A stretch of 64,000 bases of DNA from an uncultured Poribacteria bacterium (GTDB taxonomy: Bacteria > Poribacteria > WGA-4E > WGA-3G). Under the pieces are notes generated by a model, which saw only the letters and a program-made list of their open reading frames with translations, had not been told where the DNA came from and made no database searches. The DNA is taken from positions 496,001-560,000 of the forward strand of contig OX639973.1 of NCBI GenBank assembly GCA_951828385.1. The letters run 5' to 3'. Shown piece after piece: positions 1 to 64,000 of the stretch. The position numbers and the translations under genes are program-made. The stretch's first letter is position 1. Each line of letters starts with the position of its first letter.

Positions 1-59
1 TTGTCTAAAAATACCAAAATGCGTCAAAACAAGTGCGGAGTGTGGGGTACATTAAAACA

Positions 60-205
60 TAAACGATTTTTTATTAAAAACGGCTCAGAAACAAGATACT
101 GTCTGCTTTTTTTTTGTAATTTATACCGCGCTTGTTTTTGATCGACAAATCGCGTGTATTTTGTAAGTATACCCTAAATGGGAAAAAATGTCAAGTTTTT
201 TATCA
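60..205 (-). repeat. Left copy of the CRISPR leader-like sequence
   Basis: This flank resembles 1500-1655 on the other side of the array, in the same orientation. Shared blocks include CGGCTCAGAA, a poly-T run before it, and the promoter block with AGTATA then about 17 nt then GTCAA. It contains no gene. On the minus strand it would drive transcription leftwards, out of the window. The similarity is visible by eye but gapped, so exact borders are approximate. Confidence 0.6.
166..194 (-). promoter_or_regulatory. Sigma-70 promoter in the left leader copy
   Basis: Read on the minus strand there is TTGACA (194-189), a 17-nt spacer and TATACT (171-166). It points away from the array in this window, towards base 1, so its target lies outside. 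The same arrangement occurs in the right leader copy. Confidence 0.6.
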
Positions 206-292
206 TATAATCATATACGCAACTTTGGACAACGCTAAAAATTTAGGTAAAAGTGGTGACCTCGGTCCGGTCGTAATGACGACTAAAGATAA

Positions 293-1374
293 TTTTCAAT
301 TCCCTTCAAACGGGAAAGTGGATCCAAAGCCTGGGTACCACGCCTCTCGGAGACAAGCACTCACCCACTGTTTCAATTCCCTTCAAACGGGAAAGTGGAT
401 CCAAAGAAACCTGAAGCAGTTACCACAGATGAAGAAGGCAAGTTTCAATTCCCTTCAAACGGGAAAGTGGATCCAAAGCTTATAGCTTGAATTTTATATG
501 TTAATGCTAATTTATGTTTCAATTCCCTTCAAACGGGAAAGTGGATCCAAAGAGAAGGGAACACTGAAGGTGGCGTTTACGCTGCCAAGAGTTTCAATTC
601 CCTTCAAACGGGAAAGGGTATCCAAAGTTGGCCGGCGGCATTTTAATTGGTGTTGGGATTGCTGTGTTGTTTCAATTCCCTTCAAACGGGAAAGGGTATC
701 CAAAGGAAAAATTCCAACGGGGACCAAGGTGCCCTGTTTGCTTTAATGTTTCAATTCCCTTCAAACGGGAAAGTGGATCCAAAGCACGTGTGTCCGTAAT
801 TAACAACCTCGGCATCGTGGGTTTCAATTCCCTTCAAACGGGAAAGTGGATCCAAAGGGGGCAAGAAGTCCGACTATGGACGGATAACAAAGGTTTCAAT
901 TCCCTTCAAACGGGAAAGTGGATCCAAAGTTAGTTAGCGGAACTGGTAAGAGAAGAAAGATTAAGTTTCAATTCCCTTCAAACGGGAAAGTGGATCCAAA
1001 GATTGGTAACTGCGTACGCAGACGGCTCTTCTCCGAGTTTCAATTCCCTTCAAACGGGAAAGTGGATCCAAAGAGTGGTCGATGTGGGAAAGGCGCCGAT
1101 ATGGATATTTTGTTTCAATTCCCTTCAAACGGGAAAGTGGATCCAAAGCTAAACAGGATGCCCTCGCAGCAGCTCAAGCAATTATCGGTTTCAATTCCCT
1201 TCAAACGGGAAAGTGGATCCAAAGCATGTAGTTAAAAACTCTCCAGCAGCGTCAGGAAAACGGTTTCAATTCCCTTCAAACGGGAAAGTGGATCCAAAGT
1301 TATGGATACCAATTCGTGCGGTTGGCGTAGTAGAATTGTTTCAATTCCCTTCAAACGGGAAAGTGGATCCAAAG
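293..1374 (-). CRISPR. CRISPR array, 15 repeats and 14 spacers
   Basis: A 37-nt repeat starting GTTTCAATTCCCTTCAAACG and ending GTGGATCCAAAG begins at 293, 370, 442, 516, 591, 669, 748, 821, 893, 965, 1037, 1112, 1188, 1263 and 1338. Spacers are 35-42 nt and all different. The reverse complement ends in ATTGAAAC, the usual 8-nt crRNA handle of type I and III systems, and holds a TTCCC/GGGAA hairpin. The leftmost repeat has lost its outer base (G to T at 293), as expected for the leader-distal end. Both facts, plus the promoter at 1615-1643, indicate transcription on the minus strand. The repeats at 591 and 669 share a variant (GGGTATCC for GTGGATCC). No cas gene is visible. Confidence 0.98.
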
Positions 1375-1643
1375 AGCCCCTGTTTTAAGCCCAGTGGGGC
1401 CGTGGCTCCGTACGTCCAAAACCAAACGCAAACTGCACGAGGTAATTTTTGAGCGAAATTTTAGCCCTAAAATCCCGCAAACCCACGTGTGCATTGACCC
1501 AAACGCGATTTTTTTGTAAAATCGGCTCAGAAGTCAGGTGACGACTGGGTTCTTGGGCAATTTTTACTGTGTCCGTACGCAATTGGTGGATCGCGTTTGT
1601 GGTTGTTATTATAAAGTATACGCTAAATCTGGAAAAAAGTCAA
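1375..1643 (-). promoter_or_regulatory. CRISPR leader with sigma-70 promoter
   Basis: On the minus strand TTGACT (1643-1638), a 17-nt spacer and TATACT (1620-1615) point into the array, with about 240 nt of AT-rich leader before the first repeat at 1374. No gene is seen between the array and phyH. The region 1728-1850 holds a dispersed intergenic repeat and 1868-1915 a cluster of TAACTGATAACT-like heptamers. Confidence 0.7.
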
Positions 1644-1727
1644 TTTTTTTTCGCAGTCAACATAAACTCAATGAAGATTATAGTAGATTCCGAAAATATT
1701 TGCACACTTTTGTTCCAACCGGCAAGG

Positions 1728-1850
1728 GGACCTTGAAGAAACACCCAAGCAAATAAACCTTACAGGACTGAAGAGGAGTCTGAAGGAAACCTCAAGGGTT
1801 CCGCGGAGTATCCGGTTCGGTTGGGAATGCAGATCGCAAATGTAAAGCAT
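1728..1850. repeat. Dispersed intergenic repeat, copy A
   Basis: It contains GAAGAAACACCCAAGCAAAT, then TTACAGGACTGAAGAG and TCCGGTTCGGTTGGGAATGC. The same words recur near 52400-52720, 48870-48990 and other gene-free gaps in the window. Confidence 0.65.
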
Positions 1851-1942
1851 TCTCACTGCAAGGCACTCTTAACCGATAACTGAAAGCGCAGCGTACCGAT
1901 AACCGATAACTACTAATGAATGGGTCTGTGTAGCTATTTTCC

Positions 1943-1971
1943 TTGACACGAATTGATTTCTGATTTAATTT
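1943..1971 (+). promoter_or_regulatory. Promoter of the PhyH gene
   Basis: TTGACA at 1943-1948, a 17-nt spacer and TAATTT at 1966-1971 lie about 70 nt upstream of the start codon at 2040. Confidence 0.55.
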
Positions 1972-2039
1972 AGTGTGTAATAAAATCGGAGGTAAAACTT
2001 CACCAACAAATATGTGCGGATGCGCGAGGTGATGTAGAG

Positions 2040-2852
2040 ATGGGAATTCTAACGACGGATCAGCGTAAACAGTGGAAGACTGAGGGGTACATCGTTTTGA
2101 AAGGGGTGCTCTCTCCTAATGAGGTGGAAGCGTTGACGGCAACGGTGGATGCAATGGATGCTGAGTTTCGGAAAGGTGAGAATGTTACTGCGGATTCTGT
2201 GTTTGATAAACGGAATGTGATGGAGGATAATGACATTTTCGTTGATCTGATGGATCATCCGGTGACGTTTCCGATCGTGCGTGAGTTGATAGGGGATTTT
2301 ATCCAATTGAGTATGTCTGAGGTGATTGTCCGTCCGCCGAATCCGAAAGATCAAGGCTATCTGCATACCGACGGTGGGCAGGCGATGCGGACGATTCGGG
2401 TTAGCAGATCGAGTTCGCCCCTACAAGTGAAAATCCACTATTTTTTGACGGATCTTGAGCGTCCAGATAGCGGAAACTTCACGATTGTGCCGGGGAGCCA
2501 TAATCGTACTTTTCCAGAGACGGGTGTTAAGGACGGGCCTTATATCCCTGAAGCGGTGCAGTTGTGTGTGAAAGCGGGGGATGCTGCGGTTTTTCCGCAT
2601 GCACTCTGGCACGGGGTTGTTGCGAACCGTTCGGAACAGCCTCGGAAGACTTTAATCTATTGCTATAGCCATCAATGCTTTCGACCTTTTGATTATGAGA
2701 AGGCATCGCCTGAACTTATGGAACGATGCACGCCGCGGCAACGGAGGTTAATTGGGGATATCGGGGATTGGAAACCGGGGTCGTATTTTTATTCTCCGGG
2801 GGATCAGGAGAAGTTAATCAATGGGGAAGATGAAGATCACAGTGGATTGTAA
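2040..2852 (+). CDS. Phytanoyl-CoA dioxygenase (PhyH) family oxygenase
   Basis: A 270-residue Fe(II)/2-oxoglutarate-dependent dioxygenase of the PhyH family, probably cytoplasmic. The iron-binding triad is visible as H109-x-D111 in LHTDGG and the distal histidine H191 in LWHGVVAN; R202 in PRKTLIY is the expected 2-oxoglutarate anchor. The length is normal for the family. The start is fixed by GAGGTGAT six bases upstream of ATG 2040. PhyH-like enzymes hydroxylate many small substrates, so the family alone does not give the substrate. The gene converges on the Rieske/amidohydrolase cluster (stop-to-stop gap about 90 nt), which could mean shared catabolic work, but that is inference. Confidence 0.9.
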   Translation: MGILTTDQRKQWKTEGYIVLKGVLSPNEVEALTATVDAMDAEFRKGENVTADSVFDKRNVMEDNDIFVDLMDHPVTFPIVRELIGDFIQLSMSEVIVRPPNPKDQGYLHTDGGQAMRTIRVSRSSSPLQVKIHYFLTDLERPDSGNFTIVPGSHNRTFPETGVKDGPYIPEAVQLCVKAGDAAVFPHALWHGVVANRSEQPRKTLIYCYSHQCFRPFDYEKASPELMERCTPRQRRLIGDIGDWKPGSYFYSPGDQEKLINGEDEDHSGL

Positions 2853-2869
2853 AATATGTGGGCACTCTT

Positions 2870-2909
2870 TAGCAAGACGGGCAATGAATTAGCAAGACGG
2901 GCAATGAAT
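2870..2909. repeat. Tandem 20-bp duplication
   Basis: TAGCAAGACGGGCAATGAAT occurs twice back to back (2870-2889 and 2890-2909) between the convergent phyH and Rieske genes. A related piece, GGGCAATTCATTGCCCG, occurs near 34428. Confidence 0.9.
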
Positions 2910-2942
2910 GGTTTCCCTACTACGAACAAGAGGTTGCTATAG

Positions 2943-3380
2943 TTAGTCGATTTCGATGACGATGTACTTTTGTTCGATGGTGACGGGGAAGGTGTCGGCG
3001 ATATAGGGGCCTTTTTCGCGTTCGGCGTTGGATGCGTCGATGTCCTCGCCGCTTTCGACTTGGACTTCGTATTTCCTGACGCGGCGTTGGTCAGGATTCC
3101 ACCAAGATTGTCCGGTTTTGATGTCGAATTCCCAACTGTGCCACGGGCATCGGAGAATCTCACCTTTGCGGGTGTAGTGATAGGTGCCTGGGGTCGGTGA
3201 TTCTAAAAATCCGGTGACGATGCCTTTGCACAGCGGTCCGCCTTGGTGGGGACAACTGTTACGGATCGCGAAGAATTCGCCGTCAATATTAAAGATACCG
3301 ATGGAACGTCCGCCGATTTGGACGATCTTGCGTTCACCGGGGGGGATTTCGTCTGGTGTTGCTACTACGTATTTAGGCAT
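2943..3380 (-). CDS. Rieske [2Fe-2S] ferredoxin-type protein
   Basis: A 145-residue soluble Rieske protein. The cluster ligands are C43-x-H45 (CPHQGGPLC) and C78-x2-H81 (CPWHSWEFD), the canonical two boxes with a 35-residue insert between them. There is no catalytic dioxygenase domain, so it is more likely an electron carrier than an oxygenase alpha subunit. It starts four bases after the stop of the upstream amidohydrolase and has no clear ribosome binding site, which suggests coupled translation in one minus-strand operon with the two amidohydrolase genes. Confidence 0.9.
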   Translation of the reverse strand: MPKYVVATPDEIPPGERKIVQIGGRSIGIFNIDGEFFAIRNSCPHQGGPLCKGIVTGFLESPTPGTYHYTRKGEILRCPWHSWEFDIKTGQSWWNPDQRRVRKYEVQVESGEDIDASNAEREKGPYIADTFPVTIEQKYIVIEID

Positions 3381-3384
3381 TTGG

Positions 3385-4476
3385 TTATTGGTTATTGGTT
3401 ATCAGTTTGTCAAAGGCGTAAAGGTTGCGGGCGTTGTCTGAGAAGATTTTTTTACGCAGTTCGGGTGCGAGGAAATTGGGTAGCGCGCGGTCAGGAGAAT
3501 CGAAATCCCAATGCGGGTAATCCGTGGCGAACATGAGTTTGTCGTTCATGTCCATCTGCTCCAGCAGCTGCTCGAAATATTCTCGCTTCGGGGGTTCTTC
3601 CATGGGTTGCGTGCTGAGATAGAAATGGTCGCGGATGTATTCCGAAGGCTTGCGCTTGAGATCCGGAATTTCGATGCGGAGTTTTTCCCATGTTGCGTCC
3701 AGTCGCCATATCAGTGGTGGGAGCCACGCGAATCCGCCTTCAATTAGCACAACTTTGAGTGTCGGAAAATGGTCAAATACGCCTTCACAGACGTAACTAA
3801 TGACTTGCGTGTGGAAAGCTTGGGGCATACCGCCGTGGTCCTCTATGTAATAGGAGGGCCAGCCGGCACCTGTGATGGGGCCCTGATTGCCGCCGAAGTG
3901 GATACCGATAGGTAGATCGTATTCAGCGGCTGCCTCGTAGATTTTCCAATATTTTCGGTTGCCAAGCGGCTCTCGTGTCCGCGCGAGGAGCAAGATTTGC
4001 ACAAATGCTGGATTTGGGCCGCACCGATGCACTTCTGCGGCGGCGAGATCTCCGTTCTCATAAGGCAGGACGATAGAGGCGCGTAGACGGGGTTCGGGTT
4101 CAACCCAGTCGGCAACCTGCCAATCGTTGACTGCGCTTGCGAGTGCGTCACTATACGCAAGGTTCAACTGTTCACCGACAGGGATTAGCGGATTCAACAC
4201 ACCGTACTCAATATCCCATGCATTCAGTAGCTGCTCCTGCATGAACCCCAAATCTGCACCCGGTGAGAGGCCTGAGGGTGGCCATGCGTCGTGGCGTGCG
4301 GCATTTAGGAGTGCGCGCGGATAGTATCCGCCGATTTGACCGCGGAGGCCGAATGTTTTGTGGTGATCCTGCCACCGTTGGGATAGATAGGGAGACAATC
4401 CGCCGGGTGGCACAGAGTTGTGGATATCGCAATCAATAACTGGATATTTCAAACGTTTGGTTGTTGTGTTTTCCAT
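3385..4476 (-). CDS. Amidohydrolase family 2 metalloenzyme (copy B)
   Basis: A 363-residue TIM-barrel amidohydrolase-2 (ACMSD-like superfamily) protein. Metal-site landmarks are VIDCDIHN near the N-terminus, IGIHFGG in the middle and ATDYPHWDFD near the C-terminus. Family members are hydrolases or metal-dependent decarboxylases of ring acids; the substrate cannot be read here. GGAG nine bases upstream favours the ATG at 4476 over the one at 4491. It is a paralogue of the gene at 4577-5650. The last codons (encoding about KLITNNQ) are written in the TAACCAATAACCAA heptamer repeat that is otherwise intergenic, so repeat DNA has replaced or extended the natural 3' end. Confidence 0.88.
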   Translation of the reverse strand: MENTTTKRLKYPVIDCDIHNSVPPGGLSPYLSQRWQDHHKTFGLRGQIGGYYPRALLNAARHDAWPPSGLSPGADLGFMQEQLLNAWDIEYGVLNPLIPVGEQLNLAYSDALASAVNDWQVADWVEPEPRLRASIVLPYENGDLAAAEVHRCGPNPAFVQILLLARTREPLGNRKYWKIYEAAAEYDLPIGIHFGGNQGPITGAGWPSYYIEDHGGMPQAFHTQVISYVCEGVFDHFPTLKVVLIEGGFAWLPPLIWRLDATWEKLRIEIPDLKRKPSEYIRDHFYLSTQPMEEPPKREYFEQLLEQMDMNDKLMFATDYPHWDFDSPDRALPNFLAPELRKKIFSDNARNLYAFDKLITNNQ

Positions 4477-4516
4477 CGCGTTTATCTCCATGGAATAGTT
4501 TTCAGTTATTGGTTAT

Positions 4517-4555
4517 CAGTTTGTAGGGGCTGGGTTACCCAGCCCTTACAAACTG
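4517..4555. repeat. 39-nt near-perfect palindrome
   Basis: Two 19-nt arms starting CAGTTTGTAGGGG around a single T match at 18 of 19 positions. It sits between the two amidohydrolase genes, downstream of the stop at 4577. There is no T-run after it, so it looks more like a REP-type element than a classical terminator. Confidence 0.8.
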
Positions 4556-4576
4556 GCCGGATGAAGGTATCCGTTG

Positions 4577-5650
4577 TTAAAACAATTGATAGAAGTTACT
4601 TGCGTTCTCGTGCAAAATCTTGCGGGCGAGTGAACCGGGCAATTCTGAGGGCAGTGCCTCGTTGGGTGTATTGAACTGCCAATGTGGGTAATCCGTTGAA
4701 AACATTAGCATCTCATCGGATTCCAATTGACCGATGATCTGAAGCAGCTGCTCTGGTGTCGGCGGTGCGTCAACAGGTTGCAAGGTAAACCGGATATGCT
4801 TTCGCATGTATTCCGACGGCGGTCGTTTGACCCAAGGTGTATTGTTTCGGAGACCGCGCCACTCTTTATCAATCCGCCACATCATTGCGGGGAGCCATGT
4901 AAAACCGCTCTCAATGAGGACAACCCGGAGTTCAGGAAACTGGTCGAAAATCCCTTCAGCAACGAGGCTAATGACCTGCGCTTGGAAGACCTGCGTCATT
5001 CCAGCGTATTCCTCTAAAAATGTTGATGGCCATCCTGTTGGTGAAGGTTGCGTCCCCGGTGCGCCGCCGTACTGGATACCGATAGCGAGCTTATGCCGTA
5101 CCGCTGCCTCATAAATCGGATGGTAGAGTCGGTTGCCGTAAGGTGTCCGAGAACGGACAGGTAGTATGACCTGAACAAAGCCTGGATGCGCGCCGACGCG
5201 TTCGATTTCCTTTGCGGCGAGTTCTGGAATCTGACTTGGAATGACAAGCGACGCGCGGAGCCGAGGCTCTGGATCAAGCCAGTGTTCTATCTGCCAATCG
5301 TTTATTGCGTGTGCGATCGCCGCGGCGAGGTCGGGGTTATGAACGCTTTGCACCCGGTAGGCACAGTTAAGAATACCGTATTCAAGATTCCAACCGTCAA
5401 GTAACTGCTGACGGATATGTGAGAGATCGATGTCCCAAGGGGAAGGTGCATCCGGATGCGTCGTGAGTGGTGCGCTGCGTGGATAATCGTTTGCATCGGC
5501 GCCCCTAAAGCCGGAGTTCTGACAATAGTCGCACCAGAAATCAGACATGTATGGGTAGAGTGTCTGCAAGGTTGGGACTTCGTTATGGATGTCGCAGTCA
5601 ATTGCTTTCACGCCCGCTTCCACGAAATTCGGGGTTTCCCACCTTTCCAT
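4577..5650 (-). CDS. Amidohydrolase family 2 metalloenzyme (copy A)
   Basis: A 357-residue paralogue of the neighbouring amidohydrolase: AIDCDIHN at the N-terminus and STDYPHWQFN near the C-terminus are conserved, but the central histidine motif IGIHFGG of copy B reads IGIQYGG here. Loss of this metal-ligand position may alter metal binding or specificity. The open frame runs on through the upstream tRNA genes to 5809, but AAGGAG six bases before the ATG at 5650 sets the start. First protein gene after the tRNA pair; probably an operon with copy B and the Rieske gene. Confidence 0.88.
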   Translation of the reverse strand: MERWETPNFVEAGVKAIDCDIHNEVPTLQTLYPYMSDFWCDYCQNSGFRGADANDYPRSAPLTTHPDAPSPWDIDLSHIRQQLLDGWNLEYGILNCAYRVQSVHNPDLAAAIAHAINDWQIEHWLDPEPRLRASLVIPSQIPELAAKEIERVGAHPGFVQVILPVRSRTPYGNRLYHPIYEAAVRHKLAIGIQYGGAPGTQPSPTGWPSTFLEEYAGMTQVFQAQVISLVAEGIFDQFPELRVVLIESGFTWLPAMMWRIDKEWRGLRNNTPWVKRPPSEYMRKHIRFTLQPVDAPPTPEQLLQIIGQLESDEMLMFSTDYPHWQFNTPNEALPSELPGSLARKILHENASNFYQLF

Positions 5651-5694
5651 GTCCATCTCCTTGGTTTGACAAACAATGGGAGTTCGGCAAACGA

Positions 5695-5767
5695 TGGGGC
5701 GTACTGGATTTGAACCAGTGACTTCTACCGTGTGAAGGTAGCGCTCGTACCCCTGAGCTAACGCCCC
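5695..5767 (-). tRNA. tRNA-Val (CAC)
   Basis: A 73-nt cloverleaf with acceptor GGGGCGT/ACGCCCC, D-arm TAGCTCAGG, anticodon stem CTACC/GGTAG with loop TTCACAC (anticodon CAC) and T-arm GGTTCAAATCC. CCA is not encoded. It lies 11 nt after the CAU tRNA and is probably co-transcribed with it. Confidence 0.93.
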
Positions 5768-5778
5768 ACGTATGGATA

Positions 5779-5851
5779 TGGGCCCACTAGGACTCGAACC
5801 TAGGACCAACCGGTTATGAGCCGGTGGCTCTGACCACTGAGCTATGGGCCC
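5779..5851 (-). tRNA. tRNA with CAU anticodon (tRNA-Ile2 or tRNA-Met)
   Basis: A 73-nt cloverleaf, acceptor GGGCCCA/TGGGCCC, anticodon stem ACCGG/CCGGT with loop CTCATAA, T-arm GGTTCGAGTCC. The body (CGGCTCATAACCGG and GGTCCTAGGTTCGAGTCC) resembles bacterial tRNA-Ile2, whose C34 is changed to lysidine by TilS, more than elongator tRNA-Met, but sequence reading alone does not settle this. CCA is not encoded. Confidence 0.9.
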
Positions 5852-5871
5852 TTGGTTTTTTCACTATAAGA

Positions 5872-5900
5872 ATTATACTATATTCTGGATTTAAAATCAA
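5872..5900 (-). promoter_or_regulatory. Promoter of the tRNA pair
   Basis: On the minus strand TTGATT (5900-5895), a 17-nt spacer and TATAAT (5877-5872) stand about 20 nt before the first tRNA base at 5851. It may also drive the amidohydrolase-Rieske genes. Confidence 0.7.
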
Positions 5901-5915
5901 ATTTTTTATGATAGG

Positions 5916-7454
5916 TTAGTGGACGAAATCTCGTAATTTTCGGCTTCTTCTTGGGTGTCGCAATTTACGGAGTGCTTTCGCTTCAATTTGCCGGATGCGT
6001 TCGCGGGTTACGTTGAAAATAGTCCCGACCTCTTCAAGGGTTCTGGGGTAACCGTCATCAATCCCGAAACGGAGAGAGATGACCTTCCTTTCACGCTCGT
6101 TCAACTCGGAGAGGACATCTTGTATCTGCTCTTTAAGGATATTCAATTCTGCCTCTTGGACGGGTGACGGAGAATCAACATCCATAATAAAAGCACCGAG
6201 CGGGTTATCGTCTTCTTCACCGATTGGGGTATCTAAAGAGGCGGTTTCTGGTGCGACAGCGAGTGCTTCGTTGACTTTGCTCGTTGAAATATTGAGATCT
6301 GCAGCAATCTGCTCAGCTGTCGGTTCATTTCCCAATTCCTGCAAGAGTGAGCGTTGTACGCGCCGAATCTTGTTAATTCGTTCGTGCATGTGTACAGGGA
6401 TACGGATCGTTCGTCCTTGGTCAGCAATCGCGCGTGTGATCCCTTGTCGAATCCACCATGTTGCGTAGGTACTAAACTTATATCCACGCTGGTAATCAAA
6501 CTTGTCAACGGCTCGCATTAATCCGATGTTCCCTTCCTGAATGAGATCAAGGAACTCAAGTCCAGCCGCACGGTGCCTGTGCCTCTTAGCAATACTCACA
6601 ACGAGTCGAAGATTCGCTGCAACGATAGCTATCTTTGCATCCTGTGCTTCGGATTCGCCTTTGTCAATTTGCTGGATAAGTGCCCTGAGTTGCGGACGCG
6701 GGATACCGATTTCGTTTATATGCTGCCGGATATTGCGCTGTAAACGGACAATGGTTACATAGGCACTTCTCATTGAATCCGTTTCAAACTTCGGTTCAGT
6801 GTCGTTGCCTCCGTTGATCCATTCATCAGGAATATCATACTTCTGCTGGAGCTGTTGGATTTCGCTCTCCCAGGCGCTAACCTGATACTCTACCTGTTTA
6901 ACGAGGTCAGAGATCTTACTAATCTCTTCACGGTCAATCTTGAGTTCCTCAAGGGTCTTAATGAGGTTAGTGCGGTTTTTCGATTTCTTGGTAGGTCGCT
7001 TACCATTTGTAGAAGCCGCAGCAGGCTTAGCGGTGAGGCGTTCCATTTCAAGGGCCTCGAGTACGCTCAAAGCCTTCTTGACCTGTTCACGCAGCTTTGT
7101 TTCTTTATGCTGCGTTGAATTACTGGAAACGTGCATATCAATAATATCAGAAGCCCGTTTTTTAGCGGTAACGATCTTATAGAGCAGCTTCCGAATTTCG
7201 GTAATTGCGAGTGCTGTGCTGAAGGTAGCTTCATGGGCGGTTCGATGGCCTGCTTCAATGCGTTTCGCGAGTTCGACCTCTTGCGCTTTATCAAGCAGCT
7301 GAAATTTCCCCATCTCGCGCATATAGACCTTCACCGAGTCATCGGTATAGCCGCTGCTGGCTGCGGCGATTTCAGCTAAGTCATCCTCATATCCGAGTTC
7401 ATCCGTTGCGTCAACATCAAGATAATCAAGCGTAGGATGGTCTTTAAAATCCAT
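5916..7454 (-). CDS. rpoD: RNA polymerase primary sigma factor RpoD
   Basis: A housekeeping sigma-70 factor of about 512 residues. Visible regions: 1.2 ([19 protein letters not shown]), 2 ([54 protein letters not shown]), 3, and 4 with the -35-binding helix-turn-helix ([19 protein letters not shown]) at the C-terminus. A lysine-rich non-conserved insert lies between 1.2 and 2.1; region 1.1 is short or absent. AAGGAG six bases before the ATG at 7454 is preferred over the ATG at 7472. The start lies inside the end of dnaG (stop 7444), so the genes overlap. The promoters in this window fit its expected specificity. Confidence 0.97.
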
Positions 7455-9351
7455 CATCAACTCCTTCTTCATTTAAATTTTCATTGTGAGTATTGTCCAC
7501 ACCGCGACTGCGTAGGGCGCGTCTCTCATTTGAAAGTTTTACCAATTGCTCAAGTGTTTCCCTCTCATCTGCGCCTTCGGCAAGTGCGTGTGATCGGACC
7601 CGTTGCTCAAGATCTTGTAAGTGGAAATTGTGTAATTTCTTGAGGCATCCATCTACTCTTGCTTGCGGGTTCGGCGCGGGTGCCGTGCGTAAAAGCGCGC
7701 TGGAAATAAAAGCACTCAGATTCTCATCAGGGCACTCACTGATAAGTGCCTGGATATCTATCCCGTCACTATCATCATTTGTCGTGGCTTCCCAGAGCAA
7801 TTGCGCGACTTTGGCGAAGCGCGGTTCCGTGAAATGTTGACAGTCAAATTGGGACTTGACATACGGAATTAACGCTGGATTTTGAATTAACGCTTCAATA
7901 AGTTGAAGTTCGATTTGTGCGCGAGCAGATAATTTCTGCTGTACAGCCTTCTTTTGGGGGGGCGGGCGAGAAACGGAAGTCTCTTTAAGCCCCGCGTCGC
8001 GCAATTCATCCCAAAGCACACGTTCATCCACATGAAGTTCCCGCGCGGCGTATTTGATGTACTCGCTGCGCTCAACGCGGTTTTTGAGATTTAAGAGCGT
8101 TTCAGTAACCTCTTTCACAATTTGCGTTTTTACATCTATGCGGTGAATATCCTGACTCTGAATAGCAGCCTGAATCTGAAATTCGATAAGATTTATCGCT
8201 TTGTGTGTAAGTTCCGTGAACGCCTCAACACCGTGCTGGCGTGTAAATGAGTCTGGATCTTCTCCCGCTGGGAGCAGTGCGATCCGCACCCGTAAATCTT
8301 CGGCAAGCAGCCGGTGCAATCCACGCTGTGCCGCTTGAAAACCGGAAGTGTCTCCATCATAAACGATGACGACTTCCGGGGCAAACCGCTTTAGCAAACG
8401 GGCGTGGTCTTCACTCAAAGAAGTGCCGGAGGATGCGACAACATGCTCAACACCAAACTGATAAAGCATCAAGACATCCATGTACCCTTCGACAAGCAGC
8501 ACACGCTGCTCTTTGTAGATAGGTTGACGCGCTTTGTCGAGATTGTAAAGGATTTTGCTCTTATCATATAGCACCGTTGCGGGAGAATTTAAGTATTTGG
8601 GTTGATGCTCTTCAGAGAGTGCGCGTCCACCGAAGCCGACCGGCGTGCCCCGTTCATTCTGAATTGGAAAAAGGATTCTGTTCCAAAACCGGTCCTGAGG
8701 TCCGCGGTCTTCGTCTTTAATCAGCCCGACATCAATTAACTGTTGGATCGTAAAACCTTTGTCTGTCGCAATTTTCACGAGTTCCCGCCGCCCAGATTTC
8801 GCGTATCCGAGTTGGAAGGATCGAAGGGTCTTGGGTTGCACCCCCCGGCGATCGAGATACTGCCTTGCGTGTCCACTGCTCTTCTCCGTGAGAAGTTGTT
8901 GGTGATAGTATTCGACTGCGAAACGATTGAGATCCTCTAAGTTCGTGACCCGCTTTCGATCTGCGCTTTCGCGGACATCCTGATTTGGCAGTGTGATATT
9001 CAAGCGTCCGGCTAACCACTCTATTGTTTCAATGAAGGATTTGCCCTCATGCTCTTTCACGAAGGAGATGACATTCCCACCGGTTTGACAGCCGAAACAG
9101 TAGAAAATCTGCTTTTGCACCGATACCGTAAAGGAGGGGGTTTTCTCAGAGTGAAATGGACAGAGTGCTTTGAAATCTCGACCGGCAGGCCGCAGCGCGA
9201 TCCCACATTCGGAGATAACTTCAACGATGTCGCTTCGGCTCCGAATTTCGTCGATTGTTTCGCGTGGCACGTAGTTTCTTTTAGGAGAACGGTTCACGGT
9301 GATCTGCCTCTTTGCGTCAAAGTTTTCTACGGGACATTTTGTCGTGTTCAC
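7444..9351 (-). CDS. dnaG: DNA primase DnaG
   Basis: A 635-residue primase that makes RNA primers for replication. The CHC2 zinc site is C64, H67, C85, C88 ([21 protein letters not shown]); the TOPRIM domain shows [10 protein letters not shown] and [11 protein letters not shown]; a helicase-interaction region follows. The start codon is GTG at 9351, which shares GTGA with the stop of mutS2, so translation is probably coupled. About 25 residues precede the usual family start (near [17 protein letters not shown]). The 3' end overlaps the rpoD start, giving a macromolecular-synthesis operon. Confidence 0.97.
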
Positions 9352-11765
9352 TCTTTGAATGTGACGACGGTTACCCCTTCACCACCTTGGTCAAATGGTG
9401 CCAATTGATAATTGGATACAAGTGTATTTTCACGCAATTCCTCATGAACGGCTTTACGCAAGGCACCGGTTCCTTTTCCGTGTAGAATACGAACCGATGG
9501 TAACCCTGCGAGGACTGCGTCATCAAGGTATTTGATGGTGATGTCTAATGCCTCTTTTACAAACATTCCATGAAGATTGAGTTCATCGGCAATTGCGTTG
9601 GCTTTGCTATATTGAATATCAAGGACGGAAGTTGAGAGATGAGAACTTTTTTGTTTGGGATGAACCGAATCAACATCGTGGTAGTCGGCTTGCATTTGCA
9701 TATTTCCGACCAGGATTTGGAGCGGTGTTTTCCGCTGCGATTTAACGGCGATGACCTCTCCGAATCGGTTCAATTTCTTGACTCGGACCTTATCGCCAAC
9801 ATTGACTTCCACCTTCGGTGGGTCAGGCTGCTTTTTAGGTGGCTCTGGTCGGAGTACTTTTTTGGCGGTTTCTATTTTTGAGAACGCCTTTTGAATACTC
9901 TCTTTAGAGGCTTGTTTTTTCCGTATATCAGCGACAAGATTTTCGACGGTGCGCCGTGCGCCGGCAACGATTTCCAGTGCTTCATTCTCAGCCTGCTGTT
10001 TTAGTGTCTGCCGCTCGGTTTCCAAGGTTTGAGCGAGTTTCGTATGCTTCTGGTATGCGGCATCGGCATCTCGGATTTTATCTTGTAGTAGGCTTTGATC
10101 GGTATCTAATTTATCCTGCTTCTCCTGGAGCTCCAGGAGTAAGTCTTCAACAGCGACGGCGTTATTGCCTATATGGGTTTGCGCTTCATAAAGGATTTCG
10201 GATGGAATCCCTAATTGGGAGGCAATCTTTATGGCGTTGCTACTGCCCGGTATCCCGACCTGGAGTCGGTACGTAGGGCGTAGTGTTGTCCAGTCAAACT
10301 CCATTGATGCATTTTCCATAGTTTGCTGGGTATGTGCATACGCCTTAAGCGCCCCATAGTGCGTTGTAACGATGGTATTGACGTGTTTTTCACCGAGCCA
10401 ATCAAGGAGTGCCATTCCGAGGGCGGTCCCTTCGCTGGGGTCTGTCCCGGCACCGATTTCATCCAACAGCACGAGCGATTGATTGGAAGTTTCGACTGTT
10501 TTAAGCATCCCGGCAATCTTCGTGATGTGAGAAGAGAAGGTACTCAGACTCTGTTCGATCCCCTGATCGTCGCCGATGTCAGCAAACACGTGGTCAAAAA
10601 TAGCGATTTTACTCCCGTGTTCGGCTGGAATATGTAAACCGGACTGCGCCATCAGCACCAACAACCCGACCGTTTTCAGGACAACCGTTTTACCGCCAGT
10701 ATTCGGACCGGTGATGATTAGCGTTTTGAACGTTTTACCGATATGAACATTTGTCGGTACGACTTGTTTGGGTAGATCCACATCTACTTCAGTATCAGGG
10801 TCCGGTGGCTGTTCGTTTTGAAGATGGAATTCCAGCAATGGGTGCCGCGCTTCAATCAACTTGACGTTCCCGCGGGTATTCAGTTTAGGTTCAACGGCGT
10901 TCAATGCTAAGCTGAAGCGTGCTTTTGCGTTCAAAAAATCGAATTCTGCTAATAAGTCAAGGGATAATTCCAATTCGGTCAGATAGTTGCGGACGTGATC
11001 GGTAAGCGTAAGAAGGATGCGTTGAATTTCTCGGTGTTCTGCTTCAGCGGCTTCGTGTAACGCATTGTTCATCTGCACAATGCCCAAAGGTTCAACAAAA
11101 AAGGTTGCTCCGCTTGTGGATTGCGCTTGGACGACCCCTTGGAAAGTTGCGCGTGCCTCTTGTTTGATTGGGATGACGTACCGATTGTTTCGAGAGGTAA
11201 TGACGGGTTCCTGAATCGCCTTTTGACCTTCTGGCGAGCGAAGTGTCGCTTCAAGTTTTTGATGTATATTTTCGCGAAGTCGCAACAGTTTGCGGCGGAT
11301 CGCCCGCAATTCAGGGCTTGCTCGGTCGAGTAGAATCCCCTCCGAATTAATACAATAGTCAATCGCTTCAACTAACTCAGGAAAATCAGGCAGTGCGTCC
11401 ACAATTGCAAAGAGGTTTGGAAACTCCTCGCGCTCGCGTTTTTCAAATACCCGGTGGATGTCGCCTGGAATTTTTGCGACTTTTCGGACTGCGAGGAGTT
11501 CTTCAGCGTTTAAGATTGAACCGATTTTGGCGGCATGGTTGAGTAATGCGCGGATGTCTCTTAAGCCGGCTAACGGGATGCCACCGTAGAGCTGATGGAA
11601 GCATTTGGTTTCACTACATAATGTCTGCTGGTAACGGACCCTATCAATGTCATAAGACGGCGTAAGGGTATCAACCCGCGCGGTCCCAAGTTGAGAAGCG
11701 GTATACTTTTTCAAAATCCCTTTAATCTTATCGTATTCTAACGCTTTTTCAACACTGGGTAACAC
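9348..11765 (-). CDS. mutS2: MutS2 family ATPase/nuclease
   Basis: An 805-residue MutS2. It has the MutS lever and clamp regions, a P-loop (IITGPNTGGKT), Walker B (SLVLLDEIGAGTDPSEG), then a coiled coil and the C-terminal Smr nuclease domain (LNLHGMFVKEA and ILHGKGTGALR). MutS2 acts on recombination intermediates or on collided ribosomes depending on species. It starts with GTG at 11765 behind AAAGGAC and heads the mutS2-dnaG-rpoD group. Full length, nothing missing. Confidence 0.96.
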   Translation of the reverse strand: MLPSVEKALEYDKIKGILKKYTASQLGTARVDTLTPSYDIDRVRYQQTLCSETKCFHQLYGGIPLAGLRDIRALLNHAAKIGSILNAEELLAVRKVAKIPGDIHRVFEKREREEFPNLFAIVDALPDFPELVEAIDYCINSEGILLDRASPELRAIRRKLLRLRENIHQKLEATLRSPEGQKAIQEPVITSRNNRYVIPIKQEARATFQGVVQAQSTSGATFFVEPLGIVQMNNALHEAAEAEHREIQRILLTLTDHVRNYLTELELSLDLLAEFDFLNAKARFSLALNAVEPKLNTRGNVKLIEARHPLLEFHLQNEQPPDPDTEVDVDLPKQVVPTNVHIGKTFKTLIITGPNTGGKTVVLKTVGLLVLMAQSGLHIPAEHGSKIAIFDHVFADIGDDQGIEQSLSTFSSHITKIAGMLKTVETSNQSLVLLDEIGAGTDPSEGTALGMALLDWLGEKHVNTIVTTHYGALKAYAHTQQTMENASMEFDWTTLRPTYRLQVGIPGSSNAIKIASQLGIPSEILYEAQTHIGNNAVAVEDLLLELQEKQDKLDTDQSLLQDKIRDADAAYQKHTKLAQTLETERQTLKQQAENEALEIVAGARRTVENLVADIRKKQASKESIQKAFSKIETAKKVLRPEPPKKQPDPPKVEVNVGDKVRVKKLNRFGEVIAVKSQRKTPLQILVGNMQMQADYHDVDSVHPKQKSSHLSTSVLDIQYSKANAIADELNLHGMFVKEALDITIKYLDDAVLAGLPSVRILHGKGTGALRKAVHEELRENTLVSNYQLAPFDQGGEGVTVVTFKE

Positions 11766-11916
11766 GGGTTTGTCCTTTTTCTTTTTAGTTATAAGTCTGG
11801 TTTTTGGGTCTCCATTATCCGTTTGTAACCGTCGTTACCGATTTGGGTAACAGCAAGGACAAAAGATGTCAGCGAATCAAACGCTTAACTAATAACTAAC
11901 AACTAATAACTAATAA

Positions 11917-12930
11917 CTATTTATGCTTAATATTGCCCCAGGTTGTGACCAGTTTCTTCTTCGGTTCGACGGATAGTATCCGAATGTCGCGCAACCATGC
12001 TATGACAAAGACACTGCCATCTATTTCGACGAGTTCTTCGGTTTCCCCGCTCGCGAAGTCGTATAGGTAGACGGTCCCCCACCGAGAATAGATCATATAG
12101 TCTCCTTCAGGCGACCAGTCGGCCCAATAGCCTGTTGCTTTGTCAACATCAAAGAGCGGCTCAATGACCTTAGATTCAATGTTAATTATACAGAAGGTAT
12201 CGAATTCTCTATTCCATCTGAAGAAGAGGATGCGTTGCCCATCAGGTGCCCAGACGGGATAAAAATCTTTATTGAGTTCGGTTAGGATTTCTATCTCTTC
12301 TGTTTCAATGTCTAAAATATAGAGGTGTTCCAACCACCCGGGTCTCGAGAGGGAAAAGGCGAGCCGCTTTCCATTTGGTGCCCAAGAGATACCCCAGAAT
12401 GAGTATGGCCACCCGAAATGTGGGACTTGTGTCACGGCTTTCATCTCCCCGCTTTCGAGGTCCAACAGCCAAATCTGATTGTCTTGTGGAAGTTGTTCCA
12501 TTGTCCAACCGTTGAAAGCGAGATATTTACCATTGGGAGAAGCCGCAAGGAACCGATATGTCCCCGAAATCTGTGTAATCCGCTTCTTATTCTTTGGGTT
12601 GTCAGGGTTAATAGAATAGACATCGGATTGCCCGCCGTGCCACTGTATGAAATAAAGTAAATCTCCGTTTGGTCCCCACGCTGGATACATACCTTTGTGA
12701 TTTAAAGAGATGGCACTCAAGTTGTTAGTGTCTTTAATTGCGGTTGCATAGAGATTCCAATCGAAACGTCCCAAATTCTCGTCAAATCCGTTAACGGCGT
12801 AAGCGAGTTGTCCAGTGGGTTCGGCTTCAGCTATCTGTGCAAATGAAAGAGAAATTAAGAGAAGCATACAGAAAAGCGCGATCCTACTGACTTTAGTAGC
12901 ATAAAGAGCTATACTCTTATTGTGTATCAT
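11917..12930 (-). CDS. Secreted TolB-like PD40 propeller with shared C-terminal tail
   Basis: A 337-residue exported protein: signal peptide within the first 36 residues (SRIALFCMLLLISLSFAQIAEA), then PD40/WD40-like blades with motifs such as PAWGPNGDLLYF, AASPNGKYLAF, SWAPNGKRLAFS, PVWAPDGQRILFF and DWSPEGDYMIYS. It ends in LSVEPKKKLVTTWGNIKHK, a tail shared with four other secreted proteins here. AAGGAGCC five bases before ATG 12930 sets the start. Function beyond a beta-propeller scaffold is unknown. It follows the TPR gene by 42 nt on the same strand. Confidence 0.8.
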   Translation of the reverse strand: MIHNKSIALYATKVSRIALFCMLLLISLSFAQIAEAEPTGQLAYAVNGFDENLGRFDWNLYATAIKDTNNLSAISLNHKGMYPAWGPNGDLLYFIQWHGGQSDVYSINPDNPKNKKRITQISGTYRFLAASPNGKYLAFNGWTMEQLPQDNQIWLLDLESGEMKAVTQVPHFGWPYSFWGISWAPNGKRLAFSLSRPGWLEHLYILDIETEEIEILTELNKDFYPVWAPDGQRILFFRWNREFDTFCIINIESKVIEPLFDVDKATGYWADWSPEGDYMIYSRWGTVYLYDFASGETEELVEIDGSVFVIAWLRDIRILSVEPKKKLVTTWGNIKHK

Positions 12931-12972
12931 TGTGGCTCCTTAAAAAAAACAGATAATTAAAAAAACAGATAA

Positions 12973-14541
12973 TTACTGAGCGGATCCAAGCCTTTTATAG
13001 TGGAAAAGCGCGTTCTCATAGAGACGGCGACTTAACCCCAATGTTTCAAGTTCAACAACCAGATCGTAACTGTAAAGTGCGGAGCTTTCTCTTCCGTCAT
13101 TTTCAGCACGTCGCGCGTTTTGAATACTGTTTATGACCGCCATCGCCGCTTTTTCAAAATTACCGATCTGTTTTCGGAGCTCCGAGGGGAGTCGACTGTG
13201 AATGTCTTTTCTCACCTTATAGGTCCGAATTGCGTCGGTGTACGCGACGTAAGCTTCAAAGTAACGTTTTTCGTTTTCCAATTTTTCAGCTTTTGGAATG
13301 TCAATATCAAAAGGTTCACCCATAGCGGCGATAACCACTTTTGCCGATTCAACGCGCTCAAGGCTTCTCTGTGCAAAATCTGCTTCAAGCCTGCGTACGA
13401 ATTTGTCAGCGATCTCATGATAGGCGAGATGCGCTTTTTCCGATTTTTCCGATTCACCAGATTTTTTATCAGCAAGTGCTTGGTTCAATTTCGCTTCGGC
13501 AAGCGCGTATTCCAGGCTTTTAGGATTCGAGACATCAGCATCAAGCGGTTCGCCGATAGCGGCGATAACCACTTTCGCCGATTCAACGCGCTCAACGCTG
13601 TTTTGTGCAAGACCCACTTCAAGCGTGTGTCCGAATTCGCCTGCGATCCCGTTATAGACGGCACGTAAGGCTTCTGAATCACCAGATTTTTTATGAGCGA
13701 GGGCTTGGTTCAATTGAGTTTCGGCAAGCACATACTCCAGGCTTTTAGGATTCGAGACATCAGCATCAAGCGGTTCGCCAATAGCGGTGATAACTGCTTT
13801 CGCTTCTTCGATCAGTTCACGACTTTTTTCTGTAAGCCCAGTTTCAAGTGTGCTTCGGAATTCATCTACGATCTCTTTATAGGTGTCGCGAGCAGCCTCT
13901 GAGTCGCTTGACTTTTCATAAGCGAGTGCCTGATTAAATTTGGCTTCCATCAGCACGAACTTCCGAATCTCCGGCGCGAGTTGTGGCGTAGGTGGAAACG
14001 CCCTCGCCTGATAGGCAGCGATCGCTTTTTCATAGTCACCTTCCTGTTCATAAGTATTGCCGATCGCTTTTTGGGCGTACAAACTATCCATCTGATTTTC
14101 GGGTTGGTGTTGCGCGATTAGCTGCTCGAACTGCGTGCGTGCTTCAGGGTAGTTTCCTTGATAATAGAGGGTGTTGGCGTACTGATAACGCGCTTTGTCC
14201 GCAAAAGTGGTATTTGCGTATTTTTCAAAGACCGCTTTAAGTTGGGTCTGCGCGGTTGTAAGTAACGCCTCACTTTCAGCCAATTTTTCAGCGTCGAAAA
14301 GGCTCTCCTCTGCTGTCTTATATGCCTCGGTGGCTTGCCGTAGCGCGAGGGTGGCTTCGGCGCGATGGTTCACTCGATTCTGATGATACGCTGCATACGC
14401 CGCGACAGCGACAAGGACGATGACCGCGGCGACGATAATCGTTTGAAGATTTCTCTTCAAAAACGCGTAGATTTTCAGAAGCCCTTCAATAAATTTATCT
14501 TCTTGGATTTCTTCTTTGGTTAGTCGTTGGTTTCGTGCCAT
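12973..14541 (-). CDS. Membrane-anchored TPR protein with three internal repeats
   Basis: A 522-residue protein with a cytoplasmic N-terminus, one membrane helix (about residues 32-54, TIIVAAVIVLVAVAAYAAY) and a large TPR-like domain (DKARYQYANTLYYQGNYPEA). Roughly residues 220-440 consist of three units of about 72 residues, each with LNQALAxKKSGDSE, VESAKVVIAAIGEPLDADV and NPKSLEY. YfgM/YtgP-type scaffold proteins share the helix-plus-TPR plan. GAGGA before ATG 14541 sets the start. The function is not known. Confidence 0.8.
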   Translation of the reverse strand: MARNQRLTKEEIQEDKFIEGLLKIYAFLKRNLQTIIVAAVIVLVAVAAYAAYHQNRVNHRAEATLALRQATEAYKTAEESLFDAEKLAESEALLTTAQTQLKAVFEKYANTTFADKARYQYANTLYYQGNYPEARTQFEQLIAQHQPENQMDSLYAQKAIGNTYEQEGDYEKAIAAYQARAFPPTPQLAPEIRKFVLMEAKFNQALAYEKSSDSEAARDTYKEIVDEFRSTLETGLTEKSRELIEEAKAVITAIGEPLDADVSNPKSLEYVLAETQLNQALAHKKSGDSEALRAVYNGIAGEFGHTLEVGLAQNSVERVESAKVVIAAIGEPLDADVSNPKSLEYALAEAKLNQALADKKSGESEKSEKAHLAYHEIADKFVRRLEADFAQRSLERVESAKVVIAAMGEPFDIDIPKAEKLENEKRYFEAYVAYTDAIRTYKVRKDIHSRLPSELRKQIGNFEKAAMAVINSIQNARRAENDGRESSALYSYDLVVELETLGLSRRLYENALFHYKRLGSAQ

Positions 14542-14580
14542 GTTTTTCCTCAGTTTCACACGATTGTAAGTCGATATACA

Positions 14581-14652
14581 AGCGGGTGACGGGAATTGAA
14601 CCCGTGACCCTCAGCTTGGGAAGCTGACGCTCTACCGCTGAGCTACACCCGC
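14581..14652 (-). tRNA. tRNA-Gly (CCC)
   Basis: A 72-nt cloverleaf: acceptor GCGGGTG/CACCCGC, D-arm TAGCTCAGCGGTAGAGC, anticodon stem TCAGC/GCTGA with loop TTCCCAA (anticodon CCC), T-arm CGGGTTCAATTCCCG. CCA is not encoded. Confidence 0.95.
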
Positions 14653-14661
14653 ATTAATTCT

Positions 14662-14690
14662 ATTATACCATATCCATATTGTATTGTCAA
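14662..14690 (-). promoter_or_regulatory. Consensus promoter of tRNA-Gly
   Basis: On the minus strand a perfect TTGACA (14690-14685), a 17-nt spacer and a perfect TATAAT (14667-14662) sit 10 nt before the tRNA. Confidence 0.85.
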
Positions 14691-14828
14691 AGCCAACGTC
14701 ATTAAAATGAGAAGCAGGCATCGGCATGATAAAAAATTATGGGTTGCAAGTTTTACCTGATGCCCGCTTTCGGTTTGGCTGAGACATGCGGATTTCGCCG
14801 ACAGACAATACGGCTTCATCCGGAATAT

Positions 14829-15296
14829 CTACTGCAATTTGTCCAATTCACCCAAGACCTGCTCAGCGCTTAGCGTATTATCCGGCGGTGCATTTTCGAC
14901 GTGCTTGAAGGCGATGTTCCCTGCCTTATCAATAATGAATACGCCGCGTGTGGTAATACCGACTGCTTCGAGTGCCATGCCGAACTGCTTGGAAACTTCA
15001 AGGTTCATATCAGCAAGCAATGGGAAATCGACACCACCGAGTTCCTGGCTCCATGCCTTGTGTGCGAAGGTTGAATCGCGGTTGATAGCGATAACTTCGG
15101 CATCTTTTGCCTTAATTGCTGCCAAATTCTCGTTGAAATCCGGCACCTGCTCAGCACAGACGGGTGAAAAAGCGAGCGGATAGAAGAGTACGACTAAATT
15201 TTTACCTGAATAGTCGGTCAGTGAAACTTCGGTATCTTCTTGATTGACTGCCCCGTTCAAAGTGAAGTCCGGTGCAGCACTTCCTACATCTGCCAT
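14829..15296 (-). CDS. Peroxiredoxin (AhpC/TSA, AhpE/BCP-like)
   Basis: A 155-residue thiol peroxidase that reduces peroxides in the cytoplasm. The thioredoxin fold is shown by NLVVLFYPLAFSPVC, which carries the peroxidatic cysteine in the P-x-x-x-S-x-x-C motif, and by GVFIIDKAGNIAFKHVE. No second conserved cysteine is obvious, so it may be a 1-Cys type. GGAGG six bases before ATG 15296 sets the start. It stands alone between the tRNA-Gly and a repeat-rich gap. Confidence 0.92.
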   Translation of the reverse strand: MADVGSAAPDFTLNGAVNQEDTEVSLTDYSGKNLVVLFYPLAFSPVCAEQVPDFNENLAAIKAKDAEVIAINRDSTFAHKAWSQELGGVDFPLLADMNLEVSKQFGMALEAVGITTRGVFIIDKAGNIAFKHVENAPPDNTLSAEQVLGELDKLQ

Positions 15297-15315
15297 TAAA
15301 ATCCTCCGATGTACG

Positions 15316-15537
15316 TAACGTGAGTTTGATAAAACGAGACTCCGTGTTTCTCGTAGGGGCGAGGTTCTCTCGTCCGTAGGGTTAGGCGACCTAGAAGAAA
15401 CACCCCAGCAAAAACACCCCTACGAAATCGCTCATTTCGCCCATAGGGTTAGGCAACCTAGAAGAAACACCCCAGCAAAAACACCCCTACGAAGCCTTCG
15501 TTTATTTTAGAATTTGATACATATCAAACTCACGTTA
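15316..15537. mobile_element. MITE-like element with 16-bp terminal inverted repeats
   Basis: TAACGTGAGTTTGATA (15316-15331) and its exact reverse complement (15522-15537) enclose 222 bp. Inside are two 50-bp direct repeats (15377-15426 and 15444-15493) that differ at one base and include GAAGAAACACCCCAGCAAAA, the word of the dispersed family. No transposase and no clear target duplication are visible. Confidence 0.5.
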
Positions 15538-15619
15538 GGTATGAAAAGCGTTTTTAGATAATGAGACTTTAAACTAATAATAGGGCGAGATATGATTACC
15601 CCGCCCTACTGTTAAAGCC

Positions 15620-16387
15620 CTATTTCGTTTTCAGTTTTGCCCACTGCGTAGCGAGTTTACCTTGCGGTTCAACAGAAAGCGTTCCAATTTCAAGACTTTT
15701 AACTTCGTCCTCTGTCAAGGCAACGTTGTAAATTCGGGATTCTTCAATGTGAGCATTGAGATTACCGGGCCCCGCAAGTCCGTTTACATGTCGTCTTCCC
15801 CAAATCGCTTCGGCATCGCCTGCGGGCCATGTTCTGAGATCACCCATATCAAAACTACCGAGGCTCTCGCCGTTCCGGTAACCGGTGATTCTGTACTTGT
15901 TTTTGATGTCCTCGTATGTAATCACCAAGTAAACCATTTCGCCGGTCGGTTTTTCGGTGACTGCGTCGGGAAAATCCGCTGTGCGCCGGAAATGGCTACT
16001 CCCAGGCATCCACTGTTTATCAACCCTCTCAGCCCAGACGATTGCACAGAATTGGTCTGCTGATTCTTTATCCAGCGTAAGTGCGGATCCATTTGTCTTT
16101 GCGTAATCATCCAAACTCACCCAGGTTACTAATGACAACTCCGTGATGTCGGGACCAGTGTAATCAAGGGCATGTGCCCATTTATCGGTTTCAACGATTA
16201 ATTGTCCATCCTTAATTTTAGCACCATGGAGCGTTACGTCTTCCCAGTTACCTATTTCGTCTTTTTCGCTATCAAATAGCCACCAGCCAACCAGATGTTC
16301 CTCTTGTGCGTCTTGTGCGAATACTGCTGGCGTTAATAGGCTTAGCATCAGCAGAACAGCACAAATATAATAGACTTTCATTCTCAT
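15620..16387 (-). CDS. Secreted LamG/concanavalin-like protein with shared C-terminal tail
   Basis: A 255-residue exported protein: signal peptide ending near TPAVFAQDAQ, then a beta-sandwich resembling LamG/laminin-G (LVGWWLFDSEKDEIGNWED early, ARIEES-like HIEESRIYNVALTEDEV late). Such domains usually bind sugars or act as adhesion modules. It ends in LSVEPQGKLATQWAKLKTK, the tail shared with four other proteins here. AGGAG nine bases before ATG 16387 sets the start. The ligand is unknown. Confidence 0.8.
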   Translation of the reverse strand: MRMKVYYICAVLLMLSLLTPAVFAQDAQEEHLVGWWLFDSEKDEIGNWEDVTLHGAKIKDGQLIVETDKWAHALDYTGPDITELSLVTWVSLDDYAKTNGSALTLDKESADQFCAIVWAERVDKQWMPGSSHFRRTADFPDAVTEKPTGEMVYLVITYEDIKNKYRITGYRNGESLGSFDMGDLRTWPAGDAEAIWGRRHVNGLAGPGNLNAHIEESRIYNVALTEDEVKSLEIGTLSVEPQGKLATQWAKLKTK

Positions 16388-16491
16388 AGTCAATGGCTCC
16401 TGTTTGGTTTAAGGTTAAGTTCAGCGCGGGCAGTTTATCTTGCGGACAGAAAACAGATCGTGTTGCTACCCGCATTAGGTAAATTAAGAAT

Positions 16492-16521
16492 ATTATACCA
16501 CACATTTTATGTAAAAGTCAA
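16492..16521 (-). promoter_or_regulatory. Promoter of the LamG-like gene
   Basis: On the minus strand TTGACT (16521-16516), an 18-nt spacer and TATAAT (16497-16492) lie about 105 nt before the start at 16387. The gap to 16640 contains TGTCAACTATCAGTTGTCAG-type heptamers and no gene. Confidence 0.7.
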
Positions 16522-16668
16522 GTGATTTTAGAGGTATTTAGTCATCAGCCGTCAGAGGAATGGTTGTCAACTATCAGTTGTCAGAGAAATAGTTGTCAGC
16601 AATCGGTATCCACTGAGCGTTGCACTTACCGGAGAACTGAATGACTCTGCTCGGGAGTAACGCGTTGC

Positions 16669-16697
16669 TTGCAAATTATCTTGGTATGTGTTACTAT
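16669..16697 (+). promoter_or_regulatory. Probable promoter of the 912-residue secreted protein
   Basis: TTGCAA at 16669-16674, a 17-nt spacer and TACTAT at 16692-16697 lie about 50 nt before the start codon at 16750. Confidence 0.4.
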
Positions 16698-16749
16698 TAA
16701 TAGCACGTGATTTAATATATATAGAGAAACATGGACAAAGGAAAAAAAC

Positions 16750-19488
16750 ATGAAACGGTTGACGCTGCTGCTATCACTCGTCATCAGTATTAGCATATTC
16801 TGCCAACAGCTTTCCGCGCAAGAAAACGCTAATCCAAGACGGTTGACAGCATCAATAACGGGCAGAATTATTTGGGATGGTCAAGACCTGTCCCACGCGA
16901 ATGTGTCTGTCTATCGGGATGACAAATTACGCGAATTGTACATGAGTGGGATTCCGAAATTGGGTGATGGGCAGTTTACCCTTGACGTTGAACCCGGTCA
17001 ATACTATCTCGCGGCTTATGTGGATGTCAATAAGTCAGGAAATTTTGATGTGGGTGACGGCTTGGGTATCTTTGGGATCACTGAATGGGACAACAAGGAT
17101 CAAAAGTATCAAATTGTCAAAGTAGATAACAAAGAAACGGTTCGGGCGATAGAGATTCCAATCACAGGACGCGCGACGCTGACCGATGGAAAGTTTAACA
17201 TTATTCCAGCATCCCGATATCAACCGACCGAGTTCCAAAAGTTCCAAGCCGATTTGCGCGCAGCGACCTCTGGCTGTAGCGGTACGCTCAGCCTTGCGCT
17301 TGATAAGGACACTCCGAAGTCTTTTGCGCTTGAAGGACGTAAAGCCTTAATTCTCGCTTATACGGATTTATCTTGGAAATATCGCGCCGGGATTACCACA
17401 GTGTCGGATTCGGGGGCATGGCATCTCAAGTTGCCACCGGGTAAATACTATCTCATGGCGATTGTCGATAACAACAAGACGAATAAACTGGACACCGGAG
17501 ACGACTTCGGATTTTATGGTGTCGAAAATATGCGCAAACGTGGGGAGTTCCCGGAACCCGTCCTGATTTCGCCAAACAAACTTATCACCGATATTGGCAT
17601 CACAATTAGTGCTACCTATCAGAAGCGTAAAAAGACATCCGAGGAGAATTCAAGTATACTGACAGGTAAAGTATCACTCCCTGAAGGGACCTCTGCGCGC
17701 GTAGAGGTGTACGCTGAATCCACCTTAGTGTCCCCTATCGGTAGCGGAGAAACCGCGACCGACGGGACATTTCATATAGCCCTTCCACCCGGTGAATATT
17801 ACGTTATCGTTAACTTAGATGCGAATAAAGACGACAGGTATAGTGAAGGGGACGGTTTAGGCGGCTATGGAACCGTGGACATCACAACGCAGCCGCCCGC
17901 ACCGATCACCCTGAGTGCTGGTGAAAATCGGAACATTGAACTCCTTATCAGCGCACACTATGATGCGAACGGACACCTGCACGCGACACCTCCCGGCATT
18001 GAAGCCCATATTGAACAGGGGCTTATCGCTGGCAAGATTACATGGGATGGCTACCCTATTCAACAAGGTATTTTAACGCTTTCGTATACCCCTGACTTCA
18101 GTGCGCCGATTGCGATGCCGATCACGGTTGTCGGAGATGGTAACTACCAAGTCAATGTGCTGCCGGGTACCTACTATGTCATGGCAGTCATGGATACAAA
18201 TAATGACGGCAAAACAGGCATAACCGATGGCGTTGGGATATATGGCACGCGTCACCCTGTGCGCGGAGAGCCCACGGCGGTCAGTGTTTTTCCGGGGCAG
18301 ACAACATCTCATATCAATATTGAAATCCTCGCAAGTTACATTGATGAAAACGGAAATATGGCAGAGATTGAGGATGGTGGACGCTGGGAAGTGAAAAAAC
18401 GTTTGGGTGAACCTGAAGATGTCTTTAGCATTACCCGCAACGGACGTGTGAATGAAGAGTGGAAGTATTGGACAAAGGGTCTCGGTTTTCTCTGGGAAGC
18501 GACCGGTGTAGGCTGGGAACTCGGTGGCACGGAAGAATTCACGCCTAAAGCGGAAGTCGCTACAAAGATAGAAAAAAGTAAAGCAGAGGCACCTGGACTT
18601 GGAGACGCGCTTGTTACGGAACAGAATGGATCGCCAGAAACTGAACAGTTACCGGGCTTTATCTACTTTACTTATGACAATATCATCTGGGGCATTTCCG
18701 CCGATGGTATGAGTGTTCCATTAGGTGTTGGACGCAATCCAACAGTTGCAAACGACGGCACACTTACCTACGAAGACCCGGAAGGGAGCGTTATCATCCG
18801 AGGTCCTGATATACCAGAAGGGGGTTTGCTGCTTGATAGACGCGCGCTGGCAAACGATGTGGCAATTTCACCGGACGCGCAATACGTCGCTTATACACGT
18901 CCAGAGACTGGCAATCGGAGCCGCGTTGTGATGCGGCACATTTCGAGCGGGTCCGAATATGTTGTGCCATCAACAGCGTTGAAAAGTTTTACACCGGCTT
19001 GGAATAGCGACGGTAGCATGCTGGCGTATGTCACAGCGGGCACAATCGAAAACCCGGATGCCATCGCTTCAAACGCTGACAATCAGAGACGAAATATCTA
19101 CGCATTTGACCAAGTGAACACAAGTGTAGAACCGATTGTTGTGTCCCCGGCAGATGACTCGCAACCGGCTTGGTCGCCTGCCGATCCAAATCGGTTGGCG
19201 TTCACACGCACAGAAGGCAACCATCAACAGATTTGGCTCATCATCTACTCAGGCGATGGCGTGCCGACAGAACGACAATTAACCCAAAAAGGCGGTTCTC
19301 ATCCGGTGTGGATTCCGCCTGAAGGCCGCTGGATCTTGTATGAAAATAACGGTCAACTCTGGAAAATCGACACTGAAAATCCAGGGGCTACTGAAGACGC
19401 AGTGATGCATAACGGTCAGATCGTGTTTGGACATGAACCCGCTATTTTAGGAAGTAGTCCCCAAACTAATACCGAGCGTGAAAAGTGA
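16750..19488 (+). CDS. Large secreted repeat protein with C-terminal PD40 region
   Basis: A 912-residue exported protein with a signal peptide (residues 1-24). Residues 25-500 hold four units of 120-145 residues, each a carboxypeptidase-regulatory-like beta-sandwich ending in a loop such as GQYYLAAYVDVNKSGNFDVG (about residues 83-102); the equivalent loops lie near 230, 348 and 472. Their D-x-N-x-x-x-x-x-x-D spacing resembles a calcium-binding loop. Residues 650-895 carry PD40 propeller motifs (AISPDAQYVAYT, PAWNSDGSMLAYV, PAWSPADPNRLAF). AAAGGA stands eight bases before ATG. Its stop overlaps the next start (TGATG). Role unknown; a cell-surface scaffold is likely. Confidence 0.82.
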   Translation: MKRLTLLLSLVISISIFCQQLSAQENANPRRLTASITGRIIWDGQDLSHANVSVYRDDKLRELYMSGIPKLGDGQFTLDVEPGQYYLAAYVDVNKSGNFDVGDGLGIFGITEWDNKDQKYQIVKVDNKETVRAIEIPITGRATLTDGKFNIIPASRYQPTEFQKFQADLRAATSGCSGTLSLALDKDTPKSFALEGRKALILAYTDLSWKYRAGITTVSDSGAWHLKLPPGKYYLMAIVDNNKTNKLDTGDDFGFYGVENMRKRGEFPEPVLISPNKLITDIGITISATYQKRKKTSEENSSILTGKVSLPEGTSARVEVYAESTLVSPIGSGETATDGTFHIALPPGEYYVIVNLDANKDDRYSEGDGLGGYGTVDITTQPPAPITLSAGENRNIELLISAHYDANGHLHATPPGIEAHIEQGLIAGKITWDGYPIQQGILTLSYTPDFSAPIAMPITVVGDGNYQVNVLPGTYYVMAVMDTNNDGKTGITDGVGIYGTRHPVRGEPTAVSVFPGQTTSHINIEILASYIDENGNMAEIEDGGRWEVKKRLGEPEDVFSITRNGRVNEEWKYWTKGLGFLWEATGVGWELGGTEEFTPKAEVATKIEKSKAEAPGLGDALVTEQNGSPETEQLPGFIYFTYDNIIWGISADGMSVPLGVGRNPTVANDGTLTYEDPEGSVIIRGPDIPEGGLLLDRRALANDVAISPDAQYVAYTRPETGNRSRVVMRHISSGSEYVVPSTALKSFTPAWNSDGSMLAYVTAGTIENPDAIASNADNQRRNIYAFDQVNTSVEPIVVSPADDSQPAWSPADPNRLAFTRTEGNHQQIWLIIYSGDGVPTERQLTQKGGSHPVWIPPEGRWILYENNGQLWKIDTENPGATEDAVMHNGQIVFGHEPAILGSSPQTNTEREK

Positions 19489-20813
19489 TGAAAAAATCTT
19501 ATACCCAATTAACTCACATTGTCCGATTTTTCATATTGATAGTATCTGTTATCGCGGTCAACACCGTGAGTGCGCAATGGCTTTTGATACCTATGGAGCA
19601 GGGCAAGCAAACCAACCATCTGAAGGCGTATGGCTTGACGTACTGGGCATTAGAAGCACCGCGTGAGTACCGATGCTATTGGTGGTTGAACTACCGCGGC
19701 GGGGCGTTCGTGCTGCCAGATTCACAAGATGTACGCGTCCGTGCTGTCCTCATGGGGGTGCGTTTTGAAGCGATGAGCGATGCCGACTATGCTGGCATCA
19801 AGCAAACTGTTCTTGAGGGTAGCAATATGGACGAGATTCTATTAGAAAAAGCACCGAAGATCGCGGTATATGCGCCGTCAGAGGCATCTCCGTATCGAGA
19901 TCCGTGGGACGATGCGGTTAAAATTGCGCTGGATTACGCCGAAATTCCGTACGATGAAATCTGGGATAAGGAGGTCCAAAGCGGTGTGCTACAGACAAAA
20001 GGCTATGACTGGCTCCACTTGCACCACGAGGATTTTACCGGTCAGCACGGTAAGTTTCATGCCTCGTTTTCGTCGCAAGTCTGGTATCAACAGCGGATGC
20101 TAATGTTCGAGCAAGCCGCTGAGGCATCTGGATTTAAGAGGGTCGCGCAGCACAAAGGACAGACAGCACAGATGATCGCTGACTATATCGCCAATGGTGG
20201 GTTCATCTTCGCGATGTGTTCTGCGCCGGAAACATTGGACATTGCCCTGGCAACGCGGGGCGGTGCGATTGACATCGTAGCACCTGAACTCGACGGGACA
20301 CCGATTGCGGCAAACGCTGAAGCGGAACTTGATTTTCAGCGCACGTTGGCATTTGAGAATTTCAGCCTCTATACGAATCCGTTCCGATACGAATTTTCGG
20401 ATATAGACAACCCGAACCCTGACAGGGATGCCCAAAGTGGGGTCGAAGATTTCAAGCTTTTTGAATTCGCGGCAAAGCACGATCCGATTCCGACAATGCT
20501 GACGCAAAACCATGTTGCTGTTGTGCCGGGCTATCTCGGTCAGACGACCTCGTTTAACATGGACAAGATTCGGGGGTCTATTACGATTTTGGGACAGGTA
20601 GAAGGCACGAACTATGCGAAATATATCCACGGCAAATTAGGGAAAGGTACTTTTACGTTTCTCGGTGGGCATGATCCAGAGGATTATCGGCATCTTGTCG
20701 GCGAGGGGATAATCCCGACGAACCTCGATTTGCATAAACATTCACCCGGATATAGGCTCATCTTGAATAATATCTTGTTCCCGGCAGCTCGTAAGAAACC
20801 GCAGAAAACGTGA
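19488..20813 (+). CDS. Secreted asparagine-synthetase-B-like conserved protein
   Basis: A 441-residue exported protein with a signal peptide cleaved near VSAQW. The mature N-terminus (WLLIPMEQGKQTNHLKAYGL, TYWALE, WWLNYRGGAFVLPD) matches a family found in Bacteroidetes and often labelled asparagine synthetase B, although no AsnB ATP-pyrophosphatase domain is seen. A GATase-like or ThuA-like fold is suggested by FIFAMCSAPETLD and LGGHDPEDYRH. ATG 19488 shares its A with the preceding stop (TGATG), so it is translationally coupled to the large secreted protein. The enzymatic activity is unknown. Confidence 0.75.
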   Translation: MKKSYTQLTHIVRFFILIVSVIAVNTVSAQWLLIPMEQGKQTNHLKAYGLTYWALEAPREYRCYWWLNYRGGAFVLPDSQDVRVRAVLMGVRFEAMSDADYAGIKQTVLEGSNMDEILLEKAPKIAVYAPSEASPYRDPWDDAVKIALDYAEIPYDEIWDKEVQSGVLQTKGYDWLHLHHEDFTGQHGKFHASFSSQVWYQQRMLMFEQAAEASGFKRVAQHKGQTAQMIADYIANGGFIFAMCSAPETLDIALATRGGAIDIVAPELDGTPIAANAEAELDFQRTLAFENFSLYTNPFRYEFSDIDNPNPDRDAQSGVEDFKLFEFAAKHDPIPTMLTQNHVAVVPGYLGQTTSFNMDKIRGSITILGQVEGTNYAKYIHGKLGKGTFTFLGGHDPEDYRHLVGEGIIPTNLDLHKHSPGYRLILNNILFPAARKKPQKT

Positions 20814-20814
20814 G

Positions 20815-20938
20815 TGGTTATCAGGTGTTAGTTACCAGTTACCAGTTACCAAAAAGTAGTTTGTGATGTTCAAGTTTTGCGCAACCGCCACAAGTCTTAA
20901 CTGAAAACTGAGAACTGAAGACTGAAAACTAAAAAGGA
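20815..20938. repeat. Cluster of AACTGA-type heptamer repeats
   Basis: TTACCAGTTACCAGTTACCA and AACTGAAAACTGAGAACTGA runs fill the gap between two genes, with no other feature. The same heptamer family marks many gene junctions in this window. Confidence 0.75.
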
Positions 20939-20945
20939 CAGAAAG

Positions 20946-23057
20946 ATGAAAGCAGTTCTCGCGACGTGCAACCTGAATCAGTGGAGTCTCGACTTTGAAG
21001 GCAATACGGCGCGTATCATTGAATCCATTGAGATAGCCAAGGCGCGCGGCGCGCGGTATCGGTTGGGACCGGAACTGGAAATCACCGGGTATTCTTGCGA
21101 AGACCACTTTCTGGAGCTTGATACGCTGCGGCATAGTTGGGAATCGCTTGCGTGTATCCTCAAAGGCGGGTACACTGACGGTATTCTGTGCGATATCGGC
21201 ATGCCTGTCATGTACAAAAATGTCCGTTATAACTGTCGGGTCTACGTGTTAGATGGCAAGTTGTTGTTAATCCGTCCGAAGATGGTCCTGGCGAGCGATG
21301 GCAATTATCGGGAGCACCGCTGGTTTGTGGCATGGGAGCGGGGTTGGACGACCGAGCCGTACACGCTGCCCCGCGAGATTACCGAACTGACTGGACAACG
21401 ACAGGTTCCTATCGGTATTGCGGCGATAGCGACTGCGGATACGCTTTTGGCAGCTGAAACCTGTGAAGAGCTCTTTGTGCCGATGAGTCCGCATATCCAT
21501 TTCGGGAACGCCGGTGTTGAGATCATCGCTAACGGTTCCGGTTCGCATCACGAGTTACGTAAACTGGATACACGGATCGCGCTGATTCGGAACGCGAGTG
21601 CCAAAAACGGTGGTGTTTATCTCTACGCGAACCAACAGGGATGTGACGGGGGTAGACTCTATTTCGACGGCTGCGCACTGATTGCCCAAAATGGCGAGAT
21701 CTTGGCACAAGGTTCTCAATTCTCACTCAAGGATGTAGAGGTCGTTACGGCTACAGTGAACCTTCACGATGTCCGCACCTATCGGGGTGCGAAGGCGAGT
21801 CGTGCTGTGCAGGCGAGTCAAACGGAACGGCTTCCGCAGATAGATATTGATTTTGATATGGGAATGGAAGGCTGGAAGGGTGCTCAATCTTCCGATCTTC
21901 TCTTCCCATCTTCTCTTCCGATTGAACCGTATACGCACGCACCGGAAGAAGAGATCGCTTTGGGGCCTGCCTGTTGGCTCTGGGATTATCTTCGTAGATC
22001 TGGTGCGGCGGGTTACTTCATCCCTCTCTCTGGGGGTGCAGACAGCGGTGCCGTTGCGACCCTCGTCGGTTCAATGTGTCAATTGGTTGCGAAAGGGGTA
22101 CGCGAAAAAGATACGGCTGTCATCAACGATGTAGCCCGTTGGCTTGCGGACGGTGAAACGCCTGATGTTTTCACAGATCCGTGCGAACTCGCGAATCGTC
22201 TGTTATATACATGTTATATCGGCACAGAGAATAGTTCGCGTGAGACCCGGAAACGCGCGAAACACCTCGCGGCGCAGATTGGCGCGCATCATCTGGACAT
22301 CAATATGGACGGACTTGTGAACGCGCTGCAATCACTCTTTACGCGTATTACACAGAAAACGCCGCGCTTCAAGGTTGAAGGTGGCACCTATGAAGAAAAT
22401 CAGGCACTCCAGAACATACAAGCGAGGCTGCGTATGGTGCTGAGTTACCTGTTCGCACAGATGATGCCGTGGGTAAGGCACCGTGAAGGTACGCTTCTCG
22501 TTTTAGGCACCGGTAACGTTGACGAGGCACTGCGCGGTTACCTCACAAAATACGATTGCAGTAGCGGAGACATCAATCCGATCGGCGGGATTAGCAAACA
22601 CGATCTGCGGCGTTTTTTGAAGTGGGCGGAACATCATCTCGGTTATACTGCGCTCGCTGAGATTGTAGAGGCACCCCCGACAGCAGAACTGGAACCGATA
22701 ACCGAAACTCACACGCAAACCGATGAAGACGACATGGGGATGACATACTCCGAATTGAGTCGATTCGGGCAGCTGCGGAAAATGGAGCAGTGCGGTCCCG
22801 TGAGTATGTTTGAAAAATTGGTTCAGGAGTGGGATCACCTGCCGCCGCGCGAGGTCGCCGAAAAGGTAAAACGCTTCTTTAGATATTACGCCATCAATCG
22901 ACACAAAATGACGACGCTAACGCCCTCCTACCACGCTGAATCTTATTCACCGGACGACAACCGATTTGACTTACGGCAGTTCCTCTATAACACACGCTGG
23001 ACGTGGCAGTTCCGGCATATTGACGCCTGCGTGAAAAAATTGGAGGCGCAGGCGTGA
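20946..23057 (+). CDS. nadE: Glutamine-dependent NAD+ synthetase, eukaryote-like long form
   Basis: A 703-residue two-domain enzyme that makes NAD+ from deamido-NAD+ with ammonia released from glutamine. The N-terminal nitrilase-type glutaminase has E43 (GPELEITGY), K112 ([18 protein letters not shown]) and C173 (ETCEEL); the C-terminal synthetase has the P-loop SGGADS at 362-367. The text closely follows animal and fungal NADSYN1/Qns1 (for example [15 protein letters not shown] and [14 protein letters not shown]) rather than the shorter usual bacterial enzymes. AGGA eight bases before ATG supports the start. Its stop shares GTGA with the Wzi-like gene. Confidence 0.95.
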
Positions 23058-24586
23058 GGCATCCAATTTTACAAAACGCAATCTTCCTCTTCGCCGCCAT
23101 GTTCGCTTTCAATACTGCGTCCGGCGCGCCCGATGTACCCGTAAGCTTTGACGGATGGATTACCGATGCGCTTGCGAAGTTGGAGACTGACGGTATCACA
23201 GGCGGATTCCATCGGCAGACCGCGCCGCTCTCAAGAGCAGAGGTTGCAGCAGTTATACGCCAGGCTGAATCGCGGATACGTGCAGGTAACGTCGTTCCAT
23301 CTGAGATAGACCGGAAACTCCTTGAAAAGTTGAAACGCGCGTTTCGTAGAGAACTCGCAGGTAGCGATGGACGGAGAATAGCCTTTCTTCCACAACTCCG
23401 CGCGACGGAGAAAGAGATCGCGCCAGCACTTGAGGCTGCTTTTCACTGGACAGCGGGGACGCTTAAACAGCGGTCAGCACCGCGCTTAGCCCTTTACTCT
23501 GAATTTGAAGCGCATAACTTTGAGAGTCGTCCGCTTGACGAGAAAACAGCGGAGCAACGTCTTGAACGGTGGCGTGGTGAGTACACTATGGACTTCAAAA
23601 GGAGTTATTTGCAGGTAAATGGCGCGCATCTTAACCTACTTGTCGGCAGAGATTGGCTTTTCTGGGGTGCGAGTCGGTATAAAACGGTAGGGATCTCGGA
23701 TAACTCCCCGGCGTTTGATCAAGTTCGACTCACGGGTACATTTGGGAAACGCCTCAAAGCGACAGCTTTCACGACGCAATTGGATTCAACATGGTACGAC
23801 GATGGTAAAAAACGGTATCTGGCGAAACGCTATATGAGCGGACACCGGCTCGACTATCAATACAATGACCGCGTGGAAATCGGCGTTGCCGAGTGGATAC
23901 TTTACGGCGGCGATGCACAGACGTTGGAGTGGAAGTATGCGAACCCGTTCACCTTCTATTACGCGCTACAATATAACGCGAAAGCCGATGATAACGTTAT
24001 GTTTGCCTTCGATGCAGCGATCCGCCCTATCGATGGCGTGCGTCTCTATGGGGAATGGATCATCGACGATATTCAATATGAATCTGATTCCAACGATCCG
24101 CACGCAGTGGCATGGCTCTTGGGATTGACGTGGTATCCGCAACATCTCGACCGTCAACTCGGCATCCATAGCGAATACGCGCGTGTCAACCGATGGGCGT
24201 ACACGCACCTCGATCCTGATAATCAGTACACGCATTTCGGTTATGCAATTGGACATCCGATCAGTAACGATTCGGACACATTACGACTTTCGGCATCCTA
24301 TCAGTTTACTGTCTCCGTGGCGGCAGAGGTCCGCGCAGTGCTGACGCGTCACGGTGAGGGCAGCATCGCTGATCGGTTTTATGGTGAGGATTACGAGGCA
24401 CTTCCGTTTCCTACGGGTGTCGTCGCACGCACAACAGAGATTGGGGGTCGGTTCTCCTATCGTCCATTAAATGCTTGGAATTTTTTGGTTTCGTACACGT
24501 GGCATCATACACAAAATAGCGAACACCGTAAAGGGGAAACCAATCAAGGACACCGATTCACATTCCAGCTGGGGTATCTCCTATAG
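23054..24586 (+). CDS. Wzi-like capsule-assembly outer-membrane barrel
   Basis: A 510-residue exported protein with a short signal peptide, a helical periplasmic N-terminal part ([20 protein letters not shown]) and a long beta-barrel region with alternating aromatic strands ([40 protein letters not shown]), ending in a hydrophobic strand. This matches the Wzi/capsule-assembly family of outer-membrane proteins. Start is GTG 23054, overlapping the nadE stop by four bases. The gene link to NAD synthesis is probably positional only. Confidence 0.7.
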
Positions 24587-24646
24587 TTGTCAGTTATCAG
24601 TTGTGTGTAATTGCGCTTGTATCCGAACCGCCTACAGAGTTAATCG

Positions 24647-25318
24647 ATGATTCGGAAACGCACTTTCTTCTTTATTATCGCGACAGTTATTTTGCTCCTT
24701 GTGTTTGGTGGCATCATCAATATTCATTTGGATTTACGGCTGCTCGCGCTGACACCGAAGATTCTTAAATACAGGGGCCTGATTGAGAAATATGCCGTCA
24801 AAGAGAATTTGGATGCGCGGCTTATCTGCGCGCTGATTGCGCAGGAGTCGGGGTTCAACGAAAAGGCGCGAAGTGCTGTGGGCGCGCAAGGCTTGACGCA
24901 ACTGATGCCTGCGACTGCAAAGGAACTCGGCGTTCAAGACCCATTGGATGCGGAGCAAAACATCGCAGGTGCGGCGCGGTATCTACACACGTTGTATCAT
25001 GCGTTTTCAGACAGCCAACCGGAGGATCGCCATCAATTGGTATTAGCGAGTTACAACGGTGGTATCGGTCGCGTCCGAGATGCGCAAGCCCTTGTCCGTT
25101 ACGAACAAAAGGCAAGTCCATTGCTGTGGGAGCCGGTGAGAACAGCACTCAGCCAACTCACGCCGCAACATGCACCTATACACAAAAAAGTATGGGGAAG
25201 CGAAGAGCCTCCCCACGGGTATTTTGAAGGATTTAATGAAACTTTAAACTACGTGAAGCGAGTGATGCATTACTACGGTAGAATCCGTTTCTACGGTAAA
25301 GTGCTGTTTTTCTTATGA
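24647..25318 (+). CDS. Membrane-anchored lytic transglycosylase (SLT family)
   Basis: A 223-residue protein with an N-terminal membrane anchor (residues 5-30) and a soluble-lytic-transglycosylase domain that cleaves peptidoglycan in the periplasm. The catalytic glutamate is in LICALIAQESGFNEKARSAV; other family marks are GAQGLTQLMPATAKELG, AARYLHTLY and LVLASYNGGIGRV. It overlaps the SRPBCC gene tail-to-tail by 28 bases (25291-25318). Confidence 0.92.
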   Translation: MIRKRTFFFIIATVILLLVFGGIINIHLDLRLLALTPKILKYRGLIEKYAVKENLDARLICALIAQESGFNEKARSAVGAQGLTQLMPATAKELGVQDPLDAEQNIAGAARYLHTLYHAFSDSQPEDRHQLVLASYNGGIGRVRDAQALVRYEQKASPLLWEPVRTALSQLTPQHAPIHKKVWGSEEPPHGYFEGFNETLNYVKRVMHYYGRIRFYGKVLFFL

Positions 25319-25758
25319 CGGAAGATTTCATCTAACTGCTCGGAGCGGTAAGCGAAAATCTTTTCTATATCCGGCCGCACGAAAAGTTTGTTGACGATCC
25401 CATTTCCCCAAACTGCATATTCAACGACATCACCGACGACGACCCCGTTTTCTGTCTCATCAAAGGTATGCGTATGCCGCCAGAGTCGGTAGGGACCGCG
25501 GCGTTGTTCATCCGCAAATCCATAAGGTGGATTCCATTCTGTAATCTCAGTTTGCCAACGGACCGGTATACCGTGGAGTTTGAACTGATAATCAATCTGC
25601 GTTCCGACGCACATATCAATCGGTGCTGGGGTCAGAATTTTTAGGTGCATTGATGGTGGCGTGATCTCAGCGAGGTTATGCGCATTAGAGAAGAATTCAA
25701 AGACTTCTGTGATTGGTCGTTCAAGTGTCCGTTGTGATTCAAAAAAGAATGTTTTCAT
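25291..25758 (-). CDS. SRPBCC (START-like) ligand-binding protein
   Basis: A 155-residue SRPBCC-fold protein. Typical opening ESQRTLERPITEVFEFFSNA and LAEITPPSMHLKIL, followed by HGIPVRWQTEITEWNPPYGF and a C-terminal helix. The family binds hydrophobic ligands or acts as polyketide cyclase; the ligand is not predictable. Heptamer repeats lie between it and ccmD (25765-25870). Confidence 0.82.
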   Translation of the reverse strand: MKTFFFESQRTLERPITEVFEFFSNAHNLAEITPPSMHLKILTPAPIDMCVGTQIDYQFKLHGIPVRWQTEITEWNPPYGFADEQRRGPYRLWRHTHTFDETENGVVVGDVVEYAVWGNGIVNKLFVRPDIEKIFAYRSEQLDEIFRHKKNSTLP

Positions 25759-25876
25759 TTTTAATAGTTATAAGTTGTCAGTTATCAGTTACAAGAGGTT
25801 TTTGATTAAACCATATTCCTCTTTCTGATAACTGAAAGCGTAGCGTACTGAGTCCTGATAACCTATCCTCTGACAA

Positions 25877-26218
25877 CTATTCTTCACCGTTAGATGTTTG
25901 TTCGAGTTGTGCAAGACGTTGGTCTAATTGCTGTTGCTGTTGTCCCAAACGCAATACGTATAACATAAAGACTAACCATATTACAATATAGGCAGCGGCG
26001 AGGTATTTGAGGCGGGTCCTTTGCCCTTTTTCGAGTATCGTAATAGAATTTTTCACAGCCTGCTCAACGACTTCTTCATCCACCGGAACCTCGGACTGTG
26101 AGATTGCCTCTGAAACCGCTGCTGAAACCTTCTCAGGCGTTATATCGACTGGGACTTGGGTTGCGAAGATGAATAACGCCAGAACCACCACAAAGCTTGC
26201 TAAAACCGCTATTTTCAT
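25877..26218 (-). CDS. ccmD: CcmD-like small membrane protein with N-terminal extension
   Basis: A 113-residue protein with an N-terminal membrane segment (residues 4-22), a periplasmic acidic linker, and a second helix followed by a Gln-rich coiled tail (YLAAAYIVIWLVFMLYVLRL, then QQQQQLDQRLAQLEQ). The second part looks like CcmD, the small partner of the heme exporter in cytochrome c maturation. The first 65 residues are not typical of CcmD. ATGA overlaps the ccmC stop. The name rests mostly on the position after ccmC. Confidence 0.65.
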   Translation of the reverse strand: MKIAVLASFVVVLALFIFATQVPVDITPEKVSAAVSEAISQSEVPVDEEVVEQAVKNSITILEKGQRTRLKYLAAAYIVIWLVFMLYVLRLGQQQQQLDQRLAQLEQTSNGEE

Positions 26219-26895
26219 CCGGATGTCTCCTCAAGGTATTTCTGTTGTAGTATCTCATAGCGGGCTTCCGTCTTTTTCATGCGATATCGGATGATTAGCA
26301 GGAATATAAAGAGCATAATCAGTGCGAGCAGTGCTACCATCCATGTATACCGCATTGTCGTCTCAAGGCTCCATTTTGTCCCACGGTCTGGGTGTAATCC
26401 GCCTTGCCAGATATCTACGGCGTAATAAACAATCGGGACATCGAGATAGGCGATAATTCCGAGTACTGCGGAATAGATTCGGCGTTTGTCGCCTTCTAAA
26501 GCGGAGCGGAGGATAAAATAACCGACGTACATGAGCCAGAGTACCAATGTGCTGGTGAGGCGCGCCTCCCAATTCCACCATGTGTTCCATGCATATCGCG
26601 CCCAGATAGGTCCCGATAGCAGCGCGACTGTGCAAAAGATAACACCAAGTTCCGCCGCCGCGACAGCCAGCAGATCGTCGTCCGGTTTGCGTTGGATGAG
26701 GTACTTGAGACTAAAAACACAGTTGACACCAAACGCTACAAAAACGGTGAGCGCCGCTGAGACGTGGTAATAAAAGATTTTTTGTACTTCGAGCATCGTG
26801 CCTTCAGTCCGCGCGTACCCGAAGATAAGATAGAGCGAGATGAAGATGAGGATTGCGGTGATAACGGCTATAATTTTTGTGCTTAGATTTCCCAC
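26215..26895 (-). CDS. ccmC: Heme exporter/cytochrome c assembly protein CcmC
   Basis: A 226-residue protein with six predicted membrane helices and the tryptophan-rich heme-handling motif WNTWWNWEARLTSTL; an upstream HVSAALTVFV provides the usual conserved histidine. CcmC loads heme onto CcmE for cytochrome c maturation. The start overlaps the map gene by 13 bases and the end overlaps ccmD by 4. The other ccm genes are not in the window. Confidence 0.92.
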   Translation of the reverse strand: MGNLSTKIIAVITAILIFISLYLIFGYARTEGTMLEVQKIFYYHVSAALTVFVAFGVNCVFSLKYLIQRKPDDDLLAVAAAELGVIFCTVALLSGPIWARYAWNTWWNWEARLTSTLVLWLMYVGYFILRSALEGDKRRIYSAVLGIIAYLDVPIVYYAVDIWQGGLHPDRGTKWSLETTMRYTWMVALLALIMLFIFLLIIRYRMKKTEARYEILQQKYLEETSG

Positions 26896-27668
26896 AATGC
26901 GCTCCCCGTTAGGATTTCGGGTCCATCGGACAGGACTGCGACTGTATGTTCAAAAAGGGCAGACAAGGAACCATCCACGGTTGTAATTGTCCATCCGTCC
27001 GGTAATATCTGTACATCGGGTAGCCCAACGTTCACCATAGTTTCAATAGCGAGTACCATTCCGGGTCTGAGGCGTAACCCGCGTCCAGCGACTCCCATAC
27101 AGGGGATCTCCGGTGCTTCATGGAGGCTTCGTCCGATGCCGTGTCCAGCAAAACTCTGGAGTACGGAGAACCCTTGCGATTCTGCGCCATCCTGTAATTT
27201 GGAAGAGATGTCGCCGATACGGTTTCCCGATTTCGCTTCGGTGATCGCATCGTAGAGCGAATTTCGCGTCACGTTAAGCAACCGTTCAGCTAATGGCGAG
27301 ATGTCTCCGACAGGGAAAGTATATGCATTATCGCCGTGATAGCCGTCTATACTGACCGCCGTATCAATCCCGATGATGTCGCCTTCTTTCAGTACGTGAC
27401 CCTCGTCTGGAATTCCGTGGATGACGACATCGTTAATGGAGGTACATATTGTGGCGGGATAGGGGTAGTGTTCTGGGAGTTGGTAGCCTAAGAATGAAGA
27501 TGTGGCGTTGACTTCGGCAATTGTATCGCGTGAGATGCGTTCCAACTCGGCGGTTGATACACCGGGGGCGATCGCATCGCCAATGCGCTTGAGGACAGTC
27601 GCGGCTGCTTTACCGCTCCGCTTCATCTTCTCAATTTCGATCCTATTTTTGATCCTAAGTTTATCCAT
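26883..27668 (-). CDS. map: Methionine aminopeptidase, type I
   Basis: A 261-residue enzyme that removes the initiator methionine. The pita-bread fold ligands are seen in GIDTAVSIDGYHGDNAYTF (two Asp), GHGIGRSLHE (His), AIETMVNVG (Glu) and a C-terminal FEHTVAV (Glu). Complete, without the zinc-finger extension. It sits in a tight operon between miaB and ccmC, overlapping ccmC. Confidence 0.95.
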   Translation of the reverse strand: MDKLRIKNRIEIEKMKRSGKAAATVLKRIGDAIAPGVSTAELERISRDTIAEVNATSSFLGYQLPEHYPYPATICTSINDVVIHGIPDEGHVLKEGDIIGIDTAVSIDGYHGDNAYTFPVGDISPLAERLLNVTRNSLYDAITEAKSGNRIGDISSKLQDGAESQGFSVLQSFAGHGIGRSLHEAPEIPCMGVAGRGLRLRPGMVLAIETMVNVGLPDVQILPDGWTITTVDGSLSALFEHTVAVLSDGPEILTGSALWEI

Positions 27669-29101
27669 CAGACTATCTGTCCAATCAAGGTATGCGCTGT
27701 CGTGTTGTGAATGCGAACATTGACAACCTCGCCGATTTGACTATCCGCTTTGGGAAATACCGCCGTTTTGAAACCGTCTGTTTTGCCGTAATATTTATCC
27801 GTTTCTCGCCGCGATTCGCCCTCGACAAGCACAGCGACAGTATCCCCGACTGCGGTTGTGTTAATTTCTGCGGAAATCTGTTCCTGAAGTTCAATAATCT
27901 GTTTAAGGCGTTCACCCTTTTCTGCCTCTGGTACATCATCAGGGAGTGCCTTGTGTGCGAGTGTCCCTTCACGTTCGGAATACTTGAACATGAACGCCGA
28001 ATCGTAGCGGATGTCCGCCATCATCTGATAGGTCTGCATAAATTCTGCTTCGGTTTCGCCACAGAAACCGACGATAACATCGGTGGAGAGGGCAATGTCA
28101 GGGATGCGTTCACGGAGTTTCATGACGAGATCACGATATTCTTCCGCTGTGTAGGTACGCCGCATCCGTTCAAGTACCGGCGTAGATCCAGATTGCAGCG
28201 GGAGGTGTAAATGTTTACAGACGGTTGGGGAACTCGCCATCGCGTCAATCATACTTTCCGTCGCGTCTGCCGGGTGTGGCGAGGTAAATCGGAGGCGTTC
28301 TAAGCCGTTCACTTCGCCAACGGCATAAAGGAGATCCCCAAAATTGGAGCCGTTGTCGCGATAGGAGTTAACGGTCTGACCGAGCAGAACGACCTCTTTG
28401 AACCCTTGGTCTACCAATTTTTCGACATCTTCAACGAGGAGTTTTAAGGGTAGACTCCGTTCTCTACCGCGAACGAAAGGAACGATGCAGAAGGTGCACA
28501 TCTTATCACACCCACGCTGAATCGTGAGCCATGCGCGAATCCCTTCTTTTCGGATGGGTGCGATGTCGGCGTAATCTTCGCTTTTGTCCAGACGCAATCC
28601 GAGGAAGGGATCTCGATCTTTCAGGGAGACGTGTGCTTCCAGGCCACCTGTCAAAGAATCCAGTGCAACGGGTAAATTCCGATATGCGTCCGGTCCCATC
28701 ACGAGATCGACGTAGGGTGCTGCGTCCAAGAGTCGGTCGCGGAGGTGTTGCGCCATACAACCGCAGACCCCGATAATGAGTTCTGGCTGCCGACGTTTGC
28801 GGTGGTTGAGGTGCTTGAGTCGATTGATAACCTTCGTTTCCGCGTTTTCCCGTATCGCGCAGGTATTGACGAGGACGACATCTGCGTCGTCAATATGCGT
28901 CACCGTCTGGTGTCCGCTTTGTGTCAAGATGCCTGCCATCAGTTCGCTGTCACTGACGTTCATCTGGCAGCCATACGTTTCGATATAGACGCGGCGCGCG
29001 TGTGCTTGCTGAGGTCCGCCTTGCGGTTTTTGCGGTGGCGGATGCGGGGTGTCTATTTGCTCACCTTTGTTATAGAGTGGGAAAAGCGTTTCGTTTTTCA
29101 T
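27668..29101 (-). CDS. miaB: tRNA-2-methylthio-N6-dimethylallyladenosine synthase MiaB
   Basis: About 477 residues. Radical-SAM methylthiotransferase acting on A37 of tRNAs. Three N-terminal cluster cysteines (ETYGCQMNVSDSE, VNTCAIRENAE, GVCGCMAQ), the radical-SAM motif CDKMCTFCIVPFVRGRERS and a C-terminal TRAM-like domain are present. The ATG at 29101 lies three bases after the stop of the upstream gene; the in-frame ATG at 29140 is possible but would overlap it. Neither has a strong ribosome binding site. Operon: DUF6807, miaB, map, ccmC, ccmD. Confidence 0.95.
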   Translation of the reverse strand: MKNETLFPLYNKGEQIDTPHPPPQKPQGGPQQAHARRVYIETYGCQMNVSDSELMAGILTQSGHQTVTHIDDADVVLVNTCAIRENAETKVINRLKHLNHRKRRQPELIIGVCGCMAQHLRDRLLDAAPYVDLVMGPDAYRNLPVALDSLTGGLEAHVSLKDRDPFLGLRLDKSEDYADIAPIRKEGIRAWLTIQRGCDKMCTFCIVPFVRGRERSLPLKLLVEDVEKLVDQGFKEVVLLGQTVNSYRDNGSNFGDLLYAVGEVNGLERLRFTSPHPADATESMIDAMASSPTVCKHLHLPLQSGSTPVLERMRRTYTAEEYRDLVMKLRERIPDIALSTDVIVGFCGETEAEFMQTYQMMADIRYDSAFMFKYSEREGTLAHKALPDDVPEAEKGERLKQIIELQEQISAEINTTAVGDTVAVLVEGESRRETDKYYGKTDGFKTAVFPKADSQIGEVVNVRIHNTTAHTLIGQIV

Positions 29102-29106
29102 GGTGT

Positions 29107-29868
29107 TTACATGTTCGTGTAAGCTTGGTGGTAGCCCCATAAGTCCACAGTGAAAAGATCTCCAGTGTATGCCAGCACACGATATTTTAACGTCCGTGTT
29201 GTATCGGCGTTTATTCTGAAAGGTGCTGTCTGTGCGAAAAGATATCCGAAAGAAGCGTCTTCCGCGAGAAACGTTGTATCGCCGTTCGACGGATGCGGGA
29301 AGATCGCGACCCCGACAACTTTCTGCTCAGCAGTGGTGAGACCACAGAGTGTTCCCCACACAGATATATTACCACTCACTTCTGATTCACCCATCCGTCC
29401 GTCTGCGTTCGCGGCTTTACGATACTCCATTTCAACGGCAAGATAACTGAGTCCTACGTCTCCCGTAAATTCAAGCGGATGGCTCGGTGCGTGTAATGAG
29501 AGTGCTATATCCAAGATTTGCACTTCGGTCTGACGTGGATGAACTTCAGTCTTACAAGTTTCTATCAGGAACGGTTCTGCGGAATTTTTCCACGTCGTGA
29601 CAATAGAGAACCCCGCTGAAGATGCCTCCGTGTCGCGCGTCATCTCATCGTGATGCAGCTGCGCACCGTTGACGGTTCCGTGAGTGAAACAGACCCCCGG
29701 TGGATGCTGATGCCCGATATCCGTGTCGTCCGTTACGACTTGCCCATTGGGTGCATAGAACGGATGCAGGTATGGCGGACGTGCCACATCGCCGCCATGA
29801 TGGCAAGTGAGTATCGGCGCACTATCTTCTGTGATGGATAATTCTTTTTCGTTAAATTCGTGTAACAT
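29107..29868 (-). CDS. DUF6807 (PmoA-like) family protein
   Basis: A 253-residue protein without a signal peptide. It matches the family often annotated as methane oxygenase PmoA: ARPPYLHPFYAPNGQVVTDD, then IGHQHPPGVCFTHGTVNGA with clustered histidines, and EFTGDVGLSYLAVEMEYRK. The methane-oxygenase label is not supported by the sequence, which looks like a soluble beta-rich protein often found near sugar-catabolic genes in other bacteria. First gene of the operon leading to ccmD. Confidence 0.75.
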   Translation of the reverse strand: MLHEFNEKELSITEDSAPILTCHHGGDVARPPYLHPFYAPNGQVVTDDTDIGHQHPPGVCFTHGTVNGAQLHHDEMTRDTEASSAGFSIVTTWKNSAEPFLIETCKTEVHPRQTEVQILDIALSLHAPSHPLEFTGDVGLSYLAVEMEYRKAANADGRMGESEVSGNISVWGTLCGLTTAEQKVVGVAIFPHPSNGDTTFLAEDASFGYLFAQTAPFRINADTTRTLKYRVLAYTGDLFTVDLWGYHQAYTNM

Positions 29869-29883
29869 AAATGCTCTGTGTAA

Positions 29884-29912
29884 ATTATACCACGCATCTC
29901 ACTATAATGCAA
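29884..29912 (-). promoter_or_regulatory. Promoter of the DUF6807-miaB-map-ccmCD operon
   Basis: On the minus strand TTGCAT (29912-29907), a 17-nt spacer and TATAAT (29889-29884) lie 15 nt upstream of the ATG at 29868. Confidence 0.65.
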
Positions 29913-29966
29913 ATGGGATTTAGATTGGATACAGGGCTATTTAGTTTTTGGTTTTTTCGTCCAATT

Positions 29967-30215
29967 TTAGACCCCAGGCCCGGTAGGTTCGGTTTCCTAA
30001 CCGAACCGGATACAACGCGGAACCCTTGATGACTTCAAAACCTCTCGAATACCGTAGGAATGGCATCTCTGTAGAAAAACCCAACCCCACAGACCTAAGC
30101 CCGTACGAACGGTATATGTAGAGACCTACGGCGAAAAATTAACGGAAAAATCGCTAAATTGACACCTATGGGTGCCCTTACAAACCGAACCTACCGGACC
30201 TACGGAAAACTTGGA
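29967..30215. repeat. Dispersed intergenic repeat, copy C
   Basis: Opens with CAGGCCCGGTAGGTTCGGTT and TCCTAACCGAACCGGATAC, continues with CCCTTGATGACTTCAAAACC, and ends with CAAACCGAACCTACCGGACC, an inverted partner of its start. It fills the gap between the minus operon and the plus-strand amidotransferase-like gene. Confidence 0.7.
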
Positions 30216-30237
30216 TGATTAACTAACTCAGATTTGA

Positions 30238-30267
30238 TTGCTATCTGCGTCGAAAATAAGGTATAAT
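30238..30267 (+). promoter_or_regulatory. Promoter of the class I GATase-like gene
   Basis: TTGCTA (30238-30243), an 18-nt spacer and TATAAT (30262-30267). Transcription would start near 30274, after the in-frame ATG at 30270, which argues for the downstream start at 30309. Confidence 0.6.
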
Positions 30268-30308
30268 TTATGGAGAGAAAAGTGATGCAAAAGGAGGCGT
30301 TCAACTAT

Positions 30309-31007
30309 ATGGTACCTATAATCGGTATTCCGGTCGTAGACGAGGTAGCACAATATAAATTCACAAACTATGTCAAGGCAATCGAGACGCATGGCGGCAC
30401 TGTTCGTTTTTTAGTACGCAATAAGCAACCTGCGGAGCTGTTCGTTGCCAATATTGATGGACTTCTGATCCCGGGTGGCAACGATATTCATCCAAAGTAT
30501 TTTGGTGAATCGTGGCACCCGACTCTAAAATCTGTTGACGCAGCACGGGATGAATCAGAAATACGGTTATCCCAACAGGCACTGGAAGCCGATCTTCCGA
30601 TGCTCGGTGTCTGTTATGGTGTCCAGATTATGGGTATCGCTATGGGTGGAAACCTGTACCAAGATATAGATGATGAATATCCAAAAGAGGCGTTATGCCA
30701 TCCAGAAATAAATGGTGTAGATTCTCAACATGACATTGAGATTGAATTTGACAGTCTACTCAATCAAATTACAGGCAAACGCGTAGCCAAAGTCAATTCC
30801 GCGCATCACCAAGCAGTGAAAGATATCGGTGAGGGGTTTGTCGTCACCGCGCGATCAGAGGATGGCATTATCGAGGCGATGGAGAATCCGTCAAAGCGGT
30901 TTGTGCTTGGCGTGCAATACCACCCGGAACGGATGACCGAAACCCCCGAATTTCGTGAACATAGGCGTAAAATATTCGAGGCATTTATTCAGGCTGCGTC
31001 TGAATAA
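30309..31007 (+). CDS. Peptidase C26 / gamma-glutamyl hydrolase-like (PuuD family)
   Basis: A 232-residue class I glutamine-amidotransferase-fold hydrolase. Features: GLLIPGGNDIHPKYF, the nucleophile cysteine in MLGVCYGVQIMG, the substrate-site HHQAVK, and the catalytic His/Glu in GVQYHPERM. PuuD members cleave gamma-glutamyl-GABA; other C26 enzymes act on other gamma-glutamyl compounds, so the substrate is open. AAGGAGG (30291-30297) 11 bases upstream and the promoter position favour ATG 30309; an upstream ATG exists at 30270. Confidence 0.88.
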   Translation: MVPIIGIPVVDEVAQYKFTNYVKAIETHGGTVRFLVRNKQPAELFVANIDGLLIPGGNDIHPKYFGESWHPTLKSVDAARDESEIRLSQQALEADLPMLGVCYGVQIMGIAMGGNLYQDIDDEYPKEALCHPEINGVDSQHDIEIEFDSLLNQITGKRVAKVNSAHHQAVKDIGEGFVVTARSEDGIIEAMENPSKRFVLGVQYHPERMTETPEFREHRRKIFEAFIQAASE

Positions 31008-31015
31008 GGCTATCT

Positions 31016-31085
31016 GAGTTACCCGGTTCGGTTAGGAAACCGCGAAGAAACACCCTATCAAAAACCCTACCGGCCTGGGTCCCAC
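31016..31085. repeat. Dispersed intergenic repeat, copy D
   Basis: CCGGTTCGGTTAGGAAACCG, GAAGAAACACCCTATCAAAA and CCGGCCTGGGTCCC lie between two converging genes. It is copy C in the opposite orientation, shortened. Confidence 0.7.
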
Positions 31086-31087
31086 AA

Positions 31088-32020
31088 CTAAAAATTAGCG
31101 ACTAAGGAGAAGCGGTGTGTCAACCTGAGTACGCCGAAGGGTACGAGTGCGTAATCGACTTGGAACCGCAGTAGTGTCAACCCGAAACCGCCTGTGAGTC
31201 CAGAAACCGCGCCTAAATCGTTGCCGCCGAGCTGGTATTTATAGCCGGTACGGAGTTGCAAGATGTTGGCTATCGTGTAGCCTGCGCCGATAGCGATAGC
31301 GATATCGTTGTCGGTAGGACGGATAAGGTCTGTTGTTAGCACGAGTGCCTCATTCCAGAGTCTGTATGCTGCCCCAAGCCTCATGGTGACAGGTAACCCG
31401 AAAGCCTCCTCAATAAACGTCACACGCGGTCCGAGGTGTTGTGCGTTGAACCCCAATGAAAGTGGCATATCAGGAAAGGTGTAAAGCGCGCCGAGATCAA
31501 AGGCGATCCCGGTCCCGGTTTCGTCAGCAATCTGTTCGTGCAAGAATTTGGCGTTTGCACCGAAGGCGAGCGAATCACCGAAACTGCGGGCATAGGAGAA
31601 GATCATCGCCAGATCGTAAGCACGGAAAATAGATGTCTCGTTTCCGTCCCGATCGCGTCCTTGTAATTCACCGAAGGATAAGTAACTCGCGCTTGCACCG
31701 ACCGTGCCAATACTCCCGAGTGGAAATGCTACCCCGACGAACTCGTGATTGATGTCAGCGAACCACTCGTTATGCATGAGTGCGAGTTGCGGTTTTTGGA
31801 GTCTCGCGAGTCCGGCGGGATTCCAGTAGGAGGCGTAGAGGTCATCGGTTGCAGCGACTTGGGATTCGCCCATCCCGATCGCTTTCGCGCCTACGCCGAT
31901 TTTGAGGAATGTCATGGCGCGGGTGCCGGCGTTTTCGTGGATGTCTGTGTTATCCGCTATAACGGGTACATACGCAAGCATCAGAACTACAATGAAGGTA
32001 TATGTAAAAAATCGGTTCAT
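31088..32020 (-). CDS. PorV/PorQ family outer-membrane protein
   Basis: A 310-residue exported barrel of the PorV/PorQ (UPF0164) family: signal peptide ending near PVIADN, then the family opening TFLKIGVGAKAIGMGESQVA and SYWNPAGLARLQKPQL, beta strands throughout, and a C-terminal aromatic residue (SLVANF). PorV is a type IX secretion partner in Bacteroidetes; other members are only known as barrels. GGAAAC six bases before ATG 32020 sets the start over 32032. No other type IX component is visible. Confidence 0.85.
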   Translation of the reverse strand: MNRFFTYTFIVVLMLAYVPVIADNTDIHENAGTRAMTFLKIGVGAKAIGMGESQVAATDDLYASYWNPAGLARLQKPQLALMHNEWFADINHEFVGVAFPLGSIGTVGASASYLSFGELQGRDRDGNETSIFRAYDLAMIFSYARSFGDSLAFGANAKFLHEQIADETGTGIAFDLGALYTFPDMPLSLGFNAQHLGPRVTFIEEAFGLPVTMRLGAAYRLWNEALVLTTDLIRPTDNDIAIAIGAGYTIANILQLRTGYKYQLGGNDLGAVSGLTGGFGLTLLRFQVDYALVPFGVLRLTHRFSLVANF

Positions 32021-32146
32021 AAGTGTTTCCATTTATTTCAGTGAATATATATTCGATAAGATCAGTTACTTCTTTAGTGTATTGTGAGATCGGATAAACG
32101 CGACCTTGGGTTCCAAAACGTCTCATTTTTTCTTTTCCGTTGATAA

Positions 32147-32590
32147 CTAAACCGCTGCTGGATCAACAGCCATAATTCCTTGGTCTGTGTAACGGGTAAA
32201 GTCTCGTGTGTTGAAAGTCAAGATGTGTTTCACGTCATGGACAAGCATCGCTGCAACTAACCGTGCATCGTGGACCTGAACCCCTAACACTTCATAGTCC
32301 ACGACAAGTTGTCTCCATATAGGATACATTTCATCTGAATCCGGCAGCAACGCGAAAAACTTTTCAAGTCCCAGCAAAAGTTGTTCAGTTTCAAATAGCG
32401 TGTGCCCAAAGCCGTTTTGATCAATAGGTCGAGTAGCAACATTCCAAAATTCTGCGAAATTTTGTGCCGTAGTCCGTAACTGATGACCTTCTGCCTCTAA
32501 TTTATGCATTGCATCCTGTACAATTTGATAGCGTGGATCATCATGGCGTGAGAAACGCAATAAAACATTGGTATCAACCAGATAAATCAT
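32147..32590 (-). CDS. VapC-like PIN-domain toxin
   Basis: A 147-residue PIN-domain ribonuclease. Acidic active-site residues are in YLVDTNVLLRF (Asp), TAQNFAEFWNV (Glu) and VQVHDARLVAAM (Asp), with ILTFNTRDFTRY near the end. It overlaps the antitoxin stop by ATGA, so the pair is a type II toxin-antitoxin module. A 22-codon remnant of the same gene start lies at 32818-32886. Confidence 0.9.
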   Translation of the reverse strand: MIYLVDTNVLLRFSRHDDPRYQIVQDAMHKLEAEGHQLRTTAQNFAEFWNVATRPIDQNGFGHTLFETEQLLLGLEKFFALLPDSDEMYPIWRQLVVDYEVLGVQVHDARLVAAMLVHDVKHILTFNTRDFTRYTDQGIMAVDPAAV

Positions 32591-32817
32591 AGTTTTGGAT
32601 GATCTTCATATATGCTTTCGCGGCTCATGGCGTAATCGGATAACGGCTGAGCATCAGGCCCGTCAAGTTTCATAGCTTTGGCTGCCAACCGGTCTAGTAT
32701 TGCTTTAAACTCTTCAGAAGACAACCGCGAATTATTGCTCGCTAATGGGGCCTCCGCATAATCAGGAATTTCTATAGACATCCGATTATCAGCGTAGATA
32801 TAAATTGTAACTACCAT
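32587..32817 (-). CDS. Putative antitoxin partner of the PIN toxin (copy 1)
   Basis: A 76-residue protein directly upstream of the PIN toxin, with ATGA overlap. The N-terminus is a short beta stretch (VVTIYIYADNRMSIEIPD), the middle a helix (SSEEFKAILDRLAAKAM) and the C-terminal part DAQPLSDYAMSRESIYE, probably the toxin-binding arm. No standard DNA-binding fold is evident. Assignment rests on position and on the duplicate at 32883. Confidence 0.75.
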   Translation of the reverse strand: MVVTIYIYADNRMSIEIPDYAEAPLASNNSRLSSEEFKAILDRLAAKAMKLDGPDAQPLSDYAMSRESIYEDHPKL

Positions 32818-32886
32818 CTATTTCATCTCCTTTTTGGTAGTAGGCATAATCGGCAATAAAACACCGGTATCAACCAGATAAATCAT
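32818..32886 (-). pseudogene. Remnant of a second PIN-toxin gene
   Basis: Directly after antitoxin copy 2, with the same ATGA overlap, a frame reads MIYLVDTGVLL and then leaves homology, ending at TAG 32818. The first residues match MIYLVDTNVLL of the intact toxin, and the DNA around 32850-32930 is close to that around 32565-32640. The rest of the toxin is deleted. Confidence 0.8.
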
Positions 32887-33113
32887 AATTTTGGACTGCC
32901 TTCATATATGCTTTCGCGGCTCATGGCATAATCGGATAAGGGCTGAGCATCAGGCTTGGCAAATTTCTTCACTAAGGCATCCCATTTCTCTAATGCTGCT
33001 TTAAATTCCTTATGTGATAATCTCGGATTATCATCCGGTAATGGAGTGCCCATATCATCAGGCATCTCTAAAAGCAAACGCTCATCTGGATAGATATAAA
33101 CTGTAACTGTCAT
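32883..33113 (-). CDS. Putative antitoxin (copy 2), toxin lost
   Basis: A 76-residue paralogue of the antitoxin at 32587: TVTVYIYPDERLLLEMPDD at the N-terminus and a C-terminal arm DAQPLSDYAMSRESIYE identical to copy 1. Its toxin is reduced to a stub. It could still neutralise the neighbouring PIN toxin or be decaying. Confidence 0.75.
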   Translation of the reverse strand: MTVTVYIYPDERLLLEMPDDMGTPLPDDNPRLSHKEFKAALEKWDALVKKFAKPDAQPLSDYAMSRESIYEGSPKL

Positions 33114-33145
33114 TGATTCACTTCCTTTTCATTATGAATTTGTGT

Positions 33146-33889
33146 CTATTGCTGTTTTTTATTTTGGTACTCTTCGTATGCTTCCTGCTCTCCTTTGCTG
33201 ACAACAATGTCAACCTCCTGCAAAATTTTTTCTTGAACTTCTTTTGGCAAGTGTTTTATTCGATTTTCTAACGAATTAGTAAATTCCTGTCGGCGATGTT
33301 CAGATAATGGTTCCGTGAGAATTATTGGTTTTCGAGAGCCAGTGGTAATATGATGTAAGTCTTCTTGGATCTTTTTAATAGTTTTAGCTATCTCATAAAG
33401 CGGTGGGCTGCCTATCTGTGAGAAGCCTACGCTTTCTTCAAAATCAAGGACAAAAGTACGTTCTCGCTTATAATTTGTTGAGTCTTTATACGTAACAGTA
33501 ATCTTTAGTTGCGTTTCTTTTAACTCCTCAAATTTGCCTATTACACTGACTAAAAACTGTTCAATTTTTCGTCCAGGTTCAAAGTATGCAATTCCACTTT
33601 TGAGAAAACCGATCTTCTCAAATGGTATGTCAAGACATGGTATAACAGCAGGATCAGTCGTAAACTGTACATCATGAGCGGATCCTGTTCCTATATTCTC
33701 TATGCAGAGCATGACGAGATTAACAGATATTTCATGTGGCCGGAGGGAGACTGCAATTTCAGGTGTGTTGTTGGCTTTTAGCAGCCGCCACGTCAGATAG
33801 ACGTAAATACCTGTGATACCGACAAGCACAACGGTGGCAATCGCTATTATCACGCCACTATTTGCGTTTAACCACTCTATGATTCCCAT
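33146..33889 (-). CDS. Membrane-anchored hypothetical protein
   Basis: A 247-residue protein not recognised as a named family. One N-terminal membrane helix (about residues 12-34, GVIIAIATVVLVGITGIYVY) is followed by a beta-rich domain (residues 45-150) and a charged helical C-terminus (EFTNSLENRIKHLPKEVQEK). AGGAG precedes the ATG. It stands upstream of the toxin-antitoxin genes on the same strand. Proteins of this plan are common in accessory regions, without known function. Confidence 0.65.
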   Translation of the reverse strand: MGIIEWLNANSGVIIAIATVVLVGITGIYVYLTWRLLKANNTPEIAVSLRPHEISVNLVMLCIENIGTGSAHDVQFTTDPAVIPCLDIPFEKIGFLKSGIAYFEPGRKIEQFLVSVIGKFEELKETQLKITVTYKDSTNYKRERTFVLDFEESVGFSQIGSPPLYEIAKTIKKIQEDLHHITTGSRKPIILTEPLSEHRRQEFTNSLENRIKHLPKEVQEKILQEVDIVVSKGEQEAYEEYQNKKQQ

Positions 33890-34170
33890 AATTTTCTCCT
33901 TATGTATATTTTACCTCAATCTTGGTAATTTGGCAACAAAAAGCCCCATCTACATTCAGCAGTGTTCAGTTTTCTTTCAAACTGTCTGAATCTTGGCTTA
34001 AACAAAAATTAACGCCGAATACGGATATGGTATTCGACGCGGCTTATGAAATTTATAGGGTTTATGTCGTTTTTTGATTGAAAACAGTCTCTCTACAAAA
34101 TTTTGACTATTTAGAATAAACTATACTTTATCAGATTTCTCGATATATGGCAATTGGATCAATGAAACTT
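33890..34170. other. Gap without a recognised gene
   Basis: AT-rich sequence between the membrane-anchored hypothetical gene and the 44-residue ORF. No gene, tRNA, clear hairpin or repeat copy was seen. Confidence 0.5.
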
Positions 34171-34305
34171 TTAATCTTTTCCACGGCGTTTTCTCCTCAT
34201 ATAGTCTTCATAGTACCGTTTTCTGGTATCTATGATGGACCAAATAGAAAAACCGATGCCTATTACACCAAGAATTGAACCTGTGATGATAACTGCTGCA
34301 GTCAT
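34171..34305 (-). CDS. 44-residue small membrane protein
   Basis: An ORF reading MTAAVIITGSILGVIGIGFS, then IWSIIDTRKRYYEDY and a basic tail MRRKRRGKD. It has one membrane helix (residues 3-24) and a positively charged cytoplasmic end. GAGGA lies seven to eight bases before the ATG at 34305. Coding is supported by the start signal, the helix and the stop context, but there is no homologue to compare within the window. Confidence 0.6.
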   Translation of the reverse strand: MTAAVIITGSILGVIGIGFSIWSIIDTRKRYYEDYMRRKRRGKD

Positions 34306-34424
34306 TTGATTAATCCTCATCCGACAATTCATCAATAATAGCATATTTTACAGAGAGAATCAGGAAAATATAGTAGTGCTTCAATGCTGAGTTTGTGGAT
34401 AAATTAGGTTCGTAGTAGGGCAAT

Positions 34425-34570
34425 TCATTGCCCGTTCTTGACTTGTGGACGTGCGATAATGCACTTCGCATTTGGGTGAGTACACCGCGATGCACGTCGC
34501 ATCTGGGGTTTTTGCTGGGGTGTTTCTTCAAGTACGCCGCAAAAATCGCACTACTACGAACCTGCCCCTA
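34425..34570. repeat. Dispersed intergenic repeat, copy E
   Basis: GGGCAATTCATTGCCCG, then two GCACTTCGCATTTGGG / GCACGTCGCATCTGGG units and GGGGTGTTTCTTCAAGTACG. A 73-codon open frame here is a by-product of the repeat. Confidence 0.6.
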
Positions 34571-34625
34571 AATTCAAAGTTGAAAGACTAATAGGTTACG
34601 GCACGCCAAGTAGGTTCTTCTATTA

Positions 34626-34804
34626 CTGTAACGCTGGCAGATTCTCAACAATATCCGCTGTCTCCAAACTGACAGTAATCACTTTCCCGATGAGTTTGAC
34701 GATGTACTGCGGATCGTCTACACGGTTTGGATCGTTTACGATGCCGCTGCGTTTGTCTATTTTAACACAATATTGATTAATTATCCACTCTAACGCGGAA
34801 CGGG
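34626..34804 (-). pseudogene. 3' fragment of a restriction-methylase gene
   Basis: On the minus strand a frame ends RSALEWIINQYCVKIDKRSG, IVNDPNRVDDPQYIV, KLIGKVITVSLETADIVEN, LPALQ and stop. This parallels the last 60 residues of the enzyme at 44265-47333 (RSALEWVIDQYRVKVDKRSG and on to NNLPPL). The rest is missing: the ISKra4-type element starts at once, and no further part follows its right end. Confidence 0.85.
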
Positions 34805-36239
34805 GGGTGTGTAAAGTTTTTGGTAGCGTTTTTTAGAAATGAGTTGAAGTTTGTAAAGAAAAATGGTATCTTCTCCAAAAGCTAGTTCCAAAAGTCTATC
34901 CTAAGGAGAAGATACCATGTCTAACATTGTAGCAGAAATCAAGGAAGAAATGGAAGTTATTTTTCAAGAACTCAGTGATATCGAGGCCGTTGGGGTCTCA
35001 ACAGTAGAAGCGCGTGTGTCTGCGGCTGCTGGTTCTTGGGCGCAAAGGTTATCCGAGGCAGTTCTATCAGAAGCAGCGAGTTCTGAGGCAGCATCGCCTC
35101 TGAGTGTTCCGTGTCCATCTTGTCAAGGGCATAGCCATCGGTATCGGTTCAGAGCGCGCAACTTTACGACGGCTTGTGGTGTTGTGCGTGTGTCGAGATG
35201 GGCGTATAAATGCCGGTGCGGTCATATTCATGTGCCATGGGAGGCCCGTCAAGACCTGAGGGGTCAGTATACACGGCGCGTATCGGCAACGATGATGCGT
35301 TTAGCTGCACAACTGAACTATCGTGCGGCAGCTTCAGAGTTGAAACATCACGGGATTCAGGTCAGCCACACGACGCTGCATCAGAAAGTGCTGGCGTGGT
35401 CAGAAGGTGAAGAAGTCTCTACCTATGCAGATGAAGAACCGCTTGATACAGGCTCTCGGTGGTATGTTTCTTGTGATGGTTGCCACACCAACTCGCCGGC
35501 GGGTTGGAAAGAAGTCAAAGTCGGGAGCGTTTCTAAAGATTATCCGTATACGCATGCTACATCTGTGCTAAAAGTCCGCCCCGGGAGCCCGAGATATGTC
35601 GCCTCTGTGACCCCTGCGGCAGATTTTGGTAAACACCTGTCTGATTTAGCGACACAGACCGGCATTTATCAAGACGAAAAAACGATGGACACCGAAGAAG
35701 TCGTCGTCATAGGGGATGGGGCGGCGTGGATATGGAACTTGGCGGATGAACACTTTCCGGGTGCCACCGAAATCGTTGACTATATGCATGCCAAGAGGCA
35801 TTTATATGATGTTGCTAAGCAAGCCCTCGGAGAAGATGCCCGGGATACCGTCGAAACTTGGGTCAATGCGACCGAGACACCTCTTTACAATGGAGAGACT
35901 GCCCAAGTCATCGCACGTATACGAGATTTGGAAACACAAAACCCAACGATAGGAGATGTCCTCGAAAGAGAAGTCGGCTATTTTCAAAAACATTCTGATC
36001 GCATGCAATATGAGACGTTCAACGAAAAGGGGTATCAGATCGGCAGTGGGGTCATTGAGTCGGCTTGTAAGCATGTTGTCGCTGAACGCTGTAAACAAGC
36101 AGGCATGCGATGGAGCAAACCCGGCATCAATGCGATACTCTTTTGGAGATGTTTGCTAAAGAATGATACTTGGGATACTTATTGGGACACACAAGAAAAG
36201 CAGGCTGCCTAAATGTGCTGCCAAAAACTTTACACACCC
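34805..36239 (+). mobile_element. Insertion sequence, ISKra4-type, intact
   Basis: A 1435-bp element bounded by inverted repeats: GGGTGTGTAAAGTTTTTGGT at the left (34805) and its reverse complement at the right (36217-36239), 22 of 23 bases identical. It carries one transposase gene. No target-site duplication is obvious. The left end abuts a restriction-gene fragment. Confidence 0.9.
34917..36212 (+). CDS. ISKra4-family transposase
   Basis: A 431-residue DDE transposase. Zinc-binding cysteines occur in VPCPSCQGH and AYKCRCGHIH; the catalytic residues are likely D in YVSCDGCHTN, D in VVVIGDGAAWIWN and E in YQIGSGVIESACKHVVAERC, the last being a family signature. AAGGAG stands nine bases before ATG. 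The frame is open from end to end and the element has both ends, so it may still move. Confidence 0.92.
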   Translation: MSNIVAEIKEEMEVIFQELSDIEAVGVSTVEARVSAAAGSWAQRLSEAVLSEAASSEAASPLSVPCPSCQGHSHRYRFRARNFTTACGVVRVSRWAYKCRCGHIHVPWEARQDLRGQYTRRVSATMMRLAAQLNYRAAASELKHHGIQVSHTTLHQKVLAWSEGEEVSTYADEEPLDTGSRWYVSCDGCHTNSPAGWKEVKVGSVSKDYPYTHATSVLKVRPGSPRYVASVTPAADFGKHLSDLATQTGIYQDEKTMDTEEVVVIGDGAAWIWNLADEHFPGATEIVDYMHAKRHLYDVAKQALGEDARDTVETWVNATETPLYNGETAQVIARIRDLETQNPTIGDVLEREVGYFQKHSDRMQYETFNEKGYQIGSGVIESACKHVVAERCKQAGMRWSKPGINAILFWRCLLKNDTWDTYWDTQEKQAA

Positions 36240-36367
36240 GTTCAGCATCCGGAACTTGACACCAGAATGCGAATAAGATATAATACCCAGAAAAATATAG
36301 ATACAAAAATGGAATATGAATCTCGGAATAGGAAACAAACCGAATTGGAAAATTAGAAGGAATGAAA

Positions 36368-36802
36368 ATGGATAAATCTTACATAACTTTACAACATAAC
36401 GGTTATAGACTAACAATCTATAACGGCATTACCCCTCTGGATCCAGATAACGATAATGTCGATGTTCGGGTCACTTTTCCGAACGGTGACAATTTCTCTG
36501 CCACCTTTTTTACCCTCCAAAACATTGACACCTTGATGCAACACTATACAAAGACTGGCGAATGTGCTGCCGGTTCCTACTTCTGGGCATCTAACATGAT
36601 CATCGTCCAAAAACTTACAGAACAGACGATCTGTGAAGCCATTGATGATTTGTTAGCAGCAGAGAAATTTACGTCTATTTTTTCAAAAAATTCGGAACCC
36701 ACAATTGTTCCTCCCAAAGATGGAGAGGCACTCTTCAAACGGTTTGATGAATCTTTACGGGCATTCGGGCGTAAAGCCCAATCCTTTAGGTTTGGGATAT
36801 AA
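36368..36802 (+). CDS. Hypothetical protein
   Basis: A 144-residue protein not recognised. The N-terminal half is beta-rich (SYITLQHNGYRLTIYNGI, VDVRVTFPNGDNFSATFF), followed by a helical segment (LTEQTICEAIDDLLAAEKF). No signal peptide or membrane helix. AGAAGG seven bases upstream favours ATG 36368 over 36362. It lies between the IS element and the structured-RNA locus. Confidence 0.55.
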   Translation: MDKSYITLQHNGYRLTIYNGITPLDPDNDNVDVRVTFPNGDNFSATFFTLQNIDTLMQHYTKTGECAAGSYFWASNMIIVQKLTEQTICEAIDDLLAAEKFTSIFSKNSEPTIVPPKDGEALFKRFDESLRAFGRKAQSFRFGI

Positions 36803-36838
36803 GTTTCCCGCTAATGGCCTATCACCCTAAAAATAGAT

Positions 36839-36867
36839 TTGACTTTCGCCTAAAAATGTAGTATAAT
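36839..36867 (+). promoter_or_regulatory. Strong promoter before the structured RNA
   Basis: TTGACT (36839-36844), a 17-nt spacer and TATAAT (36862-36867). Transcription should start near A36875, where the first base-paired strand of the predicted RNA begins. No coding start is in reach. Confidence 0.75.
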
Positions 36868-36874
36868 TAATATC

Positions 36875-37257
36875 AGCACTTGGTTAGGATTTCTACCTCT
36901 CTCTATCTTTGAGAGAGTCCTAACCGACCTTGTAGAAAGGGTCTTAAGTGCGAAGTGCGACACCACTAAAAACATGTATCGGGCAGTTGACGCGTAATTG
37001 AGCGAAAGCTTGGATCGGAGCAGAGGTAAAAGTCTGCACGTTGTATTGCTGCCCACTTTCAACTTTTCTATCCATTTCGGATAGAGGTAGGCGGGGATAG
37101 CCGTGAAAGTTTTTCGCACGATATGCCTACGGGGATTTTTCACCCTGTCGGGAATCGCCTACTGGTGGAGCGAAAATAAGACGGTCTACTCTCAGATAAA
37201 ACCGCGGTCGCTACGAAGCCGAAGCCTCTACCTTTAGGTAGTGGGTGCTATCACAGA
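36875..37257 (+). ncRNA. Unclassified structured RNA, about 380 nt
   Basis: Nested complementary segments after a strong promoter: GGTTAGGA 36882 with TCCTAACC 36918; TCTCTC with GAGAGA inside it; GGGCAG 36981 with CTGCCC 37049; AGC-GAAA-GCT at 37001; GCAGA 37020 with TCTGC 37033; CTATCC 37068 with GGATAG 37079; GTAGGCG 37087 with CGCCTAC 37156; CTACC-TTTA-GGTAG at 37228; and a possible closing helix AGCACTT 36875 with GGGTGCT 37243 (two G-U pairs). No long open frame covers it. No match to RNase P, tmRNA, SRP or 6S RNA was recognised. The 3' GAAGCC-stem-TTTA-stem block recalls IS200/IS605 right ends, a possible alternative. Confidence 0.5.
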
Positions 37258-37360
37258 ACTCCTAATCTAAAATGCAAGGTTTGTGCGTAATATCCGGCGA
37301 GGTTAATAAAACCTCGCCAGCAACGTCAAATATCGCAAGGCTCCCCTACGCGACTTACAA

Positions 37361-38082
37361 TCAACGTGAATTCTTCAGACTTCCCCACGTAACTGCTAAC
37401 TTCTGCGCGGGTTCAACTGCAAGGGTTGCCTCACCTAAGGTAATCGCTGGGATTATAGGCACTGAACCTAATTCCAAAGAGATGATGTCTATCGTCTCAA
37501 TCCAGTCATCAGGACGTGGATTTTCCCATTTTGTGGTAATCAAGCCAGCGTGTCCACAGGGACCACCTTCTTTCAAAATCCATCCCCAGACGGAGTTATC
37601 GTCTTCAAGTGCGTTGCCATCGTGGCACCAGTCGTCGGAGTTAAAACCTGAAATCATCTCCAGTTCTTCCTTTTCCCGGTCCGGTAGTGCATGACGAACT
37701 TGTAGCTGGGCACCCCGTTCTGTTCCCATCCCGTTGCGTGGAAAAAGTAGACGAACTTCGCTTTGCCGCTAATTTCAATGTCTTCGACTGCCTTGGGCCA
37801 TTTCGCTGCATTCGTTCCAAAGACGACGATGGCACCGTCAATAATCTGGAATTCAACCTTTCCATCGGGTCCCTCAAATTCATCGACTTCACCAATAGGC
37901 AGCCGAGAAAGTGTGCTGTCCCCAGCGTTCAGCGTCCACCACTCGTGATCCACCAGTTTTGTGTTTGAATAGGGTTCGATATCAACAAACACCCATTCGT
38001 CTAATGCATCGGCAATTCCTACTGAGAAAAGACTGACAGCACAGAAAAAAGCAGTCAGCATGAACAACTTAACCAATTTCAT
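37361..38082 (-). pseudogene. Frameshifted secreted protein gene with shared C-terminal tail
   Basis: The first part (start 38082, AGGAGG eight bases upstream) has a signal peptide ending near VGIADALDE and a beta-rich body up to YKFVMHYRTG, then stops at 37654. A -1 shift at CGGGAAAAGG (near 37680) restores EKEELEMISGFNSDDWCHD and a body that runs to LAVEPAQKLAVTWGSLKNSR at the C-terminus, the tail shared with four other proteins here. Together they make about 240 residues. It is either a true pseudogene, a base-call or assembly error, or less likely a programmed shift. The body resembles secreted beta-sandwich carbohydrate-binding domains, without a firm family. Confidence 0.75.
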
Positions 38083-38194
38083 AGCAAATTCCTCCTGTGT
38101 TGATCTGTGGGGATATTATAACAGAATTAGAAATGATGTCTACAAATTTCGGTAGGTTGGCAAGACAGGTGTCCGCGGTGGGTGTAAATCAGAA

Positions 38195-38584
38195 TCAATT
38201 ACCGGTATGTTTTTTATAGGCGAATTCAAGGACAGGGAGAAGGGTTGACATGTTTTCAGGGATATTGTAATAGACATAATCTACTGATTTACCCTCCATA
38301 ACGCCATAATATTCACACCTATTATTTTCACGCTCCAATTGCTTTGCTTCTTCTTTGGTTATCCGCACAAATATCCGAGGTAAAGTTGGATTTTTTTTGA
38401 TTAACAGATCATCTCTACCCACAATCGGATCGGGAAACCTGCCAGAAGGCAGAATACCAAATATCCTTTTTATCCCTATCCTTCCTATAACCCCTTTATC
38501 TGTTAGCCGAAAACCACAAAGCATTTGTGAAAGTTTAGTTGGACTGAGTTTCCATATATCCAGCAAGGTTAGATGAAGATTCAA
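38195..38584 (-). CDS. Hypothetical protein
   Basis: A 129-residue frame with a TTG start at 38584 and no clear ribosome binding site. Basic, soluble, with PTLPRIFVRITKEEAKQLE and SVDYVYYNIPENMSTLLPV as its more protein-like stretches. Its family is not recognised. Another frame upstream begins MTELIFE, so a frameshift relative to an ancestral start is possible. Confidence 0.4.
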   Translation of the reverse strand: MNLHLTLLDIWKLSPTKLSQMLCGFRLTDKGVIGRIGIKRIFGILPSGRFPDPIVGRDDLLIKKNPTLPRIFVRITKEEAKQLERENNRCEYYGVMEGKSVDYVYYNIPENMSTLLPVLEFAYKKHTGN

Positions 38585-38605
38585 AAATTAATTCGGTCAT
38601 TTCTT

Positions 38606-38705
38606 GGGGTAGTCCGGTGCGGTTAGGAAACCGCACCTACCGGGCCTGGGGGCGCATTAAAATTACCGATTCAAATAATTAAACTTCATGAACCGCGCCT
38701 ACTGG
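38606..38705. repeat. Dispersed intergenic repeat, copy F
   Basis: GTCCGGTGCGGTTAGGAAAC, CGCACCTACCGGGCCTGGGG and, further on, GAACCGCGCCTACTGG. Its right part reads into the 3' end of the hicB-like gene. Confidence 0.65.
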
Positions 38706-38913
38706 TAACGGAGCCCGGGACTTCTGATATTTTCCCTTGTTCTTTACAAAATTCAATGTAACCTTCAATTGACTTTTGCATCTCTTCGCGGAGCTCTGAT
38801 ACAGATGCACCATAGAACGTGATTACGTCATTGGTGTTAATTACCGTTCCATGGAAAAGGTCAATTTCTGGATCAAAATTGACAGCCCCTATATAACCTT
38901 TGTATTCAATCAT
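38686..38913 (-). CDS. HicB-like antitoxin, C-terminally truncated
   Basis: A 75-residue protein with the HicB opening MIEYKGYIGAVNFDPEIDLF and HGTVINTNDVITFYGASVSE, then LREEMQKSIEGYIEFCKEQG. HicB antitoxins normally continue for 30-40 residues with a ribbon-helix-helix or HTH DNA-binding part. Here the last nine residues (SVTSRRGS end) are encoded by dispersed repeat copy F. No HicA toxin is next to it. Likely a relic or a truncated antitoxin. Confidence 0.75.
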   Translation of the reverse strand: MIEYKGYIGAVNFDPEIDLFHGTVINTNDVITFYGASVSELREEMQKSIEGYIEFCKEQGKISEVPGSVTSRRGS

Positions 38914-38941
38914 AACATAATCCTAACAGAAAGCAAGATTT

Positions 38942-40651
38942 TTATTTTTTTGATGAGGGGACGGCGGGTTCGACGTATAGGGTTTTTTCGCGGGTGTAAT
39001 GCACGTAGCCTGCGACGTTGCCTTTGCGTTTTACGACATACCGCGCCCATGTATAATCAACTGGCACATTACTCGCATGATGCGCTTTGCTGTAGTAGGC
39101 GGCGAGTTGTGCGGCTTGCAATAAGGTCGGCATCGGGATGTCTGGACGGTTCTCTGGGTTACGGATGATGACGTGCGAACCGTGGATCTGTTTGGTATGG
39201 AGCCACATATCGCTCGGTTTGGCAATCTGACGCAGGAGCAGATCGTTCGACTGACTGTTTTTGCCAACATACATCTGGAAACCGTTGGTAGAGGTGTACC
39301 TTCGGAAGGGTCCCTCGCCGACCTCCTGCTTCCGTTTGCCACGCTGTGGTGCCTTGAGATAACCGTTCTCGACAAACTCAGCGTGAAGCCGCTGCAGTGC
39401 TGCCAAAGTATCAGCGGATTCCAATTTAGACGTATAAAGTTGGAGCGTCTCTTGATCGGCATCCAAGTCTGAGATGAGCTGCTGGATGCGCGAACGTCCG
39501 CGCTTCGCCTTTGTGTATTTCTTAAAATAAGCCTGAGCGTTGTCGGAAGGGGTCTGCTCTGGGTTGAGCGGTATCAATATCTTTTCGAGTTCAGGACTAT
39601 AGTAGTTCTGAAGTTCTACCTGTTTCTGTCCGCGGGTGATCGTGTGTAGGTTGGCGAGGATTAATTCGCCTTGAATGCGATAATCATCAGCTTTTTCTGC
39701 GCGTTCCAAATCGGTTTGCAATGCTTTCGCTTTTCGACGGAGTATCCCCCTCTGCTTCTTTAATGCTTGCGTCAGTGTCCGGCGTTCCGAAGCGATGCTC
39801 TCCTTTAAGGTGATGGCATCGTAGTAGGCACAGAACGCAGTGCTCATTGTGTCAAATACTTGAGAAGCGGCGTTCGGAAATTGCTGCAGCGGTAGGGACG
39901 ATACTGCGATTGGATCGTCGCCATCCGTGAGGAGTTGTGGTGAAGCGTGCTTCGGATCGAAATAGGTGATAACCTGCTGATAGGCATCCCAGAGTTCTGT
40001 TTCAGCAGCGCGTGCGACGACCTCTTTCGCGAGTGTTGGACTGAACCCGTCAATGTTGTTAAAGAGTTGTTTCCAACCCACCTCTGCTTGCTCACCTATC
40101 AGTTCCGTAAATGCTGCTTTGTCTAACGTCAACGGGTCCACTTTTCCCTGTTGCGGTGGCAAAGTGTATGTCTCACCGGGCAAAATTTCTCGGTGTCGGC
40201 TCATTGTCTCGTCAATACGCTTGAGGCTTTCGAGAATCCTGTCGTCGGTTGCATCTATGAGAATGATGTTGCTATGTTTGCCCATCATCTCTGCGATAAC
40301 GGCTTTCGGGGAGGGTTGTATCGGTTCATCGGAGACGGGTTGGACGGTTATCTTGAGTATCCGATCCCAGCCGAGTTGTTCTATCTCGGTAATCGTGCCG
40401 CCTCTGAGATGTGTTGTGAGGAAATCCGCGAGATAGGACTGTTTTTGTCCGGGTGGCGGTTTTTCGATGAGATGGGCGCGAGCATGCACCGAGTGTGCGG
40501 ATACCGTGAGCCAGTACGTTTCGGTCGCGCGACTCATCCTGAATGAAAAGGCGTGTGCATTCGCCTGTTCAATATGCCGAATCGTACCGCCTAAAAGGGT
40601 TTCGCGTAGTTCTTGCGTAACAATGCGGAGTGCTAAAGAATCGTAAGACAT
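38942..40651 (-). CDS. rqcH: NFACT-family protein RqcH
   Basis: A 569-residue NFACT protein. NFACT-N is shown by SLALRIVTQELRETLLGGTI and AEMMGKHSNIILIDATDDRI; a central coiled coil follows (residues 280-410); NFACT-R is shown by DLLLRQIAKPSDMWLHTKQI, HGSHVIIR and YSKAHHASNVPVDYT. RqcH binds split 50S subunits carrying stalled chains and directs alanine tailing. It is often annotated as fibronectin-binding protein. Nine bases separate its start from the DapA-like gene end. Confidence 0.92.
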   Translation of the reverse strand: MSYDSLALRIVTQELRETLLGGTIRHIEQANAHAFSFRMSRATETYWLTVSAHSVHARAHLIEKPPPGQKQSYLADFLTTHLRGGTITEIEQLGWDRILKITVQPVSDEPIQPSPKAVIAEMMGKHSNIILIDATDDRILESLKRIDETMSRHREILPGETYTLPPQQGKVDPLTLDKAAFTELIGEQAEVGWKQLFNNIDGFSPTLAKEVVARAAETELWDAYQQVITYFDPKHASPQLLTDGDDPIAVSSLPLQQFPNAASQVFDTMSTAFCAYYDAITLKESIASERRTLTQALKKQRGILRRKAKALQTDLERAEKADDYRIQGELILANLHTITRGQKQVELQNYYSPELEKILIPLNPEQTPSDNAQAYFKKYTKAKRGRSRIQQLISDLDADQETLQLYTSKLESADTLAALQRLHAEFVENGYLKAPQRGKRKQEVGEGPFRRYTSTNGFQMYVGKNSQSNDLLLRQIAKPSDMWLHTKQIHGSHVIIRNPENRPDIPMPTLLQAAQLAAYYSKAHHASNVPVDYTWARYVVKRKGNVAGYVHYTREKTLYVEPAVPSSKK

Positions 40652-40659
40652 GGTAAGAT

Positions 40660-41598
40660 CTAATGGTAACGTTTCAAGTCTTGTGTTATCCTGCGGAGTT
40701 GCGTTTGGATTTCTGCTGGGACGCGTGGATTAAAGGGACCGCCGGTGCCCGCGGCAATATCGTCGAAACCGCTTAAAATCATCGCCTCAACGACGGCAGA
40801 ATAGTTATAGACCCGCTCGTTCATGAAACGGATTTCCTCAAGCGGTGCGATGTCGGCTTCAATCCGTGCAGAGGTCTCGTAATCACCGCGGCGTTGTGCG
40901 TTGTTAATCTCGTCTGAGGCGCGTGCGAACGCGACGGCTATGCCAGAAGTATGGCCTTTTGCGCCTAACTGGGCAGGTCGCGTACACCTGTCCCCAATAC
41001 CCCACATCACAATACCACTATCACCTACACCTTCAACGAGGGGTTCGACATCCTCCTCACCCGTCCCAATCTTCACACCGATGAAATGTGGTGAGTCGTT
41101 TAGGAGGCGGATGACTGCGGAGAGATCGCGCTTCTGACGGAAATAGTAGAGAAAACGTGCGCCACAAGTTGTACCATATCTTTCACCGAATTCCATGTAC
41201 TGTTGGTAGACACCCTCCGGATTAGAAACTCCGGTTAGCGGCATGAGTAGATAGGCATCTGGGGGTCTACTGAGTTCCGTTTGTGCTTCAATGAGTTGAC
41301 CGGCTTGGCGGATCGGGTTGGGAACAACACCGGAGATGAGGATACCGTCGTCGCCAATCTGTTGCCCGGTCTTGTCAATGAGGCGCAGCTGCTTGGTTTC
41401 ACTGATGTGGTGAATCAGGCTTGTTCCGGCGATTGCAATGACGCGCTGCCGTCCTTCGTCAAGGTAGTTGTTGCGCATCAAATAGTCGATATTTTGGGCA
41501 TGCCCTGTCCAATCAATCTTATCTTTTTTGAAAGGGACGATAGGAATTGTGGTAACCGAGTTAAGCGCATCAAGTAGTTGTGGTATCTCTAATGGCAT
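40660..41598 (-). CDS. Dihydrodipicolinate synthase/NAL family aldolase
   Basis: A 312-residue (beta/alpha)8 lyase of the DapA family. Marks: VTTIPIVPFKKDKIDWTGH, the substrate loop near IAGTSLIHHIS (in place of the GTTGE of true DapA), the tyrosine region ARFLYYFRQK and the Schiff-base lysine in HFIGVKIGTGEED. The altered GTTGE motif argues against DapA itself and for another 2-keto acid or sugar-acid aldolase. AGGAG precedes the ATG. Confidence 0.85.
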   Translation of the reverse strand: MPLEIPQLLDALNSVTTIPIVPFKKDKIDWTGHAQNIDYLMRNNYLDEGRQRVIAIAGTSLIHHISETKQLRLIDKTGQQIGDDGILISGVVPNPIRQAGQLIEAQTELSRPPDAYLLMPLTGVSNPEGVYQQYMEFGERYGTTCGARFLYYFRQKRDLSAVIRLLNDSPHFIGVKIGTGEEDVEPLVEGVGDSGIVMWGIGDRCTRPAQLGAKGHTSGIAVAFARASDEINNAQRRGDYETSARIEADIAPLEEIRFMNERVYNYSAVVEAMILSGFDDIAAGTGGPFNPRVPAEIQTQLRRITQDLKRYH

Positions 41599-41609
41599 AT
41601 TCTCTCCTT

Positions 41610-42437
41610 TTAAAACGTTCTCTGCAGGACGACCGCGCCTGTAAATCCTCCTGTCAATATGTCCGTTTGAATGTCTATATCAAAGGGGCGGGTTTGTGTC
41701 TGTGTGAGCGGATTTTGCGAGCGGCTATTGGAGCGTTTGGTTGTGATACGCGCTTCCACAGCACTTACAACATGGTTTAAAATTGCCAAACCTAAAAAAA
41801 ACTTTGCGCGTTCAAAGGTGTCGTTGGCTTTTTGGCGCAAATCAAAAGCCTCCAATCGGTATTTTGAACCGAGGCCTCTCTCCTCAAGGTCCCCATGGTT
41901 CTCATTTTTTAGGTCTGGGTTCAGATCCGCCCAATACCATTTGCCCGTGCGGTTTCGGGTCGCCTCAGAATCATACTTGTGGTTCCATGTTTCAAACTGT
42001 GTGGCGTGTTCAAAATCCTCGATCGGGTCCCAATCTTCAAAGGCACCAGCACCGATAAAGATAACGTGATCTCTGACGACATCCCGATAGTCATCGCGAG
42101 TGTTTGCAGCCGAGTTTCGGAGAACAAAAAAGGTTGTGAGGAAACCGACCTCTGCCGCGGTATAGATATAACCGCGCTTGGCACCCGTATAGAGTTGCCC
42201 CATGCCGGGAATCACAAGCGAATAGAGAAACGCTTCATTCGGGGATTTCCGGGGTTGAAGTTCCTGGCTCGCTGCCATAGTGGCAGCCGATTGGTTCGCG
42301 AGCGAGCGGTTACCGAGTTTGGAATCGAGCGCAAAAGCTACGAAGGGCTGTCTATTGAAAACATCGGAAGCAAGGCAGACACCAGACGATAAACACAATA
42401 ACAGTACAAGTATCAAAATTTGGGTGTTAAATTTCAC
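41610..42437 (-). CDS. Exported DUF5683-like protein
   Basis: A 275-residue protein with a signal peptide (residues 1-23, ILVLLLCLSSGVCLAS). It carries the segment FLYSLVIPGMGQLYTGAKRG, a hallmark of DUF5683-like proteins of the outer membrane or periplasm, then GYIYTAAEVGFLTTFFVLRN, a likely membrane segment. The remainder is charged and helical, ending in a short beta hairpin. It follows the PorV-type gene by 16 bases, so the two are probably co-expressed. Function unknown. Confidence 0.75.
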   Translation of the reverse strand: MKFNTQILILVLLLCLSSGVCLASDVFNRQPFVAFALDSKLGNRSLANQSAATMAASQELQPRKSPNEAFLYSLVIPGMGQLYTGAKRGYIYTAAEVGFLTTFFVLRNSAANTRDDYRDVVRDHVIFIGAGAFEDWDPIEDFEHATQFETWNHKYDSEATRNRTGKWYWADLNPDLKNENHGDLEERGLGSKYRLEAFDLRQKANDTFERAKFFLGLAILNHVVSAVEARITTKRSNSRSQNPLTQTQTRPFDIDIQTDILTGGFTGAVVLQRTF

Positions 42438-42452
42438 GTTTAGTGTCCCCTC

Positions 42453-43577
42453 TTAAAAGATGACCAGCCCAGTTACTTCGATCAGCCGCTGATTGTTTGG
42501 GCCGAAACTGGGACCGTAACTTAGATCGAGATTGAATAGGTATATCTTCACGCCGATACCGCCGGTAAAATAATCTGTCCAATTTGGTAGGTTGATACCG
42601 GGTTCAATCTTATAGCCGACGCGGAGCGCGAGGATATCGCCGAGCCAGTACTCCAAACCGAGATTCTTTTGGAGATGTCGCCATTCAAATGCCCGGAGAC
42701 CGACACCCCGATCGGAAAGCAGTTGTCCCTGCGTTAGTTTCTCTTCTCTTTCGGCGTTAAGTCGTTCCAAATCGACCAATAATTCGTCTTCATCTTCTGC
42801 CAATTTATCAACATAAGCTGTGACACCACTGACGAAACGGATGTGGTTATACCTATCTTGATAGAGGCTCATAGATGTACCGATGCGTAGAAACCGAGGT
42901 AACGGATCGGCTTGGTTTTCATCAATAAACGAGATCCCGGGGCCGATGTTCTGAATCGCGGCACCGACCGTTGTCGGTATGAGATCAAAAGGTAGAAGGT
43001 ATTGCATGCCGAGATCAACGGCATAAGAACTGCCGTTCTCGCGTCCGAGTACCATCCGAATGACTTTACCGTTGATGCCTGCGGATAGGGAATCCGTAAT
43101 CCGGTCTGCGTAGGAGAATGTTAGCGCGAAGTTGGTACCGAGGCTCTCCTCGCGTAGGACTTCAGGCGAATCTGTCGTAACAGGGATGGTGCCCTGTCCT
43201 TGCATCTGGAGCGTTGCGCCGATGGTGCCGGCATCACCGAGCGGCATCGCGCCGGAAAGGAAGGTATAGTATAACCCTTCACCGGCTTCCCCGAAAGGTC
43301 CGCTGTAATCTGTATAGAACATTGAGGCTTGTGCTGCTTTTTTACCGGATCGGAGTCTGCTTTCAGGCATATCTGCAAGCCCGCTTGGGTTCCAGAGGGA
43401 TGTCGTTACATCGCCAGACATCGCGGAAAATGCGTCGCCGAGGGCTCTTGCCCGTGCGCCGCCGCCGAGGTTCAATATCTGTGCGCCGGTCCGCCCGGGA
43501 CCCGCGAGTGTTGTGACCGGTAGCAGGACGGTAAGCGATAGAAGTAGTATGAAGGTTTTTCGTATAGAAACGTACAC
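42453..43577 (-). CDS. PorV/PorQ family outer-membrane protein (second copy)
   Basis: A 374-residue exported barrel. After the signal peptide (TFILLLSLTVLLPVTTLAGP) come the family motifs ILNLGGGARARALGDAFSAM and TTSLWNPSGLADMPES, beta strands and a C-terminal LIEVTGLVIF. It is related in fold to the protein at 31088-32020 but distant in sequence. AAGAGGAGC ten bases before GTG 43577 is the best start; TTG at 43604 is also in frame. Together with the DUF5683-like gene it forms an envelope pair. Confidence 0.85.
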   Translation of the reverse strand: MYVSIRKTFILLLSLTVLLPVTTLAGPGRTGAQILNLGGGARARALGDAFSAMSGDVTTSLWNPSGLADMPESRLRSGKKAAQASMFYTDYSGPFGEAGEGLYYTFLSGAMPLGDAGTIGATLQMQGQGTIPVTTDSPEVLREESLGTNFALTFSYADRITDSLSAGINGKVIRMVLGRENGSSYAVDLGMQYLLPFDLIPTTVGAAIQNIGPGISFIDENQADPLPRFLRIGTSMSLYQDRYNHIRFVSGVTAYVDKLAEDEDELLVDLERLNAEREEKLTQGQLLSDRGVGLRAFEWRHLQKNLGLEYWLGDILALRVGYKIEPGINLPNWTDYFTGGIGVKIYLFNLDLSYGPSFGPNNQRLIEVTGLVIF

Positions 43578-43721
43578 TGAATTGTCGCTCCTCTTGTCAA
43601 TCAAAATTTAATTCTAATCTTATCATATATTTGTTTGCCATATATATAATAACGCAATTGCCCTTAAAAACGCAAATTCGTTTAATTGGTTTACCAATGC
43701 CATTCAATTTTAAGAAAATAT

Positions 43722-43754
43722 AAAAAAGGGGACTGGTAAAACCAGTCCCCTTTG
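43722..43754 (-). terminator. Intrinsic terminator of the STAS gene
   Basis: Minus-strand GGGGACTGGT (43750-43741), loop TTT, ACCAGTCCCC (43737-43728), then TTTTTT: a perfect 10-bp stem with a T-run, about 27 nt after the stop at 43777. Confidence 0.93.
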
Positions 43755-43776
43755 ACGTTCTACTGAGCGTTGAACG

Positions 43777-44118
43777 CTATGCGGACAGTGCGGCAACGGC
43801 ATCGTCCTCGTTGTCGAAGTGTTCGAACTCAGTTACGATCCGGGTCAGAACGAGTATATTTCTTATGTTTTTTCCGACATTGATAACCCCGATGCGCCCC
43901 TTCTTTCGCTTGGTCATGGCACGTGCGTCTAAAAGTGCGCCAAGCCCTAAACTGTCAATCTTATTGACCTTCTCAAAGTTGATGAGGATGCGGGGCGTAT
44001 CGTAAGCCTCTATTTGTGGCGAAAGGGTTTCCCATAATCCTAATATGGAGGCTCCGACAATCTTTCCATTGGGTTCTAAAATCGAAATACCGTTTTGCTG
44101 GCGAATTTGCGTCGTCAT
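43777..44118 (-). CDS. STAS-domain anti-anti-sigma-like protein
   Basis: A 113-residue single STAS domain. ILEPNGKIVGASILGLWETL opens the fold and NKIDSLGLGALLDARA contains the expected phosphorylatable serine. Such proteins release a sigma factor or a sensor from a kinase-type partner; no partner kinase gene is near. AAGGAGC seven bases before ATG 44118 sets the start; a longer frame to 44223 lacks such a signal. A strong terminator follows. Confidence 0.9.
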   Translation of the reverse strand: MTTQIRQQNGISILEPNGKIVGASILGLWETLSPQIEAYDTPRILINFEKVNKIDSLGLGALLDARAMTKRKKGRIGVINVGKNIRNILVLTRIVTEFEHFDNEDDAVAALSA

Positions 44119-44264
44119 TTTTTTGCTCCTTATGTTTTTTATTTTTCGGACGGTTTGAACGTTATTTAGTCGTTCAATGTGGCTATTTGTTACTTTAGAC
44201 GCATCAAATGAAAAAAGGTTCAAGATTTCACAAAAAATTTAAGGGGGTTAATGGCTCCGAGATG

Positions 44265-47200
44265 CTACAGCGGCGGTAAGTTGTTAACAATCTCCACTGT
44301 CTTGAGGCTGATGGTGATGACGCTGGCGATGAGGTCTACGATATATTGCGGTTTGGCTTCTCGGTTCGGGTCGTTGACAATCCCACTCCGTTTGTCTACC
44401 TTCACACGATACTGGTCTATTACCCACTCTAACGCCGAACGATTGCCTAACTTGTACGCATAAACCTCGGCAGGAATACCGTCGAGTGTGAGGAAATCGT
44501 TGTACTTCAACTGTGTCTTGTCTTTGGAGAGGTTCATCTTCTCGACGCGCCAATCTATCTTCATCCCCGGTGTTTCAATGCCCTTCAATCCATCGTATTT
44601 TGGGGCGGATTCGTAGTTGATGTGGAGGTCTGCTAACTGCGCGCCTGCGTTGGCGAATCCCCAGAAATCTTCGGTAAACGGGATATGCGGTAGGTCGCGC
44701 TTGAGGTTCATCTCGTATTTTTCACGGTAGGCGGGATGGTGCAGGAGTGCGTAGGTATAGTGGAAGATGTCCCACTTAGTGATAGTGTTGTCGTTGTAGT
44801 GGGTACGGAATTCTGCTAACGCCCAATCGGTGATGTTCTCTTGTCGGTTCGTGCCGTCCTCGTCGTAGGTGTAGAACGGGAAGCACTGGCTTCCATCTAT
44901 AGAAGTTATCGTCAAATTCGGAATTACATTTGTTAAATAACACCAAAAGTCGGCACGTCCACCCTTACTCGGTACACATATCACCCTGTTTTCTGTTTCA
45001 GTTTCTGGTGTAGGAAAAATTCGGTGTTGCTGATAACGCTCCTCATTCCAGAAGTGATCGAAGTAGAGATATTTCTGACAAAATGGACGATATAAGGATG
45101 TGCGAAAGTTGGCAGCTTCATAGACACTTTGCTCCAGTTTTTTAAGTGATGCCTTAACTTGACGAGTCCATTTGATACGCGAATCAGTCGTATCAATGAA
45201 ACTGTCAACCGACGTTGTAGGGGTGTGTCTTCTCTTTCTATCAACAGTGGTGTTGTATATTTCAATAAATGTATCAACCCGTTTCTGTAACAACTCAAGA
45301 TCAAAAGAGTAAGCCAAAATATCTCTGTTTGTAGCAACGCCCAGAGAATAGAGATTAAAAATAACCTCTCCACCTTTTGTGTTTTTCGTTTCCTTACTTC
45401 CCATGGGGATAAAAGTATCAAACTCGGCGTGAAGACCTTCTGTTAGCCATGTATATCGACTATCAGGTGTTAGTTGTTGCCAATTAAAGTTTTGGTAATG
45501 CTGTTTTGAATTGAGATAGTGATACTTTTCTTCCTTTCGCCAAAATTCATCTACGCGTGCATAAAAGATTTCGGCGGGCTTCGGATCTGTTTTTAGCGAA
45601 CCTCTCTTGATAAAAAGATTAATGCTCACACCGACCTGAATGCCAAAGACATTGTGAGTCGTTCCTGACAATTTCGGATTCTCGCGAACGTTTCCGCCCA
45701 AATCCAAAGTATAAATTACATCAAAATCGTCTGCAAGGTGTTTCCGCATACCATCAAACGCCGTGCGCTCAAGAAACCCATTGTTTGTTACGAAGGCAAC
45801 AACGCCTTCATCTCCAATCCTGTCGGATGCCCACCGAATCGCCTTGACGTAGGGATCGTAGAGTTTGTTTCTAAGTGTGGCTTCAGAATCTTTTACATAC
45901 GTCTCTGCAACTCGACTATCCATTGCCTTATACTTCCGATTTTTATTATTGTCGTTCTCGTTAATCTGTCCCATGTTGTACGGTGGGTTGCCGATGACGA
46001 CGAACATATCCGCTGCCTTCTGTTTCTTCACACGTTCTGTGTTCTCACGCGTGAAGAGTTCGCCTTGCTCCTGCTCAAGCAGCTCAAACGTGTCAGCAAG
46101 CGCGATGCCTTCAAACGGTAGATACATCCCTGTGCGTTGGAAGTACTCCTGTTCAATGTTGAGACTGGCGATGTAGTAGGGTAGGAGCATGACCTCGTTG
46201 CAGTGGAGTTCGTGGCGATATTTTTCTTCTAATGCGGTGCCTTGAATATCCTGCATGAGTCGGACGATGAAGTTGCCCGTACCGACAAACGGATCAATGA
46301 TATGCACGCCGGTATCCGACAACGACCGGTTGAACTCGGTTTTAAGAATATGCTCGACGCTTTTCACCATGAAATCGACAATCGGTTGTGGCGTGTAGAC
46401 GATGCCGTGCGTGTCTGCGACATCTTCGGAGAAGCTTTGAAAGAATTTCTCATAAAATGTGTTGAGGAAATGCTGTTTTTGGGTGAAGTCTCTGCAGAGC
46501 GTCGCTGCTTGTTCGATGGCGACATAGAAGCGATCCAACGGTGCGAGAAACGCGTCACGACTCACGGCGTGCCGCATGAGCGCGTCGCTGACGTTTTCAA
46601 TCTCACGTGCGATGATATTCCTGCGCGTGAAGTCTGATCGCTCGAAGACGGTACGGAAGATGCGTTCGGTGAGGATGTGTTGGATGAGCATCTCCTCGAC
46701 GGCATCTTGTGAGAGTTCCGGGTTAATTGCGGTGCGGCAGGTTTCGTAGAAGTCGGTGAACGCCTCTTTGAACGCCGGATCCGTTTCGTGGCGTTGGTCA
46801 ATAAGTTCTTTCAACCTATTTGCGAGGTCCGGGACATGCTCTCTGAAATCCGCGACCGCGGTCTGCCAGTTACCCAATGCGGGTGGGACGTAGGCGAATA
46901 GGTACTGGAGTGCTGCAATTAATTGCGCAGGTTCAGTGATGTCCACATCTAAAGCGGTCTGTCCGTTTTGGTATAGGATAATGCGCTGTGGCGTTTGGAA
47001 GCAGGTGTTATCGAGTGGGTAGCCTGCCGCCTGTTTTTCTGATATTGCTTTCGGGAGATCGTCGTCTATATCTTTCGCTTCCCAATAAGCGAACGGGAGA
47101 CCGAATTCGTCGAGGATCGCGCCGTCAATAACGATGCGGTTTCCGTTTGTGGTGCGCATCGCATATTGGGCGATGAGCGTGGCGTTGACCTGTTTTGCGG

Positions 47201-47333
47201 AGCTATCGAGTAAGAAGGCGAACGGGTTGCTGACCGCGCCTTCGTGTCTGACGGCGTGTCGGTCGTATTGCTGCAGCGTGGTGTAGTAGTCGCGGATTGC
47301 TTTGTGGCTGGGTTTGAGGTTCAGTTGCGGCAT
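44265..47333 (-). CDS. Single-chain restriction-modification enzyme (type IIG/ISP-like)
   Basis: A 1022-residue enzyme. An N-terminal nuclease-like segment has IVIDGAILDEFGLPFAYWEAKD (E85-x-K87, PD-(D/E)xK pattern). The adenine-N6 methylase has motif I DPFVGTGNF (347-355) and motif IV NPPY (449-452). The C-terminal half resembles the target-recognition region of LlaBIII-type type ISP enzymes (VKVDKRSGIVNDPN near the end). The helicase of type ISP is absent. Such enzymes methylate one site type and cut unmodified DNA. Its own last 60 codons have a diverged copy at 34626-34804. No ribosome binding site was seen at ATG 47333. Confidence 0.88.
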   Translation of the reverse strand: MPQLNLKPSHKAIRDYYTTLQQYDRHAVRHEGAVSNPFAFLLDSSAKQVNATLIAQYAMRTTNGNRIVIDGAILDEFGLPFAYWEAKDIDDDLPKAISEKQAAGYPLDNTCFQTPQRIILYQNGQTALDVDITEPAQLIAALQYLFAYVPPALGNWQTAVADFREHVPDLANRLKELIDQRHETDPAFKEAFTDFYETCRTAINPELSQDAVEEMLIQHILTERIFRTVFERSDFTRRNIIAREIENVSDALMRHAVSRDAFLAPLDRFYVAIEQAATLCRDFTQKQHFLNTFYEKFFQSFSEDVADTHGIVYTPQPIVDFMVKSVEHILKTEFNRSLSDTGVHIIDPFVGTGNFIVRLMQDIQGTALEEKYRHELHCNEVMLLPYYIASLNIEQEYFQRTGMYLPFEGIALADTFELLEQEQGELFTRENTERVKKQKAADMFVVIGNPPYNMGQINENDNNKNRKYKAMDSRVAETYVKDSEATLRNKLYDPYVKAIRWASDRIGDEGVVAFVTNNGFLERTAFDGMRKHLADDFDVIYTLDLGGNVRENPKLSGTTHNVFGIQVGVSINLFIKRGSLKTDPKPAEIFYARVDEFWRKEEKYHYLNSKQHYQNFNWQQLTPDSRYTWLTEGLHAEFDTFIPMGSKETKNTKGGEVIFNLYSLGVATNRDILAYSFDLELLQKRVDTFIEIYNTTVDRKRRHTPTTSVDSFIDTTDSRIKWTRQVKASLKKLEQSVYEAANFRTSLYRPFCQKYLYFDHFWNEERYQQHRIFPTPETETENRVICVPSKGGRADFWCYLTNVIPNLTITSIDGSQCFPFYTYDEDGTNRQENITDWALAEFRTHYNDNTITKWDIFHYTYALLHHPAYREKYEMNLKRDLPHIPFTEDFWGFANAGAQLADLHINYESAPKYDGLKGIETPGMKIDWRVEKMNLSKDKTQLKYNDFLTLDGIPAEVYAYKLGNRSALEWVIDQYRVKVDKRSGIVNDPNREAKPQYIVDLIASVITISLKTVEIVNNLPPL

Positions 47334-47400
47334 GTCGGTATGATAGCAGGTTTGTGGTGATAGGTCAAGCGAAAATCCGCACTATTTTTAAACAAAACAC

Positions 47401-47429
47401 CTGACATTTTTATGCAATTTATTTATACT
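47401..47429 (+). promoter_or_regulatory. Promoter of the lipoprotein leader RNA
   Basis: CTGACA (47401-47406), a 17-nt spacer and TATACT (47424-47429). Transcription would start near 47436, leaving a 180-nt leader before the lipoprotein start codon. Confidence 0.65.
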
Positions 47430-47448
47430 TAATAACGATCACCAAACG

Positions 47449-47462
47449 CGATTCGCGAATCG
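47449..47462. promoter_or_regulatory. 14-bp perfect palindrome near the start of transcription
   Basis: CGATTCGCGAATCG lies about 13 nt after the predicted transcription start. It could be an operator or an RNA hairpin; the binding factor is unknown. Confidence 0.4.
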
Positions 47463-47539
47463 GTTGCGTGTCGGGTTGAAAATGCCCAAGAATTGAGGAA
47501 ATGTTTGGTTTCAGGGCGGTTTTGATGAGAAAATCGCGT

Positions 47540-47562
47540 TCCTGTTTGAAGGGAATGGAAAC
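47540..47562 (+). ncRNA. Solitary CRISPR-repeat-like hairpin in a leader RNA
   Basis: GTTTGAAGGGAATGGAAAC (47544-47562) matches the crRNA-sense 3' end of the array repeat at 18 of 19 positions. The upstream bases TTCCT can still pair with GGGAA, so the repeat hairpin is kept, and the handle reads ATGGAAAC instead of ATTGAAAC. It lies on the transcribed strand, about 105 nt after the predicted transcription start and 55 nt before the lipoprotein ATG. Only one copy is present. Confidence 0.6.
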
Positions 47563-47617
47563 TTTATTTAAAGAAGGCCGAACCTAACTGGAAAATAAGG
47601 TATTTAAGGAGGAAAAG

Positions 47618-47890
47618 ATGGGAAAAGGTGTTTTTATGATGATGGTAATAACAATAATGGTGTTGGGACTGCTGCTTACCGGTTGTGAGCAGACGTTACA
47701 GATAATGGGTCCAATACTAGAAGCACCAGAAATGATAGAACCGGGGATATTAGAACCGGAAACACCCGTTAATACTACAGGAGACTGTATTAGTCAGGTG
47801 GGACCGGTTACAAGTCAAGGTGGCCAAAGATCGTTACAAGAGTGTCTGGAGAGGGAAGATGATGAAGACCTGCCTGATCCAGATAACTAA
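47618..47890 (+). CDS. Small lipoprotein
   Basis: A 90-residue lipoprotein: signal peptide with lipobox LLLTGC (Cys near residue 23), a Pro/Glu-rich spacer (MIEPGILEPETPVNTT) and an acidic tail EREDDEDLPDPDN. Two more cysteines could form a disulfide. AAGGAGG stands five bases before ATG. No known family. Its leader RNA contains the CRISPR-repeat-like hairpin. Confidence 0.75.
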   Translation: MGKGVFMMMVITIMVLGLLLTGCEQTLQIMGPILEAPEMIEPGILEPETPVNTTGDCISQVGPVTSQGGQRSLQECLEREDDEDLPDPDN

Positions 47891-47897
47891 TATTTGA

Positions 47898-47927
47898 TTG
47901 CCAAACGTGCTACAAACCTGCTATACT
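47898..47927 (+). promoter_or_regulatory. Promoter of ecfT-like gene
   Basis: TTGCCA (47898-47903), an 18-nt spacer and TATACT (47922-47927), about 30 nt before the ATG at 47959. Confidence 0.6.
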
Positions 47928-47958
47928 TATCGGGAGTTTTGGATAGAAGAATTACATA

Positions 47959-48816
47959 ATGCGCAATACTTTGCTGGAACCCCGCACAAAAATCCTGACG
48001 ATGCTTATCGCTGGCTGTCTTGTTATCCTACTGGATAGCGCGACTGCATTGCTCATCTGTTTCCTCGGTAGCCTGGTGCTTATCGCGCTGTCGGGTCCAA
48101 CGTGGCGGCAGATCGGTTTGCTCTGCGCGTTCCTCTTTTTTACAACGTGGGGACTCATTTATAGTCAAGCGATCTTCTATAACGAATTTCCGCGCACCGC
48201 GCTGTGGACGCTCGTGCCACCGGAATTTCCGATTATTGGGAAGATGACAGGTGGGATTCGGGTCTATCGGGAGGGGTTGTTTCACGGAATTATCCAATCG
48301 CTCCGTTTCAACACGACGCTCGCTATCGGGTGTTTCATCGTTTGGACGACGCAGCCCCGGGATTTGCTGCTCGCGTTGGCGCAGTTACGTGTACCAGCGA
48401 CGCTCGCTTTTATGGTGACGACGGCGTTACATTTTATTCCGGTCGTTGCGAATGAGGCATCGGCTGTATTTCGGTCGCAACGGTTAAGAGGGTTCCGCTA
48501 TTTCCGGCTCAACCTTTTCGCTACGTGTCGCGGTGTTATCAATAGTTTTCGCCCTATCTTGGCGGGGAATATTCGGCACGCGACGCATCTCGGTGAATCG
48601 GTTGAGAGTCGAGGGTTCTCACTGGAGACAGCAGCACAACGTACTTCGCTACGGTCCCTGAAAATGGGGGTGTGGGATTTTGGGCTACTTACGGTGTTGA
48701 CTGCTTGTTTAATCAGTATCGTTGGGTTGAAGTTGCTCTATTTCTGTTATGCGAACGGGTTTTATTATGCATCATGGTTGCGGTCTATATATACCTTTAC
48801 GCGCGAAGTTTTGTGA
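47959..48816 (+). CDS. ecfT: ECF transporter transmembrane protein (EcfT/CbiQ family)
   Basis: A 285-residue integral membrane protein with six or so helices and the two cytoplasmic coupling motifs RSQRLRGF and ESVESRGF that contact the ECF ATPases. EcfT joins two ATPases and a substrate-binding S component for uptake of vitamins or metals. No ATPase or S gene is next to it, so partners must be elsewhere and the substrate is unknown. Confidence 0.88.
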   Translation: MRNTLLEPRTKILTMLIAGCLVILLDSATALLICFLGSLVLIALSGPTWRQIGLLCAFLFFTTWGLIYSQAIFYNEFPRTALWTLVPPEFPIIGKMTGGIRVYREGLFHGIIQSLRFNTTLAIGCFIVWTTQPRDLLLALAQLRVPATLAFMVTTALHFIPVVANEASAVFRSQRLRGFRYFRLNLFATCRGVINSFRPILAGNIRHATHLGESVESRGFSLETAAQRTSLRSLKMGVWDFGLLTVLTACLISIVGLKLLYFCYANGFYYASWLRSIYTFTREVL

Positions 48817-48867
48817 CGGATGTGAGGTGGACGAGGTTAGGAATTCAGATCACATTTGAGGCGCGAT

Positions 48868-48990
48868 AGATATAAACATACCGCCCTTACAGGGCTTGAT
48901 ACTGTTCTTGAACGTTTTCTATAAACATACCGTCCTTACAGGACTAAAGAAGGTTTCTGCCGAGAATCCGGTGCGGTTGATGAAGTTTAA
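48868..48990. repeat. Dispersed intergenic repeat, copy G
   Basis: ATAAACATACCGCCCTTACA and ATAAACATACCGTCCTTACA, 50 nt apart, then ACTAAAGAAGGTTT and AATCCGGTGCGGTTGATG. The rest of the gap up to 49129 holds no gene. Confidence 0.6.
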
Positions 48991-49129
48991 GAATTTAATT
49001 CGGTAATGCATCAGAAACCTCTTGGTAGGAGCGAACTGTGCTCGCGATCCTTAACAATTACCGAAAAAGCGTGTCAGACGCACGCGTCTTGTTTATAATA
49101 ATTGCGGCGAATGTAATTAGGAAAAGAGA

Positions 49130-49161
49130 GTAAGAGACTGGTGTTCTGACCAGTCTCTTAC
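49130..49161 (+). promoter_or_regulatory. 12-bp stem-loop in front of a ribosome binding site
   Basis: GTAAGAGACTGG (49130-49141), loop TGTTCTGA and CCAGTCTCTTAC (49150-49161) pair perfectly. No T-run follows; AAAAGGAGG comes 10 nt later. It could be a leader hairpin or a read-through terminator. Confidence 0.6.
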
Positions 49162-49184
49162 CCTTACTGAAAAGGAGGCTGAAA

Positions 49185-49910
49185 ATGAAAAGGATTATTT
49201 TGATATGTATTTTTCTTCTGGTGTTGGTGGGTTTCTGCGTGTATATTGAAGTAAGCACACGCGATTTTGTTGATAGCCTTCCGAAGGTTCCTACCAGTAA
49301 AGCAAGTGATAAGCCTCAAGTCAACGCGGTTCGGAGTGATACGCCTGCGACTGCTAAACCTGTGCCGTCGTTTGATTCAGAATATATAACCGAGAACACA
49401 GAAAACGACATGGCTGCGGTAGAAAATGAGATACCAACGGGTTTAGACTGGACAGACGACGAGGCAGCACGTGAAAATTTGGAAAAGGACAGTAGTGATC
49501 CGTTCTCCGATTATCTGGTGTTGCAGGAGGCAATTGAGCGTGGTACGCTGATTACTGCGGATACGTCGGGTGAAGAATTGTATAACGCTATATATCACCA
49601 AACACTTGAGAGGTTTAGTGATATTCCGGAAGTTCATACCGTTATGGAATTTCGCCGTAAATTTGAGAGCGATGCCCCAATCTCTTTAGAAGAAAGAATT
49701 GAGTATCAGGAGGCACTTGTTAAGCTCTATCCGGGTTCTACTAACGAAAAAACGCTTGCTTATTATAAGTGGTTGTATCCACGTGGTAATTCTCCTGAAG
49801 ATATTGGTGACATTAATCCAGAGGCTATCGCCGAATTGCGTTCTATGGGTATAAGCGTCACGGAGGAACAGACAGAAAACGGGTATTCCGTTAAAATCTC
49901 AACAAAATAA
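49185..49910 (+). CDS. Membrane-anchored hypothetical protein
   Basis: A 241-residue protein with an N-terminal signal anchor (residues 2-20, RIILICIFLLVLVGFCVYI), a low-complexity acidic linker (residues 40-100) and a helical C-terminal part (SDIPEVHTVMEFRRKFESDA). No known family. GGAGG six bases before ATG 49185 sets the start. Confidence 0.65.
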   Translation: MKRIILICIFLLVLVGFCVYIEVSTRDFVDSLPKVPTSKASDKPQVNAVRSDTPATAKPVPSFDSEYITENTENDMAAVENEIPTGLDWTDDEAARENLEKDSSDPFSDYLVLQEAIERGTLITADTSGEELYNAIYHQTLERFSDIPEVHTVMEFRRKFESDAPISLEERIEYQEALVKLYPGSTNEKTLAYYKWLYPRGNSPEDIGDINPEAIAELRSMGISVTEEQTENGYSVKISTK

Positions 49911-49954
49911 AACGTAATTTCTGCCAACTCATTATTCGGGTCCGCGCGAGGTAT

Positions 49955-50075
49955 TGTAGAATTGACTGTCAGTCATCAGCAATAGGCTTTCAGCAAAGAC
50001 GCAAGCGTTACAAAACTGCCTCGCAGTGAGAGTTTTCTTTACTGATGGCTGATGGCTATTCTTGCTGACAGCCGA
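49955..50075. repeat. TCAGCAAT/ACTGATGGCTGATGG repeat cluster
   Basis: Imperfect copies of the heptamer family (GACTGTCAGTCATCAGCAAT, TACTGATGGCTGATGGCTAT) with an inverted layout around GCAAGCG. No gene. Confidence 0.55.
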
Positions 50076-50078
50076 AAA

Positions 50079-50600
50079 TTAACGTCCGACTTCCCACGCG
50101 AGATGTTGCAATTCGGGGCCGATCAATTTTTCCCATGCAAGTTGTACCGCTGCGGTTGACCCGGGTGTCGAGATAACGACCTTCCCGCGATAGACACCCG
50201 CCGTTGCTCTCGATAGCATCGCCGCTGCACCGACTTGATCATAACTGAACATCCGAAAGAGCTCCCCAAATCCGGGCAATGTTTTTTCCAATTTGCGATC
50301 CAGAATATCGAACGTCGTGTCGCGGGGTGCGATACCGGTACCGCCGTTGAATAAGATGACTTGTGCGTCGCTTTCTGCCATTTTATCTAAGACTGCTGCG
50401 ACTTGGTCGGGTTCGTCTTTTATGATTTGGTAGGCAGTGACGCTGTTTCCGTCCGCGGCGAGTTGCTCGCGTAGGAATGCAGCGTTTTTGTCTGTTTCAG
50501 GGGTACGTGTGTCGCTGACGGTGACGATGGCGACACTGACAGGTCCTTCTTCAGTCGCCATTTCTCGGTGTTGTTGTGTGCTTGTAGAAGTTGTTGACAT
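50079..50600 (-). CDS. moaB: Molybdopterin biosynthesis protein MoaB/MogA family
   Basis: A 173-residue protein of the MoaB/MogA fold: [19 protein letters not shown], the molybdopterin-binding [20 protein letters not shown] and [20 protein letters not shown]. These proteins adenylylate molybdopterin or take a related step. Other molybdenum-cofactor genes are not in the window. The N-terminus is 18 residues longer than usual; ATG at about 50558 is an alternative. Confidence 0.9.
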
Positions 50601-50767
50601 AAGTATTGTCGTTTCCTTTCAGGTGGTTAATAGTTGTCAGTTATCAGTACGGTTTTCTGCGAAAACCTTTCAGTTATAGTAAAACTTAGAACCGTGTGCT
50701 ATTGCTGTTGAGGTTTGAAATATCGCCAATGATAAGCTACTAATGTCAATTAGAGGGTTCAAAATCC

Positions 50768-51730
50768 TCAGAAAAGTGGTATTTGCTCAGCAGAATTCTG
50801 ATTTGAGATTGGAATAGGCTCTGCTGTTTTGACAAAGGCACGTTCAACAATTTCCTTTGCACCATTGGTGGGATTGAGGCTATGACCTCCTAACGCAATC
50901 AGCGCGGCGTTCCCTTCCGGAGCATTGTCAAGGCAATTGGGGTTGAGTACAAAAAGCGGTAAACCCATACTGAGAGCCGTTTTCGCAGCGTTGAAAGTCC
51001 CACTCATTTTGCCTTGAGCATCCCGTTCAGGTCCCGATTCAATGACAACAACCGCCTTAGAGAGTGCACACACAAGTTTGTTTCGTACCATTGCGTTGCG
51101 CGCAATCCACTTGGTATCTGGGTCAAACTGTGAAACCGCGAGGACATCTCGGTCCCAATTGAATTTTTTAAATGTGCTTTTCTGACGCAGTTGGTTGATG
51201 CCGTTGGGAAGTACGAGCGTCGTTGTTCCCTCTGCCTCTAAGGCACCTAAATGCGCTTCTGAGTCAACACCTTTTGCATATCCAGAGACAACATTTATGC
51301 CTTCACTCGCAAGATCACCGGCAAGTTTTCTCGCGATACGAATCCCTTTATCCGACACATTCCGAGCACCAACGATTCCGACACTATCTGACAGAAGCCG
51401 TTTTTGCTGCCCTTTAACAAATAGGATCGGTGCAATTTCGAGGAGATGCGGCGGAAAATCTGGGTGTCCAGGGTGAAGAATATCAACTCCGTGCTTTTTG
51501 AGTTGCTCGTAAGCCGTGGTTACCTTTTCTCTCTCTTCTGCCCGAATTTTTCCATTAAGAATTTTCGCTAACTTTGGAAATTGCACCGAGAGATCGCTTT
51601 GGCTAAGCGGTAACATTTCTGGGTTTAGGTTTTCTGCCTCTAATGTTTTAGCAATGGAAACCAGAAGTTTGGTACCTATACCGCGCGTCTTAAAGAGCCG
51701 AAACCAGAAATAATCTCTGTTAATTTTCAT
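50768..51730 (-). CDS. dprA: DNA-processing protein DprA
   Basis: A 320-residue DprA/Smf protein. The Rossmann-like domain shows SVGIVGARNVSDKGIRIARK, VSGYAKGVDSEAHLGALEAE and VLPNGIN. DprA loads RecA on single-stranded DNA during natural transformation. AGGAAAG before ATG 51730 sets the start; the longer frame to 51790 would overlap the ComF-like gene. It lies 49 nt after that gene on the same strand. Confidence 0.9.
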   Translation of the reverse strand: MKINRDYFWFRLFKTRGIGTKLLVSIAKTLEAENLNPEMLPLSQSDLSVQFPKLAKILNGKIRAEEREKVTTAYEQLKKHGVDILHPGHPDFPPHLLEIAPILFVKGQQKRLLSDSVGIVGARNVSDKGIRIARKLAGDLASEGINVVSGYAKGVDSEAHLGALEAEGTTTLVLPNGINQLRQKSTFKKFNWDRDVLAVSQFDPDTKWIARNAMVRNKLVCALSKAVVVIESGPERDAQGKMSGTFNAAKTALSMGLPLFVLNPNCLDNAPEGNAALIALGGHSLNPTNGAKEIVERAFVKTAEPIPISNQNSAEQIPLF

Positions 51731-51779
51731 TTTTCTTTCCTTGTTTGGATCGGTTTTGGTAACTCTGGAATTCATATCT

Positions 51780-52382
51780 TCAATTACCACCCGTTCGTGT
51801 TCGGGTAAATGTTAGAACAAGCACATGTTGAACACTGCCTTGTTCATAAAGAACTTTGGATACCTCTGTCAAAGTTGTTCCTGAATCATAGAGGTCATCA
51901 ACTAACAAAACGCATTGATCCTTTAAATCTTGGGATCGGACAACAAACGCTCCGCTCAGTTGTTCGCGTTTGCTTGCAACGTCTGGGAGATTCTTGAGAG
52001 GAGTTGTCTGCTTTACCTTTGTCAGATAATCCGTACGTACCGGCACACTTAGAAGTTTCCCTATTTCTTGTGCGACTTCGGTAACGGGTTGAAAATCCCT
52101 ATTTTGATCTGAGGGCGGAATCGGAAGAATCGCCTTCAGATATGGGAGAATCGGATATCCATCAACAGCAAATTTCTCTCTAATAAAATTGGCAGTAACC
52201 TCTGCTATCGGTTGAATTTTCGTCCTATCATGGCGATATTTCAACTGAAAAACTAATTCGCCAAGTTCGGGTCGGTTTGTATCGTATCCTCCACCCGGTA
52301 GTGGGCGGCTTGATAGTGTATGAACATCCAAAGTCCAACCTGCGCGCCAATTGCCGTGAATTTCTTGTGGATTAATATTCAT
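51780..52382 (-). CDS. ComF-like phosphoribosyltransferase
   Basis: A 200-residue type I phosphoribosyltransferase-fold protein. The PRPP-binding loop is VLLVDDLYDSGTT; AILPIPPSDQNRDFQPVTEV and DVASKREQLSGAFVV follow the ComF order. It lacks the N-terminal zinc finger of classical ComF. Coupled with the downstream dprA, a role in DNA uptake or processing is likely. Confidence 0.8.
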   Translation of the reverse strand: MNINPQEIHGNWRAGWTLDVHTLSSRPLPGGGYDTNRPELGELVFQLKYRHDRTKIQPIAEVTANFIREKFAVDGYPILPYLKAILPIPPSDQNRDFQPVTEVAQEIGKLLSVPVRTDYLTKVKQTTPLKNLPDVASKREQLSGAFVVRSQDLKDQCVLLVDDLYDSGTTLTEVSKVLYEQGSVQHVLVLTFTRTRTGGN

Positions 52383-52394
52383 TATTCATGGTGT

Positions 52395-52720
52395 TTTAGC
52401 ATAAATGATATAAACATGCTGAAGAAACACCCAAGCAAAAACCCCTTACAGAGCTAAAGAGTTATAAAATGACGCTGCTATAAACATTGTGAAGAAATCC
52501 GCAGAAATACGCAGAAACACCCAAGCAAAAACACCCCAAGCAATACGCAGAAATACCCTATCAAAAACCCCAAGCAAAAACACCCCAAGCAAATAAACCC
52601 TACGGGACTAAAGAGGGTTTTGAAGTCTTCAAGGTTTCCGTGTAAAATCCGGTTCGGTTGGAATGCAGGTCGCATTTGGGCGAGTACGCCGCAAAACCGA
52701 ACCTACCGTACCTGAGGACC
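52395..52720. repeat. Dispersed intergenic repeat, copy H
   Basis: Several copies of AACACCCAAGCAAAAAC and ACACCCCAAGCAA, then GGACTAAAGAGGGTTTTGAA, ATCCGGTTCGGTTGGAATGC and GAACCTACCGTACCTGAGG. The gap continues with ACAACTGACAACTGAAAG heptamers to about 52810. No gene. Confidence 0.75.
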
Positions 52721-52815
52721 GAGGCAATCATTTTCTCTAAAATTGACACTTATCAAGTACCGACAACTGACAACTGAAAGATTTCTTGCAGAAAAATCGT
52801 ACTGAAAACTAACAA

Positions 52816-55014
52816 TCATTGATTCGGATAGGTTTTGTTTAGATGTTTCGGCATTGTGAAAAAGATGCCACCTGTTTGTTCCACAAGGGTCTTCTGAAAA
52901 TCCGTCGCTCTCGGATGACCAATAATGTATGCGCGGACACCTAACGACTGACATACGTCGAGCGCACGTTCCGGTGGATACTTGCCGGTTGTCGGTTCAT
53001 CTGTCAGGATGAGCAGGATTCGGCTGGCGTACGGACTGAATTTCACTTTCGGTAGGCCTTCCACAATTGCGTCAATAAGGTGCTCGTCGCCACCGAACGG
53101 GTCTTCCATATAACTTGCTAACATCGACTCGCCGAGTGGCATCTGTGTAACGACCGCGCCGTTGATGACCTTGATCGCATCCTTGGCTTCCGCGAAACGG
53201 ATGAGACCGATCCGATATTTGATCGGGAGAATGTCTAACCTGCCGATAAGCGTGCTGAGTCCGAGCATAATCGCTTCAGATTTCCCGCCCATACTCCGAC
53301 TGTAATCGAGCATGACGACAATGTCTACAAAAGTCCCGAACCCCTTTTCAGGCGATGCGCCGGGTGTGCCACCGGCGTAGATGTTTAATTTATTTTTTTC
53401 ACTTCGGATGGTGTACATCCGCCTGCTACTCCGGTCATTTATAAGCCATCTGTTCCCGCGCTGTTGCGTCATTGCGTTGAAATTCTCACCAAGTCCCCAG
53501 CTTTCTGGGAAAATACCGGCATAAACGTTGAGTCTGTCGCCGGCTTTGCGGATCGTGTAGGTGTGTCCACTGGAATAGTCCGTAATCACCCACAAATCGC
53601 CTTTTTCTTTCTCCCAGACTTTGGCATTATTAAAGAGGCTTCCGCCCATGGATAAAGAGATTCCGTTTTCTTTAAATACACGTTCTAATTTCTTTGCGGG
53701 TATATCCCCGTCTTCGAGTTCAACTTCAAATTTTGACTCCATGCTAAATAGCAATTGGCCGCCGCTGCGACGAATATCTTTAACAATATCTCGGAAAACC
53801 TTGATGAACGCGCTGTTGCCGGTATGCGTGCTTGGCAGCGAAGTCGCACTACCGACATCTCCCGGAATCCGCTGCCACAGTCCGCCTGTTTCTTCAGCGA
53901 GGCGTGGCTGAAAAGGTTCTGGATGTCCGAGGATGTTGACCCGGATCTCTTGAAGTTGATATTCCTTAATAGCCTTCTCCTGCATCATTTCATGCGTACC
54001 CTCTTTCTTAAAACCCGTCGATGCGGGTTCATCGGTTACGAGTACGATAAATTTATCGGCATCGGCATGAAAATCGATCCGGTGAAGTGTGTCTACTAAA
54101 GCATCAAGTGCGTGTTCATTACCGCTGAGCGTGGCTTTTTGCATCCGTCTCCGTAGCACCGCTACATCGGGTAACAAGGAACGGACTTCAAGTCTTTGCC
54201 CCTCATGTCGTACACTGAATTCAGACATCCCGAGGTGATACTCCACATTGGCGAGATCAAAAGTGTCGGTCAAGGCATAGAGGTTCGCTGCGACTTGCTG
54301 TATGTTGTCCCGCATGCTCGCGCTGGTGTCAAGTACAAAGACGACGTTCACCTTGTCAAGTTCTCGTGTTGCGATGATATGGTCTGCGATATTTTTCAAG
54401 GCATCCGCGAACGGGTTGGAACTATCTCCGTTGCCTTCGCCTTCTCCGTCGCCATCACCGTCCCCGATAATTCCAACCTCGGCAGTACCTGTCGATTCGA
54501 GTTTGTGAAACCCGTGGGTACCATCGCCTTTAACGCGTTGCCGTGGGCTATCGACCCCTTCCCCTGCGGTCTCTTGAAAAGGACTCCCTACTGATTTATG
54601 AATCGGAGCCGATCGGCTATTAAATGGACGTGCCTCTGTCATCACATCCGGTAATGCTGTCTCTGTCTCCGACACAGATTTCGTTGCATTATGTAGCAGT
54701 TCTGCTTCTGATTGCCGTACAGTTTCATTGATTAAATTGGCGGAGGCAGCTAAATCTAAATGGCGTTGGCTCGACTCGGTAGACGGATCTGTCTGCTGTG
54801 GTACCCGTAGTTTCTTCGGTGGTGGCGGTTTGAGTCTGCGACGCTGTTTCGGTGCATCTTTTGGATTTATTAAATCCGCCGCGATTACGTCTTGAATATT
54901 GGTGGGTCTTTGAACATAGAAAGAGAACATAAAAACAATAGCAAGGCAAAGATGAACAACGCCTGCAAAAAGTAGTGCGCGTATAGAGCGATTGCGCCTT
55001 TGGGAACGGTTCAT
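52816..55014 (-). CDS. Membrane-anchored protein with two VWA domains
   Basis: A 732-residue protein: N-terminal membrane helix (residues 13-33), proline- and lysine-rich linker (LKPPPPKKLRVPQQ), Gly-Asp run (184-198), then two von Willebrand A domains with MIDAS motifs D229-T-S-A-S and D570-Y-S-R-S. Between them two copies of a unit like DLWVITDYSSGHTYTIRKAG (near 473 and 522) occur. The TonB-like anchor plus VWA layout suggests an envelope sensor or scaffold. GGAG eight bases before ATG sets the start. It follows the propeller gene by 15 nt. Confidence 0.82.
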   Translation of the reverse strand: MNRSQRRNRSIRALLFAGVVHLCLAIVFMFSFYVQRPTNIQDVIAADLINPKDAPKQRRRLKPPPPKKLRVPQQTDPSTESSQRHLDLAASANLINETVRQSEAELLHNATKSVSETETALPDVMTEARPFNSRSAPIHKSVGSPFQETAGEGVDSPRQRVKGDGTHGFHKLESTGTAEVGIIGDGDGDGEGEGNGDSSNPFADALKNIADHIIATRELDKVNVVFVLDTSASMRDNIQQVAANLYALTDTFDLANVEYHLGMSEFSVRHEGQRLEVRSLLPDVAVLRRRMQKATLSGNEHALDALVDTLHRIDFHADADKFIVLVTDEPASTGFKKEGTHEMMQEKAIKEYQLQEIRVNILGHPEPFQPRLAEETGGLWQRIPGDVGSATSLPSTHTGNSAFIKVFRDIVKDIRRSGGQLLFSMESKFEVELEDGDIPAKKLERVFKENGISLSMGGSLFNNAKVWEKEKGDLWVITDYSSGHTYTIRKAGDRLNVYAGIFPESWGLGENFNAMTQQRGNRWLINDRSSRRMYTIRSEKNKLNIYAGGTPGASPEKGFGTFVDIVVMLDYSRSMGGKSEAIMLGLSTLIGRLDILPIKYRIGLIRFAEAKDAIKVINGAVVTQMPLGESMLASYMEDPFGGDEHLIDAIVEGLPKVKFSPYASRILLILTDEPTTGKYPPERALDVCQSLGVRAYIIGHPRATDFQKTLVEQTGGIFFTMPKHLNKTYPNQ

Positions 55015-55029
55015 AACGTTTTCTCCACT

Positions 55030-56022
55030 TTATTTGCTTTTGACTTTACCCCAGGTTGTTGTTAAGAACTGCGGTTGCGGTGAAACCGACAACGGATACG
55101 CTGGATCGAACCAATCTCCTCCGGAATTCTGCTTAATATTCGTCAATTGCGTCGGAACCTCACTGTTTATATCGACTTTAAAGATTTGTAGATGTCCATC
55201 AATCTTTTGTGTATAAAGGACTTCGTTTCCACTTGGTGATAATTCGGGATTCGTTGCCCGAGGCCCGGCTTCATCGACAATCTGCTGAAGCCCAGTGCCG
55301 TCGCGGTTCACAATGTAGATTGTCCGTCTATCATCCCATGCTTTTGCGACAAGTTCACCATCCGCGAGCGGCGGTGGATTTTTATTCCAAGTAAAAGCAA
55401 GTTTGTCACCCGCAGCAGACCAAGATGGAGACTCTTGACGATTCGTTACTTTCGGGCGCATAGGAAGTCTTCGGTTTCCTGTGCGGACGTTGATAAGTGC
55501 CAATCGTCTCTTTATGAGCCCTCCTACTGAACAGGCGATTTCAGTCCCATCAGGCGACCACGCTGGATCAAGTCCATCAGCGAGAGGTGCCTCTTTTTGT
55601 TTACCTAAGGTCGCAATGTGAATAACGAATAAGGGAATCTCCAAATTCATGTGAACGTAAGCGATCTGTTTTCCATCGGGTGCCCATGCCGGATCATTTC
55701 TATAAATAGCTTTCCTGAAGACACGTCGGACGTTGGATCCATCTGGGTTCATCAGGTAAAGGTCCCGAATACCATCGCGATCGGATTCGAAAAGAATCTG
55801 ATCACCACTGGGGGACCAGACTGCGTCCCGATCCGTTGCGCGATGTTGTGTTAAGTTCACTTGTTCGCTGCCATCCGGATTCATGATATAGACTTCGTAG
55901 TTGCCATCGCGTGCCGAGGTAAACAAGATTTTAGGGGTTGTCGGTGCTTTGGCAAAAAGCGGAGAAACACTTACATGCAGCACGAACAAATTCAATATGG
56001 CAAAAACGAATAACCGTATCAT
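55030..56022 (-). CDS. Secreted TolB-like PD40 propeller with shared C-terminal tail
   Basis: A 330-residue exported protein: signal peptide to about residue 24 (LFVFAILNLFVLHVSVSPLF), then PD40 blades (ILFTSARDGNYEVYIMNPDG, AVWSPSGDQILFESDRDGIR, AWAPDGKQIAYVHM, SWSAAGDKLAFTW, ELSPSGNEVLYTQ). It ends in LSVSPQPQFLTTTWGKVKSK, the tail shared with four other proteins in the window. The stop is 15 nt from the VWA gene, so the two form an operon. Confidence 0.82.
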   Translation of the reverse strand: MIRLFVFAILNLFVLHVSVSPLFAKAPTTPKILFTSARDGNYEVYIMNPDGSEQVNLTQHRATDRDAVWSPSGDQILFESDRDGIRDLYLMNPDGSNVRRVFRKAIYRNDPAWAPDGKQIAYVHMNLEIPLFVIHIATLGKQKEAPLADGLDPAWSPDGTEIACSVGGLIKRRLALINVRTGNRRLPMRPKVTNRQESPSWSAAGDKLAFTWNKNPPPLADGELVAKAWDDRRTIYIVNRDGTGLQQIVDEAGPRATNPELSPSGNEVLYTQKIDGHLQIFKVDINSEVPTQLTNIKQNSGGDWFDPAYPLSVSPQPQFLTTTWGKVKSK

Positions 56023-56335
56023 TTTTATGTAAATTTTTTAGTCTTAATCTGCGACAGTTGTGATATGTGATGTCGGGTTCTTCTGAATCCGTAAACGCAA
56101 ACTCACGTTATTATAACGCAAGTTGCCACCTATTTGCTTACATAGCAAGCCGAAGCATGGGCAAGACGTTGATATACCTTTTTCTATAGATATTTCACCC
56201 CTCATGAAGATTAAGATAATTCCATATTTTCCAAAGCACGTCGGAATCGCGAGCACAGCTCGCTCCTACAAGAAAACATTGCTTCGGAATTACCCGATTA
56301 AATTGTTAAACCTCATCTGGGGTGGAGAAATTGCC

Positions 56336-56405
56336 TGAAAAACCGGGTTGAAATACGCAGAAATACGCAGAACACCCTATCAAAAACCCCAAGCAAAAAC
56401 ACTAA
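56336..56405. repeat. Dispersed intergenic repeat, copy I
   Basis: AATACGCAGAAATACGCAG, then AACACCCTATCAAAAACCCC and AAGCAAAAACAC, as in copy H. Confidence 0.6.
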
Positions 56406-56527
56406 AATCCGTTAGGAGCAACTTGGGTTATTATAGCATGAAAAACGGAGTTGTTCAAATTAAACTTGACAAATTCTGTGCTTTATGATACACTTTTATG
56501 AATTCCATAAGGCTTTGCACTTTTTTC

Positions 56528-56557
56528 TTGCAATTTATATTTCAAAAGTGCTATAAT
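56528..56557 (+). promoter_or_regulatory. Promoter before a long structured 5' UTR
   Basis: TTGCAA (56528-56533), an 18-nt spacer and TATAAT (56552-56557). Transcription would start near 56564, about 250 nt before the start codon at 56812. Confidence 0.7.
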
Positions 56558-56563
56558 TAAGTA

Positions 56564-56811
56564 AGTGTATTCTTTAATCGTCTCGCGGTGCCGTATACAA
56601 CATTGCGAAAAGTTAGAGAATCACATCGCTGACAAAAACCGTCATCGGTTCGGTTTACCGATGGAACGTCAGCATTCAAAAGCGTGATTGCATTGCAGTA
56701 CTGCTATCACGAAAAGTAAAATCAGCCGAGGGACTGATGCTTTGGGAGGCGCGCTGATTGCTCAAAGTTCGGAACCTTGTGTATATTTTTGAAGAAGGAG
56801 AATTCATAGCT
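56564..56811 (+). promoter_or_regulatory. Structured 5' UTR with three stem-loops, possible riboswitch
   Basis: GCTGAC 56628 with GTCAGC 56668 enclosing CATCGGT 56643 with ACCGATG 56657; CGTGAT 56683 with ATCACG 56706 enclosing GCAGTACTGC; AATCAGC 56720 with GCTGATT 56753 enclosing a purine-rich loop. No known riboswitch class was recognised. The ribosome binding site AAGGAG at 56796 follows. Confidence 0.5.
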
Positions 56812-57534
56812 ATGAAAAAATTAACAATCTTTATCGCGCTTGCCTGTGTTGTGATGATTTCGCCAATGGCACTTGCACAAAATTGGCAGCCGGCAGGTGA
56901 TAACTGGATTGAAAAATGGTGGGGGCTCGATCTGGTAACGGAGACCGGTGGTTTCGACGACTCCGCGGAAATTGACTACCTTTCGGAAGGTAGCGGCGGT
57001 GTTATTTCAAATGCTTCCGTTTCGACACGCGATGGTGCGGGAAAAACCGCAAACATCATCCTCAAATCGCCGACTAACGGTGCCCTACTCGGTTGGTCAA
57101 TTGTTAACCTTGATATTGAAAGCCAACAAAATTTATCCACAAGCCATGGTATCCCTGATGGAACAAATATCACCTGGCACGGGATCATAGCCATTATTTC
57201 ACCGGATGACCGGACAACGACGATACACCCGGCACACGATGATCACGCCCAAATCTGGGTCAATGGCGAACAAATCTATGACAATCCGGATTGGACAGGT
57301 GGCGCACAGTCAGTTACAACGCCAACTGAGATTCAACTCAAGAAGGGTGAAAATTTCTTGCACTTCAAATGCGGTGAATCGGGTGGTGGGGATTACGTCA
57401 ACCTCCACTTTGAACCGACTGACACTGATCTTCTCATCGCACCGACGCGGGACAACCTCTTTTTGAATGTCCTGACACCGGTTGAACCGAAAGGCAAACT
57501 GGCGACACAGTGGGCAGACATCAAACGGCAGTAG
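56812..57534 (+). CDS. Secreted beta-sandwich protein with shared C-terminal tail
   Basis: A 240-residue exported protein with signal peptide MKKLTIFIALACVVMISPMA (cleavage after LAQ). The body reads GDNWIEKWWGLDLVTETGGF and HDDHAQIWVNGEQIYDN, then LKKGENFLHFKCGESGGGDY, which looks like a PA14/NPCBM-type carbohydrate-binding sandwich. It ends in PVEPKGKLATQWADIKRQ, the tail shared with four other proteins here. AAGGAG about 10 bases before ATG 56812 is preferred to an upstream frame that starts at 56758 with TTG. Confidence 0.8.
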   Translation: MKKLTIFIALACVVMISPMALAQNWQPAGDNWIEKWWGLDLVTETGGFDDSAEIDYLSEGSGGVISNASVSTRDGAGKTANIILKSPTNGALLGWSIVNLDIESQQNLSTSHGIPDGTNITWHGIIAIISPDDRTTTIHPAHDDHAQIWVNGEQIYDNPDWTGGAQSVTTPTEIQLKKGENFLHFKCGESGGGDYVNLHFEPTDTDLLIAPTRDNLFLNVLTPVEPKGKLATQWADIKRQ

Positions 57535-57548
57535 TTCTTATTGGACAT

Positions 57549-57585
57549 AAAAAACCCGTATCCATGAAAAGGATGCGGGTTTTTT
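57549..57585 (+). terminator. Bidirectional intrinsic terminator
   Basis: AAAAAACCCGTATCC (57549-57563), a short loop and GGATGCGGGTTTTTT (57571-57585). It ends the secreted-protein transcript and, read from the other strand, has T-runs for the ASPIC/UnbV gene. Confidence 0.9.
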
Positions 57586-57623
57586 GTTGTCTATTTTGGT
57601 TCGCTAACGGCGTTTGAAATGCT

Positions 57624-59273
57624 TCATTTTTCCGGTTCTACAATCGTCAAGTTCTGATTGATAGGCACGTCTTTCAACACCTGTGTCGTACTCCCTTGCC
57701 ACACGATAGTAATCTTCTCAACACGCTGGTGCTCGCCTAAGCCGAACAGCAATCGCGTATCGCTTCCTGATGCGTAACTTGAACCGCTTTTTACCTCTCT
57801 CATCTGTGTCATGTCCTCAGTTGAAACCGTAACTTTCGCCCCAATTCCATCGCGGTTACGCTGAGTACCGACAAGTTTAATACCGATCCAATTTTTCGTG
57901 TTGCCACCGTCGTTCCGAAGTAAAACGGCGCGCTGGTTGGAATTCATGATAACGATGTCGGTATCACCGTCGTTGTCATAGTCAGCGGTAGCGGCGGCTC
58001 TGCCGACAAGTGTTTCTGTGAAGTAAGCACCAGCAGTTTCTGATACGTCGGCGTAAGTGCCGTCACCTCTGTTTTGAAACATCTGGTCGCGTTGGGCATA
58101 GGTTTCGTGGTCCATCAAGATTTCGATGACATCTTGTGGGTGTCCATTCGCGCAGAATAGGTCAAGGTGTCCGTCGTTATCGTAATCCAAGAAGAGTGGA
58201 CTAAAACCGACGAACGGGAGTGTCGGTTGTTGTAACCCGCTCTCCGCTGTTGCATCGGCAAAAAAGAGTCCCTCCTCGTTTTTATAGAGGGTCGCTTTTT
58301 CGGAATTCGCAACGATCAGGTCAAGCCACCCATCACGATTATAATCACCGCAGTCTATCCCCATAGAACCTTCCGCGACCCCGCTCTCATCATAACCGAC
58401 ACCGATGAACAGGCTTTCATCGGTAAAAGTGCCATCGCCGTTGTTACGGTAAAGGAAGTTGCGATTCGTATCGTTGGTGACGTAAATATCTGGAAACCCG
58501 TCATTATCGTAGTCGCAGGCGACAGCCGCCATACCTCTTCCCTCAGTCGGATTTGTCACGCCTGCTGTTTCTGCGATATTGGTAAAGGTGCCGTCGCCAT
58601 TGTTTCGATACAGTACATCGGGTGTCCCCTCGTAGCTGCGCGGATGCCCGTAACCGACAATACCTTTAAAGGTTGTCACTGACATTGACAATTCATAGAC
58701 CAAATAATTGACGACAAAGATATCCAAATCGCCATCTACATCAAAATCGAGATAGACGGCTGCGATGCCCCAGAGGGTGTTATCAATCCCAGCGGCTTCG
58801 GTGATGTCAGTAAAGGTGCCGTCGCCGTTGTTTCGGTAAAGCACGTCTTGCCCAAAGTTCGCGACATAGAGGTCAGCGTCCCCGTCGTTATCAATATCGC
58901 CAGCGGCAGCGGCCATCCCGTATCCAGTGTCGCCTGTTCCTGAAGTTTCAGTAACGTCTGTAAAACGTCCATCTCCATCGTTGCGATAAAGCACATTTCC
59001 GAGTTGTGTCTGCTGCGCGTCCTGTTTCGCTTGCGGAATATTACCGCTGTTAACAAAATAGAGATCCGCATCGCCATCGGTATCGTAATCAAAAAAGACA
59101 ACACCAGACCCCATCGTCTCAATGATATGTTTGTGCTCGGTTTTACCATTGCTGTGTTTGAAATGGATGCCTGCCTCTTCGGTAACATCCACAAAGACAG
59201 GCGGTTGCGCGGCAGCACTACCTATAAGTATGAATATGAGAGGTAATACCATTTCTAAAAGTTTATATCGCAT
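57624..59273 (-). CDS. FG-GAP/VCBS repeat protein with ASPIC/UnbV domain
   Basis: A 549-residue exported protein. A signal peptide (LPLIFILIGSAAAQPP) leads into FG-GAP/VCBS repeats of an integrin-alpha-like propeller, each with a D-x-D-x-D-G-D-x-D loop (FFDYDTDGDADLYFVN, DIDNDGDADLYVAN, DYDNDGFPDIYVTN). The C-terminus is an ASPIC/UnbV domain (GIGAKVTVSTEDMTQMREVK and SGSDTRLLFGLGEHQRVEKI). The loops should bind calcium. GTG at 59282 is an alternative start. Clustered with the SUMF1-like and TPR genes. Confidence 0.9.
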   Translation of the reverse strand: MRYKLLEMVLPLIFILIGSAAAQPPVFVDVTEEAGIHFKHSNGKTEHKHIIETMGSGVVFFDYDTDGDADLYFVNSGNIPQAKQDAQQTQLGNVLYRNDGDGRFTDVTETSGTGDTGYGMAAAAGDIDNDGDADLYVANFGQDVLYRNNGDGTFTDITEAAGIDNTLWGIAAVYLDFDVDGDLDIFVVNYLVYELSMSVTTFKGIVGYGHPRSYEGTPDVLYRNNGDGTFTNIAETAGVTNPTEGRGMAAVACDYDNDGFPDIYVTNDTNRNFLYRNNGDGTFTDESLFIGVGYDESGVAEGSMGIDCGDYNRDGWLDLIVANSEKATLYKNEEGLFFADATAESGLQQPTLPFVGFSPLFLDYDNDGHLDLFCANGHPQDVIEILMDHETYAQRDQMFQNRGDGTYADVSETAGAYFTETLVGRAAATADYDNDGDTDIVIMNSNQRAVLLRNDGGNTKNWIGIKLVGTQRNRDGIGAKVTVSTEDMTQMREVKSGSSYASGSDTRLLFGLGEHQRVEKITIVWQGSTTQVLKDVPINQNLTIVEPEK

Positions 59274-59286
59274 TAACCGCACCCTT

Positions 59287-59340
59287 CACCCAGACCCCAG
59301 TAGGTTCGGTTTCCTAACCGCACCGGGCATAACCCAAAAC
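59287..59340. repeat. Dispersed intergenic repeat, copy J
   Basis: AGACCCCAGTAGGTTCGGTT then TCCTAACCGCACCGGGCATA between the SUMF1-like and ASPIC/UnbV genes. Confidence 0.65.
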
Positions 59341-59346
59341 ATAGGA

Positions 59347-60225
59347 CTATTTTGATGTTTTTTCTGCTGTTTTTGCGAGTCGGAAACCGACAAAGGAAGT
59401 CTTCAGGTTTGGGTAGAGATAAAACCGAAACGTCGTGCTGCATCGGGCGATGTTATCAATCCAAGAACCGCCTCGGAGGACACGCCAGCTGCCGACAGCC
59501 GGTCCTGTTGGATTTTTCTTCGGACGTTTCGCCGCAGCTTGAGAACTCGACCAATAATAGACATCGCTGTACCAATCCGCTGTCCATTCCCAAACGTTCC
59601 CTGCCATATCCATTACGCCGTAGTAACTTTTACCTTTCGGAAAGCTTCCGACGGGTGCGAGGCGATTCTTGTAGCCGTCATCGTTAGCAGCCGTATTTGC
59701 GTGCGGTTGCATTGCGTTGCCCCAGGGCCATATTCTATCGGTGTAGCCGCGCGCTGCCTTCTCCCATTCGGCTTCGGTTGGCAGTCGCATCCCTTTCCAT
59801 GCGGCATAAGCGTTTGCATCGTGCCATGAAACGCCGACGACCGGATAATTCGGGAACTGTTCTGCGCGTGCGGGCCAGTCCCCAATTTGCGGGAGATGCG
59901 TGAAGTTCTCCGGTGTATGTTGAGATGTTTTTTCGGGCGAAGCGGCTTGAAGTTTCCAGAATTCGTAGTACTCGGCGTTCGTCACCTCATATTTACCGAT
60001 GTGATAGGCATCGAGGTAGACTTTATGCTTCGGTTTTTCATCAGCGGCGCGGCTGTCGCTCCCCATTGTGAAGGTGCCGGCAGAGATTAGGATCATATTC
60101 TCCGCGTCTTGTGCAAATACAGTCGTACAGGCACTAACACTGAAAAGCAGCGTGAGGAGAGACAGCAGTGTGATATTGCGATAACTATTTCTGTTTCTTT
60201 TTCTGTTCAGACAAAAGGTGTTCAT
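59347..60225 (-). CDS. SUMF1/formylglycine-generating-enzyme-like protein
   Basis: A 292-residue exported protein of the SUMF1 fold: signal peptide with a possible lipobox (LLFSVSAC), then ILISAGTFTMGSDSRAADEK, YEVTNAEYYEF, RLPTEAEWEKAARGYTDRIW, GNVWEWTADWYSD and VLRGGSWIDNIARCSTTFRF. Authentic enzymes have two active-site cysteines near RYRCAAR; only one is visible here (ARC), so catalysis on sulfatases is doubtful and a structural or other oxidative role is possible. The start overlaps the TPR gene by 41 bases. Confidence 0.85.
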   Translation of the reverse strand: MNTFCLNRKRNRNSYRNITLLSLLTLLFSVSACTTVFAQDAENMILISAGTFTMGSDSRAADEKPKHKVYLDAYHIGKYEVTNAEYYEFWKLQAASPEKTSQHTPENFTHLPQIGDWPARAEQFPNYPVVGVSWHDANAYAAWKGMRLPTEAEWEKAARGYTDRIWPWGNAMQPHANTAANDDGYKNRLAPVGSFPKGKSYYGVMDMAGNVWEWTADWYSDVYYWSSSQAAAKRPKKNPTGPAVGSWRVLRGGSWIDNIARCSTTFRFYLYPNLKTSFVGFRLAKTAEKTSK

Positions 60226-61363
60226 AGACGCGGTAATGCTCCTGCGCAAGTTTCTGGTTGCCGAGACTCTGATATAGTTTTGAAAGATTAAGATGGTAAT
60301 AGGGTTGATCACTGTCGAGTTCGACTGCTTTTTGGAATGCAGCGAGCGCGTTGCGTTGGTCGCCTTGCATCGCATAAGCACTTCCAAGCGTGTTATAGAG
60401 AATAGACGCGTTGGGCATCAGCTGGATAGCCTTTCTGACGGCTTCTGCTGCATGCTTCGGGTAATTAAGGTTCATAAACGCTCGCCCCAGCCCATGGTGA
60501 AAGTTGGCGTTGTTGGGTGAAAGTTGAATACACTTTTGAAAGACGGGGATGGCTTCGGCGTAGTTTTTTTGGGTCATCAACAGGGTGGCTAAGCCTATCC
60601 ACGCCTCAAGATTGTTCGGTTCGGCGCGTGTCAGGCGCATGAGGCGTTCGTATTCGGCGAATTCCTTTTGTAACTGCTGATAAATTTGCATCTCGGCTCT
60701 GCTTTTCTCGCGGTCGCCCAATCGGAGATATGCCATACCCAGTCCGTAGTGCGGCTCGGCATAACGTCCCGGTCCGAAGGCTAATGCCTGTTTGAAGTTT
60801 TCTATCGCGTCTGGATAGGCTTTCAAATTGAGGTGTGCTGTGCCGAGTTCATAATAGACCCCTGCTGCCTTCGGTTTCAGTTCAAGGGCTTTCTTCAAAA
60901 CGGGGATTGCGTCGGCGTAGCGACGTAGTTTGACGAGTGCTTTGCCGAGGACTTCGTACCCGCGTGCATGTTGTGGTGAGAGTTCAACAACGCGTGTTAA
61001 TGCCGTCACCGCGTCTGTCCACTTATTGAGTTTAAAATACACAACGCCGAGCGAGTAGAGTGCTTCAATGTTGTCGGGCATCAACGCTAAAGACCGTTGG
61101 TAACTTTCGGCGGCTTTGTTCGAGAATTCTTCTTGGGCATAAGCCATGCCGAGGTAGTGGAGCACTTCATAGTGGTCAGGTTCAATTGTCAGTGCGGCTT
61201 CAAATTCGGAGATAGCATCGCGATTATTGCCCCGAAACATGTGAGCGAAGCCTTGTTCTACATGCTGGACGTATTTGCTGTGGTCGCCAGATTTCTCACT
61301 AGCAACATTGGAGAACAGCAAACATAAGGAAATAACGATAATAATTTTTAATAAATTTCGCAT
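60185..61363 (-). CDS. Exported tetratricopeptide repeat protein
   Basis: A 392-residue protein with a signal peptide (KIIIVISLCLLFSNVAS) and about ten TPR units, for example ALTIEPDHYEVLHYLGMAYA, SLALMPDNIEALYSLGVVYF and CIQLSPNNANFHHGLGRAFM. TPR domains mediate protein contacts, so it probably assembles the products of the SUMF1-like and ASPIC/UnbV genes downstream. Start ATG 61363 has a weak ribosome binding site; GTG 61375 is an alternative. Confidence 0.88.
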   Translation of the reverse strand: MRNLLKIIIVISLCLLFSNVASEKSGDHSKYVQHVEQGFAHMFRGNNRDAISEFEAALTIEPDHYEVLHYLGMAYAQEEFSNKAAESYQRSLALMPDNIEALYSLGVVYFKLNKWTDAVTALTRVVELSPQHARGYEVLGKALVKLRRYADAIPVLKKALELKPKAAGVYYELGTAHLNLKAYPDAIENFKQALAFGPGRYAEPHYGLGMAYLRLGDREKSRAEMQIYQQLQKEFAEYERLMRLTRAEPNNLEAWIGLATLLMTQKNYAEAIPVFQKCIQLSPNNANFHHGLGRAFMNLNYPKHAAEAVRKAIQLMPNASILYNTLGSAYAMQGDQRNALAAFQKAVELDSDQPYYHLNLSKLYQSLGNQKLAQEHYRVYEHLLSEQKKKQK

Positions 61364-61454
61364 TTGATTATCCACAGATTTCGTGTATTTAAAAACCCAC
61401 TAACGGAGGAGGTTGTTTTATAGTAAAACCTATAATTAATTGGGCACTCTCAAA

Positions 61455-61487
61455 CAGTCTGAATGCCTATGACAGGTATTCAGACTG
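61455..61487. repeat. 33-nt inverted repeat between divergent genes
   Basis: CAGTCTGAAT (61455-61464) and ATTCAGACTG (61478-61487) pair perfectly around a loop that itself contains CCT/AGG. No T-run follows. The rest of 61376-61600 has no gene. Confidence 0.65.
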
Positions 61488-61603
61488 GCACAAACTGGAA
61501 GTTTATGCTACAAAGATGTCTACTTATTTTTAGGATTCACTATAAATGTTAACGGTACTCCCGAAAAAAGTCAAGTTTTTCATAGCGGAAAAGGCGAGTT
61601 CGT

Positions 61604-61611
61604 GCTATACT
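61604..61611 (+). promoter_or_regulatory. Extended -10 promoter of the sialidase-like gene
   Basis: TGCTATACT ends at 61611, an extended -10 of TG-n-TATACT type without a good -35, about 45 nt before the ATG at 61657. Confidence 0.4.
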
Positions 61612-61656
61612 GTGTAGAAATTATCAAATCAGAAAATATGGGGAATCAAGACAAAA

Positions 61657-62745
61657 ATGCGACAGGTTACAATCTATCGTGAACCGGGCAGATATGCGGG
61701 CTGGCCAGCGAATTATGGCATCTGGGGATGGGATAACGAGATTGTTGTCGGCTTTACCGTCGGGTATCACAAATCGGATGCGGGTTTCCATCGCCGCGAC
61801 CGAGATAAACCGTTTACAGGAATGCAGGCACGGAGTTTAGATGGCGGTGAAACATGGCACGTCTCAGAAACGCCGTGTCGTCTACCGGCAAGAGGCACAC
61901 TCTCCGCAGATGAACATGTAGAAGAACGACATAGGTCGGAAGCAGACGTTTCATTCGAGACACCAGATCGCGTCGATTTTTCACATCCCGATTTTGCGAT
62001 GATGTGCAGCAGATCCGGGCTGAGAGCGGGCGCATATTCATGGTTTTATACCTCCACAGATCGGTGCAAAAGTTGGGAGGGTCCCTTTCGGTTGCCGATG
62101 TTCGGGTACACCGGTATCGCAGCACGCACGGATTACTTGGTCTCAAATTCAGATGAATGCTTGGTGTTTCTTACTGCATCAAAGGCAGACGGTCAAGAGG
62201 GATTGATATTCTGTGCGCATAGCACCGATGGCGGTGCGTCGTTTTCGCTGCGCTCCCAGATTGGACCGGAACCTGAGGGGTTCGCGATTATGCCAGCAAG
62301 CGTTCGATTATCGGATTCAGAGATATTAGTCGCTGTCCGGTGCCGTGGCCGAGGGAACGAGTCAGGTTCAGACTGGGAAGAGCGTCAAAATTGGATTGAT
62401 CTCTACAGTTCAAATGATAACGGTCAAACCTGGGATTATGTGAATAGACCCGTGAAAAATACTGGGCGTGGCGGGAATCCGCCAACACTTACCCTTCTTC
62501 ACGACGGTAGGTTGTGTCTTATCTACGGCTATCGGGATGCGCCGCATCGGATCTGTGCGAAGTTGAGCAGTGACGCTGGCAAGACTTGGGGTGAGGAAAT
62601 TGTCTTACGCGATAATGGTGGTGATGCCGATATCGGTTACCCTCGCACCGTTCAACGTCCTGATGGGACTGTGGTAACTGCCTACTATTTTGATGAGGAA
62701 CCGGATGGCGAACGGTTCATTGAGGCGACGTTGTGGAAACCGTAA
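61657..62745 (+). CDS. BNR-repeat sialidase-like hydrolase
   Basis: A 362-residue six-bladed propeller protein with Asp-box repeats (SLDGGETW, STDRCKSW, STDGGASF, SNDNGQTW, SSDAGKTW). No signal peptide is seen. The family includes exo-alpha-sialidases, but the arginine triad cannot be confirmed by eye, so only the fold is called. Its stop touches the stop of the converging PQQ-type gene with no base between. Confidence 0.85.
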   Translation: MRQVTIYREPGRYAGWPANYGIWGWDNEIVVGFTVGYHKSDAGFHRRDRDKPFTGMQARSLDGGETWHVSETPCRLPARGTLSADEHVEERHRSEADVSFETPDRVDFSHPDFAMMCSRSGLRAGAYSWFYTSTDRCKSWEGPFRLPMFGYTGIAARTDYLVSNSDECLVFLTASKADGQEGLIFCAHSTDGGASFSLRSQIGPEPEGFAIMPASVRLSDSEILVAVRCRGRGNESGSDWEERQNWIDLYSSNDNGQTWDYVNRPVKNTGRGGNPPTLTLLHDGRLCLIYGYRDAPHRICAKLSSDAGKTWGEEIVLRDNGGDADIGYPRTVQRPDGTVVTAYYFDEEPDGERFIEATLWKP

Positions 62746-63999
62746 TTACTTGGGGCTTGAACGTAGGTCGAAACAGATGAGCCGATCTTTACCGCGGACG
62801 TAGAGGTAACCCTCTGCCAATACAGGTGCTGCCCACGCAGGATATTTCACTAACTGGCGACCGTTTTTATCTTTCAGTGACGGAACTTGTGAAATTACTT
62901 CTAATTTCTCTGGTGTGCATTTGAGGAGCATTAAGCGTCCGTACTCACCGAAATAGATAAAGTAATCGTTCACCCAAAGTAGCGAGGCGCGTTCATCAAC
63001 GCGTTGGGACCATGCGACTTTACCTGTTTTGAGTTCCACGCAACGGAGTTCTGCACCGTTGGGGCGTTGCCCGCTACAAGCGTAGAGGTAACCTTCATGG
63101 TGGATTGCGGTGTTCCAGTGTAATTCCAACGACTTGTTCCTGCGCGATGCGCGATCTTTCCAAACGAGTTCGTAGCTGCCGGGATGCACCTTGAGAACCG
63201 AGCTGCCAATCCCGTACGATTCGCTAATAAAAACGAAATCGCCAGCGACGACCGGACTCGAAGCGTTGACAGATTCAATCTTAGTGTGCCGCCACGGATA
63301 GTGGAAGTCAATTACCCCGGATGTCGGCTCAAAGCCGACAAGACCACCGCGTAGGAACGCAAACCCCCAACGTCTATCGTCAATCGTTGTAAAGACCGGA
63401 CTGGCATAACTGGCGAGTTCATCTGCTATTTGGTAGACGACCTCGCCAGTATGCTTGTTAAAGGCGACAATGCCGCTCCCGTTCGGATCGGGCCTGCCGT
63501 TTGCGCCCCAAATATCCTTCGGACTGCCTGGGGGTGAACCCCCAATCTGAACGATGAGCAGCTCGCCTTCGATCGCGGGTGCTGAAGCGACCCCGAAAAA
63601 GTTTTGGACGACGTGAAACTTCGCCATCGTGTCAACTTCCCACAAAGCTTTACCGTCTGAGACGCGCACACAATGTAGCATTCCGTCTGCCCCGAAGATA
63701 TAGACGCGATCTTCGTCAATGACCGGACAACACCGGGGCCCGTTGTTGTAGCCGTACATATCTTCGTAGTCCGTTGGATATTCAAATCGCCAGAGTTCAC
63801 TGCCAGTAATACTTTCCAAGCAAATGAGACGCGCCATATTCCCGTGACGTGCGAAGATAAATAAACGTCCATTGGCAACGGTGGGTGCCCCGTAACTCGT
63901 GCCGATCTGCTGATGCCAGACGACCGGGGGACCCGTTTTACCCCAGGGTGCAAGGTCTATTTTTTCTTGCGACTTGCCGTTTCTTTGTGGACCGAGGAA
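62746..63999 (-). CDS. PQQ-type beta-propeller protein, partial
   Basis: The frame is open to the right edge of the window, so the N-terminus is missing; the visible part is about 417 residues. It starts with FLGPQRNGKSQE and continues through the Met at 63837. Eight-bladed quinoprotein-like repeats such as TVANGRLFIFARHGNMARLI, LICLESITGSELWRFEYPTD and RVSDGKALWEVDTMAKFHV are visible. Many such proteins are secreted propellers without PQQ. The call is of the fold; an enzymatic role is unproven. Confidence 0.85.
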   Translation of the reverse strand, partial: FLGPQRNGKSQEKIDLAPWGKTGPPVVWHQQIGTSYGAPTVANGRLFIFARHGNMARLICLESITGSELWRFEYPTDYEDMYGYNNGPRCCPVIDEDRVYIFGADGMLHCVRVSDGKALWEVDTMAKFHVVQNFFGVASAPAIEGELLIVQIGGSPPGSPKDIWGANGRPDPNGSGIVAFNKHTGEVVYQIADELASYASPVFTTIDDRRWGFAFLRGGLVGFEPTSGVIDFHYPWRHTKIESVNASSPVVAGDFVFISESYGIGSSVLKVHPGSYELVWKDRASRRNKSLELHWNTAIHHEGYLYACSGQRPNGAELRCVELKTGKVAWSQRVDERASLLWVNDYFIYFGEYGRLMLLKCTPEKLEVISQVPSLKDKNGRQLVKYPAWAAPVLAEGYLYVRGKDRLICFDLRSSPK

Positions 64000-64000
64000 A

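Follow-up and report, generated by a model that had tools for sequence, protein, structure and literature searches.

To our knowledge, the ectopic CRISPR repeats described to date work either by way of guide RNAs or as decoys. Among the closest described systems are the CRISPR-regulated toxin-antitoxin modules (CreTA), whose creA genes carry an ectopic degenerate repeat with its handle preserved and a guide that matches the toxin promoter (PMC8501985, PMC9458426), and have no CRISPR leader (PMC8501985). The scaRNA of Francisella novicida, with which Cas9 is guided to repress a lipoprotein operon (described in PMC9458426), is another, and the solitary repeat units termed Racr, which are phage- or plasmid-encoded, place one repeat behind a promoter (PMC10651486).

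The element described here lies in a 64,000-nt stretch of a poribacterial genome (the window, whose numbering is used unless stated otherwise) and resembles each of these systems in part. Like creA it has an ectopic degenerate repeat with the handle preserved, but it carries a leader, no guide target was found for it, and a lipoprotein gene follows. As with scaRNA, a repeat-derived RNA would be associated with a lipoprotein gene, although here the repeat sits in the lipoprotein's own mRNA leader and belongs to type III arrays. It shares with Racr the single repeat behind a promoter, but is chromosomal and uses the host's own leader. In its promoter, leader, hairpin and handle the element is homologous to the resident RT-Cas1 type III arrays 1 and 2; it differs from them in having lost all spacers, the leader's second half and the repeat's 5′ part, and in being followed by a protein gene. 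We propose, with a probability of roughly 0.6 for the explanation as a whole, that 47393-47562 is the remnant of a CRISPR array that has collapsed to zero spacers, with the leader promoter driving the lipoprotein gene and a retained repeat that Cas6 can cleave in the mRNA leader. The element and its surroundings comprise the following features:

15-202, - strand: second, decayed leader copy directly behind array 2 (leader model, E 7e-24)
293-1652, - strand: intact CRISPR array 2 (about 293-1375) and its complete leader (1376-1652), against which repeat and leader were compared (repeat and leader model)
44265-47333, - strand: divergent type ISP restriction-modification (RM) gene (Pfam Type_ISP_C, 2.7e-100)
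47393-47541, + strand: promoter-proximal half of the array leader, model positions 4-152 of 278 (leader models)
47401-47429, + strand: promoter, with -35 CTGACA (47401-47406), a 17-nt spacer and -10 TATACT (47424-47429), read from the sequence
47537-47543 and 47551-47557, + strand: stem of the hairpin, with loop GTTTGAA (folding)
47538-47562, + strand: 3′ part (25 nt) of a single CRISPR repeat (sequence match, folding and comparison with a sister genome)
47555-47562, + strand: crRNA-type handle ATGGAAAC, with a predicted Cas6 cut 5′ of it
47563-47617, + strand: 55-nt mRNA leader from the repeat to the start codon, not conserved in the sister genome and without a genomic target
47618-47890, + strand: 90-aa lipoprotein with lipobox LTGC (open reading frame; no Pfam or NCBIfam family)

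The solitary repeat was first noticed as a 19-mer with 18 of 19 positions identical to the array repeat and lying in crRNA sense, and both observations held. The sequence GTTTGAAGGGAATGGAAAC (47544-47562) differs by a single T>G mismatch, which yields the handle ATGGAAAC, from the repeat of array 2 (about 293-1375, - strand), which reads CTTTGGATCCACTTTCCCGTTTGAAGGGAATTGAAAC in crRNA sense; the match lies on the + strand, which is the crRNA strand, and extends upstream as GTTCCTGTTTGAAGGGAATGGAAAC. Shuffles of the 64-kb window gave a chance expectation of 0.01 for matches with up to three mismatches, in agreement with the earlier judgement that such a match is unlikely to arise by chance. Outside arrays and degenerate tails, the 6.66-Mb genome holds four matches with up to two mismatches (492001; 540572, inside RM coding sequence; 543544, the solitary repeat itself; and 5945337), while a reversed control pattern gave none at that threshold; the solitary repeat is therefore not a scattered genome repeat, a possibility that the first-pass annotation had raised against itself. 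The 3-mismatch match at 44572, inside RM coding sequence, was judged to be chance. The one at 492001 lies upstream of the Csx1-Cas10 genes: this lone repeat (L057:8002-8026 (-), that is G000:C1:492001-492025) has a perfect 19-nt core, no leader, and a position about 600 nt upstream of the Csx1-Cas10 block, and Cas6 feedback on cas expression is possible there.

Folding upheld the hairpin that had been described as kept through a G-U pair. Its upstream arm GUUCCU pairs with GGGAAU, the closing pair is G-U, and with the T>G change the stem reaches 7 bp, longer than in the array repeat; the predicted energy is -9.1 kcal/mol as against -6.8 for the array repeat (z -2.35). The features of a Cas6 substrate, a repeat hairpin and an 8-nt 3′ handle, are present, with one handle position differing. 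The stability of the whole 211-nt leader RNA was ordinary (z -1.32), and a search of the region against Rfam returned no family, even at E 1.

A promoter upstream of the repeat had also been reported, correctly; absent from the first-pass annotation was the fact that this promoter, with the sequence between it and the repeat, belongs to a CRISPR leader. An alignment of the window with the leaders of arrays 1 and 2 and of two arrays from the sister genome Candidatus Poribacteria isolate PCPOR4 (G005) revealed the common blocks TTGACA-17-TATACT, AAACGCGATTC, GCCCAAGAA and AAAATCGCGTT. The promoter is of the sigma70 type and aligns with the TTGACA/TATACT of all array leaders. A model built from 22 array leaders, with the window's own copy left out, scored 47393-47541 at 69.8 bits (E 4.7e-21), and an independent model (R1, array leaders only) recovered the same region at E 2.1e-18 in a whole-genome search that took in 60 genomes. 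Among these 60 genomes the leader family was confined to this genus and a single related one, for the most part at arrays. Given this homology, the order of the element is leader, one repeat, gene, and the earlier suggestion of a fossil array is supported and takes a specific form, one repeat joined to a CRISPR leader.

The window's leader ends at model position 152 of 278 and is directly followed by the repeat; the leader has lost about 125 nt of its 3′ half, and the repeat its first 12-13 nt. Leader (ATCGCGTT) and repeat (TTCCC) overlap at the junction by 2 nt, TT, the trace expected if a deletion had joined leader and terminal repeat; an intact leader-repeat junction for spacer integration is absent. 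Of the marks of a CRISPR array, the element thus has the first half of a resident leader sequence and one repeat, in place of at least two repeats with uniform spacers. Two leader arms, AAACGCGAT and ATCGCGTT, lie within 47393-47541. RNAalifold found only 4 weak pairs in the leader alignment; the 9-bp helix AAACGCGAT/ATCGCGTTT, when scored by itself, had 91.9% of cells paired and 5 cells with double-sided changes, a level reached by 0 of 500 shuffles, although only 2 helix pairs carry double changes, so that an inverted repeat in the DNA is just as likely. The leader arms covary in L056, L030 and L046 (alignment A1), where CGAGA/TCTCG replaces CGCGA/TCGCG, and a third arm copy near the repeat changes along with them.

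The gene behind the repeat is preceded by a strong Shine-Dalgarno sequence, AAGGAGG, at 47606-47612, and its product has the conserved core TGDCISQVGPVTxQGGQRSLQxCLE. The lipoprotein matched no Pfam or NCBIfam family, had no relative among the viral contigs searched, and its gene was found in 2 of the 60 genomes searched. The one clear homolog, from PCPOR4, is 63% identical; dN is 0.28 and dS 1.19, and identity at codon positions 1, 2 and 3 is 80, 72 and 52%, which indicates that the lipoprotein is under selection.

This homolog occupies the tail of array A, a real array, and stands 53 nt after a terminal repeat that carries the same T>G handle, on a contig encoding Cas1, RT and Cas6 orthologs at 81-87% identity. 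Upstream of that repeat is an interspersed repeat element, with no leader in common with the window, so only the repeat-plus-gene unit is conserved. Conservation in relatives, which had been proposed as a check, was thus found in this form and as RM-side leader copies in three other genomes. Between the window and PCPOR4 the repeat core is identical at 19 of 19 positions (P about 5e-6 against the 52% third-position identity) and the 25-mer at 23 of 25 (P about 3e-5 on the same basis), and the spacer-like 53-55 nt between repeat and gene are not conserved. The repeat is constrained, although this constraint could reflect recent relocation and not selection.

Taken together, the features suggest a mechanism in which a deletion would have joined the promoter half of the leader to the 3′ part of the terminal repeat, with an array-tail gene behind it. 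After the collapse the leader promoter would transcribe the lipoprotein gene, and the retained repeat would form a hairpin in its mRNA leader; resident Cas6 would cut this hairpin at 47554/47555, such that the cut mRNA begins with the handle, about 63 nt before the start codon, and lipoprotein expression would be coupled to both the CRISPR promoter and Cas6. The role of the leader as promoter of the lipoprotein gene is strongly implied. Homology of leader and repeat, recurrence of the repeat-plus-gene unit and constraint on the repeat are demonstrated directly. From the sequence we infer both transcription from the leader promoter through the repeat into the gene and Cas6 cleavage of the hairpin with its effect on the mRNA; Cas6 most likely cuts the hairpin, as hairpin and crRNA handle are preserved. 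The resident system is an RT-Cas1 type III locus, with Cas1, reverse transcriptase, Cas6, Cas10, Csx1 and a patatin-like effector encoded between arrays 1 and 2, and its Cas6 is therefore available to act on the retained repeat. A scan of the window and of neighbouring loci gave no close match, at up to 6 mismatches, for the 69 spacers of the arrays. Three more repeats follow the decayed leader copy at 15-202, outside the window (genome 495519-495700).

One may postulate instead that leader and repeat are decaying debris in front of a lipoprotein gene that is read from the leader promoter without Cas6. This account is rather less probable, though it has points in its favour: array tails in this genus are rich in decayed repeats and inserted interspersed elements, terminal repeats are often decayed, and the collapsed arrays of two other genomes (G009 and G021), where single-repeat remnants stand beside full leaders and indicate that array collapse is common, have no gene with a Shine-Dalgarno sequence immediately behind them. 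Decay alone, however, sits poorly with a 19-nt repeat core that is identical in two genomes at a dS of about 1.2, with a hairpin stronger than that of the array repeat, and with a promoter and Shine-Dalgarno sequence that are both intact.

The first-pass annotation had named precedents of the CreTA or scaRNA type; on such a reading the handle and the next 36 nt would form a crRNA-like RNA repressing, for example, RM or cas genes. A solitary degenerate repeat with its handle and an adjoining RM gene invite this comparison, but we consider it improbable. The proposed guide proved to be the stretch between the repeat and the ribosome binding site, it is not conserved in PCPOR4, and a genome search with the 22 nt after the handle gave no second match at up to 3 mismatches. 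Complementarity around the lipoprotein and RM promoters was not above that of shuffles, and the single borderline match in the cas region (24 of 36) has no seed. The element, moreover, has a leader and lacks a second repeat, and the locus next to it is type III (Cas10, Csx1, Cas6), not type I Cascade or Cas9. A Cas6 decoy or phage-type unit such as Racr, which the single repeat behind a promoter would fit, is very improbable: encoding by a virus or other mobile element found no support, as the 24-nt repeat had no exact match in 2.9 million viral contigs and the search for a viral relative of the lipoprotein was negative, and what stands upstream is an array leader of the host itself.

The collapsed-array explanation gains context from other leader copies and array tails in related genomes. 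In each of three sister genomes a CRISPR-leader copy adjoins the start of the closest RM ortholog; these copies are remnants with 1 (G004), 2 (G010) or 0 (G029) repeats, and the genes after them are not the lipoprotein. The RM gene itself has about a dozen paralogs in the genome. A leader without repeats stands upstream of a gene for a secreted 233-aa protein in five Poribacteria genomes (G000, G013, G019, G025 and G029). Two features from the related loci are:

L067:917-1845, - strand, also L066, L068, L070 and L120: repeat-less leader with the secreted 233-aa protein gene (leader search)
L060:7780-8790, - strand: the TCAGTTATCAGTT...AACTGATAACTGA element, also at array tails L182, L183, L187 and L110

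In array 1 of this genome, as in G013, a late or last repeat that has degenerated is followed at 38-40 nt by another 90-aa gene (46% identity between the two genomes). At array tails of G026, a gene for an exported 309-aa protein comes directly after the last or near-last repeat, and in G024 the gene in this position is one that we take, from the visible sequence, to be Uma2-like. Overall, a Shine-Dalgarno sequence and an open reading frame of at least 60 aa follow 7 of 47 terminal or ectopic repeats, compared with 2.1% of random positions; the nominal P of 6e-5 is too optimistic, as the seven cases represent four gene families and the random control, which includes coding positions, is lenient, and the enrichment is suggestive only.

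These cases suggest a third path for ectopic CRISPR sequence, in which an ordinary gene acquires a whole CRISPR leader, accompanied by a repeat or not, as its promoter and mRNA leader. Such recruitment would have been repeated within one genus, and immune-memory DNA of a sponge-dwelling Poribacterium would be recyclable into a gene control region, with array shrinkage explaining how tail genes can come under CRISPR control. If Cas6 acts here, a protein-coding mRNA would fall under the crRNA-processing machinery, which is directly testable. A bolder idea, which we regard as unlikely, is that poribacterial array tail genes yield mRNAs that Cas6 either releases or destroys by acting at the terminal repeat, with lipoprotein output reporting on Cas6 and array transcription; if true, the lipoprotein would serve as a switch or guard, changing once Cas6 is blocked by a phage or the array collapses.

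Two further observations concern repeats in these genomes. The TCAGTTATCAGTT...AACTGATAACTGA interspersed element recurs precisely behind terminal repeats that are truncated (GGGAATTGGGGA), as though it targeted array ends. At L062:9900-15840 (-) (G004:C73), CRISPR repeats occur among ordinary genes in one operon-like row, and one of these repeats is the ribosome-binding region of a MurB-like gene.
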